Positions 1-46,522 of a stretch of 46,522 nt of DNA are shown here, in pieces (position 1 is the first letter of the stretch; the number at the start of each line of letters is the position of its first letter). The notes under the pieces were generated by a model. The model worked only from the letters and a program-made list of their open reading frames with translations. It ran no database searches and had not been told where the DNA came from. This stretch comes from a virus. The stretch covers positions 1-46,522 of IMG/VR virus record IMGVR_UViG_3300048091_000230; one strand, 5' to 3'. Position numbers and translations under genes: made by a program.

Positions 1-60
<60 letters not shown>

Positions 61-440
61 GCGCTGAACTCCTACAGGCCGCATGGACTCTAGCTCTTAG
101 AATTTTACGTCAAATATACAGTGTTCGTAATGGCGGCTTTTTAGCCCCTAACTTTCCGGTTTTCCAGAGTTGAATTAGACACGCCGTAGAGCACATGCGC
201 ACGTGCGCAGGTCGCGATGACAAGTGCAGATCAGCTACCCAACCGGGCGTCTCCGATCGACAGGAGGCGGTGTCGGTGGGAAGCGGTGTCAGCATGGGCT
301 GAGGCAGCAACCGCATGTCCAGTGCAGGCAGTGTCGGCAGGTACAGCACAAGATTGCTGAATAGTCGCATGCATTTCGCCACCGACAGGCTGATGACCGT
401 TTCGACATCAAAAAAAGTTACATCAGACCAAAATTTCTTG
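61..440. other. left-end non-coding stretch
   Basis: I see no convincing gene here. A 146-codon minus-strand open frame (110-550) has no family resemblance, no good ribosome site and a composition unlike its neighbours. The 9-mer ATATACAGT at 114-122 recurs at 46421-46429, near the other att copy. It could be an arm-type integrase site, but this is a weak observation. Confidence 0.4.
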
Positions 441-469
441 TTGTAAATCTTTACCGAATCGGTTAAAGT
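441..469 (+). promoter_or_regulatory. promoter with palindromic operator for the XRE-immA pair
   Basis: TTGTAA (441-446) and TAAAGT (464-469) are separated by 17 bp. The spacer ends in the perfect dyad ACCGA-A-TCGGT (453-463). The placement suggests that the XRE protein encoded at 565 represses its own promoter. No experimental support is available from sequence alone. Confidence 0.6.
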
Positions 470-564
470 ACGCTCATGAGTAGTTAAGAACAAAACTAAA
501 AAGAATAAGAAACATACTGATCTGCTGTAGCCCCGACCAAGTTGCACCAAAAAAAGGAAAGAAG

Positions 565-930
565 ATGACTACGACTACTGACTTCGGAAAGGTTGTCAGG
601 ATGGCCCGCATTCAAGCCAGCGTGAAATTGAGTGAGATGGCAGTAGCACTAGATGTATCGCCGGCCTTCCTCAGCAGCCTTGAGACAGGCCGCAAACGAG
701 TGTCGAGTGAGTGGGTAGAAAAGATCGGCTCCTACCTTCGTAATGATCTCGGATTAGCAGTGCCTGACCTGGAAGCCAAAGCCGACGTATCGAACGGCTC
801 GGTGAACCTAGAAGGACTGTCTCCACAGCATCAAATGTTGGTAGCAGGATTTGCGCGGGTAAGAAAACTTGATGAGGAAACCGAAATGAAGTTCCGTGAA
901 TTACTCGAAGCAGCAGGCCGAGGTGAATAG
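565..930 (+). CDS. XRE-family HTH transcriptional regulator paired with ImmA-like peptidase
   Basis: A 121-residue DNA-binding protein. Residues about 8-60 form an XRE/Cro-type helix-turn-helix, with the recognition stretch around SPAFLSSLETGRKRVS. The C-terminal 50 residues are helical and may dimerise or contact the neighbouring peptidase. The start has a clear ribosome site (AAGGAAAGAAG) just upstream. The stop overlaps the start of the next gene by one base (TAGTG), so the two are translationally coupled. Small XRE regulators next to an ImmA/IrrE metallopeptidase occur in mobile elements, where the peptidase cleaves or inactivates the repressor. It is separate from the CI/Cro switch at 37.1-38.2 kb. 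DNA-binding role confident; target inferred from the dyad at 453-463. Confidence 0.88.
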   Translation: MTTTTDFGKVVRMARIQASVKLSEMAVALDVSPAFLSSLETGRKRVSSEWVEKIGSYLRNDLGLAVPDLEAKADVSNGSVNLEGLSPQHQMLVAGFARVRKLDEETEMKFRELLEAAGRGE

Positions 931-1478
931 TGACCAGCGACAGTTACAGATCAGGATTTCGTGTTGCAAAATCCTCGGTGCTCGAAATTCGAGCTCGTGC
1001 GATGAGCGTAAGAGACATATTGATACCGAACGGGATTCCCGACCTGGAACTCTTTGTTGAGAGTTTGGAGAATTTCGGTATCACGTACGTAGTAGTTGAA
1101 GAGGGATACCTGCCAGCTCTTGTGGAGGCATCCTGCATCCCGGATAAACGTGTTATTTATATAACGGCTTCAACGTATGATGATGTCATCCGAAACGGAG
1201 ATCGTGCGCGCTTTACGATCTTCCACGAGCTGGGGCACTTGCTCCTTGCGCACAGCCGTAATTTTCACCGAGACACGACAGTAAGCTTTCCTGTCTATGA
1301 AAATTCGGAATGGCAAGCTGACCAGTTTGCAGCAGAAATTCTGATGCCGCTCGATCAGATCCTGGCAAAGAACTTGACTGTGGCTGGGGAGCTACAGAAA
1401 GAGTTTGGTGTGTCGTACACAGCAGCATCTATCCGTCTCGCGAAGCTGCGTGGCAGACGAGAAATAAAAAACGCCTAA
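930..1478 (+). CDS. ImmA/IrrE family metallo-endopeptidase
   Basis: A 182-residue zinc peptidase of the COG2856 (ImmA/IrrE) family. The motif FHELGHLLLAH (HEXXH, residues 99-103) is followed downstream by EWQADQFAAEILMP, supplying the third ligand and the typical family C-terminal signature. It starts with GTG at 930, overlapping the XRE stop by one base, with AGGTGA just upstream. In ICEBs1 and deinococci such peptidases cleave an XRE-type repressor (ImmR, DdrO) after DNA damage. Here the partner is presumably the protein encoded at 565. The substrate and the inducing signal are inference. A small hairpin (1472-1497) covers the stop codon. Confidence 0.92.
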   Translation: MTSDSYRSGFRVAKSSVLEIRARAMSVRDILIPNGIPDLELFVESLENFGITYVVVEEGYLPALVEASCIPDKRVIYITASTYDDVIRNGDRARFTIFHELGHLLLAHSRNFHRDTTVSFPVYENSEWQADQFAAEILMPLDQILAKNLTVAGELQKEFGVSYTAASIRLAKLRGRREIKNA

Positions 1479-1497
1479 GGACGGGGGTCCGAAGGCG
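1472..1497 (+). other. hairpin over the immA stop codon
   Basis: CGCCT/AGGCG and GGAC/GTCC can pair around a GGGG loop with a two-base internal bulge. There is no following T-run, so it is not a standard terminator. It might protect the mRNA end or be chance. Confidence 0.35.
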
Positions 1498-1645
1498 CTC
1501 TTGGTAAAAGACATCCGAGCGGGGGAACCCGGTGTGTCTCTCAAGCATTGCTATACAACGAGAAGCAGAAGTTTAGATGTGAATCTGCTGTTTGGCAAGC
1601 GCGAGTTCGGTATCAAGTTCCCTGTAACTGAAGGGAGATACGCTC

Positions 1646-1753
1646 ATGAAAGCATGCGCATATCCGAAGTCAGTGCACGTACGCCAGTACACGCGCCTCC
1701 GCAAGGGGAAGCTTGAACTGGTCTGCGAGCACTGCCGCTCACCACGCAACTAA
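1646..1753 (+). CDS. very small Cys-containing protein (35 aa)
   Basis: A 35-codon frame starting ATG at 1646 with the ribosome site AAGGGAG seven bases or so upstream. It is rich in basic residues and has the spaced ligands C-E-H-C (residues about 27-30) plus an earlier Cys, reminiscent of half a zinc ribbon. I do not recognise the family. It lies between immA and another small gene on the same strand and may be co-transcribed with them. Its shortness makes it uncertain. Confidence 0.5.
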   Translation: MKACAYPKSVHVRQYTRLRKGKLELVCEHCRSPRN

Positions 1754-1815
1754 ACAGTAGTACGTACTGAAGCGGCGCAAGCCGCTTCTAACTTCACATC
1801 CTAAGGTCTTGAATT

Positions 1816-1956
1816 ATGAAAAAGTCTTCTGCACCGAAAATAGTTGTCAACCACCGTGACGCTGGCACTGGCAAGTTCGTTACTCAACGTTATGTGGATA
1901 AACATCCAAAAACTACGGTAACTGAGCATAATAAAGTTACACCAAAGCGTAAATGA
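1816..1956 (+). CDS. small conserved phage/bacterial protein (46 aa)
   Basis: A 46-residue basic protein with the central motif DAGTGKFVTQRYVDKHPKTT. I recall many near-identical small proteins in Proteobacteria with this motif, often mislabelled as transporters. It has no membrane segment, so that label is not credible. A strong intrinsic terminator follows within 10 bp, as expected for a real terminal gene. The ribosome site is poor (AAGGTCTTGAATT). Function unknown. Confidence 0.75.
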   Translation: MKKSSAPKIVVNHRDAGTGKFVTQRYVDKHPKTTVTEHNKVTPKRK

Positions 1957-1964
1957 GAAGCGAA

Positions 1965-1988
1965 GCCACCCTTGCGGTGGCTTTTTTA
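1965..1988 (+). terminator. intrinsic terminator after the left plus-strand genes
   Basis: GCCACC (1965-1970) pairs with GGTGGC (1976-1981) around CTTGC and is followed by six Ts. It ends the XRE-immA-small gene transcription unit and faces the end of imuA on the opposite strand. Confidence 0.85.
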
Positions 1989-1991
1989 TTC

Positions 1992-2756
1992 CTACGTGGC
2001 GTCGAGCATGGCTGTTTGGCGTCCCATCCCAACCGGCACGCGAGTTGGAATAGTACCCTGCTCGGCTGGCGAAAGATGACGCTGCGGCAGGAGACGGACG
2101 TTCGGTGCAGCCTGCAGCGGTAGGAATAGCGCGTCGTCTCGCGCCGGCCCCTGACGCTTCACGAACCCGATGTTGACGCCACCTGGCGCCGGCCGGATGC
2201 TCAGCCGGAGCGGCGCCGGCGACGGATCCTCCGCGGCCGCCAGCGGCCTCATCAGGAAGAACAGCGTCTCCCCATGCTGGGCGGCCAAGTGCAGGCGGCG
2301 CAGGTTTTCGGCGCGCACATGCGCCTGGCGTGCGCTGGACGCCCGATTGTCCGGCCAGAACAGCAGCGCGCCGCAGCTGCCGCTGCGCAGGACCTGCTCG
2401 GCCGCCCACAGCGAGTCCGCGGTACGCTCGGCGCGCAGCCACAAAATCGAGGACGGAGGCAGGCCCAGCCCGGCCAGCGCGATCGTTTGCGGCGCGTGTG
2501 GGGGCTGCAGGAGCACCACGCGGCGCCCTGCCACCTTCGCCAGCGCCGGCGTCAGCAAGCGCATCTCGCCGATCCCGGGCTGCTGCACCAGCAGGTCGAC
2601 CATAGTCCCGACTGGCCAGCCCCCACCAGGAAGCTGATTCGACAGAACCATGTGACCTGTGTCGATGCAGCGCGTGTGCCCGCGCGCGAGCTGGGATGCG
2701 CGCCAGAGCGCTGGGTGAATCGCATTGAGAGCGGGCGCCGCAATTGCTGGGTTCAT
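1992..2756 (-). CDS. imuA: ImuA-like SOS/translesion-synthesis accessory protein
   Basis: A 254-residue RecA-fold protein of the ImuA (SulA-related) family. The N-terminal part contains LWRASQLARG and LSNQLPGGGWPVGTMVDLL, followed by a degenerate P-loop (QQPGIGEMRLL). Typical chromosomal imuA sits in an imuA-imuB-dnaE2 cassette and helps error-prone repair polymerases. Here neither imuB nor dnaE2 follows; the gene stands alone. The start at 2756 was chosen over the far upstream frame opening because it lies just after a promoter with a textbook LexA box. It is convergent with the small gene ending at 1956. Family assignment is good; role in a phage is inference. Confidence 0.85.
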   Translation of the reverse strand: MNPAIAAPALNAIHPALWRASQLARGHTRCIDTGHMVLSNQLPGGGWPVGTMVDLLVQQPGIGEMRLLTPALAKVAGRRVVLLQPPHAPQTIALAGLGLPPSSILWLRAERTADSLWAAEQVLRSGSCGALLFWPDNRASSARQAHVRAENLRRLHLAAQHGETLFFLMRPLAAAEDPSPAPLRLSIRPAPGGVNIGFVKRQGPARDDALFLPLQAAPNVRLLPQRHLSPAEQGTIPTRVPVGMGRQTAMLDAT

Positions 2757-2768
2757 GTTGACTTCCCG

Positions 2769-2797
2769 AAATACTGTATGAATGTACAGTATATCAA
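2769..2797 (-). promoter_or_regulatory. SOS promoter with LexA box upstream of imuA
   Basis: CTGTATGAATGTACAG at 2774-2789 fits the CTGT-N8-ACAG LexA-box pattern. It lies between a minus-strand -35 TTGATA (2797-2792) and a weak -10 GTATTT (2774-2769) with a 17-bp spacer, so LexA binding would block RNA polymerase. The imuA start codon is 13 bp further down. Confidence 0.85.
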
Positions 2798-2933
2798 GTC
2801 CGCACGAGCTTGGGGTGTCGTTTAAACAATGGCGGCGCTGACGCTTGACATAGCGCGTGCTCGTCGTTGACTGCAACCAAGTTGCCGTAGAGTTAAGTCT
2901 GCGACCATGCCTCATCACTACAACGGAGGTATC

Positions 2934-3374
2934 ATGGGTGCAAGCATTTATCAGGGCGACATCAGTACGCTGGAAGGCAAGCCGCCCTATCGAGATGGCG
3001 AATGCGTAGCGCTCGTGCAGGCCGTGACAAACGTCGGCCAGACCGGCGGATGGCGCCCCGGGCCACGCGTAGTCGACCTTCTCTACCTGCCTCAGGGAAC
3101 GGTGATCGCCAATTTTGTCTTCGACGAGCACGGCGTGGGTAGATTCCCCAACAGGCACGGTTTCCATGCCGCGCTATTCCAGCGGTTCGGTGCTCGTAAT
3201 GCCGACGGACGAGCCGTGCGCATCCATGTCATCGACCAGTTCAAAGGCCGCAAGCCCAAGAACAGAGTCGCCAGCCGGCCAATCGACTCGTACGGTGAAA
3301 GAACGCATGCTCAGGGAAACGCGATCAGCGAGTGCGACAACGCCGACCAATTCTATGTTGTAGTGCGGCTATGA
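2934..3374 (+). CDS. BPSL0067-family protein, putative cysteine amidase effector
   Basis: A 146-residue protein resembling the BPSL0067 family, which I recall as having a papain/NlpC-P60-like fold similar to type VI amidase effectors. The expected pattern is visible: DGECVALVQAVT with a catalytic-type Cys in the N-terminal third, GTVIANF, a HGFHAALF segment carrying the His, and HVIDQFKG. No signal peptide is present. The start at 2934 was chosen because GGAGG lies six bases upstream; the earlier ATG at 2907 has no such site. The stop overlaps the following exported gene (ATGA). Peptidoglycan cleavage is inference. Confidence 0.75.
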   Translation: MGASIYQGDISTLEGKPPYRDGECVALVQAVTNVGQTGGWRPGPRVVDLLYLPQGTVIANFVFDEHGVGRFPNRHGFHAALFQRFGARNADGRAVRIHVIDQFKGRKPKNRVASRPIDSYGERTHAQGNAISECDNADQFYVVVRL

Positions 3375-3712
3375 GGCTGGCGTTTGCCCTGATCATGGCC
3401 TGCGGATCAGCGACCGCCGAAGAAGCAAGTTGCCCACAGGCTGCTGGCGGCGCGCCGCTCATGGCCGCCGCAATCCGTGTCGGGCCAGCAAGCGACCGCG
3501 TCGAGCTGGCCGGCGGCGATGCGCGCGACACTGCAGGCGGTTACGAAATCGCCTACCGATTCCCGGGCCATGAGATCAAGTGGCTGGCGTGCTTTTACGG
3601 TAAGGACGGAACCGTCGAAAAGTTCCAGCGCTTGAGCGAGCGGTCGACCGAGTGCAGGCTGAAGGTGGTCGAGTCCAGGCGACGCGTGGCAGCCGGGATG
3701 ACGTGCAAGTGA
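3371..3712 (+). CDS. STY0301-like exported protein, putative immunity partner
   Basis: A 113-residue protein with an N-terminal signal peptide (MRLAFALIMACGSATAEE) and a mature part with paired cysteines. Segments CPQAAGG and WLACFYGKDG resemble the STY0301 family, which I recall as being encoded beside BPSL0067-type amidases. It begins with ATG at 3371, overlapping the previous stop by four bases. A periplasmic location fits an immunity protein against a cell-wall amidase. The family call is by eye on short motifs, so moderate confidence. Confidence 0.65.
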   Translation: MRLAFALIMACGSATAEEASCPQAAGGAPLMAAAIRVGPASDRVELAGGDARDTAGGYEIAYRFPGHEIKWLACFYGKDGTVEKFQRLSERSTECRLKVVESRRRVAAGMTCK

Positions 3713-3900
3713 ATCAGCGCGTCGACCTGATCACCGCCAGCCGCGTAGACCTGGTGCTGATCCTGCTGCCGATCATCACCTGGTGGGATGCGGCCTGGTC
3801 CTTGGCCGAAAACGACGTGCCGCTCGAGGTAGCGTCGCGCGTGCTGGCGCTGCCGGGCGCGCGGCGCGCCGTTCGCACTTACTTACCGGGTGCTGGCTGA
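3709..3900 (+). CDS. small hypothetical protein (63 aa)
   Basis: Starts GTG at 3709, overlapping the previous stop (GTGA), which suggests translational coupling within the amidase/immunity cluster. It has a hydrophobic stretch VDLVLILLPIITWW near residue 14-27 and an arginine-rich C-terminal half. It could be a membrane-associated accessory to the pair. Its end overlaps by 22 bp the convergent small gene at 3879-4013. No family recognised. Confidence 0.5.
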   Translation: MNQRVDLITASRVDLVLILLPIITWWDAAWSLAENDVPLEVASRVLALPGARRAVRTYLPGAG

Positions 3901-4013
3901 GCCGCCAAAGCGGGGGTGGGCGCCGATGCTGGCGGCACGATGACTGGCCGGCCGTCGACCACGCGCAACACCAGGTCGGGCTCACGGCCGGGGATGATGA
4001 CGTGCAGCTCCAT
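3879..4013 (-). CDS. small hypothetical protein at end of lysis operon (44 aa)
   Basis: A 44-codon frame beginning ATG at 4013, sharing one base with the stop of the DUF1353 gene (TGATG), typical of translational coupling. The sequence MELHVIIPGREPDLVLRVVDGRPVIV looks like folded beta-strand protein, followed by a Pro/Ala-rich tail. No function recognised. Confidence 0.5.
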   Translation of the reverse strand: MELHVIIPGREPDLVLRVVDGRPVIVPPASAPTPALAAQPAPGK

Positions 4014-4414
4014 CACGCCACCGGCACGGGGTCCGGCTCCCAATGCGAGCCACCGCCGAGTCGCACCCCCGCGTAGATCGCCCAGGCTTTCCACTTCGGC
4101 ACGCCAGTGCGCAGGCACGCTTCGTACAGCATGTCGTCAGCGACCGCGCGCGGCACCGTGTGCATGTTGTAGATGAAGTCGTGCGGTACTGCCGGCTGCT
4201 GCGCGCAATCGCCGAGCAGCGCGAGCGCCAGTCGCGGGAAGCTGGCCAGGTCGGTCACGAAGCCGGCCGGCACGTCGACCAGACCAGCGACGTCGGACTG
4301 GTAGCGGAAGCGCGCCAGTACGCGCCAGAGCTGGCGGCCGGCGCGCGTCAGCAGCGGCTGGCCCTGCAGGTCGCGCATCAGCTCCAGCTGGAGCGGATCG
4401 AGGAATGCGCTCAT
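4013..4414 (-). CDS. DUF1353 family phage protein
   Basis: A 133-residue protein matching the DUF1353 pattern: VPAGFVTDLASFPRLAL, then AVPHDFIYNMH, RAVADDMLYEACLRTG and a C-terminal YAGVRLGG. DUF1353 proteins are common in late regions of tailed phages; their function is unknown. The start at 4414 overlaps the preceding stop (ATGA), which places it in the lysis-region operon. Some members lie next to endolysins, which might suggest a cell-wall-related role, but nothing in this sequence proves it. Confidence 0.85.
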   Translation of the reverse strand: MSAFLDPLQLELMRDLQGQPLLTRAGRQLWRVLARFRYQSDVAGLVDVPAGFVTDLASFPRLALALLGDCAQQPAVPHDFIYNMHTVPRAVADDMLYEACLRTGVPKWKAWAIYAGVRLGGGSHWEPDPVPVA

Positions 4415-4686
4415 TTCGCAGCAGCGGCGTCCGCCGCGTTCATGGCCGCCCACTGGTCGTGGGTTGACTGGATGCCGCGTCCGATGCTGGCGAACAGGCT
4501 GGCCAACTGGTCTGCCGGCAGGATGCCGGCCTGCTGCAGCTGGGTGGCGGACTGGAGCAGCTGCAGCGCGACCGGCGCCAGCGCGACGACGGCAGCGACT
4601 TTCGGATCGGTGGCGACCAGCGCTGGCGCGAGCGCGGCCGCGGTCTGGATGGCGGTGCCGACAACGGTTTGGGTTTGGGTAGTCAT
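4411..4686 (-). CDS. small Ala/Gln-rich late protein
   Basis: A 91-residue protein with a hydrophobic central segment (VAAVVALAPVALQLL) flanked by Ala, Gln and Thr. A strong ribosome site (AGGAGAAG) precedes the ATG at 4686. It sits between the membrane/lipoprotein gene and the DUF1353 gene with a coupled downstream overlap. It may be a small virion or holin-like protein; I do not recognise the family. Confidence 0.7.
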   Translation of the reverse strand: MTTQTQTVVGTAIQTAAALAPALVATDPKVAAVVALAPVALQLLQSATQLQQAGILPADQLASLFASIGRGIQSTHDQWAAMNAADAAAAK

Positions 4687-4688
4687 GA

Positions 4689-5219
4689 TCACTTCTCCTG
4701 GTGTGCGAGTTCGAGGATGGTCAAAGTCGTGACGGCGGCCGTTACCTGCTGGGTTGCCGCCGTCGCATCGGTCGGCAGGGGGCCGGTGCAGATCGGCGTG
4801 ACCTGGCTGTCGAGCAGCGTTACCTGGTCGATCTGCGGTTTGCTCAGCTGGCCGGCACGGCGCAGCTCGAGGGCACCGGCGAACGCCACGCCATACGCGG
4901 CGCAGGCCTCGGTGTAGTTGACCTGGGTCGTCTGGGTGGGCGTCTGGACCTGGCCAGGAACAGCGCAGCCGGCCAGGAAGAGGATGACGCCCAGCGCCAC
5001 AATCGCCAGCAAACCCGGGCGGGCGTGCCCTCCCTGGCGGTCCAGCGGCGCCGGCGCGCTGCTCCGACCATCCGCCAGGTGGTAGACGCCCAAGCCGGCC
5101 AGCGCCAGCTTGATGCAGCTGATGATGTCGCCGGTATCGGGCACCTTGCACACAACCAGCGTGATCCAGGTGAAAAACAGCAGGATGCCGATGAAAAGCT
5201 TGATGTACGTATTTTTCAC
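4689..5219 (-). CDS. membrane/lipoprotein in lysis region, possibly fused holin-like and Rz1-like parts
   Basis: A 176-residue frame starting GTG at 5219, overlapping the HNH stop (GTGA). Residues 8-24 form one membrane segment, residues 35-48 are a weaker one, and residues 70-84 (LLAIVALGVILFLAG) end in a lipobox-like LAGC. The first 65 residues look like a small two-span membrane protein. The part from residue 70 looks like a separate phage outer-membrane lipoprotein, and a TTG at 5012 could be its own start. It may thus be a fusion, or two nested products acting as holin/spanin parts. Assignment is from topology and position only. Confidence 0.6.
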   Translation of the reverse strand: MKNTYIKLFIGILLFFTWITLVVCKVPDTGDIISCIKLALAGLGVYHLADGRSSAPAPLDRQGGHARPGLLAIVALGVILFLAGCAVPGQVQTPTQTTQVNYTEACAAYGVAFAGALELRRAGQLSKPQIDQVTLLDSQVTPICTGPLPTDATAATQQVTAAVTTLTILELAHQEK

Positions 5220-5593
5220 TGCGTGGTTCCTTCAGGGGTTGGTAGAGCGAGGGGACGGGTTTTCAGCTTGCGCTGCCAGGTCGCGGCGTCGTCGACGACC
5301 GTCGGGTTAAACGCCTTGAAATTGCCGAGGTGGCCGACGAACAGGTGGCAGTTCACGCCACCGCGGTTCGCTTCGCACAGCGTGATCAGGTTGGCGGGGT
5401 CGAGCTCGAGCGCCGGGTCGAGGTGGAACGGCTTGCGGTGGTGTACCTCGAGCTTCTCGACGCCTCCGCAGACTTCGCAAGCAGGATGCGCGGCGAGGTG
5501 CGCGGCGCGCACGCGCGGCCAGCTGCCGGACCGACGCGCCAGGAGCGGATGCTTTCCCTGCAGGGCGCCGACGATGTGCTTGACGATGCTCAT
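5216..5593 (-). CDS. HNH endonuclease
   Basis: A 125-residue HNH nuclease. CEVCGG supplies the first zinc pair, EVHHRKPFH the HH core, NLITLCEANRGGVNCH the Asn and the second zinc pair, and FVGH the distal His. Phage HNH proteins often act with terminase during packaging, but those usually lie beside the terminase genes. This one is within the lysis operon, overlapping the endolysin stop and the next start by four bases each. Nuclease fold is confident; substrate unknown. Confidence 0.88.
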   Translation of the reverse strand: MSIVKHIVGALQGKHPLLARRSGSWPRVRAAHLAAHPACEVCGGVEKLEVHHRKPFHLDPALELDPANLITLCEANRGGVNCHLFVGHLGNFKAFNPTVVDDAATWQRKLKTRPLALPTPEGTTQ

Positions 5594-6045
5594 GGCTGAA
5601 CCTGGTCGTAGAGCGCGAGGCTCCGGTCGCCGATGATCTTGATCAGCTTTTTGGCATAGTCCGGATCCGTGGCGTAGCCAGCGGCCTGCAGCGCGCGCGC
5701 CCAGCCAGCGCCGTCGCGCTCCTTGAAGCACGGCCGGTAGCGCGGGTTCGCCTGCAGGAATTTGGCGTGGTCGAGCATGCTGTCGAGCCAGCTCGAGTAG
5801 GCGCGAAAGCGATCCGACAGCTGCACGTTCTGCCCGCTCAGATGTTCGTGCGTCACAACGGCCACCGAGGTACCCTTCCAGCTCGGGTCCGCTTTGATGC
5901 CGAACAGGTTGCAGCCGGGTGTACGTTCTCCCCACCCCGACTCGAGCGCGGCCTGGGCCAGGATGATGGATGCCGGGATGCCGGTCTTGCGCTGGCAGTC
6001 TTGAGCAGCGCCGCCCAGCATGCGGAGGAAGGCGCTAGGAGGCAT
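5590..6045 (-). CDS. glucosaminidase-domain endolysin (FlgJ-like)
   Basis: A 151-residue peptidoglycan hydrolase of the FlgJ/LytD glucosaminidase family. AQAALESGWGER carries the catalytic Glu35, followed by CNLFGIKADPSWKG and the conserved FRAYSSWLDSMLDHAKFL. It lacks a signal peptide, so access to the wall depends on the holin encoded just upstream, whose stop it overlaps by 11 bp. It should cleave the glycan strand at lysis. The length is that of a single catalytic domain without a binding module. Confidence 0.9.
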   Translation of the reverse strand: MPPSAFLRMLGGAAQDCQRKTGIPASIILAQAALESGWGERTPGCNLFGIKADPSWKGTSVAVVTHEHLSGQNVQLSDRFRAYSSWLDSMLDHAKFLQANPRYRPCFKERDGAGWARALQAAGYATDPDYAKKLIKIIGDRSLALYDQVQP

Positions 6046-6241
6046 GTTGACCCCGCTTTCCCCGGCGCTTCTTCATCCGGTCGACCAGCAGGAAGATCAT
6101 CTGCATGACGATAAAGATGCCAGTCAAACCAGAAACCCACTTCTCGACCGGCAATCCGATCAGATAGACCCAGGCCGAATACACGAGGCCTGGCATGGAC
6201 GTGGCGGCCACTCCGGCCGCCGTGTCAGTGTTATGGAGCAT
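6035..6241 (-). CDS. holin
   Basis: A 68-residue membrane protein with two hydrophobic segments (about 17-30 and 38-54) and a strongly basic C-terminus (RMKKRRGKR), as usual in small class II holins. It is directly upstream of and overlaps the endolysin. Position and topology support the call; there is no sequence-specific motif. Confidence 0.75.
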   Translation of the reverse strand: MLHNTDTAAGVAATSMPGLVYSAWVYLIGLPVEKWVSGLTGIFIVMQMIFLLVDRMKKRRGKRGQHAS

Positions 6242-6254
6242 TGCTGCCCTTTCA

Positions 6255-6282
6255 GGAAAAGAAAAAGCCGCCCGGAGGCGGC
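6255..6282 (-). terminator. intrinsic terminator between tail fibre genes and lysis operon
   Basis: On the minus strand GCCGCC/GGCGGC (6282-6267) pairs around a four-base loop and is followed by TTTTTCTTTTC. It lies between the tail-fibre assembly gene and the holin, so lysis genes would be reduced relative to structural genes unless antitermination operates. Confidence 0.75.
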
Positions 6283-6304
6283 CTGCTGCTGCGTGGTGGA
6301 CGGA

Positions 6305-6850
6305 TCAATCAGTCCAAACGATCGCGGACACCGCCGCCGCGTCGGCTGCGGCATTCACCGCGTCTTCGTATTTCTGGCGCTTACCGATCAGGGCGCCGGC
6401 CGCCGCCGAGTAGTTCACAGAATTGGCGATGACGCGACTCGCGAGGTCGGCGACGGCGATGCCGCGCGCGGCGGCCATCGCGGACAGCAGCGGCGTCCAA
6501 GCGGTCTTGTCGGCGGTGTATGCGACGGCTTCCGACTTCTGGTCGAACCAGCTCTGGATTTCATCCAGGGGATAGCCGGCCTTCACGACGCTCATGCGGT
6601 CCGAGAATGCTGCTGACAATTCTGCGAGCTTCACCGCCTTGATCTCGTCCAGCGTCCACAGGGAACGTGGATCGATCGCGACTGGGGCGCCTTCGGTGCT
6701 TGGCATGATGACGTGACCCGCTGCCTGCGCTGCAAGAAGAGCTGCGTGCTGGTCATCGCCTATTTCAATCACATCTGCCGGCAGCCCTTCGCCATAGTCG
6801 ATGTTGTTGGAATAAAAGCCTTTCGTGCTCGGGGAATATCGAATGGTCAT
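6305..6850 (-). CDS. tail fibre assembly-like protein (DUF4376-type C-terminus)
   Basis: A 181-residue protein that ends the tail operon directly after the fibre gene. The N-terminus IRYSPSTKGFY resembles phage tail fibre assembly proteins. The C-terminal half (WTLDEIKAVKLAELSAAF ... YTADKTAWTPLL) resembles DUF4376-type helical domains found on fibre-associated proteins. It probably acts as a fibre chaperone or a minor fibre part. Family resemblance is by eye. Confidence 0.7.
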   Translation of the reverse strand: MTIRYSPSTKGFYSNNIDYGEGLPADVIEIGDDQHAALLAAQAAGHVIMPSTEGAPVAIDPRSLWTLDEIKAVKLAELSAAFSDRMSVVKAGYPLDEIQSWFDQKSEAVAYTADKTAWTPLLSAMAAARGIAVADLASRVIANSVNYSAAAGALIGKRQKYEDAVNAAADAAAVSAIVWTD

Positions 6851-6858
6851 GGCTGTCC

Positions 6859-7389
6859 TTAAAAACCGATTGCGAAGTATCGGGCGACGCCGGTCGAATA
6901 GCTCGACCCGCCCGTGCTACCACCCGTGAGAGAAAACCCTGTCTTCGACAGGTTGCCGCAGCCATACGCGTAGTCCTGATTGCCTGAGTCAGTGGCGACA
7001 GCCTGGAGGCATGCCGTCGGAAACGTAACCGGAAACGTGATCAGGTTTCCGGACGACGTCGAGCTCGCCGAGCCCGTCCCCCACTGAAGAATGAGCCCCC
7101 CAGGCAAGGGCACCCAGTCATTGCCAGTGAATACGTGCCCCGCCCTTCCCGGGCCGTACAGTGCCTGCAGCGCCGTCAGGACTTGGTTGTAGGTGGTCTT
7201 CGACGGAGTAACTCCTCCAGCCGTCAGGATGCTCATGAGCTCTTCCTGGATCGAGTTGAACCAGGACGCGCGCTCGAGCGTGGCGGGCACACCGGTGGTC
7301 GGATTTCCTTCGGTCCAGAAGCCCGGCGTACCCGCCGCCTCCGGCGTTGGCATTTGGGAGGCAGCTGACGGATCGTCGATTCGAAACAT
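6859..7389 (-). CDS. tail fibre/collar protein
   Basis: A 176-residue fibre protein. The N-terminus (RIDDPSAASQMPTPEAAGTPGFWTEG) and the LERASWFNSIQEELM segment are typical of short fibres in Mu-like prophages. The C-terminal ILQWGTG ... FPVTFPTACLQAVATD ... ARYFAIGF is the gp53-like fibre tip fold. The start at 7389 has GAGGAT upstream. It should form the receptor-binding end of the tail. It is short, so the long adhesin role may be partly taken by the proteins at 27.8-30.9 kb. Confidence 0.85.
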   Translation of the reverse strand: MFRIDDPSAASQMPTPEAAGTPGFWTEGNPTTGVPATLERASWFNSIQEELMSILTAGGVTPSKTTYNQVLTALQALYGPGRAGHVFTGNDWVPLPGGLILQWGTGSASSTSSGNLITFPVTFPTACLQAVATDSGNQDYAYGCGNLSKTGFSLTGGSTGGSSYSTGVARYFAIGF

Positions 7390-7399
7390 GGGTGATCCT

Positions 7400-7996
7400 C
7401 TACGAGTAGGTGAAGAACAAAACGGTGTGCGCCGGCGCGATCGCGCGCAGCTCACACTCAAGGACGGCATTGCCCCAGCTGGCCAGCGGCTCGCCGGCGG
7501 CCGCAGTGCCGACGCGCGAGCGCACGACGGTGTTCAGGGCCGAGCTGACGCTCCAAGCATGCGCCCAGGCCGGGCCGCACAGCGGTTGCCCGACGCGCGA
7601 TTGGCCGACGCGCGCCGGCATGTACTGCTTGATGGTGATCGTGTAGCCCAAGTTCTTGGCGAACGCGATCATGTAGGCTGGCGTCTGCCCGCCGACGCCG
7701 GTGAAACGCGCCACCACCTGCCCGCGCCGGCCTTGGATCGTCGGCGATGGCCCGGCGCATGGATCCGGAAGCCCGAGCGTCGCCTCCCACTCCGGCAACA
7801 GCTGGAATGTCGTGGCCGGAAACGCATCGACCACCAGGTCGTTGGCGCGGCCGTTCGAGCGTGCATAGCTTTGCGCCAGGCCCAGGGCCAGCTTCGTTTG
7901 CACAGCGTCCGATTCACGAGGCCAGGCGCGCCCGCGCGGCAGCAGCGCCTGCAGCGCCGCCTGGTAGTCGGCGGCTGAATAAAGCGGTGCGGCCAT
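7400..7996 (-). CDS. baseplate protein, Mu gp48/DUF2313 (YmfQ) family
   Basis: A 198-residue protein with the family opening YSAADYQAALQALLPRGRAW and the later LPEWEATLGLPDPC and RRGQVVARFTGVGGQTPAYM segments. Mu gp48-type proteins link the baseplate wedge to the fibre. The gene follows the gp47 homologue with two bases between. The start at 7996 was chosen over a much longer frame because it begins at the family N-terminus. Confidence 0.9.
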   Translation of the reverse strand: MAAPLYSAADYQAALQALLPRGRAWPRESDAVQTKLALGLAQSYARSNGRANDLVVDAFPATTFQLLPEWEATLGLPDPCAGPSPTIQGRRGQVVARFTGVGGQTPAYMIAFAKNLGYTITIKQYMPARVGQSRVGQPLCGPAWAHAWSVSSALNTVVRSRVGTAAAGEPLASWGNAVLECELRAIAPAHTVLFFTYS

Positions 7997-7998
7997 GG

Positions 7999-9117
7999 TC
8001 AGGTCCAGGTAATAGTGCCGACGGTCGGGAGCTGGCCGGCGCCGTTGGCGATGTCGGCGTTCGGCGACACGATGACGAAGTCGTTGACGCCCGAAACCGC
8101 GGCGATCGCCGACCATGCGTGCGCCAGCGGAATCGACCCGCCCGGAACACCATCGGTCATGAATACGCCTGCAATCGCGGCTTGCACGGCGGCGCGCGCG
8201 GCGACAGGGATGCCCTTGAGCGTGAAGGCGACCGGATTCGCAAGCGGCGCCACGGCGTAAATCAGCGCGGTCACCGGCTGCAGCGGCAGCAGGGCATTCG
8301 CTACCAGCAGCTGGTCGCCGGTCGCATGCGCGGCTGCACGGGTCTCGGCGGTGGCCGTGCCGTTGAAGCCCTGCGGGAATCCATTCTGCGCCGCGCGCGT
8401 GACGTCGAACATCGTGTAGACCACCACGGTGCCGGCGCCGTACCCGTTCGGTGCGCACCAGGCGCGCGTCACGCCCGGCACCTGCAGCGCCCAGCGCACG
8501 TAATCTGATTGGGCGCCGCCCTGGGGCTGGTTTTGGTAGGCGTACAGCATGCGCGTGCGCAACGCGCTGTTCGTTTCAAGGTCGGCGCCGCCGGCAAATG
8601 CCGTCGATACCGCGCCGTTAGACTGGACACCGGCGATGGACTGGCCGAGCGTCATCACAGCGCCGACGGCGGTGTTACCGAAAGCGCCCAGCTGGCCAGT
8701 CGAATCGGCATCCGCCGTCGCGCTGACTGCCGCTGTGCCGCCGGCGCCGATCGCCGCCGCGGCCTGGACAGTGAAGGATGCGCCGTCGCCGCGCACCAGC
8801 TTGGCGCCGGCCGGGATGATTGCGCCGGCAGCGCCGTTGAAGGTGACGGCGCCGACGGCCGACGTCGCGGGGATGCGCACGATGCCGATCAGGCCGGCCC
8901 ACCCTTCCAGGAATTCATCCGTGGCGGTGAACGGGACCGCCTGCTTGGCAATCCAGTCGAGGTAACCGTAGTGCAGGTTGGCCAAGCCGGCCTGGGCGGC
9001 GCCCATGATGTTGAGCGGCGAATGGCGCAGCAGCGGGTCCGATCCGGGCAGCGAGGACGCGATGTCCTGCGCCGCCTGCGTGCGCAGGTCGGACAATGTA
9101 GGGCGTGCAAAAGGCAT
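7999..9117 (-). CDS. baseplate wedge protein J (Mu gp47-like)
   Basis: A 372-residue baseplate J/gp47 family protein. The N-terminal RPTLSDLRTQAAQDIAS and SPLNIMGAAQAGLANLHYGYLDWIAKQ, and the central NQPQGGAQSDYVRWALQVPGVTRAWC, are the characteristic stretches. It forms the wedge ring of contractile tails. The start at 9117 matches the family N-terminus. It lies between gp46 and gp48 homologues as in Mu. Confidence 0.95.
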   Translation of the reverse strand: MPFARPTLSDLRTQAAQDIASSLPGSDPLLRHSPLNIMGAAQAGLANLHYGYLDWIAKQAVPFTATDEFLEGWAGLIGIVRIPATSAVGAVTFNGAAGAIIPAGAKLVRGDGASFTVQAAAAIGAGGTAAVSATADADSTGQLGAFGNTAVGAVMTLGQSIAGVQSNGAVSTAFAGGADLETNSALRTRMLYAYQNQPQGGAQSDYVRWALQVPGVTRAWCAPNGYGAGTVVVYTMFDVTRAAQNGFPQGFNGTATAETRAAAHATGDQLLVANALLPLQPVTALIYAVAPLANPVAFTLKGIPVAARAAVQAAIAGVFMTDGVPGGSIPLAHAWSAIAAVSGVNDFVIVSPNADIANGAGQLPTVGTITWT

Positions 9118-9118
9118 G

Positions 9119-10408
9119 TCAGGATCCGAAGAAAGTAAGGTGCAGGCCTTGCGGCGTGGGCGCCGCCGGCGTCGCCAGCGCGGCCCACAGCGATGAGGAA
9201 TTGAGCGCGATAATGCCCCCGCTGCTTTCGTACGCGACCACGCGTGCGCCGAGCTGGCTGCGCGCGCTCCACTCGACCGTGATTCCGAAGCGTGCGACCA
9301 CGCCGTCATCGATCAGCCACTGCAGGGCTTCGGCGATGTAGCCCTGCGCGCGCACAAGCGTTTCATCGGTCTGCTTCGCGCGGCTGAGCAGCCAAAGGCG
9401 GGACCCGACTGGGTATGCCGGATCGTCACCCCACCAGCCGCGCGGGTCAGTGGTGCCATCCGGGATGACGTCGTCAGGCGCCGCAACGCGATCGGTAAAT
9501 AGGCTGAGCAAGACTGCGCTCGGCAGATCGTTCCCAGTCGCCAGACCACCGCCCTGATTGAAGACATTGAGCGTATAGCTGCCGGTCCAGGTTAGTCGGG
9601 CGCCAGCTGCTGGCGCGCTGGCCAGGGTGATGACCGCATTCGCCGCAAGCGTATAGTCCGTTACTGTCACGGCAGACGCACCTGTCGGGATGTAACTGCC
9701 GGCGACAGCCGCGTCCTCATATTGCGGCGCAAAGAAAGTCGCGGACACGTTCGCCTGCCCCATCCGTACGGGGGCCATGTTATTGGAGCCCGTTGCGGTC
9801 GGCAGGAACGTCGCCGTGCACTCGTACCACCCAGGCAATGACAAAGGAACGATCGTCGCACCCGTGCAGATGCCGTTCACGGAACTGACGCTACCCTGGC
9901 CGGAAAGCGTAAAAGTTGCATTGCCCACCTGAGTGAAGCTGTGGATGTCGAAGCTGTTGGTCGAGCCAGCGCATGCTCGAATTCGAACGGTGAATGGAAC
10001 GCCGGCAACGGCCGAAATGGCCTGGTAGTAGTAGGTGCCGCTCCCGGTCCCATCGGTGGTGATCGTCTGGGCGTTATTCGAGCCATCGGGTGCCGGCGCA
10101 GGCGTGACGCTGCTGACGCGAGCGGCCGCCCATCCGGTGCCGAATGCCGCTGATTGGATAAACCGATTCGTTCTCGGCGTCGGGTACAGCAGCTGGTTGC
10201 CTTGCCAGTCGCTGCGGTAAATCTGCGCAACCAGATTGCTAACCTGGCTCGCGCCCGGAACCAGGCGAAACTGTGCTGCAGCGCCATCGCCGACGCCAAA
10301 AAGTTGAGGCGTCGCTACCGCGAGCTGTGTCGGCGTGACCGACGCTTGGTTCAGCACCCAATCGCCACGGCTAAGCGCTGGCGACCAGGCGATCGAAATG
10401 TCGCTCAC
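9119..10408 (-). CDS. Gp46-family baseplate protein with a large inserted domain
   Basis: A 429-residue protein. Residues 1-17 (MSDISIAWSPALSRGDW) and 291-429 (TGNDLPSAVLLSLFTDRV ... DPRGWWGDDP ...) are the two parts of a normal Mu gp46 protein of about 150 residues. Between them lie about 270 residues that do not belong to that family. These comprise a GDGAAAQFRL-type segment, then a beta-rich, carbohydrate-binding-like stretch (NRFIQSAAFGTGWAAARVS ... WYECTATFLP). The start is GTG at 10408, overlapping the preceding stop. Baseplate role is secure; the insertion probably projects from the baseplate and might bind glycans. Confidence 0.88.
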   Translation of the reverse strand: MSDISIAWSPALSRGDWVLNQASVTPTQLAVATPQLFGVGDGAAAQFRLVPGASQVSNLVAQIYRSDWQGNQLLYPTPRTNRFIQSAAFGTGWAAARVSSVTPAPAPDGSNNAQTITTDGTGSGTYYYQAISAVAGVPFTVRIRACAGSTNSFDIHSFTQVGNATFTLSGQGSVSSVNGICTGATIVPLSLPGWYECTATFLPTATGSNNMAPVRMGQANVSATFFAPQYEDAAVAGSYIPTGASAVTVTDYTLAANAVITLASAPAAGARLTWTGSYTLNVFNQGGGLATGNDLPSAVLLSLFTDRVAAPDDVIPDGTTDPRGWWGDDPAYPVGSRLWLLSRAKQTDETLVRAQGYIAEALQWLIDDGVVARFGITVEWSARSQLGARVVAYESSGGIIALNSSSLWAALATPAAPTPQGLHLTFFGS

Positions 10409-10995
10409 TGAGTTCCTTTCGTCGGATCGGATTGAACGGTACTCGTGCCCGATGCAACGTGGGCCACGGGGTGCGTATGCTGGTTGTAGATCGAGCGCAT
10501 CTGCGCCATCGTGTTCTGGTTCGAGCCGACGTTGTCGATGATGTCGCCGGTACATTCGAAAAGCGGGGTTTCCGCGCGGATCTTGGTCGCGGCCTTGATC
10601 GTGACTGTGCCGGCATCGCTGACGGTCACGTCCTGCCCTTTTGCCTCGACGACGATGCCGCCAGTGGCCGTCAGGTAAACGTACTTGCCGTCCTGGCTGT
10701 AGACCATGGTTTCGCCGGCCTTCATCCCGCGCGGCCGGGACTGCTGATGGCCCGTGGCAATGATCGCGCCGCTGGTGCGGTCTCCGCCCATGAACACCAG
10801 GACGGCGTCGGACCCGACGGGCGGCATCGAGGCCAGGCCGAACTCGCCCAGGCGCGGGATGTTGTCCTTCACCTCGTCCTTGCCGAGCTGCACTTGCAGG
10901 AGCTGCACGTTGCCAGCGTCGTCGCCGGTCGTCACGCGACCGCGCGCGACCAGGTGTAGCACGCGCTGGTACAGGCGCTGGATGGAATCAATCAT
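10405..10995 (-). CDS. baseplate assembly protein V / spike (Mu gp45-like)
   Basis: A 196-residue central spike protein of the phage baseplate V/gp45 family. The OB-fold region (VQLLQVQLGKDEVKDNIPRLGEFGLASMPPVGSDAVLVFMGGDR) is followed by a beta-helix stretch (GIVVEAKGQDVTVSDAGTVTIKA). The C-terminal YNQHTHPVAHVASG has the His-x-His pattern that holds iron at many spike tips. Its stop and start overlap both neighbours by four bases, as in a coupled baseplate operon. Confidence 0.95.
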   Translation of the reverse strand: MIDSIQRLYQRVLHLVARGRVTTGDDAGNVQLLQVQLGKDEVKDNIPRLGEFGLASMPPVGSDAVLVFMGGDRTSGAIIATGHQQSRPRGMKAGETMVYSQDGKYVYLTATGGIVVEAKGQDVTVSDAGTVTIKAATKIRAETPLFECTGDIIDNVGSNQNTMAQMRSIYNQHTHPVAHVASGTSTVQSDPTKGTQ

Positions 10996-12077
10996 TTCGC
11001 TGCCTGCTGATCGACGCCGGCCAGGCTCGGTTGCAGCACGACTGGCTGCGGCAGGAAAGCTTCCGGCGGCATCAACACCAGGTCCGCCGTGGTGCCGCCG
11101 CCCAGGTTGCGGCTGTAAGTCACCTCGGTGATCAACCACTTTTCGTCCGGCAGCTTCAAGCCCGGCAGGCTGATCGGCGCCAGCGTGTTGGGCTCCCATA
11201 GCTTGCCATCCGCGTCTCGCCAGCTGTCGATCGTCACGTTCAGCGCGCGCGAACGACCGTAGCGGCGCGCTACTTCCCATTCCACGCGCTTCTTGAGCAC
11301 TGGCCAGCCTGCGCTATCACCGGGTTCCGCGATGATCGCCAGGCGCCGGTGCCGGGGCACGCGCTCATCGACGCCCGGCACCTGGAGGTTGCCCACGTCG
11401 CCTACGTCGAGGAAGGTGTCGAAAGACTGGATGTAGCCGTAAATTTCCGAGTATCGCTGGTCGAGCGAGTACTCGATGCTGGCGCGCTGGACGTTCTGCC
11501 CTTCGACCATGCCGCTCGCTGCTTCACCATCACCCGCGCGAGTCAAGAGCAAATTCCCGTCCGCCGTTTCATACGCGAGCAGAGCTGCAAAGCGGCATAC
11601 CCGTTCGATAATCTGGAACGGTGTTTCGCCCAGTATCAGATTCTGGACCGGGATCTGGACAACGTCCTCGACGTCTTGTAGGACGACGATTTTCTGCCCA
11701 TCGGTACCGTACGGGGTAGCGAGTTTGGTTGCGATATCGAACGCCGTCGTGCTGCTGATCTGCCCTCCCGGCCACTCTGCCGAGCAGTCGACCAGATCGG
11801 CGCATTTGCCGCGCCCGGAAACCGTGATCGAGTGCTGCGCGCGATCGAGCAGCATGCCAACGCGGTCGATGTAGCCGGTGACGACTGGATCAGTGCCCAG
11901 CTTGACGAGGCAGAAGTCGCCGGTTTTAACTGTGAACTTATCCACATCGTCGGGGTAAAGCTCGGTCAGTTCGATCGAGAAGTCCGACGGCATTCGCTCG
12001 ATCCCGCGCGTGACGCGCACGCCGGTCCAGCCGGACAGCGCAACGCCGCCGACTTCAAGAATCAGGTCATCAGGCAT
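10992..12077 (-). CDS. baseplate hub protein (Mu gp44 / P2 gpD-like)
   Basis: A 361-residue hub protein. LILEVGGVALSGWTGVRVTRGIERMPSDFSIEL is the usual opening, with GYIDRVGMLLDRAQHSITVSGRGKCADLVDCSA and the C-terminal WLITEVTYSRNLGGGTTADLVLMPPEAFLP. It forms the trimeric hub that holds the spike. The order hub, spike, gp46, gp47, gp48 follows Mu exactly. Confidence 0.93.
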   Translation of the reverse strand: MPDDLILEVGGVALSGWTGVRVTRGIERMPSDFSIELTELYPDDVDKFTVKTGDFCLVKLGTDPVVTGYIDRVGMLLDRAQHSITVSGRGKCADLVDCSAEWPGGQISSTTAFDIATKLATPYGTDGQKIVVLQDVEDVVQIPVQNLILGETPFQIIERVCRFAALLAYETADGNLLLTRAGDGEAASGMVEGQNVQRASIEYSLDQRYSEIYGYIQSFDTFLDVGDVGNLQVPGVDERVPRHRRLAIIAEPGDSAGWPVLKKRVEWEVARRYGRSRALNVTIDSWRDADGKLWEPNTLAPISLPGLKLPDEKWLITEVTYSRNLGGGTTADLVLMPPEAFLPQPVVLQPSLAGVDQQAAK

Positions 12078-12107
12078 GTAAATCCGTAAAGTTGATCGCC
12101 CGCAGGG

Positions 12108-13424
12108 CTACGTCAGCGCCTTGAAGCTGGTCGGCATGAAAGCCGGGTGAACAGCGCCTGACTGCGCGACCATGGCGTAGGCGCGGCTGGAGTCGCGGTA
12201 GACGCGCTGCGCCAGGGCCAGGGCCGGCATGGGCGCCCTGGTCGAAATCGTGATTGTCGACGGCAGGCCAGCGCCACGTGCGGTAAGGTCCGATGACACT
12301 GCGGCGCGCACTGCGCGCAACGAGTTGTAGACGGCGTCCTCATACTGGTTGCCGGCGGTCGTGATCTCGGCGTCGAGAGCCTTGCACACGGTCGAGCGCA
12401 GAGCCGTCGCGTCGTCGACCGAGTGCGGCTGGTACTGCGCTGCAGCGCGCGCGAGCGCCACGACAGCGGCGCGCCGGAACAGATCGCCCGTTGCGGCCTG
12501 GATCGCTTTGATCGATACGCCGATCGGCGACGCAGGCACGGCTGTTTGCGTCAGCGGCTGGGCCAGGGTTTGCAGCAGGCGGATCGCATCGGCTGGATTG
12601 CTTACGGTGGCCAGCACGGCGGAGGCCTGGCCCTGGGCGGCGCCGGCGAAGCCACCAGCTGATCCCGCGCTCAGCCCGGCCGCCGAAGTGGCCAAGGCGC
12701 TGCCAGCCAGCGACACAGTCCCGCGCGCCACGGAGGCCTGAGCGATCAGGGTGGGTACCGTGGCGCCCGGCTGTACGCCAGAGCTCGTCCCTGGCAGCGA
12801 CGTTGACTGGCCGGTGAAGCGCCCGAAACTGCCGGGCAGCTCGCTCACCAGGTTCGTCAGGTTGGTTGCGTCATTGGCCAGGCGCTGCGCCGTGCGTGAC
12901 CACGTCGACGCCATGGCGACGGCCTGCGCCACCACGGCCGCCCCTCGGGCCAGCGCGCCAGCCGTCAGCTGCGAAAAGCTCGCGCCGGCAGCGGCGTCGG
13001 CCACATCGGCAACCAAGTAGACCGCGTCGCCGGTCGACGCATCACTGGTCGGAAACTCCTGCAGGCCGGACAGGATGAACGTAAAGCTGATGTCGAACAC
13101 TCGCTGCCGGTCCCAACGCTCCTGAAACGACAGCGGCCCCAGCAGCGACCCCTGCAAGATTCCGTAGGTCGGGTGCTCCAACGTTGCATCGCCGGCCTGC
13201 TCAGCAGCCTCAATCAGGCGTGCGCGCTGGTCGACAACGTCATCCCCGAAAATGTAGCCGCGCACGGAAAATCTTCGAGCAGATCGGCCCAGATCCTCGA
13301 CCCACACGTCATCGCGATACGGATACTCGTGCACGACGTTGCGCCGGCCGAAGTGGCCATCGCCCTCAAGTACAACGAAAGGGATGCCCCGCAGGTACGC
13401 GAATCTCACTGGTTTATTGCTCAA
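12108..13424 (-). CDS. DNA circularisation-domain tail protein (Mu gp43-like)
   Basis: A 438-residue protein with the N-terminal DNA-circulation domain (residues about 5-95: FAYLRGIPFVVLEGDGHFGRRNVVHEYP, WVEDLGRSARRFSVRGYIFGDD). The C-terminal Ala-rich part and QRVYRDSSRAYAMVAQSG ending are also family-typical. In Mu, gp43 is a baseplate/tail-tip component; the domain name reflects history. The start is TTG at 13424, overlapping the tape-measure stop (TTGA). Confidence 0.92.
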   Translation of the reverse strand: MSNKPVRFAYLRGIPFVVLEGDGHFGRRNVVHEYPYRDDVWVEDLGRSARRFSVRGYIFGDDVVDQRARLIEAAEQAGDATLEHPTYGILQGSLLGPLSFQERWDRQRVFDISFTFILSGLQEFPTSDASTGDAVYLVADVADAAAGASFSQLTAGALARGAAVVAQAVAMASTWSRTAQRLANDATNLTNLVSELPGSFGRFTGQSTSLPGTSSGVQPGATVPTLIAQASVARGTVSLAGSALATSAAGLSAGSAGGFAGAAQGQASAVLATVSNPADAIRLLQTLAQPLTQTAVPASPIGVSIKAIQAATGDLFRRAAVVALARAAAQYQPHSVDDATALRSTVCKALDAEITTAGNQYEDAVYNSLRAVRAAVSSDLTARGAGLPSTITISTRAPMPALALAQRVYRDSSRAYAMVAQSGAVHPAFMPTSFKALT

Positions 13425-15355
13425 GGCATTCCTCCGGATGGCATGGCCATTGCGATGCGAACCGGCGTCGAGTTGCCAGTTTGTGTTTTCGCGGTGGCAG
13501 TTGTGCCTGGCGGAGCGCCGCGCAGCTCAAGCACGACGTGCATCGTTTTCTCTTCGATCGCGGCATTGTTGGCTTGGGCCGCGCCGTTCTCGAACCGCGC
13601 CATGGTCGAAATGAGCTTCGCCATGGTGTCGCTGTTGTCCCGGTCAATCGGCCCGCTGCCGATGACGTCTTCGATCGACTTCACGTAGTTCGCGTTCTTG
13701 GCGGCGCTGTTGCCTGGGGCGTTCGGTGGCGACCAGCGATTTACGATGGCGGCCGGGGTGTTGATGCCGCGGCCGATCTTGCCGTACAGGTCGTCATAGG
13801 CATTTGCGATGCCCAGCTCCATCGTTGGGTACACGGCCTCTTGGCCGTTACGCTGAATATTTAGTGGGTTGTTGCTCCGGATGCCCAGCGGAGCTGCGCC
13901 AAGACTCGGCAGCCCCTTCAGCGCGCCGCCAGCCACGCGCGCCTGTGCGCCAGGCGTCAGCTGCAGGCGTTCGCGGTGGCTGATGTCGTACAAATCCTTG
14001 AGCGCGAAACCAGTCCGACCAATCTGGTACAGGCCCCACAGTGCAGCCAGCGGCAGCGCCAACCGGGTGGCCCCGGCAAGGGCAGCGCGCCCGAGTGCGC
14101 CAGCACCCACGGCACCAGCACCTGCTGCTGCAGCGCCTCCCACAGCCGCAGCACCGCCTCCTGCCGCGATGCCGGCTGTTCCGGCGGCAGCTGCGGCTCC
14201 CTCAGCTGCGGCGCCAGCGCCACCGAGAGCAGCCAGCATGCGTATTGCAGCCGGAATAACGGTCGTCGTCAGCGATGTCAAGCTCAGTGCGAGACTTGCA
14301 ACTGGCGCCAGCACATTGAGCGCCATGATGGCGCCGAAGGCAACGGCAGCATTCTGCCAGCCGCCGATCCTGTCGACCATGGTATCGATCGCCTTCACCA
14401 AGTTGGTCACGCCATCCAGCACCTTGTCGAAATCGATCCGCTGCAGCCATTTGGCGATGCCCTCGACAAACTTGGCCACCTTGCCGGCGATCAGCTCGCG
14501 GTTCTTCGAGACCCAAGCCGTCAGCTGCTCGAGCAGCGGCATCAGCACCGGCGTCAGTCGTTCGGCAATCGAATTGCGCAGGCCCTGCGTGGCCAGGTTC
14601 AGGTAGTTCAGCTGCAAGCCGAAGGCCTCTGCCTGTGCGATCGCCGCCGGTGACTGCACGGCGCCGAGTGCGGCCGCCTTTTTTTGATAGTCGTCGATCG
14701 CCTTGCCGCCCTTGCGCAGCAGCGGCAGCAGCGCCTCGACACCGAACTCGCGCGCGACCAGGCGCTGGGTCTCGACGCTCTTGATGTTGCCAACCGCCGC
14801 CGACACGTCCTTCAGGCTTCGCACCACATCGACGGAACCGTCGGCCGTCTGGTGGAAGCGAATGCCCAGCCGCGACATCAGCGCGAGCGCGCCTTGGTTT
14901 CGCCCCCAGCGTGCGTCGTTGATGGTGTCGCCCAGCGACTGCAGGCCACCGGCCAAGGATTCGGACCCGATGCCGGCCATTTGCGCGGCACCGCGCAGGC
15001 CCTGCAGCTGCGACGTGGTGACGCCCAAGTTGCGTGAGGTGTTCGCCACCTCGATACCCATCCGCCCCCATTCGGTGGCCATGGCAGCGACGCCGGCAAT
15101 CGAGCCGACGCCGATAACGCCGGCCAGCGGCGCGGCGATGCGGCCGACGGCGCCGGCCACGCGCTTGGCCGATCCTACGACACGCCCGAGCGATTTGTTG
15201 ACCTTGTCCAGGCCCAGCTCGCGCGCCAGGTTCGCGGCTGACTGCCGCACTTCCCTGACCGGCCGGGTGATGTTGGCGATCGACGCGTTGATCCGGCGGA
15301 CGGATGCGGTTGCCCGGTCGACAGCCGTGATCACGATCTTCAAATTATTTGCCAT
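13421..15355 (-). CDS. tape measure protein with C-terminal muramidase-like (P5) domain
   Basis: A 644-residue tape measure. Residues 1-360 are helical with the typical opening (LKIVITAVDRATASVRRINASIANITRPVREV) and a tail-tape-measure core. Residues about 340-460 hold hydrophobic and very Gly/Ala-rich segments. Residues 491-591 (GIRSNNPLNIQRNGQ ... IVNRWSPPNAPGNS ... NYVKSIEDVIG) resemble the lytic P5-type structural domain, which would open peptidoglycan during DNA entry. The short length predicts a short contractile tail. It is directly followed by the gp43 homologue with overlapping stop/start. Confidence 0.92.
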   Translation of the reverse strand: MANNLKIVITAVDRATASVRRINASIANITRPVREVRQSAANLARELGLDKVNKSLGRVVGSAKRVAGAVGRIAAPLAGVIGVGSIAGVAAMATEWGRMGIEVANTSRNLGVTTSQLQGLRGAAQMAGIGSESLAGGLQSLGDTINDARWGRNQGALALMSRLGIRFHQTADGSVDVVRSLKDVSAAVGNIKSVETQRLVAREFGVEALLPLLRKGGKAIDDYQKKAAALGAVQSPAAIAQAEAFGLQLNYLNLATQGLRNSIAERLTPVLMPLLEQLTAWVSKNRELIAGKVAKFVEGIAKWLQRIDFDKVLDGVTNLVKAIDTMVDRIGGWQNAAVAFGAIMALNVLAPVASLALSLTSLTTTVIPAAIRMLAALGGAGAAAEGAAAAAGTAGIAAGGGAAAVGGAAAAGAGAVGAGALGRAALAGATRLALPLAALWGLYQIGRTGFALKDLYDISHRERLQLTPGAQARVAGGALKGLPSLGAAPLGIRSNNPLNIQRNGQEAVYPTMELGIANAYDDLYGKIGRGINTPAAIVNRWSPPNAPGNSAAKNANYVKSIEDVIGSGPIDRDNSDTMAKLISTMARFENGAAQANNAAIEEKTMHVVLELRGAPPGTTATAKTQTGNSTPVRIAMAMPSGGMP

Positions 15356-15751
15356 CGCTCGCTTTCCTGATTCGTTCTGCCTGGTCGATCCACCACTTCA
15401 GCCCGCCGTCGCCGTTCCACGGGAGCGCCCACGCGTCGTGAGGCCCCCACCGGAAGTACAGCGTCAGCTCGGCGACGACGTCTCGCCAGTTTCCTGGCCA
15501 GTTGCCGTAAAGCTGCCCAAAAAATCGTTGCACGCCTGGAAGTCGCGCTGGCCCAGCAGCTCGACGACCTTCTTCGGCGCGCCTGCGATCTGCGAGATCA
15601 GCGAGATCGCGACGTCGACGTTATTGTCGCCGCCGGCGCGGGTGGCCTTCGACAGCTCGCCCGCGGTCGGTTCGCGCAGGTTCAGCTCGGCGACCGTCTG
15701 ATTGTTGAACTCGACCGGCTTGACCAGAACGATGGTTTTTTCTTCTTGCAT
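15345..15751 (-). CDS. tail assembly chaperone, -1 frameshift extended product
   Basis: The 95-codon frame starting ATG at 15751 carries a slippery heptamer TTTTTTG (15524-15518) in the correct phase (T TTT TTG). A -1 slip there enters a second frame (FFGQLYGNWPGNWRDVVAEL ...) and yields about 135 residues, ending at 15345. The extension has the Trp-rich character of the C-terminal halves of tail chaperones. Tailed phages, including Mu, make a short and an extended chaperone this way to coat the tape measure. The extension frame overlaps the tape-measure start by 11 bp. Confidence 0.82.
15464..15751 (-). CDS. phage tail assembly protein (Mu gp41-like), short form
   Basis: A 95-residue protein with the family pattern ETIVLVKPVEFN-like start (KTIVLVKPVEFNNQTVAELNL) and LREPTAGELSKATR, then a helical ISLISQIAGAPKKVVELL segment. 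It lies two bases after the tail tube gene and before the tape measure, the standard position of the tail assembly chaperone. It terminates 54 nt after the slippery site, giving the short product when ribosomes do not shift. Confidence 0.88.
   Translation of the reverse strand: MQEEKTIVLVKPVEFNNQTVAELNLREPTAGELSKATRAGGDNNVDVAISLISQIAGAPKKVVELLGQRDFQACNDFLGSFTATGQETGETSSPS
15485..15524 (-). promoter_or_regulatory. programmed -1 frameshift site
   Basis: Heptamer TTTTTTG (15524-15518), in phase as T TTT TTG of the chaperone frame. Downstream a hairpin GCCAG-GAAA-CTGGC (15498-15485) with a GAAA tetraloop could stimulate slippage; the 19-nt spacer is longer than the usual 5-9. The new frame stays open for 58 codons. 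Confidence 0.8.
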
Positions 15752-15753
15752 GC

Positions 15754-16125
15754 TTACGCCTCCTCGACGGATGGGCCTTCGAATTTCACTTCGAAGGTCG
15801 CATCGCTGGATTTCACTTCTTGGGAATCGACCGTCCACATGTTGCGGCCGACGATGGTTTTGCCGTTGGCCAGCTCGACGGTGACGCTGACGTTGGTCAT
15901 CGCGTTGAACGCGGCGACGCTCAGGTTGCCGGCGTCACGGAAGGTGGCCGAGATCGAGCCGGGGACCGGCATCTCGCTGTAGCCCTGCACGCCGCTGGCC
16001 CCGGACAGAGTCTCGCGCTTGACGCGCGTAACGCTGTAGGTGATCCCCTCACCGGCCAGCATGTAGTTCCGGCCGTCGACCGACAGGTAGGCGACCCCGG
16101 CAAGGCGGTTGGTGTTGTCTGCCAA
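15754..16125 (-). CDS. tail tube protein (Mu gpM-like)
   Basis: A 123-residue tube protein. NRLAGVAYLSVDGRNYMLAGEGITYSV and the GVQGYSEMPVPGSISATFRDAGNLSVAAFNAMTNVSVTVEL stretch are typical of Mu-type tail tubes. The start is TTG at 16125 with a strong AGGAG upstream. It is the inner tube of the contractile tail, following the sheath gene after a short gap with a hairpin. Confidence 0.93.
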   Translation of the reverse strand: MADNTNRLAGVAYLSVDGRNYMLAGEGITYSVTRVKRETLSGASGVQGYSEMPVPGSISATFRDAGNLSVAAFNAMTNVSVTVELANGKTIVGRNMWTVDSQEVKSSDATFEVKFEGPSVEEA

Positions 16126-16147
16126 TTTTGGCTCCTAAAATGAAGAA

Positions 16148-16163
16148 GCCGCCCGCAGGCGGC
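16148..16163 (-). terminator. hairpin between sheath and tube genes
   Basis: GCCGCC and GGCGGC pair around a four-base loop. The minus-strand continuation TTCTTCATTTT is only partly T-rich, so it is a leaky terminator or an mRNA-stabilising stem. Nearly the same stem sits at 6267-6282. Confidence 0.5.
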
Positions 16164-16183
16164 CTCGATGTGGTTGCGCCGGA

Positions 16184-17677
16184 TTACTGCAGGCGGAACT
16201 GGGCCAGGAGCGCGAACACGCGCAGCTGGTTGATCAGCGTCGATGGGTACAGCACGTCGACGCGGTTTGGGTTCGTGGGATTCTGCTGCACGACCAGCTG
16301 CGCCTTGAATGCCTCGCCGTTCTGCACCAGGCCCTGCGTCTCGAGCAGGCGGTACTGTGCGATCAGGTCCGCGCGGATGATGTTCGGCGTGACCACGCCC
16401 GAACCAGGCGCGAAGCGCGTGCCGTTGGCGGCCAGCTTGACCCGGGCGTATTTGCTGGTCACGACCGTCTTCAGCGCGCGCAGCACATAGGCCAGGGTGA
16501 ACATGGTCTCGATCTGCAGGTAGCTGTTGTCCGGCTGGCCGAACGCGTTCTGCTGGTACGTCGTGATCAGGTTCTCGATGTAGACCGTGCCGTCGTCGCC
16601 GACCATGAAGGTACTCATGCCGTCGAACAGCATGGTGTTCCGGTCGGTCAGCTGGAAGCGCGACTGCAGCGGCGGCGCCAGCACGCCCTGCAGCACCACG
16701 GTCTGGAGCGGCATCGCCGGGTCGGCGCGCAGGCTGACCGCGGCTGCGCCGGCCAGCGCAGCCGCCCAGACCCAGTTCGGCGTTGGCGAGTCGTTGAAGC
16801 CGATGATCGAGCCGTGCTGGTCGTTGCGGGTAACGCCGAACGTGGTCTGCGCGCCCAGGGTGCCGCGGTAGGCCGCGAAGAAGTGGCCGTACAGCTGCAC
16901 GCTCCACGCCCAGCGGCCGCTGACGTCGTTCAGCAGCGCCTTGAGGGCGTCCAAGCTGGCAGTGTCGGTGTACGGGCAGGCGATGAAGTCGAACGGCATG
17001 CTGCCCAGGTTCGACAGCGCCGTGGTCAGCGTAGGCGCGGTCGCCCCGCTCGACATCGCGGTGATCGTCGCGGTCAGGCCGGCTGGCAGTACCTCGCCGC
17101 CGCGCGTGCCCAGGTAGTTCGCGCGCAGGTCAATATCGTTGCCGCCCGGGCCTTTGTTGATCGCGGTGAGCGTGACCGTGCTGGACGACGCTGCCGCCGT
17201 CACCGGCAGGTTCGGGGTCGCGTTGATCGTCGCGGCCAGGTTGGTCGCGATCTGGGCAGGGGTTTGGCCGGCCAGCACCGGCTGTGCGATACGCACGCCA
17301 CCGATGTACAGGTAGTAGGTGCCGTTCGCCGTCGGCGCCGCGCCGATTGCGACAGAGCCGGTGGCAGCGGTCGCGCCGGCGGCGTCGGCCAGCGGCAGGT
17401 ACCAGACCTCGCCGAAGGTGTCGTTGGCACGGTAGGCCTGGGTCATCAGGTGCAGCATGGAACCCGGGCCGCCGACGGCGGCGGCGTCAGCCACGCCCTG
17501 GGACAGGACCGGGACGTTCGGTACGGTGCCAGCGGTGATCGCCGCGGCCGTGGCCTGGCCAATGATCAGCGCGCGCTGGTTCAGCGTTGCGGTGTTGGCC
17601 TGGCTGTTGTCCACCTCGGCGTAAAACAGCGGTACCCGGATGTTGGCCGGGATTTGTTTGAACGGGATCGTCGACAT
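16184..17677 (-). CDS. contractile tail sheath protein (Mu gpL-like)
   Basis: A 497-residue sheath protein. The opening IPFKQIPANIRVPLFYAEVDNSQA, the RALIIGQ segment, PFDFIACPYTDTASLDALKALLND, and the C-terminal DGTVYIENLITTYQQNAFGQPDNSYL ... IRADLIAQYRLLETQGLVQN are all characteristic. It identifies the phage as a myovirus-type particle. GGAGAATAA precedes the ATG at 17677, which touches the stop of the DUF2635 gene. Confidence 0.96.
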   Translation of the reverse strand: MSTIPFKQIPANIRVPLFYAEVDNSQANTATLNQRALIIGQATAAAITAGTVPNVPVLSQGVADAAAVGGPGSMLHLMTQAYRANDTFGEVWYLPLADAAGATAATGSVAIGAAPTANGTYYLYIGGVRIAQPVLAGQTPAQIATNLAATINATPNLPVTAAASSSTVTLTAINKGPGGNDIDLRANYLGTRGGEVLPAGLTATITAMSSGATAPTLTTALSNLGSMPFDFIACPYTDTASLDALKALLNDVSGRWAWSVQLYGHFFAAYRGTLGAQTTFGVTRNDQHGSIIGFNDSPTPNWVWAAALAGAAAVSLRADPAMPLQTVVLQGVLAPPLQSRFQLTDRNTMLFDGMSTFMVGDDGTVYIENLITTYQQNAFGQPDNSYLQIETMFTLAYVLRALKTVVTSKYARVKLAANGTRFAPGSGVVTPNIIRADLIAQYRLLETQGLVQNGEAFKAQLVVQQNPTNPNRVDVLYPSTLINQLRVFALLAQFRLQ

Positions 17678-17911
17678 TTATTCTCCGGTCTGATCGGTGG
17701 ATTCGGTGGGCGGGGCCATAGCATCGGCCGGCGCTTCGACGCTGACATCAGCCGGCGTTTCGGCGCACGGCTGCGCTTCAATGACGTCGCCGTCGCGCAC
17801 GCGCCGGTGCCAGTAATCGGTCTCGGGGACGGCGCGGCCGGCCTCGGGCAGGAAGTCGAGCATGTCGGGGTCGCGGATCACGAGCCCCGGTGCGGGTTTC
17901 ACATACAACAT
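17678..17911 (-). CDS. DUF2635 tail protein (Mu gp38-like)
   Basis: A 77-residue protein with the DUF2635 pattern MLYVKPAPGLVIRDPDMLDFLPEAG followed by VPETDYWHRRVRDGDV. It always precedes the sheath in Mu-like tails; role unknown. The C-terminal third is an acidic Pro/Ala/Thr tail beyond the usual domain. Confidence 0.9.
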   Translation of the reverse strand: MLYVKPAPGLVIRDPDMLDFLPEAGRAVPETDYWHRRVRDGDVIEAQPCAETPADVSVEAPADAMAPPTESTDQTGE

Positions 17912-17921
17912 CTTGTTTTCC

Positions 17922-18467
17922 TTATTGCGGGAGCGGGATATCGATGCCGACCACGCCGTCGCTGGTGAATCCGCTGGCGCGCACGTCGGCGATCGGCAAG
18001 GCGATCGGCTGGACTGGCGACTGCTCGAGCGGGTCGAAGAATTCCATCACTTCGAAGGCGAAGTTCATCGTCACGGTGCCGACATGCTGCCGGCCTTCCG
18101 CGCTGACTTCGATCTCGGTCTGGATCAGCGGTATGCCCTGCATGATGCCGAGCACCCCACGGTTGGTCAGGACAGCGCATTCGACCCTGTATGACAGGTC
18201 CTCAAGCGCATCCTGCGCACCCTCGGCGGTGCCGGCCTGCACCTTGGCCTCCAGCTGGATGCCGACGGTGGTTGTGAACTCGGCCTGGCCGGCCGTGGTG
18301 CCCGTCTTGTGATCGGTCGTCGCGCGCAACTGGATCGCAGGCAGCTTCTCCGGCGGCGTAACCCAGTTGCCAGGAGAATCGATCGTGCAGCCCAGCCGGG
18401 CGCCCTGTAGCGCGGCCAGGACGGCCATGCGCACCTGGCGGCGCGCCGTGATTTTCAAGTCAGCCAT
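17922..18467 (-). CDS. putative tail terminator/completion protein (gp37-like position)
   Basis: A 181-residue protein opening LKITARRQVRMAVLAALQGAR, typical of small tail terminator proteins (lambda gpU and related folds), with VGIQLEAKVQAG and a beta-rich C-terminal half. It lies between the head-tail joining gene and DUF2635/sheath, where Mu carries gp37. It likely caps the tail tube. Assignment rests on position and general fold. Confidence 0.7.
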   Translation of the reverse strand: MADLKITARRQVRMAVLAALQGARLGCTIDSPGNWVTPPEKLPAIQLRATTDHKTGTTAGQAEFTTTVGIQLEAKVQAGTAEGAQDALEDLSYRVECAVLTNRGVLGIMQGIPLIQTEIEVSAEGRQHVGTVTMNFAFEVMEFFDPLEQSPVQPIALPIADVRASGFTSDGVVGIDIPLPQ

Positions 18468-18784
18468 CAGGCATCCAAGTTGAGCATCAGCTTTGCGGCG
18501 CCATGGCCATCGGACCGCACCTCGTTGACGATGAACGTCTCGCCGGTGCGCACGATGGTCAGGCGATCGCCCTGCAGCGGCAGGGCCAGGAACTGGGACA
18601 GCTGCACGCCCAGCACCGGGCGCGCGCTCGTCATGCCCATGCCGCCGGTCGGGTCGACCTCGACATATGCCTCGTCGAAGACGCCGGTGATGGGAATCGG
18701 CCGCGTAGTGGCCGGCATGAAGCGGACGGCTTCGCCGAATACCCCTGTCACCGGGCCGACGACGACCTTGTCCCAGTCGATCAT
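18467..18784 (-). CDS. head-tail joining protein (lambda gpFII-like)
   Basis: A 105-residue beta-rich protein: IDWDKVVVGPVTGVFGEAVRFMP, then PITGVFDEAYVEVDPTGG and LPLQGDRLTIVRTGETFIVNEVRSDGHGAAKLML. Length and position (after capsid, D-like and FI-position genes) match gpFII, which forms the connector surface that receives the tail. Its stop shares one base with the following start. Confidence 0.8.
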   Translation of the reverse strand: MIDWDKVVVGPVTGVFGEAVRFMPATTRPIPITGVFDEAYVEVDPTGGMGMTSARPVLGVQLSQFLALPLQGDRLTIVRTGETFIVNEVRSDGHGAAKLMLNLDA

Positions 18785-18787
18785 CGG

Positions 18788-19018
18788 TCAGCCCGCCGTG
18801 ATGGTGGGCGCGGATGGGTCGCTGTTGCCGATCGCCGGGCCATCGGTGACCACCGGGATCTCGGGCGCGTCCGGATCGACCAGGAAGCCGCTCGCGCGCA
18901 GTTCGGCGACCTCGTCGGCCGGCAGCGACACTTCCGCGCCCGGGCCGGCGAACTTGTTATCGACCATCACCGTGCGGCGCGGCGCCACGACGGCCTTCAT
19001 CATTTTGACGGCGGCCAT
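18788..19018 (-). CDS. small head protein in gpFI position
   Basis: A 76-residue protein. The first part (MVDNKFAGPGAEVSLPADEVAELRASGFL) resembles short domains in capsid-adjacent phage proteins, and the C-terminal 25 residues are Pro/Asp-rich. In lambda the equivalent slot holds gpFI, which helps packaging, but sequence similarity is not evident. Function unknown. Confidence 0.7.
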   Translation of the reverse strand: MAAVKMMKAVVAPRRTVMVDNKFAGPGAEVSLPADEVAELRASGFLVDPDAPEIPVVTDGPAIGNSDPSAPTITAG

Positions 19019-19020
19019 GA

Positions 19021-20100
19021 TCAGCTCACCACCGGCGAGCAGACGGTCGCGGCCAGGCTCGCGTTCACGCGCGACGGGATCACGATCGGCGACGACTGCA
19101 TCAGGATGAAGCGCTGGGCCGGGTCTTCGTTCAGCCAGGTTTTCGGCGCGTACGGCAGTGCTGCGTAGTTGAACGCCGGGTCCAGGATCTGGCCGAATGC
19201 GCGCGTGCCCATCAGGTCAGCGCCGGTCATCAGCACGGTGCCGTCGGCCAGCATCGGTTGCTCGACGTTGTTGTCGTCGACATACCAGTCGTTATAGACC
19301 CACAGGTCGTACTGGCCCCACTTGCCCTTGTACTGGGCGCCACGCTGGGTCTGCGAACCCATGTTGATGTTGTTGCTCTCGCCAGCGCGCGGGTAGAAGA
19401 TGGACTTCTGCACGTTGGTATCGGCCAGGAACAGGGTCCACGACGTGGTGGTGAATACCAGGTCGGTGGCCACGCCGCCGGACTTCTTCAGCATCAGGTG
19501 CGACCATTGTTCGATCTGGGTCGACGGCGTGGTGAAGATACCGTTTGCGCTCGACTGGGCGGCCACGAACGCGGTGTCCCATTTCTGGGCGCCGGTCAGC
19601 GCCAGGGTCAGGCCGGCGTCGCGGCCGAAGTCGACCACCACGGTCGGGAAGCCCTCACCGGCGACGGTGACGGTACCGGTGGCCAGCGCGGACGCTGCCA
19701 TCCACTCCATGCGACGGTCGATCATGTCGATCTGGTCGGTCAGCTCGGCTTCCAGATTGGCGGCCTCGCGCTCGGCGCCGCTCATGTCGCCGCCGATGTG
19801 CTCGCCGATCATGCGGCGCACGGGCTTGCGCAGGTCGGGCGCGCGCTTGTCCTTGATGTAGGCCGGCTTGAACTGGTTGGTCTGGTAGCGGCGCTGCTCG
19901 ACCAGCTTGCCCTCGACCAGCGGCGAGACGAACGGCGACATGCGGCGCTTGCCGACGTCGACGTCGATCGACACGAATTCGGTGTCGCTCATGACGATGT
20001 TGGGGAAGAAACGGTCCAGCAGGAATTTCTGCGGGCGCTTCAGGTTGGGAACGACCTGCACCAGGGCGTTGGTGTCGTAAATGAAGGTGTTGTTGAGCAT
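19021..20100 (-). CDS. major capsid protein (lambda gpE family)
   Basis: A 359-residue capsid protein of the gpE-like HK97-fold family. The opening LLDRFFPNIVMSDTEFVSIDVDVGKRRMSPFVSPLVEGK and the DYEPAYIK-like region (FKPAYIKDKRAPDLRKPVRRMIGEH) are typical, as is the C-terminal WLNEDPAQRFILMQSSPIVIPSRVNAS. It forms the head shell with the decoration protein encoded upstream. Confidence 0.95.
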   Translation of the reverse strand: MLNNTFIYDTNALVQVVPNLKRPQKFLLDRFFPNIVMSDTEFVSIDVDVGKRRMSPFVSPLVEGKLVEQRRYQTNQFKPAYIKDKRAPDLRKPVRRMIGEHIGGDMSGAEREAANLEAELTDQIDMIDRRMEWMAASALATGTVTVAGEGFPTVVVDFGRDAGLTLALTGAQKWDTAFVAAQSSANGIFTTPSTQIEQWSHLMLKKSGGVATDLVFTTTSWTLFLADTNVQKSIFYPRAGESNNINMGSQTQRGAQYKGKWGQYDLWVYNDWYVDDNNVEQPMLADGTVLMTGADLMGTRAFGQILDPAFNYAALPYAPKTWLNEDPAQRFILMQSSPIVIPSRVNASLAATVCSPVVS

Positions 20101-20119
20101 CGCTTATTCCTGGATAGGT

Positions 20120-20536
20120 TTAGGACGGGTCAGCGGCCGAGACGGCCGTCTTGACGTAGATCGACTGCGGGCGGAATGCAGCCTTCGCAGCGGCCAGCGT
20201 GATGCCGGTACCGAGGATCAGCGCATTGCCGTTGAACTCGCCAGCGACATAGACGGCGCCCAGGGCATCGCCCTGCGAAGCGTCGATGGTGTCGGCGGCG
20301 ATCACCGACGGGTTCTGCGAGCCGTCGCTCGAGGCGCTCAGCGCCAGGGCGTATTTGCCCGATGCGCTGATCTGGCCCAGCACGGCGCCGCGCTGGACGA
20401 CCTGGCCCGACACGAGGGTGATCGTGTCGGTAACGATCTGGTGCGGGCCGGCGACCAGCTGGTCCGGCAGGAATGCGTCTGCAGCGACGCCAGGGACCTG
20501 CGGATTACCGCCGACCGAGTTGACAGTGAGGGACAT
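20120..20536 (-). CDS. head decoration protein (lambda gpD family)
   Basis: A 138-residue protein of the gpD/HDPD family: GPHQIVTDTITLVSGQVVQRGAVLGQISASGKYAL, then ADTIDASQGDALGAVYVAGEFN and a C-terminal RPQSIYVK. It binds the three-fold sites of the expanded capsid and stabilises it. It sits between the scaffold-like gene and the major capsid gene, as in lambda. Confidence 0.93.
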   Translation of the reverse strand: MSLTVNSVGGNPQVPGVAADAFLPDQLVAGPHQIVTDTITLVSGQVVQRGAVLGQISASGKYALALSASSDGSQNPSVIAADTIDASQGDALGAVYVAGEFNGNALILGTGITLAAAKAAFRPQSIYVKTAVSAADPS

Positions 20537-20561
20537 GCTTTACTCCTGAAAGGTGGGTGGA

Positions 20562-21158
20562 TTACTTCTCGCCGCGGCGTTTCTTGCCCGCTTCGATGAT
20601 CATCGAGGCCGCGCCGGCGGCGCCGGTTGCCTGCTTGCCGGCCGGCGCGGACGCGCCGACGTTCGGGATGCTGGTGCTGGCCATGCGCGAAGCCAGGCCA
20701 CGCGGTGCAGCGCCGCCGGCGGCGATCGCGCCCAGCATCTCCACCGCTGCCTTCGAGCTCATGCCGGTGTTGAACGCCAGGTGGGCGGCCATGTCCGGAC
20801 GGGTGGCGGCTGCCGGCGACGCGAAGATCGCGGCGCAGCGCGCGCGCTCGGTCTGGCGCGCAGCCTTTTCCTTGTCGCTGTCGTCTTCGTCGTCGCCGTC
20901 TTCCGCTGCAGCCTTGGATTTCGCCTTCGACTCGTTCTTCTCGTCGTCGGGCTCCTGGCCGTCGTCGGCGCCGGTCTTGGCGTCCTTCTTGTCGTCCTTG
21001 TCGGACTCGTCGGCCTTGGCGTCATCGCCATCGTCACCGTCGTCGGCGCCCGGGTCCTTCTTGTCGTCCTTGTCGTCGTCGACGCGCGCGGCGGCAGCAG
21101 CCGGCAGGCCCAGCAGGTGCGCAAAACCGAGCGCGGAAGTGATTTTTGCGAGTTTCAT
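20562..21158 (-). CDS. acidic scaffold-like head protein
   Basis: A 198-residue protein whose residues about 26-95 are an extraordinarily acidic Asp/Lys/Glu tract (DDDKDDKKD type), followed by a helical part (RCAAIFASPAAATRPDMAAHLAFNTGMSSKAAVEML) and a basic end. It lies between the S49 protease and the D-like gene, where lambda encodes Nu3. In lambda the scaffold is nested in gene C; here it is a separate gene. The C-terminal helical domain is seen in many protease/scaffold proteins. Scaffold role is inference. Confidence 0.75.
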   Translation of the reverse strand: MKLAKITSALGFAHLLGLPAAAAARVDDDKDDKKDPGADDGDDGDDAKADESDKDDKKDAKTGADDGQEPDDEKNESKAKSKAAAEDGDDEDDSDKEKAARQTERARCAAIFASPAAATRPDMAAHLAFNTGMSSKAAVEMLGAIAAGGAAPRGLASRMASTSIPNVGASAPAGKQATGAAGAASMIIEAGKKRRGEK

Positions 21159-21171
21159 AATTTCTCCAGGG

Positions 21172-22044
21172 TTAATTTATTTCGGCGAGCAGTGCCCGAA
21201 ACGCTGCATCAGGGGCCATGACTTCGTCCGCAAGCCCCTGGCTGACGCCGGCGGCCCCCAAATACGTTGCGGCCTGCGTATCCCGGACTGCTTTTGCCGA
21301 GATATTCCTGTTCCGGGCGACCGTCGAAACGAACAGCTCGCCCATCGTGGTTATGTCGTTCTGGAAGCGCGCGCGCGCGTCCTCGGACAGCGCGATTTCC
21401 GGATGGCCGTCGGCCTTCAGATCGCCGTAGGTGATAAAGGTGACCTTGAAGCCGGCCGAGGTCAGCGCCTTCGACCAGTCCATGTGCATCCAGATGACGC
21501 CGATCGAACCGACGCCGCCGGTGCGCGGCACGATGATCCGGTCCGCAGCGCTGGCGATCGCGTAGGCCGCCGAGTAAGCCGACTCGTTGAGGATTGACCA
21601 GATCGGCTTCTTACCGCGGGCCTTGTAAACAGCGTCGACCAGGTCGAAACAGCCGCTGACCTCCCCGCCCGGGCTGTCGATGTCGAGCATGATCGCCTTG
21701 ACGTCTGGATCCACCATCGCCGTCATGAAGTTCTGACGGATGCCGTCGTAGCCGGTCATGCCGGAGTACGGCCGCAGCGTGCCGAGCTTCTGCACCAGCG
21801 TGCCGCCAACTTCGATGATGGCCACGCCGCCCACGACTTCGTAGCCGCCTCGCGGGTTGCGGCCCGGCGCGCCGGGATCCGAATCCCACGTGTCATCGGA
21901 GAAGGCCATCGGCCCGCGCGCGCCGCGCTCGATCTGGCCGACGCCCAGGCGCTCGGCCAGGGAAGCCATAATCACCTCGGCCTTTCCGGGCGTGATCGCC
22001 AGCGGCACGTTGAACAGCCGCTGGGCAAGAAATTCGAATCGCAT
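21172..22044 (-). CDS. S49 family head maturation protease (lambda gpC-like)
   Basis: A 290-residue SppA-type serine protease. The conserved MLDIDSPGGEVSG, the nucleophile region ESAYSAAYAIASAAD (Ser158) and GGVGSIGVIWMHMDWSKAL are clear. The likely general base is Lys210 in TYGDLKADG. In lambda-type heads it clips the portal and scaffold during prohead maturation. The start overlaps the portal stop by one base. Confidence 0.95.
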   Translation of the reverse strand: MRFEFLAQRLFNVPLAITPGKAEVIMASLAERLGVGQIERGARGPMAFSDDTWDSDPGAPGRNPRGGYEVVGGVAIIEVGGTLVQKLGTLRPYSGMTGYDGIRQNFMTAMVDPDVKAIMLDIDSPGGEVSGCFDLVDAVYKARGKKPIWSILNESAYSAAYAIASAADRIIVPRTGGVGSIGVIWMHMDWSKALTSAGFKVTFITYGDLKADGHPEIALSEDARARFQNDITTMGELFVSTVARNRNISAKAVRDTQAATYLGAAGVSQGLADEVMAPDAAFRALLAEIN

Positions 22045-23678
22045 CAGGTTGGTTCCTCTTCTTTACTGGCCTGGCCGACTTCTTCGCCAGCGGCCCACTT
22101 CGGCAGGGGCAGGCCCAGTTCCTGGAATCGCTTCACCTCGACGGCGCGCTGGTCCAGGTTGTCGCGCCAGTCCTCGCCGGCCAGCTCGGCCGCTTCCGCC
22201 TCGAGCGTGGACAAGCCGGCGTCCATGCCCAGGATCGAGCCCTGCTTTTCCTTGACCGGATCGGTGTAGCCGCGGCCGGGCCCCATCCATTTCGCGCGTG
22301 CGTAGGCGGCGCGACAGTCCATGAAGGCAGGCGCGCCAGCCGGCAACGGCAGGTTGTCGGCCTCCATCGACTCCTCGACGAAGGCGTTGAAGATCTGCTG
22401 GCCAAAACCGATCGCGTAGTCGGCACGGCGCCGGTCGAAGGTCTTCCATGCCTCGAGCATCGCGGCGCGGTAGGAGCTGTAGTTCACGTCCGACCAGTTT
22501 TGCGAGATCTGCTGCGTCGACGTGCCGGTGCCGGCCGCGACGTTGCGCAGCATGGCCGCCTCGAAGTCGGCGAAGTTGCTGTTCGGGCGCGCTGCCGTCA
22601 CCGTGTTGATTTTTTCGCCCGGGAACAGGATCGGCATGCGCACGCCGCCCAGCTTGAGCTTGCTGTCGTTGTGAAATTCGGCACGACCGTCCTGGTACCG
22701 TCCCAGCTCGTCGCCCTCGCCCATCGCCTCCTCGACCATCGACGAATCGAATGGCGATTCGATGTAGGCGCCGAAGATCGCGTTGATGATCGCGGCGTCC
22801 AGCTCGGTGCCGTCATACTTGATCAGCATCTTCAGGCGCTGCAGCACTGGCGTCAGGATGCCGGCGCCGCCGCGGTGCTGGCCGGCGCGGTCAGCATCGA
22901 AGTCGTGCACGACGATCGAACGGCCCCACTCCGTCTCGCGTTCGATCCGGTCCCACGTCATCGCCTTGGCGGCGCTGAAGTAGTCGCCCTGGTGCGCGCG
23001 GCGGATGTGGTACGCCACCGCGGCGCCGTATTCGTCGACTTCGACCCCGCCGCGCATGGTGGCCTGGTCGAACTGCAGCTGCGGGTTCGACAGCCGGTCG
23101 GGGTCGACCATCTGGAGCGCGGTCGCGTAGCGCGCGCGGCCCGGACCCATGCGCTTCGGCAGCCAGTGCAGGATGCCCAGCGCGTCGCCGTCGACGATTT
23201 TGTGCCGGAAGCCGAGCCGCATCATTTGCGGGACGGTTTGCAGGCGCTGCGTGTCGCAATACCTGCCTGGGTCGTAGGCCCAGGAGCGGTAGTGCGCTTC
23301 GAGCGCCTGGCCAAACTCGTCGGCCCACACGTGGTCGAACGCCTTGTTGCCCGTCTGCGCGCGCAGCGCCTGGTAATCCGGCTTGGACATCGGGCGGAAA
23401 TCGGCGCCGATCACGTTGTCCAACGTGCGCGTCACCGCCGCGCTGGCCCAGCCATCGTTGCGCACCAGGTCGCGCACGCGCGACACGATCGTGTCGCGGT
23501 ACATGTTGAGCTCGCCGTCCGGCGAAGCCAGGTACGGCGACCAGCTCGACATGTGGTCGCTTGAGCGGTCGGCCGCGTCGTACGGCGTGCGCCCGCCGCC
23601 GACCAGCATCGACGCGCGCGACTGGCGCGCCGGCATCGGCTTGCCATCGGCGCCAAGGATAGAGACAGAATTTTCCAT
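22044..23678 (-). CDS. portal protein (lambda gpB family)
   Basis: A 544-residue lambda-type portal. LASPDGELNMYRDTIVSRVRDLVRNDGWASAAV near the N-terminus, then the HKIVDGDALGILHW and LMVDPDRLSNPQ-like segments and AAGTGTSTQQISQNWSDVNYSSYRAAMLEAWKTFDRRR are diagnostic. It forms the dodecameric DNA channel and docks the terminase. Single-base overlaps join it to gpW-like and protease genes. Confidence 0.96.
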   Translation of the reverse strand: MENSVSILGADGKPMPARQSRASMLVGGGRTPYDAADRSSDHMSSWSPYLASPDGELNMYRDTIVSRVRDLVRNDGWASAAVTRTLDNVIGADFRPMSKPDYQALRAQTGNKAFDHVWADEFGQALEAHYRSWAYDPGRYCDTQRLQTVPQMMRLGFRHKIVDGDALGILHWLPKRMGPGRARYATALQMVDPDRLSNPQLQFDQATMRGGVEVDEYGAAVAYHIRRAHQGDYFSAAKAMTWDRIERETEWGRSIVVHDFDADRAGQHRGGAGILTPVLQRLKMLIKYDGTELDAAIINAIFGAYIESPFDSSMVEEAMGEGDELGRYQDGRAEFHNDSKLKLGGVRMPILFPGEKINTVTAARPNSNFADFEAAMLRNVAAGTGTSTQQISQNWSDVNYSSYRAAMLEAWKTFDRRRADYAIGFGQQIFNAFVEESMEADNLPLPAGAPAFMDCRAAYARAKWMGPGRGYTDPVKEKQGSILGMDAGLSTLEAEAAELAGEDWRDNLDQRAVEVKRFQELGLPLPKWAAGEEVGQASKEEEPT

Positions 23679-23941
23679 CAGAAGCGGAACCGAACGGGGC
23701 GACGCGTGCGGCTGACGATGCCGAGCTGCGCCTGCAGCTGGCGGATCAGCGCGGACAGCTGCGCGATATTGGTCTGGGTGTAGGTGACCGACTTGGCGCC
23801 GTCACCCTGGGTGTACGAATACGACGCGCCCTTCGCGCCGGTGGACAGGTCGAGATAGGCCTGCTGGGCGTCCGCGAGCGCCTGCTGCAGCTTCGCAGTC
23901 GGCAGTCCGGCGAGCAGCCCGGTGTTTTGATTTGGAAACAT
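23678..23941 (-). CDS. gpW-family head-tail joining protein
   Basis: An 87-residue protein of the gpW type: LPTAKLQQALADAQQAYLDLSTGAKGASYSYTQGDGAKSVTYTQTNIAQLSALIRQLQAQLG. It fits the family in length, order and helix-hairpin-helix layout. It binds the portal after packaging. It lies between the terminase and portal genes, as in lambda. Confidence 0.92.
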   Translation of the reverse strand: MFPNQNTGLLAGLPTAKLQQALADAQQAYLDLSTGAKGASYSYTQGDGAKSVTYTQTNIAQLSALIRQLQAQLGIVSRTRRPVRFRF

Positions 23942-26094
23942 TAGATCCTCGCGAGCCTGCTGGCCCTAGATTTTTTGGCGGGCGCCACAGCAGCTGCTGG
24001 CGCCACAGTGGGCTTTGTTCCGACGGTGACCGCCGCTATCGGCTCGACGTCCTCGCCCTCCGCAGGCACGTACGGCTGCGCTGCCTGATCGGCACGCTTG
24101 TTCAGCTTCAACCCGAAGTGCATCAGGCCGCACAGCGCCGCGTACGCATAGACGCGACAGTCGCTCGCCTCGTTGGCCTTGCCGTTCGGCTGCTCCCACA
24201 CGCGGTACTTCTGCCCGGACACAACTTTCGTCACCAACCGCTCTGACGTGAGCTGCGCGTAGTAATTGATGTCGCGATCGGCCGGGAAGTGCATGTAGCC
24301 GGCCTTGGGAACACCCACTGCCGGCGGCTCTAGGTAAAGCCGGTTCCGAATGGTGTCTTTCGCTGCATTGACGCCAAGGATGATTGGGCGGAAGGCGGCC
24401 TTGTTGCGCGCACTGGGGCGCTTCGTCGGCCATACCGGATTGCGCTGACCGTTTCGCGCTGACTCACCCTTGATAGCCCAGACGTGCCGACCCAATCGCT
24501 TTTTGCAGTACTCGTAGACCGCTTGCGTATGGTGGCCCCCGGAGTCTATGCACGTGCCCACCACGTTGAACTTGCGACCGTCAGCGCGCCGCCAGACCTT
24601 GGCCAGGTACGCATCGAGCTGTGCCTGGGTGTGCGGGTCGTCGAACTCGCCGTCGATCACTTCGTAATCGACAGACCAGCTCTCCTCGTTTCGTCCCCAC
24701 CCAACTACCTCAATTTCAAGACGATAGTCCTGCACGTCGACGCCAGCCGCCAGCACCGCAACACCGTCAGGCACTGCCGCCGGCCATTTTTCGCCGCGAG
24801 CTGCCAGTATTTCCAGTGGCAGTTCCTTGCCGGTATTCGTCCGGTGCGGCAGCCCCATCTGTGTATTCCACCAAGCCTGCTCCAGGTCTGGATCACCTTT
24901 CGCCTCAACATACTTCTTCGCGATGTCAGACGGCTTGTCTTTCTGCCATGGGCTGAACAGTTTTCCGGCTTGGAAGCCTGCGTGCGTGTTATCCACGCCC
25001 CACTTGCCGCACTCTGGGCACTTCGCGCGGTAGACCGCGTATCGGTCGCTCTGCCACCAGTCCCAAACCTTCTCAAGGGCCCCGCCGGCGTTCTCGCGCC
25101 ATGCGCGGTCATACGCATCCAGCGGGACGTGCCGGTCACCGCAGCATTCGAATGGGCGCGTCTGATGGTGCCTCGTCGTCCGCAGCGCCTTGAGGCGATC
25201 GCCTTCCGACCACACAACGCCGCAGCACTCGCATGAGATCCGAGCCGTCTTCGTCAAATGCTCGACGACGTTGCCATTCGCGTCGTGCGTCTTCTCCCAA
25301 TCAACATGCCTGAAAAAGTCGAGGAACATCCTGTGGCCGCAGTGCGGGCAGGCTGCCGACGCCCTGCGACGGTCCGACTCCAGGTAGCTTTTCTCGATCC
25401 GGCTTTCATCCGTGATCGTCGGCGAGCATGCGCGCACCGAAAGCCAGTTCACGCCGAACGTCGCGGTCCGCTCTTCGGCCAGCGCGATCGGATCGCCTTC
25501 GCGTGTGACCGGGTACTTGTCGACCTCGTCGGCCAGGATGACCCGCACTGGACGACGCGCCAGGTTGTCCGGGCTACCGGCGCCGGCCAGCGCCAGAAAG
25601 CCGCCCGGAAAAGCCTTGTACAGCAGCGTCTCTGCAGCGTTACGCGTCTTCACGGTGCCGATCAGGTCGCGCAGCACCGGGGTCACGCGGATCATCGGGC
25701 TGATGCGTTCCTTGCTGAATTGCTCGGCAGCGTCTTCTTTCGGCTGTAGCAGCAAGATCGGGCATGGATCAAGGTGCGCGAAGTAGCCGAACACATTCTC
25801 GAGCAGCGCCGTTTTCAAGAGCTGCGTGCTCACCATGGCCGTGACCACGTGCACACCGGGTTCGGTCACCGCCAGCATCGGGCCGCGTGCAACCTCGACC
25901 GTCGATGTCTCCCAGTTGCCAGCCGTGCTGCCGGCCTCTTTCGCAAGTTGCCGGTACTGGTCAGCCCAGTCCGGAACGCTGATTCTGGGTGGCGGCGCCC
26001 AAGCCTTTCTGGCGGTAGCTTTCAGCCATTCAATCTTCTCCGCCTGAGAAGTCAGGATCCTGTTCGCCGAGTCGTTTGATGTGTTGATGGACAT
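23941..26094 (-). CDS. terminase large subunit (lambda gpA family)
   Basis: A 717-residue packaging motor. The N-terminal WAPPPRISVPDWADQYRQLAKEAGS opening, the ATP-binding region around VSTQLLKTALLEN, the Walker B ILADEVDKYP, and several CxxC pairs (CPHCGH, CECCG, FECCGD, CPECGK) are seen. The C-terminal nuclease domain contains GTCIDSGGHHTQAVYEYCKKR. The start at 26094 was preferred over one 69 bp upstream because it begins near the family N-terminus; both overlap the small subunit. gpA family enzymes cut cohesive-end (cos) sites, so a cos phage is expected. Confidence 0.95.
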   Translation of the reverse strand: MSINTSNDSANRILTSQAEKIEWLKATARKAWAPPPRISVPDWADQYRQLAKEAGSTAGNWETSTVEVARGPMLAVTEPGVHVVTAMVSTQLLKTALLENVFGYFAHLDPCPILLLQPKEDAAEQFSKERISPMIRVTPVLRDLIGTVKTRNAAETLLYKAFPGGFLALAGAGSPDNLARRPVRVILADEVDKYPVTREGDPIALAEERTATFGVNWLSVRACSPTITDESRIEKSYLESDRRRASAACPHCGHRMFLDFFRHVDWEKTHDANGNVVEHLTKTARISCECCGVVWSEGDRLKALRTTRHHQTRPFECCGDRHVPLDAYDRAWRENAGGALEKVWDWWQSDRYAVYRAKCPECGKWGVDNTHAGFQAGKLFSPWQKDKPSDIAKKYVEAKGDPDLEQAWWNTQMGLPHRTNTGKELPLEILAARGEKWPAAVPDGVAVLAAGVDVQDYRLEIEVVGWGRNEESWSVDYEVIDGEFDDPHTQAQLDAYLAKVWRRADGRKFNVVGTCIDSGGHHTQAVYEYCKKRLGRHVWAIKGESARNGQRNPVWPTKRPSARNKAAFRPIILGVNAAKDTIRNRLYLEPPAVGVPKAGYMHFPADRDINYYAQLTSERLVTKVVSGQKYRVWEQPNGKANEASDCRVYAYAALCGLMHFGLKLNKRADQAAQPYVPAEGEDVEPIAAVTVGTKPTVAPAAAVAPAKKSRASRLARI

Positions 26095-26653
26095 GGGCGG
26101 TAAGGATCTCTGTAACTTTGTCAGCCTCCACGTCAAGGTCGGCGGCGATTTCCGGGCCGACACGCGTCGGCCAGTTCAGCCAGGAATCGCGTTGACTACG
26201 GAACAATTCGAAAAAGACCTGCCGTGCAAGCTCGAGGTCGATCAGCGAACCAGCCTTCTGTTCGTACTCGAGCTTGTTCAACAGCGCGAGGTAGGTTTCC
26301 TTGACGCGGCGAGCCTCGTCGAGCGACCACTCGACCTCACCGGTCTGCAGCATCCGCTGGGCGGCCTGTTCATTGGTTTCGGGCTCATCGCTGAACGCCG
26401 GCGGCGCTGCCGGCTTGTTACCCGCGCGCGCAGGCGATGTGTTACCCGACTTGTTACCCCTGTTACCTTGGCCGGGTGCTGAGGTAACAGATGCGGAAGC
26501 GTCGCGCCGGTATTTTTTCAGCAGCGCGTTCGACGCTTCGACGTCGACCAAATCGTCCTGCAGCACCAGCCAGCCACGCTCTTTCCACTTCGAGACGGTC
26601 TTGCGGCTGACGTCGTGGAGCTTCGCGAAGGCGGCTTGGTTGACGGCGTCCAT
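26030..26653 (-). CDS. terminase small subunit (Nu1-like)
   Basis: A 207-residue DNA-recognition subunit. The N-terminal winged HTH (NQAAFAKLHDVSRKTVSKWKERGWL) is followed by a low-complexity linker containing five Gly-Asn steps and by the helical region WSLDEARRVKETYLALLNKLEYEQKAGSLID that contacts the large subunit. It overlaps the large subunit gene by 65 bp. The linker DNA carries several copies of GGTAACA, two more of which lie directly upstream of the ATG. It should bind the packaging site. Confidence 0.88.
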   Translation of the reverse strand: MDAVNQAAFAKLHDVSRKTVSKWKERGWLVLQDDLVDVEASNALLKKYRRDASASVTSAPGQGNRGNKSGNTSPARAGNKPAAPPAFSDEPETNEQAAQRMLQTGEVEWSLDEARRVKETYLALLNKLEYEQKAGSLIDLELARQVFFELFRSQRDSWLNWPTRVGPEIAADLDVEADKVTEILTAHVHQHIKRLGEQDPDFSGGED

Positions 26654-26669
26654 GTGTTACCTGTTACCC
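26416..26669. repeat. cluster of seven GGTAACA/TGTTACC heptamers in and before terS
   Basis: TGTTACC on the plus strand occurs at 26416, 26440, 26452, 26461, 26655 and 26662, and in the opposite orientation at 26483. Two copies abut the terS start codon. Inside the gene, the Gly-Asn steps all use the same GGT-AAC codons, so the DNA word may be what is conserved. In lambda the Nu1 protein binds repeated R sites next to cos beside its own gene. A similar function is a reasonable hypothesis here. Confidence 0.6.
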
Positions 26670-26838
26670 AAATTTTGATTTTTCATAGCTGGTGGAACAT
26701 CGCGGCGCGCAATGCCCTCGGAACACGAAGGCCCGGGAGGGACCCGCCGAAAAGTTGCTTTTTAGCAACAATCCCGCATCCCTTACCCGCCCAGCATGTC
26801 GCCCGGCCGCCGCCCCGTCCTATGCCGTCACCGCGCCG
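26670..26838. other. non-coding gap upstream of terS, candidate cos region
   Basis: No gene is visible. The stretch contains a hairpin GTTGC-N6-GCAAC (26753-26768), followed by TTTT in minus orientation (weak terminator), and a tandem CGCGCCGTCACCG-type repeat near 26830. In gpA-type phages cos normally lies just before the small terminase gene, so this gap is the best candidate. The actual cut site cannot be recognised by eye. Confidence 0.45.
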
Positions 26839-27510
26839 TCACCGCGCCGTCGCCAGCGCCTGGGCCAGCGCTTCCTCGTAGTCGCGCCGCAGGTTCCGCG
26901 AGATCACCTTCATGGCGGTCCCGCCGAACTCCAGGCGCGTGTTGACCGGCAGCGCGTCGCCGAAGCGCAGCAGCAGCTTAAGCCGTGCGCTTGGCCCTTT
27001 GTTCAGCCCGCGCAGGCGCTTGCCGTTCGGGCCCAGCAGCGTGACGCGGCTCGTGTCGGTCACGCGCTGCCAAACGCCATTGACCGGGCCGGCCTTGGTC
27101 TTGACCACGCCGATGAAGATGTCCGGCCGTGCCTTAAGCTTCGCCAGGGTCGCGCGCGGCAGCTGGCCATACGCGTTCAGCTTGATGTCTTTAGGGTTCA
27201 GCAGTGCGCGACCAGGCAGCTTGTGCACGCCCCCGGTCTCGTACGGCTCCAAGTACTTGGCCGCCACCGGCTTCACGAACACCGTCACCGCGGGGTTGGT
27301 CTTCGTCGCACGCTTCACGCCGATCGACTTCTGGGTGAATGGTGTTGGGTGCTTGAACTTCGCGCGGATGTTGCCCTGCTCAGCACGTTCTACTCTTTTG
27401 CCAATCTTGTTCAGCGCCTGGGCAGTGGCGAACGGCACCTGCTGGCGCGCGATACGGCCCAGCTGCGCCGTGAGCTGCCTCAGGTCGGAGCGAATATTGA
27501 TGTCGATCAT
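26839..27510 (-). CDS. putative virion morphogenesis/minor structural protein
   Basis: A 223-residue basic protein with a helical N-terminus (IRSDLRQLTAQLGRIARQQVPFATAQALNKIGKRV) and a beta-rich rest. The layout resembles phage proteins in the HK97 gp10/tail-completion or minor capsid class. It ends the gene cluster located between the late promoter and terS. I do not recognise a specific family. Confidence 0.65.
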   Translation of the reverse strand: MIDINIRSDLRQLTAQLGRIARQQVPFATAQALNKIGKRVERAEQGNIRAKFKHPTPFTQKSIGVKRATKTNPAVTVFVKPVAAKYLEPYETGGVHKLPGRALLNPKDIKLNAYGQLPRATLAKLKARPDIFIGVVKTKAGPVNGVWQRVTDTSRVTLLGPNGKRLRGLNKGPSARLKLLLRFGDALPVNTRLEFGGTAMKVISRNLRRDYEEALAQALATAR

Positions 27511-27512
27511 GG

Positions 27513-27821
27513 TCAGCTCGAAACGTAAAGCAGGCCGAAGCCATCGTCAGGCAGCACCAGCTCGCGGCCTTCGCTGGTCATGGCGGTACAGATCGGAGCG
27601 TACATCAGGCCCGGCACACCGCCGCCGATCAGCTGGCTGACCAGCGCGCCATCGATCGTTTCGGTACCGAGGATCATCGTGGCGGCCGCCGGATCGGCGC
27701 CATCGACAGGCGCGATGGACCAAGGTGCTTGCGAGATGGTCTCGTTCGGCAGCAGTAGCGGCCCGAAGTCGACGGTGAATACATCCTTTTCGCGCGCGCG
27801 CTTCGGAGTGAAATTGCTCAT
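27513..27821 (-). CDS. phage structural protein, unknown (102 aa)
   Basis: A 102-residue protein: KDVFTVDFGPLLLPNETISQAPWSIAPVDGADPAAATMILGTETIDGALVSQLIGGG. The pattern of short strands resembles the fibronectin-like phage-fibre accessory proteins that precede adhesins. It overlaps the upstream adhesin-like gene by four bases (ATGA). Virion role is inferred. Confidence 0.65.
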   Translation of the reverse strand: MSNFTPKRAREKDVFTVDFGPLLLPNETISQAPWSIAPVDGADPAAATMILGTETIDGALVSQLIGGGVPGLMYAPICTAMTSEGRELVLPDDGFGLLYVSS

Positions 27822-29599
27822 AACTGCCTTACTCGCGGCTGGGCGACATAAACACGCGCGCGCACGCGCGCCGCATAGGTACGTTTCGGGTTCGGCATCA
27901 GCGGCGGCAGAACGTCAGTCACAGCCGCAGCAAGGCCAGCGCTTGAGCCCTGGGCCAGGCCAGCAGCCAACACGACCGGGGTGAGCAGGGTTGCCTGGAA
28001 GCCAGCGGTCGTCGATGTGGCGGCGCTTGGCGAGCTGCTTGAATTCGCGCCTGCACTACCGACCACCGTTGGCTGCGTGATTGCTGCAGCCAGACCAGCA
28101 TCGGTGGAATGCCCCTCACCAGCAGCGATCGACGTCGATCCAGCCAGCGCGATGGGCAGTCCCGCCGCCACCACTCCAGCTTTGCCAGCAGCGATCGTTG
28201 TCGGCAGGACCAGCGACGCCGCCAGGCCAGATGCGGCAGCGGCTGCGGGATTCGCTCCAATGCTGGCGCCACCAGAAATATTCGCCGCCAGGCCGGTATT
28301 CGACGCGCCCGCCTCACTTGCGCTGATGCTCGTCGAGCCGGCGATGGCGATCGCCAGGCCTGTTGCGCTGGCCGTTCCTTCGCTGGCGCCGATATTCGTC
28401 GGCAGATAGACAGCTGCACCAGCACCAGCAGCACTTGCCTGGGCCTCGCCGGTGGCGATGCTCGTCGGCAGCGAAACCGACGCCGTGAGCCCGGATGCAG
28501 CCACCCCTGCTTCGCCAGCGCTGATCCCCGACCCGCTGGTGATCCCGGCCGCCAGACCAGCATTCGATGCCCCCGCGCTGGAGGCGGCGATGTTGGTCGG
28601 CGAGGTAATCTGCGCGGCCAGCCCAGCGCTTGCTGCTGCAGCCTGCGTGCCGGAGATTGCCGTCGGCAACGAGATTGCGGCCGAGTTTCCTGCGGCGGCT
28701 ACGGTCCCTGCACTGCTCGCCACAGCAGTCGGCAGACTGATCGAGCTGGCATTGCCCGACGCGGTCTCCGCTGCCACCGAAGCGCCGATCGTGACAGCGC
28801 TACTCGCGCTCGCGTTTGCGATTGCCGCGGCGTAGGGGAAACGCGGGGCCGGGTCCATGATGCGCGAGCGATCACGGTAAAAGCTGTCGATCTCGGCCGG
28901 CGTCAGGCAGGCGTTGAAGAACGTCGCGCCGTAGAGCGCCTGGTCGTACGAAGCGAAACCGTAGGTGCCGCCGCCCAGCATCACCAGCGGAACGGTGTTG
29001 CCGGTCGCCAGCGGCGCGCTCAGCGTGTAGGTCGATGTCTTAAACTGCACGCCCACCGGCGCGCCGGCGTTCGTCATCACGGCGGCGTACGATCGGAAAG
29101 TGATCGTTACATTGCCGTCATAGCTGATCGCGAGGAACACGCGTGCGCCCGTGCCGTCGCCCGTCCAAGGGCTGTACGAGGCGTCGTCGCCGTATGTCGC
29201 GAGCTGGACCGTCCGGTAATTCGAGGCCGCCAGCAGTGTGAACTGAGTATGGCCCTGGCCAGACGAATCGCCAAAGCTGAACAGCGTTTTCCCGCCCGAG
29301 TAGTCGCCCTGGAAAAAATCGACGATGACGGTACGCGGTGCCGAACCGGCCATGCCGAGCTGTGCCGGCAGGATGCCCGTGTTCAGCGATCCCGAACCAC
29401 TACCCTGAAGGAATTTGCCGTGCGGGCCGGGGGCGATGTACGGGCCGCCCGATGGAATAGTCGGCGTTCCAGGGCGCCCGCGCACCACAGATCGAACGTC
29501 GCGGCTGAACGGGAAATGCGCAGTGACCTTGCGGCCGAGTGGAGAGCTTGCCGCTACCTTGGCGCCTTGCAGTAGCGTCCTTGGCGAGCTGCTACCCAT
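27818..29599 (-). CDS. LamG-like adhesin protein with tandem 22-residue repeats
   Basis: A 593-residue protein. Residues about 85-245 form a concanavalin/LamG-like beta sandwich (VIVDFFQGDYSGGKTLFSFG ... ATFFNACLTPAEIDSFYRDR). Residues 270-511 are eleven consecutive 22-residue repeats rich in Ala, Gly, Ser and Thr, most ending in a P-T, S-T or similar pair and carrying a central Gly-Leu-Ala step. The C-terminal 50 residues are basic (RTYAARVRARVYVAQPRVRQL). The pattern suggests a beta-solenoid shaft between a lectin-like head and a virion-anchoring tail. It lies upstream of terS, not with the tail-fibre genes. Role in adsorption is inference. Confidence 0.8.
   Translation of the reverse strand: MGSSSPRTLLQGAKVAASSPLGRKVTAHFPFSRDVRSVVRGRPGTPTIPSGGPYIAPGPHGKFLQGSGSGSLNTGILPAQLGMAGSAPRTVIVDFFQGDYSGGKTLFSFGDSSGQGHTQFTLLAASNYRTVQLATYGDDASYSPWTGDGTGARVFLAISYDGNVTITFRSYAAVMTNAGAPVGVQFKTSTYTLSAPLATGNTVPLVMLGGGTYGFASYDQALYGATFFNACLTPAEIDSFYRDRSRIMDPAPRFPYAAAIANASASSAVTIGASVAAETASGNASSISLPTAVASSAGTVAAAGNSAAISLPTAISGTQAAAASAGLAAQITSPTNIAASSAGASNAGLAAGITSGSGISAGEAGVAASGLTASVSLPTSIATGEAQASAAGAGAAVYLPTNIGASEGTASATGLAIAIAGSTSISASEAGASNTGLAANISGGASIGANPAAAAASGLAASLVLPTTIAAGKAGVVAAGLPIALAGSTSIAAGEGHSTDAGLAAAITQPTVVGSAGANSSSSPSAATSTTAGFQATLLTPVVLAAGLAQGSSAGLAAAVTDVLPPLMPNPKRTYAARVRARVYVAQPRVRQL
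28067..28792 (-). repeat. eleven tandem 66-bp repeats coding 22-residue units
   Basis: The units all have exactly 22 codons with no indel between residues 270 and 511. The shared pattern is Ile/Val at position 2, Ala-Ala/Ser near 3-4, Gly at 13, Leu-Ala at 14-15 or similar, Ile at 18 and Pro-Thr or Ser-Thr at 21-22. DNA copies have diverged, so the repeats are old or under selection at protein level. Confidence 0.85.
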
Positions 29600-29601
29600 G
29601 G

Positions 29602-29988
29602 TTACGGCACCTGGCGCTCGAGGAACACTTCCACGGTGACATTTTGCGACGTGTTACCGAAAGCCTTCGCGGTGAAGGATCCGTATCCACCTGGGATCGG
29701 GATCACTCCCGATGCCGAGCTATTCGCGAGTGCATCACCGCTGACGCGGTCGATCTCGTACAGGCGCTGGTTGGCGCCAGGATTGACAACCGCGTAGAAC
29801 ACGATGACCACCGGCGAACCAGGGGCTGGGCTGCCGTTGTTGATTCGATAAGCGAAGGAATCGGCATAATCAGCAAAGGGCCCGACGACAGCACCTACGC
29901 CGGCGCTTGCTGGCGACGCCTCGGTATAGCCGAACGGCACCGATGTCCCGGCCGCGATGATGGTTGCTTCGGCTGTCGTCATGGTCAT
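29602..29988 (-). CDS. phage structural protein, unknown (128 aa)
   Basis: A 128-residue protein with no Cys and many short strands: PFGYTEASPASAGVGAVVGPFADYADSFAYRINNG, and a C-terminal FTAKAFGNTSQNVTVEVFLERQVP. It resembles a small beta-sandwich virion protein. It ends two bases before the adhesin-like gene and overlaps the upstream gene by four bases. No family recognised. Confidence 0.65.
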   Translation of the reverse strand: MTMTTAEATIIAAGTSVPFGYTEASPASAGVGAVVGPFADYADSFAYRINNGSPAPGSPVVIVFYAVVNPGANQRLYEIDRVSGDALANSSASGVIPIPGGYGSFTAKAFGNTSQNVTVEVFLERQVP

Positions 29989-30416
29989 GCTGATTTCTCG
30001 CTGCCGTCCAGGTTATACATGGCCGCCTCGACCTCCAGGCGCGTGACGATTACCGGGCGCATGGCCATATTCTTGAGCTGAGCAGCTTGCGTTGCAGTCA
30101 AGACCGGCGACAGGCCCGACGATAGCGAGTTGATCGCACTGATCGTCTTTGCCAGCCCGATATCCAGGCCACTGTCCTGCTTCAGGAACGACATGAACAT
30201 GCCGACCAGCGCATTGGTCGTCGAGGCACCGGCCAGCGCCGACACGATGTTGTCGCCGTCGGCGCACTCGACCTCGATTGTGCGCAGCGTGACGAAGCGC
30301 GATTGAATGGCGGTGACGCCCTGGGCATTGAGACCGGCAGCCAGCGCGTCGAGGTTGCGCGCCGCGCGAGCCGCCTGCAGATCGGGGCTGGCGATGATGC
30401 GCTCGCGGATGCCCAT
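29985..30416 (-). CDS. phage protein, unknown (143 aa)
   Basis: A 143-residue protein with an N-terminal helical part (IRERIIASPDLQAARAARNLDALAAGLNAQG) and a central Gly/Ser-poor helical stretch. It lies in a tightly packed cluster of virion-like genes, suggesting a head or tail accessory role. No motif is recognisable. Confidence 0.65.
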   Translation of the reverse strand: MGIRERIIASPDLQAARAARNLDALAAGLNAQGVTAIQSRFVTLRTIEVECADGDNIVSALAGASTTNALVGMFMSFLKQDSGLDIGLAKTISAINSLSSGLSPVLTATQAAQLKNMAMRPVIVTRLEVEAAMYNLDGSEKSA

Positions 30417-30418
30417 GA

Positions 30419-30877
30419 TCAGCTCACCGTTTCAGCAGCAATACCGGCGGCGTTCCAGTTCAGGTTGATCGGGCCGTTCACGTTGCCCACCGGGCCGCCA
30501 AGGTCGACGTAGCCGATCGCGTAATTGCCCGAAACGGTCGCGTCGTACAGGATGCCGTAGAAGCCGTTCGAGAAGCCCGAGGCGTCCTGCGGCACCACCA
30601 CGTTGGCGGCAGCCAGGGTGACGACGGCGCCACTGCGCGACAGGGCCACGCTGCCGAGAGTGATCGGGCCAGCATAACCGGCGCCGAGTGCAACCTGGTT
30701 GGCGGAGAAGTCGGTGGCGCCGCCCGAGCCCCAGCGCGGGTCGTTCGTGCCAATCGCCGGGGCGGTGGCGCCGGTCACGATGCCCAGCTTGAGCGTGTCG
30801 GTCGTCAGGTTGAAGTTGCCGCCAGCTTCGGCTTTGAACTGGAATGCTGCGAAAAGGTGTACGTCACCGCGGGACAT
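30419..30877 (-). CDS. phage structural protein, unknown (152 aa)
   Basis: A 152-residue beta-rich protein: VHLFAAFQFKAEAGGNFNLTTDTLKLGIVTGATAPAIGTNDPRWGSGGATDFSANQV. This resembles the small coat or fibre proteins seen in podoviruses and in lambda-like head-fibre clusters. It opens the adhesin cluster. The start at 30877 lies within the end of the preceding small membrane gene. Confidence 0.7.
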   Translation of the reverse strand: MSRGDVHLFAAFQFKAEAGGNFNLTTDTLKLGIVTGATAPAIGTNDPRWGSGGATDFSANQVALGAGYAGPITLGSVALSRSGAVVTLAAANVVVPQDASGFSNGFYGILYDATVSGNYAIGYVDLGGPVGNVNGPINLNWNAAGIAAETVS

Positions 30878-31094
30878 GTTTTTCCTTCGACTTGATTGAA
30901 TCGGTGAGAGTGTGGAGTGGCGGGCGCTGGCCGCTCAGCTTCGAGCCGTGCTGGATCGCAACGGTCACGTGCTGCTCAACCTGACGCTGTCGAGCACGAA
31001 TAAGGCAGTGAGTCCGGTGGATAGACCAGGCCGCAACGGCGAATCCTGCGGCCGCGACGATGACCGTCAAAGCGATGACGATGGTTTGGATCAT
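30864..31094 (-). CDS. small membrane protein (76 aa)
   Basis: A 76-residue protein with one N-terminal membrane span (TIVIALTVIVAAAGFAVAAW) followed by a basic, hydrophilic tail. It overlaps both neighbours. The type is common in phage late clusters; it could be a membrane-anchored accessory. No family recognised. Confidence 0.65.
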   Translation of the reverse strand: MIQTIVIALTVIVAAAGFAVAAWSIHRTHCLIRARQRQVEQHVTVAIQHGSKLSGQRPPLHTLTDSIKSKEKHVPR

Positions 31095-31327
31095 AGTTTC
31101 GTCCTGTTCGGCGCCGCCAGCAGCGCCTTGATCATGTCGGCAAGCGACTGGTTCGGGTGGCCCAGGCCGTTCGCGCACAGCAGCTGCTTCGCGTCCTCGT
31201 GGTCGACCAGGTTGCGGCTGTATCGGTCGAGGGTCTTGACGTCCGTTTCCTTCGTCAGAATGGCCAGCTCGGTACCGTTCACGGCCCGCACCATGTCGTC
31301 GCGGTATTTCAGGATCCCGGTGCGCAT
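31091..31327 (-). CDS. hypothetical phage protein (78 aa)
   Basis: A 78-residue soluble protein (GILKYRDDMVRAVNGTELAILTKETDVKTLDRYSRNLVDHEDAKQLL). The start at 31327 was chosen so that it overlaps the previous gene's end by 19 bp and begins at a regular helical segment. Its stop overlaps the next start (ATGA). Function unknown. Confidence 0.65.
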   Translation of the reverse strand: MRTGILKYRDDMVRAVNGTELAILTKETDVKTLDRYSRNLVDHEDAKQLLCANGLGHPNQSLADMIKALLAAPNRTKL

Positions 31328-31506
31328 GGCATCTCCCGTACGATGGCAGCGATCTTGCCCGGGCGCTCGACGAGCTTTTCGCCAGGCCACAGCTGCGGCT
31401 GCGTGCATGCCACGGCGCCCTTCCCTTCGCACCACAGCACGCGGTGCACTCGCAGGCGCTGCACAACCTTCCCGTCGATCTCGACGTTCACCGTCTGCAG
31501 AGCCAT
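31309..31506 (-). CDS. hypothetical phage protein (65 aa)
   Basis: A 65-residue protein with two cysteines and a VNVEIDGKVVQRLRVHRVLWCEGKG opening. It has GAGGTGAG upstream of the ATG at 31506 and a strong terminator just before that. It is the first gene after the second late-leader terminator. Function unknown. Confidence 0.65.
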   Translation of the reverse strand: MALQTVNVEIDGKVVQRLRVHRVLWCEGKGAVACTQPQLWPGEKLVERPGKIAAIVREMPCAPGS

Positions 31507-31521
31507 CGCTCACCTCATGAA

Positions 31522-31556
31522 TAAAAAGACCGCCGGCGCATTGCTGCAGCCGGCGG
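31522..31556 (-). terminator. strong terminator in the late leader (t2)
   Basis: Minus strand: CCGCCGGC (31556-31549) pairs with GCCGGCGG (31537-31530) around an 11-base loop, followed by TCTTTTTAT. It lies between the 57-aa gene and the first structural operon gene. Late transcription must pass it. Confidence 0.82.
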
Positions 31557-31662
31557 CAAAGGCCAAGACGGGGATGCCTTGGTGGAGACAGGTTGCGGCA
31601 GCCTGTACCGAGGCGCCTGACAGAAAGTCGGCGGAACAGGTACGGCGCACTGAAGCGCGACT

Positions 31663-31737
31663 GCCACACATCAGGCTATTCAGCGGTTGAAAGGGGTCTC
31701 TGAACCGATGACAAATGCCGAACGCCTGATGTGTGGC
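31663..31737 (-). other. long inverted repeat with nested hairpin, possible structured RNA
   Basis: GCCACACATCAGGC (31663-31676) is perfectly complementary to 31724-31737, with 47 bases between. The intervening bases contain a second stem, CGGTT/AACCG. A 14-bp perfect stem of this kind is unlikely by chance. It lies within the late leader, between two terminators, in 257 bp without a gene (31507-31763). It may be an antitermination, anti-terminator or processing element. Confidence 0.6.
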
Positions 31738-31763
31738 GCCTCGAGCACGAGGCGGCGCGGAGC

Positions 31764-31937
31764 TTACTTGCGGCGGCCGGCGTTCATGTCGGAAACGCTC
31801 TCGCGCGCCAGGCGCTCGGTAGTGGCCGTGCCGACGTCGGCGAAGCGCGCGTGGTCGAAGATCTTCCAGGCACCGTTGCTCCACCGAGCGGAGTACTGCA
31901 AGGCGCGCGGAGCGTGGGTGCGTTTGTGAGCGTGCAT
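31764..31937 (-). CDS. small basic protein in the late leader (57 aa)
   Basis: A 57-codon frame starting ATG at 31937 with a strong ribosome site (AGGAGA). It is Arg/Lys/His-rich (HAHKRTHAPRALQYSARWSNGAWKIFDHARFADVGTATTERL). It is the only gene between the two leader terminators. It might bind nucleic acid, but there is no recognisable fold. Confidence 0.6.
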   Translation of the reverse strand: MHAHKRTHAPRALQYSARWSNGAWKIFDHARFADVGTATTERLARESVSDMNAGRRK

Positions 31938-31960
31938 GGGTTTCTCCTGGAAGCGGAAAG

Positions 31961-31992
31961 CAAAAAGCCCCGCGTCATCGCTGACCGGGGCT
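31961..31992 (-). terminator. first late-leader terminator (t1)
   Basis: Minus strand AGCCCCG (31992-31986) pairs with CGGGGCT (31972-31966) around a 13-base loop, followed by TTTTGCTTT. It lies about 85-110 nt downstream of the predicted late transcription start, as tR' does in lambda. Confidence 0.85.
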
Positions 31993-32017
31993 TCGTCATT
32001 TTCTCCGGACGTGCGTG

Positions 32018-32036
32018 GGTCTCCCACTGGGAGACC
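32018..32036. promoter_or_regulatory. perfect 9-bp palindrome in the late leader
   Basis: GGTCTCCCA-C-TGGGAGACC, a perfect dyad with a one-base centre, about 40 bp downstream of the predicted start of the late promoter. It could be a pause hairpin for Q loading or a protein-binding operator. Confidence 0.6.
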
Positions 32037-32054
32037 ACTGCTGTCCGATCGGAA

Positions 32055-32112
32055 AATGTACTGCTGGAAATGTTGAAGATTGGAATGTACTGCTGAGTTT
32101 TCCTGCTGTCAA
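32055..32112 (-). promoter_or_regulatory. late promoter (pR'-like) with direct repeat
   Basis: On the minus strand TTGACA (32112-32107), a 17-bp spacer and TACATT (32089-32084) form a near-consensus sigma70 promoter pointing at the structural genes. The 12-mer CAGCAGTACATT, which contains the -10, recurs 29 bp downstream (32066-32055). The promoter begins 11 bp after the stop of the Q-like gene. It is the only strong promoter I see before the 26-kb late block. Confidence 0.82.
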
Positions 32113-32122
32113 TAAGTTTCGA

Positions 32123-32632
32123 TCAGGAACGATAAGCTCCGAGCGCGCCTGCAACACTTTCGATTGCGGCTTGAGCATCGCCGAGCCGAACGCCGTATTC
32201 CTTCGAAGGAAAGCCGCACGCGCCAGCGACAGCCCACGGCTTCGCACACATCACATACGTCCAGTTCAAGACCCATCGGTGCATCTCATCAATTTTTATG
32301 AGGGCGGCCTGGATCCGCTCGGCGTCGACGACGTCGATACGATCATCGACGGAGGCAGCCGGGCCGAGCTCGCCGCCGGCGAGCCTGCGCATGTTCTCGC
32401 AGATCACCGCCGTCATGTTGTTGCCGCGGCCGCCGACGCTGCTGGGAGCATTGTTCGCCCACATTCCCCAGTTCTCCAAGCGCCGGCCGATGCTGCGGCG
32501 CTCAATAACACGTGCAGGCGCAGGCTTCGATACGGCTGGCGTAGGCGCCGCTTCGCAGAAGTCATCGATGCGGCGAGCTGGCGCGCCAGGTGGTCGCCAG
32601 CCAAGGGTGATGGTTGCACGGCGCTCGCTCAA
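32123..32632 (-). CDS. Q-like late antitermination protein
   Basis: A protein of about 169 residues. SIGRRLENWGMWANN fits the W-G-R-W-A-N-N signature of Q antiterminators of the phage 21/82 type, followed by a helical region (AERIQAALIKIDEMHRWVLNWTYV) and CGFPSKEYGVRLGDAQAAIESV, a C-terminal HTH-like helix. I chose the TTG at 32632, which overlaps the previous stop and has GGGGAG upstream; an ATG at 32671 is the alternative and adds 13 residues. It lies directly before the late promoter and leader terminators, where Q is expected. Q should modify RNA polymerase at that promoter to read through t1 and t2. Confidence 0.78.
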   Translation of the reverse strand: MSERRATITLGWRPPGAPARRIDDFCEAAPTPAVSKPAPARVIERRSIGRRLENWGMWANNAPSSVGGRGNNMTAVICENMRRLAGGELGPAASVDDRIDVVDAERIQAALIKIDEMHRWVLNWTYVMCAKPWAVAGACGFPSKEYGVRLGDAQAAIESVAGALGAYRS

Positions 32633-32796
32633 GGTGGAGTCTCCCCATCCACGCGCGCAGCGCAGCGGCATGCGCGACCCTGGCGGCAGTTCTGGTCACA
32701 GCCTGACTGCTGCGGCGAAGCGCCGAGACGGGCGGCCTGGCCGACCAGGTACGCGATCAGGCCGCCGAGGGCGCACCAGAGAAGGAATGCGATCAT
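32629..32796 (-). CDS. small membrane protein (55 aa)
   Basis: A 55-residue protein beginning with a hydrophobic segment (MIAFLLWCALGGLIAYLVG) followed by a Cys-rich hydrophilic tail (five Cys in all). Its ATG at 32796 overlaps the RusA stop (ATGA) and its stop overlaps the Q-like start. Short but well embedded in the operon. Function unknown. Confidence 0.6.
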   Translation of the reverse strand: MIAFLLWCALGGLIAYLVGQAARLGASPQQSGCDQNCRQGRACRCAARVDGETPP

Positions 32797-33224
32797 GCCG
32801 CCTCCCCTGCGACCAAGGACACATGCACGACGGCGCCCGGCGTCTCGCTGTAGCGCTTCTCGAGCACGATGCGCACGACCTGGGCGTCGTCGGCCCACAC
32901 GATCCCGTTGCAGCCGTCCTTGATCCCCTTGAGCACGTTGTCGGCGTCAGGCTTCTTCGTGGCGCGGATTGCGCCGGCAGCTGCTGCCGCGCGTCGCTTC
33001 TTCGACCAGCTGGCCGGGATCTGCAGGTTGAGCGTCACCTGCAGCGCGACAGGGCGCGCACTCGGCTCCAGGCCGCGCATCGCCTCGGCAGCGGACAGCT
33101 TGACCAGGTTCTCGTAGCTGGCCGTCTTGACCGGCGTATACGTGCCGACGTGCGCACCGCGCTGGACGAATCGGGGGCGGCCCTTGGCCACCGGCTGGCC
33201 GGGAATGCTGAATTCGACCATCAT
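32793..33224 (-). CDS. rusA: RusA-family Holliday junction resolvase
   Basis: A 143-residue RusA nuclease. The catalytic motif KKPDADNVLKGIKDGCNGIVWADDAQV has the expected aspartates (about D93, D95, D113) and FSIPGQPVAKGRPRF is the typical opening. It resolves recombination or replication intermediates before packaging. It lies upstream of the Q-like gene, the lambdoid nin-region position. Confidence 0.95.
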   Translation of the reverse strand: MMVEFSIPGQPVAKGRPRFVQRGAHVGTYTPVKTASYENLVKLSAAEAMRGLEPSARPVALQVTLNLQIPASWSKKRRAAAAAGAIRATKKPDADNVLKGIKDGCNGIVWADDAQVVRIVLEKRYSETPGAVVHVSLVAGEAA

Positions 33225-33670
33225 GTGATCAGTCCTTTCGTTCTAAGAATTGCGTGCGTTTTCCCGACAGCCGCGTCAAATCGCGCGTAGAGGGAAGCGA
33301 GCGTCAGGCCGGGTGGGCGCGGCGCGCGGCCATCCAGCACGTCGTGGCAGCTTGAGCAGCCGAAGCAGGCAGCAGTGTCGGGTGCCTTGAGGCCCATACC
33401 CTTCCCCGACTCGATCCTGTTGTCGTGGCACAGCACCACCGTCGCCGGATCGCGGTTGCAGATGCTGGCCAGGTCGATCATGCAGTCCTGGCCACGCGCG
33501 GCCTTCTGGATCTTCGTCAGCGCGCGCCGGCGCGACTTCATCGGCTTGCGCGTGCGCGCCTCGCGCTGCACGGCGGCGACGCGCAGGACGCCGGCGGCCG
33601 CGGTGGCGGGCTTGCGCTTGAACGGCGTGCGCGCGATCGGGGTTTTGCGCGCGATGGGCGAGCGCTTCAT
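33221..33670 (-). CDS. DUF1364 nuclease-like protein
   Basis: A 149-residue protein whose residues about 45-130 fit DUF1364: MKSRRRALTKIQKAARGQDCMIDLASICNRDPATVVLCHDNRIESGKGMGLKAPDTAACFGCSSCHDVLDG. The Cys/His set resembles an HNH-type or zinc-bound nuclease. DUF1364 genes often occur next to rusA in the nin region. The N-terminal 40 residues are basic and disordered. Stop and start overlap both neighbours. Confidence 0.88.
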   Translation of the reverse strand: MKRSPIARKTPIARTPFKRKPATAAAGVLRVAAVQREARTRKPMKSRRRALTKIQKAARGQDCMIDLASICNRDPATVVLCHDNRIESGKGMGLKAPDTAACFGCSSCHDVLDGRAPRPPGLTLASLYARFDAAVGKTHAILRTKGLIT

Positions 33671-34194
33671 GCGTCGATCCCGAGGTATGCGCGCCACGGC
33701 ACTTTCTTTCCATCGACCAGAAAACCCCATGTCCCGCGCTTGCGCCAGGTGATGAACAGCGTCCAGACGCCGCCTTCGCTGACCTGAACGATCCGATGGT
33801 ATTCGCCGAAGTTCAGTCGTGCCGTATCGCCGGGCTCCCGGAGCACTGGATATGTCGGCGTCCAGTTCGACATGCCGCACACGCGGCGTTCGCGCTCCTC
33901 GCGATACCAGCCGCGCAGGATGAACGTGCGCGCGTTCCAGGGATGATCGTGCATGTGCCGGTCCTGATCCTCGCGCATGATTTTGTGCAGGCGCACCGAC
34001 GGCATCCAGTCGCCCCAGCGGCGCCCGGCGCCATCGCTGTTCGGCGGGTACGGGTTGAACAGCCAATACCGCTCCATGTAGACGTCCTGGCCGTCGGCCG
34101 AGGTGATGTGGAAGTAAGGCGTGCGCATGGCGCGGCGAATCAGCCAGTCTGTCACAGCCGGGCGGGCGAAGAAGCGGGCAAGCATTCGGATCAT
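33667..34194 (-). CDS. cupin-like phage protein (175 aa)
   Basis: A 175-residue protein. MRTPYFHITSADGQDVYMERYWLFNPYP and RLHKIMREDQDRHMHDHPWNARTFILRGWYREER point to a double-stranded beta-helix (cupin/cysteine dioxygenase-like) fold with an HxHDHP metal site. Similar proteins are frequent in phage replication regions; their substrate is unknown. GGGAGAACC precedes the ATG at 34194. Confidence 0.75.
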   Translation of the reverse strand: MIRMLARFFARPAVTDWLIRRAMRTPYFHITSADGQDVYMERYWLFNPYPPNSDGAGRRWGDWMPSVRLHKIMREDQDRHMHDHPWNARTFILRGWYREERERRVCGMSNWTPTYPVLREPGDTARLNFGEYHRIVQVSEGGVWTLFITWRKRGTWGFLVDGKKVPWRAYLGIDA

Positions 34195-34252
34195 CAGGTT
34201 CTCCCGTGTCGTTGTTATGCGCCTGGGCTGGGCTGGCCGGGCGGGGTGGTGG

Positions 34253-34624
34253 TCAGGCTGCTTGGGCCAGTGCTGCCGGGCGGCGCGCCCATACCCAGCA
34301 CGGACCATCTTCGGTATCGGTGACCATGAGGGCAAACCATCCTTCGCCCTTCGGTGGGGCCGGCGTCCACGACGCGCAGCTGGAGGACTCCTCGTCGAAG
34401 TACGCGACGTAGGCGGGGTGGTCCATGTCCTCCCATTCGAGATAGTCCTGGCTCAGTTCCAGTCCTTGCGCGGCCAGCCATGCCTTCCATTCGGACTCCT
34501 GGCCTTCCTCGAAGTCGGGCACGCCCGGGTGGTACCAGTGGCCATCCTCATCGCGCGTTACGGGCATCGGCTGGATCAGGGTTTCGGTAGTGCTCATCGC
34601 GTTCTCCGTTTTGTTGGTGGTCAT
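34253..34624 (-). CDS. acidic phage protein, unknown (123 aa)
   Basis: A 123-residue protein rich in Asp, Glu and Trp (DFEEGQESEWKAWLAAQGLELSQDYLEWEDMDHPAYVAYFDEES). The ATG at 34624 overlaps the preceding stop (ATGA). Strong acidity and Trp pairs would allow DNA mimicry or protein inhibition, but no family is recognised. Confidence 0.7.
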   Translation of the reverse strand: MTTNKTENAMSTTETLIQPMPVTRDEDGHWYHPGVPDFEEGQESEWKAWLAAQGLELSQDYLEWEDMDHPAYVAYFDEESSSCASWTPAPPKGEGWFALMVTDTEDGPCWVWARRPAALAQAA

Positions 34625-34890
34625 GCAGTTGGTGCGCTCGCGCGCGAAGTTGTTTGCGGCACCCGCGATGGCATCCGCTGGCGCTGCTCGACCAGCAGCG
34701 CCCTGGTGCTCTTCGCTGCCTCGGCAGCAGCTCGCGATCCGCGCTCCAGGAACAGCGCGCCGATCTGGCCGGTCGCTGGCTTGTACGCCTCCCAGGCATC
34801 GCACCAGCCCTCACCTCGCGCCACAGCTGCTGCGTGGCCAGCCGTGATGAAGTGCGCGCAGGCGCCGCACGGTGGATGCTCGCGGTTCAT
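34621..34890 (-). CDS. small Cys/His protein (89 aa)
   Basis: An 89-residue protein with an N-terminal PPCGACAHF pair and further His/Cys (HAAAVARGEGWC), suggesting a small zinc site. The rest is helical. It overlaps the replication-protein stop and the next start by four bases each. Function unknown. Confidence 0.65.
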   Translation of the reverse strand: MNREHPPCGACAHFITAGHAAAVARGEGWCDAWEAYKPATGQIGALFLERGSRAAAEAAKSTRALLVEQRQRMPSRVPQTTSRASAPTA

Positions 34891-35993
34891 GCTGCCTTGC
34901 CTCCGTTGCGCTTGGCCCGTTCGAACGCGTCGACCCGTGCTCGCCAGTCCTCGTAGCTTTCGTCCGGGCCTTTCGGCTCGTCGCCCTGGGGCTTGCGCTG
35001 CACCGGCGCCAGGATCGGCGCGGCAGCCGGCGCTGCAGCGCGCGGTGGCGTGGCCTGCTTCTCGAGCAGCGTCAGCACCGTGGCTTCGAGGTACGCGAGC
35101 GGCATCGGGCGCTTGGAATTCGACTTTCGCGCCTTCGTGATCGCATCGGTCAGCAGCTCCCGATTCATGCGCGGATCGGCAGCCCAGCTGCGGACAATCG
35201 CGTGGTCGATCGTGCCTTCGATGCCATTCTCGCTCAGCAGCGTCGCGATGGACGTGCTTCGCTGAATCCTCACGGCTCGGTCGTCGTCGTCAAGCTGCTC
35301 GCCAGCACCAACTCCGGTTGAGGCTTGAGACGACGATTCAGGTTTTGAATTTAATTGTCCCTGTCCCTGTCCCTCTCCCTGTCCCTTGGAGTGGTTTTCG
35401 CCGGTGACAGAACCGCCCTGTCCCGGCGACATCGGAAGTTTGTCGCTAGGGACAACGTTGCCCTGTCCCTGCGACATACCGGCTTTGTCGTCAGGGACAA
35501 ATAGCGGTTGTCCAGTAGGACAGCCAGCGGCCAGCCACGCATCGAACTCGGGAAATGGGATGTTTGCGCCGGGATGTCGCTCGTTGTGCTTCTTGATCCG
35601 GCCGCACTCGGTCTTGAGACGTTGACGCAGCTTCGCCGTCCAGGCCTCGCCTGCCTTCTCAGCGACGACAGGGTGATACAGGCGACCGTCCGCGCACTTC
35701 ACCCAGCCGCGTAGCGCGCCAGTGCGCACCTTCATCCATTCCTTGACCACGCGCCCGTAGCCGGCGTATTGGGCCAGGATCTTGTCGTCGTCAGGAAGGC
35801 TCGCGGCCGGCACCTGGTGCCACGATGCGCACCACAGCAGCACCGCGCAGCGGAACTCGTCGGCCTCGGCCGTCACGGCCAGGTCGCTGTCCCGCAAGCG
35901 AACGACGTCGAGAGGCATGAACGCGAAGTCGCGCAGGTCGCAGTCGACCGGGGTCAGCGGCGCCGGCATTGCGTTCAGGTCGATGGATTTCAT
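34887..35993 (-). CDS. DUF1376-type replication initiation protein containing the origin
   Basis: A 368-residue protein. Residues about 20-125 fit DUF1376 (DFAFMPLDVVRLRDSDLAVTAEADEFRCAVLLWCASWHQVPAASLPDDDKILAQYAG), found in many phage replication regions. The middle (about 165-225) is a Gly/Gln/Ser-rich linker coded by DNA dyads. The C-terminal region is helical (RMNRELLTDAITKARKSNSKRPMPLAYLEATVLTLLEKQ), as in O-type or DnaT-like initiators. It likely binds the iterons in its own gene, as lambda O does, and recruits host helicase. No phage helicase or loader is evident downstream. Confidence 0.78.
   Translation of the reverse strand: MKSIDLNAMPAPLTPVDCDLRDFAFMPLDVVRLRDSDLAVTAEADEFRCAVLLWCASWHQVPAASLPDDDKILAQYAGYGRVVKEWMKVRTGALRGWVKCADGRLYHPVVAEKAGEAWTAKLRQRLKTECGRIKKHNERHPGANIPFPEFDAWLAAGCPTGQPLFVPDDKAGMSQGQGNVVPSDKLPMSPGQGGSVTGENHSKGQGEGQGQGQLNSKPESSSQASTGVGAGEQLDDDDRAVRIQRSTSIATLLSENGIEGTIDHAIVRSWAADPRMNRELLTDAITKARKSNSKRPMPLAYLEATVLTLLEKQATPPRAAAPAAAPILAPVQRKPQGDEPKGPDESYEDWRARVDAFERAKRNGGKAA
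35356..35522. repeat. dyad iteron array, putative replication origin
   Basis: Tandem hexamers (TGTCCC three times, TCTCCC, TGTCCC) occupy 35356-35385. Two 36-bp dyads follow: TGTCCCGGCGACA...TGTCGCTAGGGACA (35419-35454) and TGTCCCTGCGACA...TGTCGTCAGGGACA (35464-35499), exactly 45 bp apart. A short dyad TGTCC-AGTA-GGACA (35509-35522) completes the set. All lie inside the replication gene, in the linker-coding part, as lambda ori lies inside gene O. Confidence 0.72.
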
Positions 35994-36373
35994 GCAGCGC
36001 CTTGCCCGGCCTGGCCGAAGAGTGAGGCAACCAGCGGGTCGCGCCGATCGATGGTCGGATAGGTCTTGACGGTCACTTGGTGCGGCTGGCCGTCGCGCCT
36101 GAGGTTGCCGCCTGTGTCGCCCTTTAGGTCGAGTAGGGGCACGCCGGTTGGATGCCAGATGAACGGCAGGCCGGTCGGCCCAGCGCTTTTCTCGCGCCGA
36201 ACGCAGCCAGCCTCTTCCATGCGCAGCAGGCGCTGGCGCACGATATCGGTCGAGTAGCCCGTCAGCGCTGCAAGACCGTCCATGCTGGTCGGCGAGCCCG
36301 CCAGCAGGTCCAGTAGCTGACCGGCCAAGTCCTCGGGCAGCACTTTGTGTTGAGGTGCTTTGGGCGAGGTCAC
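35990..36373 (-). CDS. winged-helix DNA-binding protein
   Basis: A 127-residue protein with a winged helix at residues about 14-65 (LAGQLLDLLAGSPTSMDGLAALTGYSTDIVRQRLLRMEEAGCVRREK). The start is GTG at 36373, overlapping the preceding stop. It lies directly upstream of the replication gene and may regulate or help it. Specific role unknown. Confidence 0.75.
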   Translation of the reverse strand: MTSPKAPQHKVLPEDLAGQLLDLLAGSPTSMDGLAALTGYSTDIVRQRLLRMEEAGCVRREKSAGPTGLPFIWHPTGVPLLDLKGDTGGNLRRDGQPHQVTVKTYPTIDRRDPLVASLFGQAGQGAA

Positions 36374-36573
36374 GGCGGCGATGCTCCCCCCGGGCTCGCC
36401 TGGACAGCGAGCCTGGTCTGCTGCTCGGCGAAACGCCAGCCGGCCTGCCAGTCCTTGATGGCTGGCGCGCCCAGGTTCATGTAGTGGTCGTCGATGCCCC
36501 GGCCATGCGCGTGCGCGACCACGCCGCGGTCGAACTGGGCGCCGGGGGTAATTTGCTTGATGGGCTGGTCCAT
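36370..36573 (-). CDS. small hypothetical protein (67 aa)
   Basis: A 67-residue protein (PIKQITPGAQFDRGVVAHAHGRGIDDHYMNLGAPAIKDWQAGWRFAEQQTRLAVQ). Similar short proteins precede replication genes in lambdoid phages. Starts three bases after its neighbour's stop codon. Function unknown. Confidence 0.65.
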   Translation of the reverse strand: MDQPIKQITPGAQFDRGVVAHAHGRGIDDHYMNLGAPAIKDWQAGWRFAEQQTRLAVQASPGGASPP

Positions 36574-36750
36574 TTACTCCTTCCCTCCATCATCGACGGC
36601 GGTGCGGATCTGCTGGGCGACCAGTCCCTGCGCGTCGGATGCGCGACTGTCCCGACCCGCTTTTTCGATCGCGCGCTTGACGAAGTTCCACACGACCACG
36701 CGCCGGTCAGGCGACAGCGTCGACGGTAGGTTTTTCGGTTGCTCGTTCAT
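36574..36750 (-). CDS. small hypothetical protein (58 aa)
   Basis: A 58-codon frame: ATG at 36750, TAA at 36576-36574, immediately followed by the next ATG. The protein (NLPSTLSPDRRVVVWNFVKRAIEKAGRD) is soluble and helical. The GGAGG near its end is the ribosome site of the next gene. Function unknown. Confidence 0.6.
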   Translation of the reverse strand: MNEQPKNLPSTLSPDRRVVVWNFVKRAIEKAGRDSRASDAQGLVAQQIRTAVDDGGKE

Positions 36751-36768
36751 TCAATCCTCGGTTACTGG

Positions 36769-37008
36769 TCAGGAATTCATGCGGACGAAGCCGCGGGTCG
36801 AGCGACCCGGGGCAAACTTGGCCTGGAATGGGACCAAACTGGGCCTATCGATCTGACGACGATGGGCATTACCATTCCTACAAGCAAGCCAGCAATCACG
36901 CAGCAGCGAGCTGGCTGAAATGTTGGCGGCTTTGGCGTCGGCCATCAGGTCGAGGTACTGGTCTGGCGTCAGGTGCGATTTGGCGGGGATGCTGCGGTTG
37001 TCCTTCAT
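36769..37008 (-). CDS. ribbon-helix-helix-like early protein (79 aa)
   Basis: A 79-residue protein with LTPDQYLDLMADAKAANISASSLLRDCWLACRNG, similar to the helical part of ribbon-helix-helix regulators, and a basic C-terminus. AGGAGAAGC precedes the ATG. It is the first gene after the cro terminator, the place of CII-type regulators in lambda, but sequence does not show it to be CII. Confidence 0.6.
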   Translation of the reverse strand: MKDNRSIPAKSHLTPDQYLDLMADAKAANISASSLLRDCWLACRNGNAHRRQIDRPSLVPFQAKFAPGRSTRGFVRMNS

Positions 37009-37120
37009 GGTGCTTCTCCTATGGGGTGGTTCTCAGTGGGGGTGGTTCTCGGGCCAGGGGGCCAGGGTGCTGCTGTTCTGTTGCTCAAGGGTTACTGCCT
37101 AAACGCAACAGTAAGGACGC

Positions 37121-37147
37121 AAAAAAGCCGCAGGATTTACTGCGGCT
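37121..37147 (-). terminator. terminator overlapping the cro stop (tR1-like)
   Basis: Minus strand AGCCGCAG (37147-37140) pairs with CTGCGGCT (37133-37126) around six bases and is followed by six Ts. The cro stop codon (37139-37137) sits in the loop. Leftward early transcription would mostly stop here without antitermination. Confidence 0.88.
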
Positions 37148-37373
37148 GGGTGTCAACTGCGACAAGCTCAGGCCAGAGCTGCTTCCAATCGTCAGGACGC
37201 AGGTCCTGGCGTGTAACCTCGCCCGAGGTGGCGCGCTCGATTTCGACGCAGCGCCCGGGCGGAATTGGACGCTTTTTGTTTGCCCACTGGTTGATCAGCA
37301 CCGGTGTGATGGCAAGCTTCTTCGCCAACTCGCGCTGGCTGGCCCGTGTCTTGACGTATTGGAGTAGGTTCAT
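37137..37373 (-). CDS. cro: Cro/YdaS-type HTH repressor
   Basis: A 78-residue HTH protein: SQRELAKKLAITPVLINQWANKKRPIPPGRCVEIERATSGEVTRQDLRPDDW. The second half (GRCVEIERATSGEVTRQDL) is the hallmark of YdaS/Cro-like phage proteins. It is divergent from the CI-like repressor and shares its operators. Its predicted -10 (TATAGT, 37385-37380) lies only six bases before the ATG, so the mRNA may be leaderless. Confidence 0.9.
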   Translation of the reverse strand: MNLLQYVKTRASQRELAKKLAITPVLINQWANKKRPIPPGRCVEIERATSGEVTRQDLRPDDWKQLWPELVAVDTQPQ

Positions 37374-37379
37374 GCACGA

Positions 37380-37444
37380 ACTATAGCAATTTGCTTTTGG
37401 AGTTGCAATAGCAAATTGCGCATTCCCTAAACTAGCGTTTTGCT
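37380..37444. promoter_or_regulatory. left operator cluster between cro and cI with cro promoter
   Basis: The dyad AGCAAATTGCT occurs in reverse at 37385-37395, as AGCAAATTGCG at 37410-37420, and degenerately (AGCGTTTTGCT) at 37434-37444, with about 25-bp spacing. The leftward promoter reads TTGCAA (37408-37403), 17 bp, TATAGT (37385-37380), overlapped by the first operator. For the rightward cI promoter I see only weak elements (TTGCAA at 37403-37408, TAAACT at 37428-37433, 19 bp apart). Confidence 0.85.
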
Positions 37445-37457
37445 ATGAAATGTAGGC

Positions 37458-38174
37458 ATGGCAACATCAAAAGAACTTCGACTTGAAAACCTCCGCGCCC
37501 TGGTCGCGGAATTCAAAACTATCGACGCGGTCGCCCAGCGAGCCTCAACCGCGCCTGTCTATCTCAGTCAAATTCTCAACGGAGCTAAGTCATCGACCGG
37601 AACGGCTCGCGGCATAGGGGATGCGCTCGCGCGCAAGCTGGAGGCCGGCTGTGGTAAGGAAACAGGCTGGATGGACCGACCTCATGACGTAGAGGGCGCA
37701 CTTGCGTTACTGCCTGGTGCCAAGCGCGTGCGCGCAGTCGACGACGACGATCCCAGCGTGACGCAAATCAGGAAGGTAAAGCTGCGAGTTCAAGCAGGGA
37801 TCACCGGTTACCAAGTCGAGCCAGAGTATTACGATGGCGAGACGCAAAATGTGCCCACCGACTGGCTAAATCGCGAGGGGCTGCATAAGGATTCGTTAAT
37901 TTCGATCGTGGTGAAGGGCGATAGCATGGAGCCCGGCCTACACGAAGGCGACACCATTGTTGTGAATACTGCTGACACGCGAGAGGTTTCTGGATCCGTC
38001 TATGTAATCAATTACGAAGGCGAGGCTGTAGTAAAGCGGCTGATACGCGATGCTGGCCAGTGGTGGCTGACGTCGGACAACCCTGACCAACGGAAGTATC
38101 ATCGGCAATTATGCAAAGGATCTATCTGCTTAATTATTGGACGAGTCGTTCGTAAAGAAAGCACGCATATCTAA
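37458..38174 (+). CDS. cI: CI-like repressor, S24/LexA autopeptidase family
   Basis: A 238-residue repressor. Residues about 20-45 (TIDAVAQRASTAPVYLSQILNGAKSSTG) form the HTH. The C-terminal S24 domain has VVKGDSMEPGLHEGDTIVV (Ser156) and GEAVVKRL (Lys193), and the Ala-Gly at 113-114 is the likely self-cleavage site. RecA-stimulated autocleavage after DNA damage would induce the prophage. It is divergent from cro and followed by the lipoprotein gene, giving a repressor-moron unit. Ribosome site is weak. Confidence 0.95.
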   Translation: MATSKELRLENLRALVAEFKTIDAVAQRASTAPVYLSQILNGAKSSTGTARGIGDALARKLEAGCGKETGWMDRPHDVEGALALLPGAKRVRAVDDDDPSVTQIRKVKLRVQAGITGYQVEPEYYDGETQNVPTDWLNREGLHKDSLISIVVKGDSMEPGLHEGDTIVVNTADTREVSGSVYVINYEGEAVVKRLIRDAGQWWLTSDNPDQRKYHRQLCKGSICLIIGRVVRKESTHI

Positions 38175-38207
38175 AATTATGCGTCTGCCAGCATATAGGA
38201 GATTCTT

Positions 38208-38921
38208 TTGAAGATTGCTGCATTCCTCTTTTTATCGACAATAGCTACCGGATGCCTTGCACAAAGTATTTCGCCAGATGATCCTAGTTATCCCCGCATA
38301 ACAAAATTTGAGCGCGACCGGATTCTCACGAGCCTAAATTACCCTGGGCCTGAGGAAATGAACGCGATAAGAAATATCGATCATATTACTGACGTCATCA
38401 AAGCGGCGGAGCGTGGAGATCCGCTGAGTGCGCAGCAAGCTGATGCCGTGGAGTCTCTACTCAGAAGTCAGTTAAGGAAAAATACTGAACGAGATGACTC
38501 TGCGCGAGATTTGGTCAACTCGCGTAACAGCCGGGAGGCTGAGCGCTCAGCGCGAGAAGCAGCGCTTGAAGAAAAAAAGAAGGTGCAGGCTGAACAAGCA
38601 TCGGTTGCTAAAGCAGCGGAGTTTCGAAGGCATTTCGATGAGATATCAGATCCCTACAGCGCTCAACTATTTCTAGGGCAATACGCTGGCCAGCCCGATC
38701 CCGATAATCTTTTACAGAAAGCCGAGCTACGTGGCTATCAGCAAGGCGTTGTCACAGCAAGGCGATGCATCGAGAGGGCTAAAGCTATGATCACGCAACA
38801 GCATCAAATTGCGGCGGAGGTTGGATACGTTGACAAGACTGTGATGTATCGAGCTGGACAAGGTTTAGTTCAATGCAAGCAGAATTTAGCTGATTGGAGC
38901 AGCAAGGCAAAAAAATATTAG
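38208..38921 (+). CDS. lipoprotein moron co-transcribed with the repressor
   Basis: A 237-residue exported protein, start TTG at 38208 with AGGAG upstream. The signal sequence (MKIAAFLFLSTIATGC) ends in a lipobox-like IATGC. Residues 55-140 are highly charged and helical (SREAERSAREAALEEKKKVQAEQASVAKAAEF), probably coiled coil, and two later Cys may pair. It is more AT-rich than most of the prophage. Placed 33 bp after cI and before a terminator, it should be expressed in the lysogen. Envelope lipoproteins in this position sometimes exclude other phages; here that is inference. No family recognised. Confidence 0.8.
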   Translation: MKIAAFLFLSTIATGCLAQSISPDDPSYPRITKFERDRILTSLNYPGPEEMNAIRNIDHITDVIKAAERGDPLSAQQADAVESLLRSQLRKNTERDDSARDLVNSRNSREAERSAREAALEEKKKVQAEQASVAKAAEFRRHFDEISDPYSAQLFLGQYAGQPDPDNLLQKAELRGYQQGVVTARRCIERAKAMITQQHQIAAEVGYVDKTVMYRAGQGLVQCKQNLADWSSKAKKY

Positions 38922-38969
38922 GACTTCTTTACCCGATTGCGGCGTTAGGTACGTCGCCCTCCAAAGGCC

Positions 38970-38990
38970 CGCCATGCGCGGGTTTTTTCT
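38970..38990 (+). terminator. terminator of the cI-lipoprotein unit
   Basis: CCCGC (38970-38974) pairs with GCGGG (38980-38984) around CATGC, followed by six Ts. Confidence 0.8.
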
Positions 38991-39052
38991 TGCCCGCCGC
39001 TCTACCATAGAGCGAACGCGGGGCGCAACGACAGTCAGCATCCCGAACGGAA

Positions 39053-39098
39053 ATAAAAGCAAATTGCTGTTGACCGCATAAAAGCAAATTGCTATAGT
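39053..39098 (+). promoter_or_regulatory. rightward early promoter with two repressor operators
   Basis: TTGACC (39070-39075), 17 bp, TATAGT (39093-39098) form a near-consensus promoter. The 16-mer ATAAAAGCAAATTGCT occurs at 39053-39068 and 39078-39093, 25 bp apart, covering the -35 edge and the spacer/-10. The operator core AGCAAATTGCT is the same as beside cro, so CI controls both early operons, as oL and oR in lambda. Confidence 0.9.
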
Positions 39099-39150
39099 CA
39101 CTCCACTGCAGCGAGCTCAGCACCCGCCGAGCCGCGAACTGGAGAGAGCC

Positions 39151-39351
39151 TTGTCGACCACGTGCACCCCCATCAAACCGCATCGCCTGCTGGTCAGTCC
39201 TGACGGCATGAGCGGCGCCAACGTCCACCCGCTTGACGCACCGAACCCGCTCTACGCCGGCTGGACCGATCTCACCGACCTGAACGACGAAGCTTTCGAG
39301 CTCGAGGTCACCGGCCGCCAGCGCGCCGCTCTTGCCACTGCGGGAGCGTGA
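39151..39351 (+). CDS. first gene of the rightward early operon (66 aa)
   Basis: A 66-residue protein starting TTG at 39151 with GGAGAG upstream. It has no recognised family: acidic in the middle (WTDLTDLNDEAFELEVTGRQ). It occupies the position of lambda N, but it lacks the Arg-rich N-terminal motif expected of N proteins. Confidence 0.65.
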   Translation: MSTTCTPIKPHRLLVSPDGMSGANVHPLDAPNPLYAGWTDLTDLNDEAFELEVTGRQRAALATAGA

Positions 39352-39353
39352 CC

Positions 39354-39641
39354 ATGGACTGCAACTGCATTTCCCGCCACGGCCAGGCGCTCACCGAACA
39401 GCTGCTGGCGAAAGGCGCCGTGAACCCGCGCGTGTTCGCCAGCTTCGTCGGCATGGACTTCGAGAGCGAGACCGGCAGCATGGCGGTGCTGATGACCTTC
39501 ACCGCGCACGCCGAGAACAAACCGTATAGCGGCGCGAAGGGCCACCCCATGAGCGTCATTGCTTCGTTCTGCCCGTTCTGCGGCACGCCGGCCAAAGCCG
39601 GGGCTGCAATCCAGCCTGCACCGGAGGCACCATGCGTGTGA
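39354..39641 (+). CDS. small Cys-rich early protein (95 aa)
   Basis: A 95-residue protein with N-terminal CNC and C-terminal CPFCGTPAK, which together could bind one zinc. ATG at 39354 follows GGGAG; a GTG six bases earlier is possible. The last ten bases overlap the next gene. Many phages carry proteins of this pattern in early operons; function unknown. Confidence 0.7.
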   Translation: MDCNCISRHGQALTEQLLAKGAVNPRVFASFVGMDFESETGSMAVLMTFTAHAENKPYSGAKGHPMSVIASFCPFCGTPAKAGAAIQPAPEAPCV

Positions 39642-39850
39642 CCGTTGCTCAAATCGACCTCCGCCTGGCGCGCGCGCGCGCCATGGCGACGCCACGCCGC
39701 GGTGTTATCGGCACGATCCTCCTACACCGAATCGAAGACACCGATCCCGTCTTCCGTCGGCACCCGCTCGTCATCCTGGCCGGCGGCGCCCTGCTCTTCT
39801 ACGGTTTGTTCGCCATGATCATAAGCGCGGCCGAAAAGGTGTTCGGATGA
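39632..39850 (+). CDS. small membrane protein (72 aa)
   Basis: A 72-residue protein with a basic N-terminal half and one membrane span (PLVILAGGALLFYGLFAMIISAA) near the C-terminus. It overlaps both neighbours. Early membrane peptides in phages sometimes act in superinfection exclusion or host takeover; nothing specific can be read here. Confidence 0.6.
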   Translation: MRVTVAQIDLRLARARAMATPRRGVIGTILLHRIEDTDPVFRRHPLVILAGGALLFYGLFAMIISAAEKVFG

Positions 39851-40143
39851 CGCGCGCCGGCACCCCGCGCCGCGCCGGCGCCGACCTGGTCGCGCAGCTG
39901 TTCAGCGCAGCTTTCGACAAGCCGCGCGATCCGCGAAGTACCGAATACAAAGCTGGCGTGCGCGCCCTGCTCGTCCTTCGCGTACACGGCCTCGATATCA
40001 TCCGCCCGTACCCGATGGGTACCGCCCAGGCCGACGCCTTCTATTCCGGCGTCGACGAGGGCAACATCATCTGGCGCGAGCACAAGCGCGCACAAACCGC
40101 ACGCGGCGCGGCGCCGAGCGCTTCTACCCCAGATGGAGCCTGA
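39847..40143 (+). CDS. hypothetical early protein (98 aa)
   Basis: A 98-residue protein: GADLVAQLFSAAFDKPRDPRSTEYKAGVRALLVLRVHG ... CPYPMGTAQADAFYSGVDEGNIIWREH-like. ATG at 39847 overlaps the previous stop (ATGA). The pattern YKAGVRALL...G...AQADAFYSGVDEG is common in small phage proteins of unknown function. Confidence in coding is good. Confidence 0.7.
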   Translation: MTRAGTPRRAGADLVAQLFSAAFDKPRDPRSTEYKAGVRALLVLRVHGLDIIRPYPMGTAQADAFYSGVDEGNIIWREHKRAQTARGAAPSASTPDGA

Positions 40144-40144
40144 C

Positions 40145-40345
40145 ATGGCACGAACCCGCGCATCTATCAAAAAGGCGCACCAGCTGCTGCAGCCTACCGC
40201 ACCCCTCGCCGACATGCTGGCCGTGGCGCCGCTGGCCAAGCTGCTGAGCGACGTCGCTGCCGGCCGCGAAGCGAAGCTGCGCAAGCAGCGCAAGAACCGC
40301 CAGGCGCAGGCCGCGCGCGCCACCCGCGTCGAGGTGTGCTCGTGA
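40145..40345 (+). CDS. small basic protein (66 aa)
   Basis: A 66-residue protein with an Arg/Lys-rich end (GREAKLRKQRKNRQAQAARATRVEV), perhaps nucleic-acid-binding. It is the most Arg-rich small protein of this operon, so it is a candidate for an N-like role, though in the wrong place. Four bases overlap with the next gene. Confidence 0.6.
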   Translation: MARTRASIKKAHQLLQPTAPLADMLAVAPLAKLLSDVAAGREAKLRKQRKNRQAQAARATRVEVCS

Positions 40346-40737
40346 CCGCGCGCACCTGGACCCCGGTCGGCGCTGGCCTGCCCGACCACCAGAACCTGGT
40401 CGACATCGCGCTCGAGGACGGCGACGTTGCCGTCGGCTTCTTCGAGCGCGGCGCCTGGCGCTGGGCAGACGGCATGCCGATCGCCGCGCGCGTCCTGTAC
40501 TGGATGCGCAAGCCGGCTTCGCCCGTCGGCGCGCCGATGCTGCGCCTGGGCCAGATCCGCGAGCGCCTCGGCTTCGACGTCACCGAGGCCTTCCTCAACC
40601 AGCTGGGCTTCGCGGTGATCGCACACGACCGCGCTGCCAGGCTCTACCCGGCCTGCGACTTTCCGATGATGTGCGCGGCGATCATCCGCCACGTCATGGC
40701 GGCCCAGGCAGGACGGGCCGAGCAGGTGTCGCCATGA
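40342..40737 (+). CDS. hypothetical early protein (131 aa)
   Basis: A 131-residue protein, GTG start at 40342 overlapping the previous stop. VDIALEDGDVAVGFFERGAWRWADG forms a beta-rich start, and ERLGFDVTEAFLNQLGFAV a helical part. No family recognised. It is part of a gene chain with four-base overlaps. Confidence 0.7.
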   Translation: MTARTWTPVGAGLPDHQNLVDIALEDGDVAVGFFERGAWRWADGMPIAARVLYWMRKPASPVGAPMLRLGQIRERLGFDVTEAFLNQLGFAVIAHDRAARLYPACDFPMMCAAIIRHVMAAQAGRAEQVSP

Positions 40738-40985
40738 GCGCGCGCGCCTTCGTGTGGACGGTTCAGCGCTGCCAGGAAGCGCTGTTCCAGGAATTCCTTG
40801 AGGTCGACAGCGAGCGGGCCGCGGCGGACAAGGTGAAGGAAATCTGCGGCGTCGACAGCCGGGTCGAGATCGACCGCGATCGTAACGCCTACCTGCGCTG
40901 GGACCGCTTCGTCCGCGTGCGGTATATGGCCTTCCTGCAGGACCGGGAACAGAAAAATCAACATCACCAGGAGCTGATGCGATGA
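40734..40985 (+). CDS. hypothetical early protein (83 aa)
   Basis: An 83-residue soluble protein (FVWTVQRCQEALFQEFLEVDSERAAADKVKEICGVDSRVEIDRD). ATG at 40734 overlaps the previous stop; the stop overlaps the next start. It directly precedes the clamp-like gene and could work with it, but no family is recognised. Confidence 0.7.
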   Translation: MSARAFVWTVQRCQEALFQEFLEVDSERAAADKVKEICGVDSRVEIDRDRNAYLRWDRFVRVRYMAFLQDREQKNQHHQELMR

Positions 40986-41671
40986 ATGCCACCACCCAGC
41001 CTGAACAGGCAACCCTTGAAGGCGTCCCGGCCGCCGAGCAGGACGCTGCGCACATGATCGCGCGCGTCAGCGCCGTCGCCGTGAAGCTGGCCTACCCCTT
41101 CGCGGCCCAGCACGACATCCGCTTCTACCTGAACGGCGTCAACATCCGCCCGCTGGAAGACGGAGGCGTGATGGTCGTCGCCAGCGATGGCCACCGGATC
41201 GTCGTGGTGCGCGATCCGCACGGCCACGCCGAGCGCGAGCTGATCGTGCGCGTCGACAAGGACGGTTTGAAGCACGCCAGCAATGCCAAGCACACGCTCG
41301 ACGTTATGTCGAACGGCTCCGCGATGTTCTCCGGCGCCGTCGCCGAAGCGCTGTTCATCCAGCCGGGCAATTCGGTGATCGAGGGCGCCTTCCCGCGCGT
41401 TGAGCGCGTGATCAGCACGATCGGCTACCGCGAGGGCATCGCCGGCGCCGTCAACCCGGCGTACCTGACTGCAGCGCTCGGCGTCGCCAAGAGCTTCGGC
41501 AATTCGATCCGGTTCTTCACAAAGGATGCGGACAGCCCGCTCAATTTCGTGCTGGGCGGTCTGGGCGATCTGGAGTGCTTCGGCGGGATCATGAAGCTGC
41601 GCGAGAGCTTCGACCAGCTGCCGGCCTGGTTCCCTATGCCTGGCGAGGTTTCCTCGCTGGACGACATTTGA
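40982..41671 (+). CDS. two-domain sliding-clamp-like protein (DnaN-related)
   Basis: A 229-residue protein that lines up by eye with domains 2 and 3 of bacterial beta clamp. AAQHDIRFYLNGVNIRPLEDGGVMVVASDGHRIVVV matches the domain-2 stretch with YYLNG and VATDGHRLAV, IEGAFPRVERVI matches VDGRFPDYRRVL, and the end resembles the third domain down to the final V-M-P-M-R-L-like strand (GGIMKLR). Domain 1 is missing: a full clamp has about 366 residues. It may form a trimer like PCNA, cap host clamp, or recruit host polymerase. The start overlaps the previous stop (ATGA). Homology is fairly clear; function is inference. Confidence 0.8.
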   Translation: MNATTQPEQATLEGVPAAEQDAAHMIARVSAVAVKLAYPFAAQHDIRFYLNGVNIRPLEDGGVMVVASDGHRIVVVRDPHGHAERELIVRVDKDGLKHASNAKHTLDVMSNGSAMFSGAVAEALFIQPGNSVIEGAFPRVERVISTIGYREGIAGAVNPAYLTAALGVAKSFGNSIRFFTKDADSPLNFVLGGLGDLECFGGIMKLRESFDQLPAWFPMPGEVSSLDDI

Positions 41672-41681
41672 GAGCGGCAGC

Positions 41682-41870
41682 ATGAAGCACCGCTATTTCA
41701 GCAACCCCGCGATCGACCGCCGCGCCATGCGCCGGGGCGACGAGAAGGATCACGACGACCGTGTCTGGGCGGCCGAACGCGCGCGCCTGGCCGCCGAGGC
41801 CGCTGCAGCAGCCGGCCAGGCGCCAGCCGAGGCCCCCAGCAAGAGTAGCGACAGCAAGGGAGGTGAGTGA
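41682..41870 (+). CDS. small charged protein (62 aa)
   Basis: A 62-residue protein: basic N-terminus with Arg clusters, Ala-rich helix (WAAERARLAAEAAAAAGQ), then a Ser/Lys-rich tail. Its stop shares one base with the methyltransferase start. Probably coding, because of the coupled arrangement and ribosome sites. Function unknown. Confidence 0.6.
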   Translation: MKHRYFSNPAIDRRAMRRGDEKDHDDRVWAAERARLAAEAAAAAGQAPAEAPSKSSDSKGGE

Positions 41871-42400
41871 TGCGCGTACTCGACCCCTGCTGCGGCAGCC
41901 GCATGATGTGGTTCGACAAGGGTAACCAGATGGTCCTTTTCGGCGACATTCGCCAAGAGACCCTGGTCGTCACCGATCGAACGCACCGTGAGGACGGCAC
42001 GCGCACCCTGCACATCAAGCCGGACCAGGTGATGGACTTCCGTGCGATGCCGTTCGACGACAACACCTTCCGGCTCGTGGCGTTCGATCCGCCGCACTTG
42101 GAGCGCGCTGGCCCCAAAAGCTGGCTGGCAGCGAAATACGGAAAGTTATCCGACAACTGGCGCACCGACCTGCGCGCCGGCTTCACTGAATGCTTCCGCG
42201 TGCTGGAGCCTGAAGGGGTCCTCGTCTTCAAGTGGAATGAGGTGCAAGTCAAGCTCGCCGAAGTGCTCGCACTGACGCCGCATAAGCCCTTGTTCGGGCA
42301 AGTTTCTGGACGCAGCGGCATGACGCACTGGCTCGTATTCATGAAGCCAGCCGCCTCCATCGCTGCTGTCGATGCTCAAGATGGGGTGGGCGATGCGTAG
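41870..42400 (+). CDS. SAM-dependent (DNA-type) methyltransferase
   Basis: A 176-residue class I methyltransferase of a phage-typical short type. MRVLDPCCGSRMMWF is the SAM-binding motif I and AFDPPHLERAG (residues 72-80) is the DPPY-type catalytic motif IV, with H in place of Y. LEPEGVLVFKWNEVQV is a later strand. It probably methylates an exocyclic amino group in DNA, which would protect phage DNA from restriction. The start ATG at 41870 has AGGGAGG upstream. No cognate nuclease is nearby. Note the nonstandard DPPH. Confidence 0.85.
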   Translation: MRVLDPCCGSRMMWFDKGNQMVLFGDIRQETLVVTDRTHREDGTRTLHIKPDQVMDFRAMPFDDNTFRLVAFDPPHLERAGPKSWLAAKYGKLSDNWRTDLRAGFTECFRVLEPEGVLVFKWNEVQVKLAEVLALTPHKPLFGQVSGRSGMTHWLVFMKPAASIAAVDAQDGVGDA

Positions 42401-42686
42401 CGTGATCGAGCGGCACGGCCATCACATCGACGAGCGCGGCTTCATCCACTACGACGACCGCCCGACCACCTATGAGGCAGCGGAGGCCATCGCCCGCAAG
42501 CGCCTGGATCGTCGCCGGAACTACGCGATTATCGAAGGCGACGTTTGCGAGGCGGCGAGTTGGAGCCAGACGTGCAGCGGTTGCAGCGAAGGGCCAGATG
42601 ACGCCGGGCATGGCTGCCGAGAGTGCGGCTACACCGGAACTACCCGCGAATCCATGTGGGTGCCAATGAACGATATCGAGGATTGA
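42393..42686 (+). CDS. zinc-finger-like early protein (97 aa)
   Basis: A 97-residue protein. An N-terminal ERHGHHIDERGFIHYDDRPTTYEAAEAIARKRLD helical part is followed by TCSGCSEGPDDAGHGCRECGYTG, a four-Cys DnaJ-like zinc knuckle. It overlaps the methyltransferase end by eight bases. Such knuckles occur in many phage early proteins that touch DNA or host proteins. Confidence 0.7.
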   Translation: MRSVIERHGHHIDERGFIHYDDRPTTYEAAEAIARKRLDRRRNYAIIEGDVCEAASWSQTCSGCSEGPDDAGHGCRECGYTGTTRESMWVPMNDIED

Positions 42687-42689
42687 ACC

Positions 42690-44117
42690 ATGACCACCAC
42701 CGCACAACTCGCCGGCGCGCCCGGCACCCTGGATCTGGACCGCCTGACCCGCTACCGCCCGAACGGCATCGGCAGCATGAACGTCGAGCCGATCGAGGGC
42801 CAGGGTTACTACCTGGTCAAGGACGTGCACGATGCCCTTGCCCGCCGCGCGCCCGACCAAGCTACCCCGGCGCAGATCGACAGCAACACGTTCGCCGTCA
42901 ACTTCATCCGGCAGCGTGCCGAGCAGTACCTGCAGGATCACGCCGACACCGAGCCGGGCACTGGTGCACTGGCGTTCGAATTCGGCGAGGCGGGCCGCGA
43001 GTACCACAGCACGCTGGTTGAGCTGGCCGACGACATCGATGCGGCGCTGGAACAGGCCGAAGGCGCGGGCGTCTGCGCCGTCCCGCCAGCCGGCTGGGCC
43101 TGCACTCGCGCTGCTGGTCATGAGGGGCCGTGCGCAGCCGTTCCCGCCACCCCGGCGGCGCAGATCGGCCAAGCCGATGAGCGGGCGCTACCGTGCCCAT
43201 TCTGTGGCGGTAAATGTGACCCGGAAGGCTGGTTTGGCGATGCAGTTACGCGCGGCCCCGAGTGCGAGACCTGCGGCGCGACTGCGAACAGTATGGAGTG
43301 GTGGAATCGCCGTTCTAGCACCCAGCCCGCCGCCACAAGCCTTCCGAGCGCGCCCACTGTGGCGCCCACAAATTACGAGCGCGAATTTGCGGAAGCCACC
43401 GCCGAGGTATTCGGCTACACGAAGCAGGATGTTGCTGCGCTGGTCGCTTGGGAGCGGTATCGCCTCACCGCGTCCACCGTTCCGGGCATGCCTGCCCTGG
43501 CCTCACGCCCGTGCTTCGTCGGAGGCTGGCAACTCGGCTACCGCGCGGCACTCGCCACCCAGCCCGCCGCATCGTCGGGGATCGGTGCGCAGGCCGAGCC
43601 GATCGATCAGGGACATGCATTGCGCGCCGTCCGCCGGCTTATCGATGGCAGCCAGCCGAAGGACTTGCCAGGGGCGATTGCGGCTATCGATCATGCTCTG
43701 AGCGCTGGCATTATGTGGTCCTACGACATCACCCCGCCGCAAGCCTTTGTCAGCTACGTCAAGGCGAACTACACCGGCGATGTCCATTTCCATGACCCCG
43801 AATGGCACGCTGTCCGCCTGTGGAATGCCGCCATGAAAGCAGTCGGGCCACGCGTAGCTGCTGATGCGCCCCAGCAGGCCGCAGATGCCAAGGATGTGGG
43901 CATTGAAGCGCTGGCCCCGGTCATCTCCAGCTACGACATCGAAAAAGTGAAGCGGCTCAAGTTCCAGTTCGTAGAGTCATTGATCCACAACGGTATTCAA
44001 TACCGTACATGCGGCGGAATCTCCGCAGTGCTGAACCAAATCATTGACGACAGCGAGGCCGCTGCCAAGGCCGACCGCGCAGCCATGGGCGCGCCAGCCG
44101 ATGGAGAGACGAAATGA
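42690..44117 (+). CDS. large early protein with Lar-like restriction-alleviation zinc domain
   Basis: A 475-residue mosaic protein. Residues 129-151 hold a C-x-W-x-C ... GHEGPC motif frequent in phage proteins. Residues 167-208 (LPCPFCGGKCDPEG ... CETCGATANSMEWWNRR) fit the Lar restriction-alleviation domain. Two further parts are recognisable only as repeating phage modules (YEREFAEATAEVFGYTKQDVAALVAWERYR and HALRAVRRLIDGSQPKDLPGAIAAIDHALSAG). Lar in Rac prophage modulates type I restriction. Here the zinc domain is one module of a longer protein, and whether it alleviates restriction is inference. Confidence 0.75.
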   Translation: MTTTAQLAGAPGTLDLDRLTRYRPNGIGSMNVEPIEGQGYYLVKDVHDALARRAPDQATPAQIDSNTFAVNFIRQRAEQYLQDHADTEPGTGALAFEFGEAGREYHSTLVELADDIDAALEQAEGAGVCAVPPAGWACTRAAGHEGPCAAVPATPAAQIGQADERALPCPFCGGKCDPEGWFGDAVTRGPECETCGATANSMEWWNRRSSTQPAATSLPSAPTVAPTNYEREFAEATAEVFGYTKQDVAALVAWERYRLTASTVPGMPALASRPCFVGGWQLGYRAALATQPAASSGIGAQAEPIDQGHALRAVRRLIDGSQPKDLPGAIAAIDHALSAGIMWSYDITPPQAFVSYVKANYTGDVHFHDPEWHAVRLWNAAMKAVGPRVAADAPQQAADAKDVGIEALAPVISSYDIEKVKRLKFQFVESLIHNGIQYRTCGGISAVLNQIIDDSEAAAKADRAAMGAPADGETK

Positions 44118-44785
44118 GCGATACCCGTGGCAACAAAGAGCGCGACATCGACGCAGAAATGGAAGCGATGATGGCTGCCGATGCGCGCGCAGGCGGCGAA
44201 CTGCAGCTCGTTCCGGAGTCCATGCTGTGGCTCGCGCTGCAAGGCTGGAACCTTGCTCGGCCGCACGCAATAGGCGCAGTGCCGGATCTGCCGAAGCCGT
44301 GGCATGAACGGATAGGCAAAAAGGAGGGCGTCCCGGAAGGTGTGATGCGATTTGCGATGCTGGAAGAGATAGCCGACCTCCGCGCCCAGCTCGCGGCCAA
44401 GAGCGGGGGCGCCGACGCCGAAGCGCTCAACGCCGCAGTCGATGCCGAGTACCCGGTGCCCGATAACCCGCACGCATCCGTCATCCAGCGTGCGACCGAT
44501 AACCGAGCTGCGATGTGGCGAGGGATCAACGCGGCGCGCAAGATCCTGGCGGCCGGCGCACAGCCTGTAGTTCGAGCAGAGGTGCCGGCCTGGCGCGATC
44601 ATCCGGCCTACCTGGTGGCGTGCAGGATGGCCAACGTCTTCTACAACCTGAAGCAGGTGGACAACGTGCCGCAGGAATGGCGAGATCGGGCGAGCGCGCT
44701 TGTGACGGAATGGGATGCGGCGCGAAAGGCCGCCCCATCCCCCACACAGTCCGGGGCGCAGCCCCAAGGAGAGAGCAATGCCTGA
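44114..44785 (+). CDS. hypothetical early protein (223 aa)
   Basis: A 223-residue soluble, mainly helical protein (ESMLWLALQGWNLARPHAIGAVPDLPKPWHERIG ... FAMLEEIADLRAQLAAKSGG). ATG at 44114 overlaps the previous stop. The central MLEEIADLRAQLAA may be a short coiled coil. Similar composite proteins are common in phages with many modules. Function unknown. Confidence 0.7.
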   Translation: MSDTRGNKERDIDAEMEAMMAADARAGGELQLVPESMLWLALQGWNLARPHAIGAVPDLPKPWHERIGKKEGVPEGVMRFAMLEEIADLRAQLAAKSGGADAEALNAAVDAEYPVPDNPHASVIQRATDNRAAMWRGINAARKILAAGAQPVVRAEVPAWRDHPAYLVACRMANVFYNLKQVDNVPQEWRDRASALVTEWDAARKAAPSPTQSGAQPQGESNA

Positions 44786-44981
44786 TCGAGTTGAGCGCGG
44801 CGCCGACCGCCGCTTGCGCAACCGCGGCCCCGGCCGGCTGCTGCCGGAGCGGCGCGACGGCTTCGACCGGCGCGCGCTGGTGAAGTCGGTTCCGGGCAAT
44901 CAAGGCGTCATCCGCCCGGGCGTCGGCGAGGCGCGCCCGCCGCGCGAGCGCCGGCAGTATCTGGATGCAGGATTGGAATAG
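44778..44981 (+). CDS. small Arg-rich protein (67 aa)
   Basis: A 67-residue, strongly basic protein with about 16 arginines. AAGGAGAGAG upstream is an excellent ribosome site. It lies two genes before the integrase. A nucleic-acid-binding or excision-related role is possible but not shown. Confidence 0.65.
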   Translation: MPDRVERGADRRLRNRGPGRLLPERRDGFDRRALVKSVPGNQGVIRPGVGEARPPRERRQYLDAGLE

Positions 44982-44990
44982 GAGAACCCG

Positions 44991-45200
44991 ATGTTGAAAA
45001 CCGCAGACGCCCCTACCCTCTCGGCCGAGGAAATCTACAACATCACGCATTACCGCCGGACCGCCGAACAGCTGCGCGCGCTGGCGCGGCTCGGCATCCC
45101 GGCGGAGCGGCGCCACGATAATACGGTTTGCGTGCTCCGGGCACACCTGGCCGCGCCGGCCACGAAGCCCCCGGCCGCTCGCCCACAACTGAAACTGTAA
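44991..45200 (+). CDS. DUF4224 family protein, integrase-associated
   Basis: A 69-residue protein with the DUF4224 pattern LSAEEIYNITHYRRTAEQLRALARLGIPAERRHDNTVCVLRAHL. This domain is typical of short proteins encoded directly before phage integrases. The layout (small HTH-like, basic) suits a recombination directionality factor, though this is not established. It begins nine bases after the preceding gene and four bases before the integrase. Confidence 0.85.
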   Translation: MLKTADAPTLSAEEIYNITHYRRTAEQLRALARLGIPAERRHDNTVCVLRAHLAAPATKPPAARPQLKL

Positions 45201-45204
45201 TCGC

Positions 45205-46353
45205 ATGCCACGTAAAAGAAAAACCGGCGCCGGCCTTCCAAAACGGGTCTATCCGAAGCACGGCGCCTATTACTTCGTGCCGCGCGAGCCGATGCTGGAT
45301 CCGCGCGAACCGGCATCGAAGGAAAAGAAATCCTGGCTGTTCCTGTGCCGCGTCGACGACGGCGACGCAGCGCTGTACACCGCGCTCGGCAAGTTACTCG
45401 ACGACAAGCGCCTGATCAGCGGATCGATGCCGGCAGCGTGCGCGGAGTTCAAGGCGAACAAGCTAGGCGAATACACGGACGACACCAGGGAGCATTACGA
45501 GGCGTACCTGGACATCATCGCCGGCGTGTTCGAAGATTTTCATGCCGCCCAGGTGACGACAAAGGACTGCGCCGACTTCCTGCGCGCGAAGTACAAGGGC
45601 AAGGCGAACACCGCGCGTAAGGTCGCCGCGCTTTTGGGCAAGCTGTTCCGCTTCATTATTGGAGAGCTCGGCCTGCGCCAGGACAACCCGATCGACCAGC
45701 TCGACCTCGGCGCCTACAAGACGCAACGCCGGACAAAGCTGGCGACCCATGAGCAGATTGCGGCAATCCGCTCCGCTGGCATGGAGAGCACGCCGCGAGG
45801 CGACACGGGCGGCGTGTACAAGACGGCGAGCGGGCCGATGTTCGCGTGCATCATCGACATGTCCTACCTGTTATGGGCGCGCGCGATCGACATCCGAACG
45901 CTCAAAGAAGCGCAGATCATCAAGAACCAAGTGGACGGCCCGCTGCGCGATACGCACATACGCATCAAACCGAGCAAGACCGAAAAGACCAGCGGGAAGA
46001 TGGTCGACATCGCGATCACACCGCAGATCGCTGCCGTCATCGATCGCGCGCGCGCGATCAAGCGCGAGTATGAGGTGATCAGTCCCTACCTGTTCCCGAC
46101 CCAGGATGGCGGGGCCTATTCAAAATCCGGACTATCGTCGATGTGGCGGCGCGCAAAGGCCCGGTCAAAAATTACGGACGACGTGACGTTCAAGGATATC
46201 CGCGCCCTCGGCGCCACCGACGCGGCGAAGGCCGGCGAGGATCGCAAAGACATCCAGACGCGCCTTGCGCACACCTCGGGCAAGACGACCGACATCTATA
46301 TCAAGGAGGCGGTAGCAGACGTTTCGGAGATCGCCGCGACCTTGCCGTGGTGA
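45205..46353 (+). CDS. int: tyrosine integrase
   Basis: A 382-residue site-specific recombinase. Residues 65-175 form the core-binding SAM-like domain. The catalytic domain has WARAIDIRTLKEAQI (Arg226 probable), the K beta hairpin around IKPSKTEKTSG, KDIRALGATDAAKAG (Arg333, with Lys330 where most members have His), RLAHTSGKTTDIYI (His356) and the nucleophile Tyr365. The Lys for His change is an allowed variation in the family. It is encoded just inside the right att copy and should insert the phage at tRNA-Pro. Confidence 0.95.
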   Translation: MPRKRKTGAGLPKRVYPKHGAYYFVPREPMLDPREPASKEKKSWLFLCRVDDGDAALYTALGKLLDDKRLISGSMPAACAEFKANKLGEYTDDTREHYEAYLDIIAGVFEDFHAAQVTTKDCADFLRAKYKGKANTARKVAALLGKLFRFIIGELGLRQDNPIDQLDLGAYKTQRRTKLATHEQIAAIRSAGMESTPRGDTGGVYKTASGPMFACIIDMSYLLWARAIDIRTLKEAQIIKNQVDGPLRDTHIRIKPSKTEKTSGKMVDIAITPQIAAVIDRARAIKREYEVISPYLFPTQDGGAYSKSGLSSMWRRAKARSKITDDVTFKDIRALGATDAAKAGEDRKDIQTRLAHTSGKTTDIYIKEAVADVSEIAATLPW

Positions 46354-46365
46354 ATATCTTGGGGC

Positions 46366-46405
46366 AAAAAAAAGGGGCAGGTACTTGCGTACCCACCCTT
46401 TTTTT
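46366..46405. terminator. bidirectional terminator between integrase and tRNA
   Basis: Eight As, GGGG, CA, GGTAC, TTGC, GTACC, CA, CCC and seven Ts give a symmetric stem that can end transcription from both sides. It ends the early operon and also transcription of the tRNA-Pro gene, which is read toward it. Confidence 0.9.
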
Positions 46406-46406
46406 A

Positions 46407-46446
46407 TTAGACACCGTCTAATATACAGTACTGTCTATCTGTACAG
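46407..46446. promoter_or_regulatory. dyads near att, including a LexA-box-like site
   Basis: TTAGAC-ACC-GTCTAA (46407-46421), ACAGTACTGT (46425-46434) and CTGTCTATCTGTACAG (46431-46446). The last fits the CTGT-N8-ACAG LexA pattern, like the imuA site. No gene in the integrated form obviously uses it. In the excised circle it lies upstream of the left-end plus-strand genes. They may equally be integrase arm sites. Confidence 0.5.
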
Positions 46447-46462
46447 CAGAGCATCTAAATGC

Positions 46463-46522
<60 letters not shown>

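What the first reader, a model, noticed from the sequence alone, without database searches (positions are those of the whole stretch)
28067..28792. Eleven 22-residue repeats of exact length in an adhesin-like phage protein
From residue 270 to 511 the protein is a perfect-period array without any indel, while the DNA copies differ. The pattern (Ile near 2, Gly-Leu-Ala near 13-15, Pro-Thr at the end) suggests a regular beta-solenoid. I know no named family for it. With the LamG-like head it forms a rod-like surface adhesin.
Basis: seen in the sequence. Interest (0 to 1): 0.65.

Follow-up and report, generated by a model that had tools for sequence, protein, structure and literature searches.

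The report
Repeat-built shaft of accessory phage fibre
A temperate contractile-tailed phage encodes a protein with eleven 22-residue repeats of identical length, probably the shaft of an extra attachment fibre held by a small adaptor protein encoded next to it; the exact repeat was found nowhere else, but similar repeat shafts beside the same kind of adaptor turn up in many other phages.

Summary
Residues 270-511 of the 593-aa protein (27818-29599, minus strand) are eleven gap-free 22-residue copies. The period is far above shuffles, and third codon positions are as different as background, so the array is old and held at protein level. It continues as two degenerate copies that do contain insertions. 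The next gene, overlapping by ATGA, is a PF23148 adaptor (Gp77, 'podophage GP4 fiber-tail adaptor'). In IMG/VR relatives this adaptor sits directly beside, or is fused to, other repeat arrays (periods 14, 20, 22, 24) with exchanged heads (Laminin_G_3, GDSL, others). Unfused members, this one included, share a C-terminal motif PNPxRTYxARxRxRxYVxQ. Cultured Lessievirus phages carry a virion structural protein with about 20-22-residue repeats upstream of their Gp77 protein. The likeliest reading is an accessory receptor-binding fibre: N-terminal head, repeat shaft, C-terminal docking peptide, Gp77 adaptor. The phage also has an ordinary baseplate fibre, and cultured relatives lack the module. The beta-solenoid claim is unproven: both AlphaFold2 models were uninformative. 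The window's own head matches no LamG profile. Virion presence was not tested.

The parts
27818..29599 (-). 593-aa repeat-shaft fibre protein (whole ORF)
   Evidence: no Pfam, PHROG, PDB, cultured-phage or plasmid match
28835..29599 (-). N-terminal head, residues 1-255; LamG-like by inference only (beta-rich with a final LTPAEIDSFY helix)
   Evidence: no Laminin_G match; low-confidence beta strands then a helix; profile match to L003/L008/L038 heads limited to the final 25 residues, probability 3.5
28067..28792 (-). eleven exact 22-residue repeats, consensus xIxAxxAxAxAAGLAAxIxxPT; copies at 28727-28792, 28661-28726, 28595-28660, 28529-28594, 28463-28528, 28397-28462, 28331-28396, 28265-28330, 28199-28264, 28133-28198, 28067-28132
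27977..28066 (-). degenerate copy 12 with an insertion of about 8 aa (residues 512-541)
   Evidence: sequence; weak profile hit
27908..27976 (-). degenerate copy 13 (residues 542-564)
   Evidence: profile hit at residues 545-561, E 1.6e-4
27821..27895 (-). C-terminal putative docking motif PNPKRTYAARVRARVYVAQPRVRQL (residues 569-593)
   Evidence: shared with L003, L008, L038, L034, L042 directly upstream of Gp77
27513..27821 (-). Gp77-family fibre-tail adaptor, 102 aa, start overlaps the array gene's stop (ATGA)
   Evidence: PF23148 E 2.8e-10, 41 bits over the 27-bit cut-off; GP4 chain 8jou_D E 0.017 by profile
26839..27510 (-). minor tail protein (phrog_1924), conserved neighbour that fixes the locus in relatives
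29602..30877 (-). three small genes upstream in the cassette (29602-29988, 29985-30416, 30419-30877; the last matches phrog_644)

Best explanation
The protein is an accessory receptor-binding fibre of a temperate myophage. An N-terminal head (probably LamG/concanavalin-like) is held away from the particle by a shaft of about 13 Ala/Gly/Ser-rich repeats. Each repeat has alternating small and large hydrophobic positions (I2, A4, A7, A9, L14, A16, I18) that look like two or three short beta strands packing against the next copy or against sister chains. The arginine-rich C-terminal peptide docks the shaft to the Gp77-type adaptor made from the next, translationally overlapping gene, and the adaptor fixes the fibre to the virion. 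Shown: the array, its protein-level constraint, the adaptor homology and adjacency, the fusions of other arrays to the adaptor, and head exchange in relatives. Inferred: presence in virions, the beta shaft, docking through the C-terminal motif, and receptor binding.
For: Exact 22-aa period with position-3 codon identity at background. PF23148 adaptor next door overlapping by ATGA. In L002, L004/L005, L006/L007, L037 and L041 a short-period array is fused N-terminally to the Gp77 domain, an indication from gene fusion that array and adaptor work together. Unfused relatives L003, L008, L038 have head + array (periods 22, 20, 24) + the same C-terminal motif + Gp77. Heads differ at a constant locus: Laminin_G_3, GDSL lipase, others. 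In cultured Lessievirus phages the gene just upstream of the Gp77 homologue is phrog_19041 'virion structural protein' with about 20-22-residue repeats. The window has its own baseplate fibre and fibre-assembly gene, so this one is additional. BZS1, phiNP and phiAP1 lack annotated array or adaptor genes at the same place.
Against: No structure: AF2 mean pLDDT 29.9 and 37.5. The window head has no LamG profile hit. Virion presence untested; in JC1 the Gp77 protein (gp55) was detected in purified virions but the upstream homologue gp54 is not in the list (PMC9144972). In Lessieviruses the annotated tail fibres lie downstream of Gp77, so the partner of the adaptor there may be another gene. The C-terminal motif does not match the Lessievirus tails significantly.
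Confidence: 0.62

Rival explanations
1. The array is a disordered or weakly ordered Ala/Ser/Gly-rich flexible tether between head and adaptor, not a folded rod.
For: Composition 31% Ala, 15% Ser, 14% Gly, 9.5% Thr, one aromatic and 8 charged residues in 242; AF2 confidence very low in the array.
Against: Eleven copies of invariant length with fixed Ile2, Gly13, Leu14 and Ile18, kept while synonymous sites randomised; a tether should tolerate indels and hydrophobic loss. Relatives with different repeat sequences keep a period of about 20-24.
Confidence: 0.2
2. The array is a single-chain beta-solenoid rod, one 22-residue coil per repeat.
For: Perfect period, alternating hydrophobics with glycine and Pro-Thr at likely turns; the array-only AF2 model places weak strands at positions 14-20 and about 1-3 of several repeats.
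Against: AF2 did not fold it confidently even though it tends to over-predict beta-solenoids for repeats (PMC11795689), although that bias was shown for perfect repeats; phage fibre shafts are usually homotrimers (general knowledge).
Confidence: 0.25
3. The shaft is a homotrimeric intertwined beta fibre (triple beta-spiral or beta-prism-like), so that a monomer prediction cannot show it.
For: Phage fibres are typically trimers (general knowledge); the GP4 fibre whose N-terminus resembles the Lessievirus fibre is deposited as 18 chains (8jov) and the Gp77 adaptor as three chains (8jou_D); the monomer predictions failed.
Against: No sequence match to any solved fibre shaft; the core-facing positions are mostly alanine, small for known triple beta-spirals (inference).
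Confidence: 0.35
4. The protein is not in the virion: it is a lysogenic-conversion (moron) surface protein of the host carried in an accessory site.
For: The site between the lysis genes and phrog_1924 holds other cargo in relatives: a sialyltransferase in phiNP and an acyltransferase-like ORF in L006.
Against: The ATGA overlap with a fibre adaptor and the array-adaptor fusions in relatives. No signal peptide is apparent at the N-terminus (read by eye, not run through a predictor).
Confidence: 0.1

Closest known systems
Lessievirus upstream protein phrog_19041 (BcepIL02 gp56, BcepMigl gp57, JC1 gp54; also Pseudomonas phage Itty13)
   Same: Array of about 20-22-residue repeats in the gene upstream of a Gp77 homologue (immediately so in BcepIL02, Itty13 and JC1, with overlapping genes; one gene removed in BcepMigl), annotated virion structural or virion-associated in BcepIL02 and BcepMigl.
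   Different: No detectable sequence match to the window protein; no head domain; podophages; different, more divergent repeat sequence.
PF23148 Gp77, podophage GP4 fiber-tail adaptor
   Same: The window's 27513-27821 product matches above the curated cut-off.
   Different: This is the neighbour, not the array protein; here it sits in a contractile-tailed phage.
Laminin_G_3 / concanavalin-like head + repeat-array proteins of relatives L003 and L008
   Same: Same locus, architecture, C-terminal motif and adaptor.
   Different: Repeat sequences and, in L008, the period (20) differ; the window head gives no Laminin_G_3 hit.
Mycobacterium phage Wilder gp24 / prophiGD54-2 gp42 and Microcystis phage Mwe-JY26 (ORF upstream of Gp77)
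   Same: Repeat arrays of period about 20-22 in structural-region proteins within two genes of a Gp77 homologue.
   Different: Gly-rich heads or separate head ORFs; no significant sequence match to the window array.

Membership tests
Gp77 fibre-tail adaptor module (PF23148) | Neighbouring gene matches PF23148 above the gathering score | tested here: met
   41 bits against 27, E 2.8e-10
Gp77 fibre-tail adaptor module (PF23148) | Array or fibre genetically tied to the adaptor (adjacent or fused) across relatives | tested here: met
   Adjacent in L003, L008, L038; fused in L002, L004-L007, L037, L041
Gp77 fibre-tail adaptor module (PF23148) | Array protein physically bound to the adaptor in the virion | not testable with these tools
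   needs virion proteomics or cryo-EM
LamG / Laminin_G_3 head | Profile match over the head domain | tested here: not met
   No Laminin_G_3 hit for residues 1-255 at E<=10, while L003 (28.2 bits) and L008 (27.1 bits) match
beta-solenoid | Regular coil of short parallel strands, one coil per repeat | tested here: inconclusive
   AF2 mean pLDDT 29.9 and 37.5; fold search not run because such models give meaningless matches
triple beta-spiral / trimeric fibre shaft | Homotrimer with interdigitated strands | not testable with these tools
   only single chains can be predicted here
phrog_19041 virion structural protein | PHROG profile match | tested here: not met
   No PHROG hit for the window protein; BcepIL02 gp56 matches at 3.5e-158

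The most novel reading that the evidence does not exclude
Short-period (14-24 residue) arrays beside or fused to Gp77-type adaptors form an undescribed class of phage fibre shaft, anchored to the particle at the C-terminal end with the receptor-binding head at the N-terminus, in which head and repeat sequence are exchanged freely while a short repeat period and the adaptor are kept.
Probability: 0.3. Interest if true: 0.6.

Novelty: new member of a known kind. Interest (0 to 1): 0.42.

Why it matters
If right, a short adaptor family marks the place where very different temperate and lytic phages plug in exchangeable fibres, and the repeat arrays are adjustable-length shafts that profile libraries miss because of low complexity and fast divergence. 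Array and adaptor give a simple handle for finding receptor-binding proteins in metagenomic phages, and an unnamed, probably beta-rich repeat whose fold could be solved.

Tried and rejected
Homology searches with the whole protein in IMG/VR, GTDB genomes, cultured phages, plasmids and PDB found nothing, nor did the head alone or the repeat profile against PDB. A DNA pattern for the repeat motif returned only unrelated ORFs, and a pattern for the C-terminal motif only chance matches. Searching GTDB genomes with the Gp77 alignment gave nothing. AF2 with a five-row alignment and on the bare array was uninformative, so no fold search was run. Drawing relatives of the genome is not possible for a virus record. 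Significant homology of the C-terminal tail to Lessievirus tails was tested and not found. No GP4 record was found under the one accession I tried from memory, and the GP4 tail paper is only cited, not held. Chance or composition was rejected by shuffles; recent DNA duplication was rejected by codon position 3.

Full report
What is there. The 593-aa ORF at 27818-29599 (minus) contains eleven consecutive 22-residue copies at residues 270-511, window 28067-28792, with no gap. Lag-22 identity is 0.364 while the best lag in 1000 shuffles never exceeded 0.26. Gly13 is invariant, Ile/Val2 and Ile/Val/Leu18 are always aliphatic, and Leu14, Pro21 and Thr22 dominate. Between copies the third codon positions are at background identity (0.295 against 0.28) while positions 1 and 2 are 0.53 and 0.63. 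So the array is old, is not a product of recent slippage, and is constrained as protein, including its length. The array is followed by two degraded copies with insertions and a 25-residue C-terminal motif.

Setting. The window is an IMG/VR virus record of a temperate myophage: GpA terminase and lambda-type portal, sheath, capsid, tape measure and baseplate genes, integrase and RusA. It has an ordinary baseplate fibre (6859-7470, Gp53-like C-terminus) and a fibre-assembly protein (6305-6850). The array gene therefore is probably not the main tail fibre. It lies upstream of the terminase genes, followed by a 102-aa gene that overlaps it by ATGA and matches PF23148, the podophage GP4 fiber-tail adaptor gp77 (the PDB chain 8jou_D is reached weakly with a profile).

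Relatives. The protein itself has no relative detectable by direct search. I therefore walked in from the conserved neighbour 26839-27510, which gave 32 viral loci, and from Gp77, which gave 20. L003, L008 and L038 have head + array + the C-terminal motif PNPxRTYxARxRxRxYVxQxRVRxL + Gp77, with array periods 22, 20 and 24. In L002, L004/L005, L006/L007, L037 and L041 the array is fused straight onto the Gp77 domain. The period is statistically clear for L002, L004, L006 and L037; in L041 and L052 it is visible by eye but weak against shuffles. The N-terminal parts at the same locus are exchanged: Laminin_G_3 (L003, L008), a GDSL lipase protein (L002), and unrelated proteins in L004 and L006. 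Among the 32 loci, Gp77 was found only in the seven closest, L002-L008; some of the others are short contigs that may not reach the place. Cultured relatives BZS1, phiNP and phiAP1 have no annotated adaptor or array gene there, and a tblastn with the window's adaptor finds no cultured phage.

Outside this phage group. A query with the GP4-type adaptor finds 72 cultured records. In Lessievirus phages the gene before the adaptor is phrog_19041, a virion structural protein made of about 20-22-residue repeats (in BcepMigl a pectin-lyase-like gene lies between them); Itty13 matches the same PHROG, but its repeat period is weak. Mycobacterium phage Wilder has a period-20 array two genes after its Gp77, prophiGD54-2 a comparable protein by eye, and Microcystis phage Mwe-JY26 a period-21/22 array directly before it, with a lectin-like ORF (by eye) before that. 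Agrobacterium phage ph08 has no such array beside its adaptor, so the link is frequent, not universal. In JC1 the adaptor gp55 was found in virions by mass spectrometry, while gp54, the array protein, is not in the list (PMC9144972).

Mechanism. The fusions and the shared C-terminal motif make it likely that the array's C-terminal end meets the adaptor, so that the N-terminal head points outward. Two AF2 jobs gave no usable model. AF2 is reported to over-predict beta-solenoids for perfect repeats (PMC11795689), so its failure here is mild evidence against a simple single-chain solenoid, but it says little about a trimer. I rate the fibre reading 0.62. Within it I lean to a trimeric beta shaft over a monomeric solenoid, without decisive evidence. 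The three fold rivals (tether, solenoid, trimer) are alternatives to each other inside the fibre reading, not to the fibre reading itself.

Limits. No virion data, no structure, LamG assignment of this head unproven, no exact relatives, and the likeness of C-terminal tails to those of Lessievirus is visual only.

Noticed in passing
L006:3763-4800 and L067:6802-7332: The interval between the lysis genes and the phrog_1924 gene looks like an accessory hot spot: an acyltransferase-like ORF in L006 (by eye), an annotated alpha-2,3-sialyltransferase in phiNP, and fibre cassettes elsewhere.
   Followed up: partly
L004:5185-5997: A 14-residue, almost perfect repeat (about VLGxVSxDFxGTFD) is fused to a Gp77 domain, next to an ORF that looks like a beta-propeller.
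   Followed up: no
L077:1459-3963: Microcystis phage Mwe-JY26 has an 834-aa hypothetical protein with two successive repeat types of about 21-22 residues directly before a Gp77 homologue.
   Followed up: partly
window 28109-29575 (+): A 488-aa ORF runs antisense to the array gene; most likely a G+C-rich frame artefact.
   Followed up: no
window 30419-30877 (-): A phrog_644-like small protein (unknown function) upstream of the fibre gene resembles, by eye, proteins upstream of the fibre genes in L036 and L038.
   Followed up: no
L072:832-1026: BcepIL02 encodes a CsrA-like regulator just before the capsid gene; in JC1 one CsrA peptide was seen in virions (PMC9144972).
   Followed up: no
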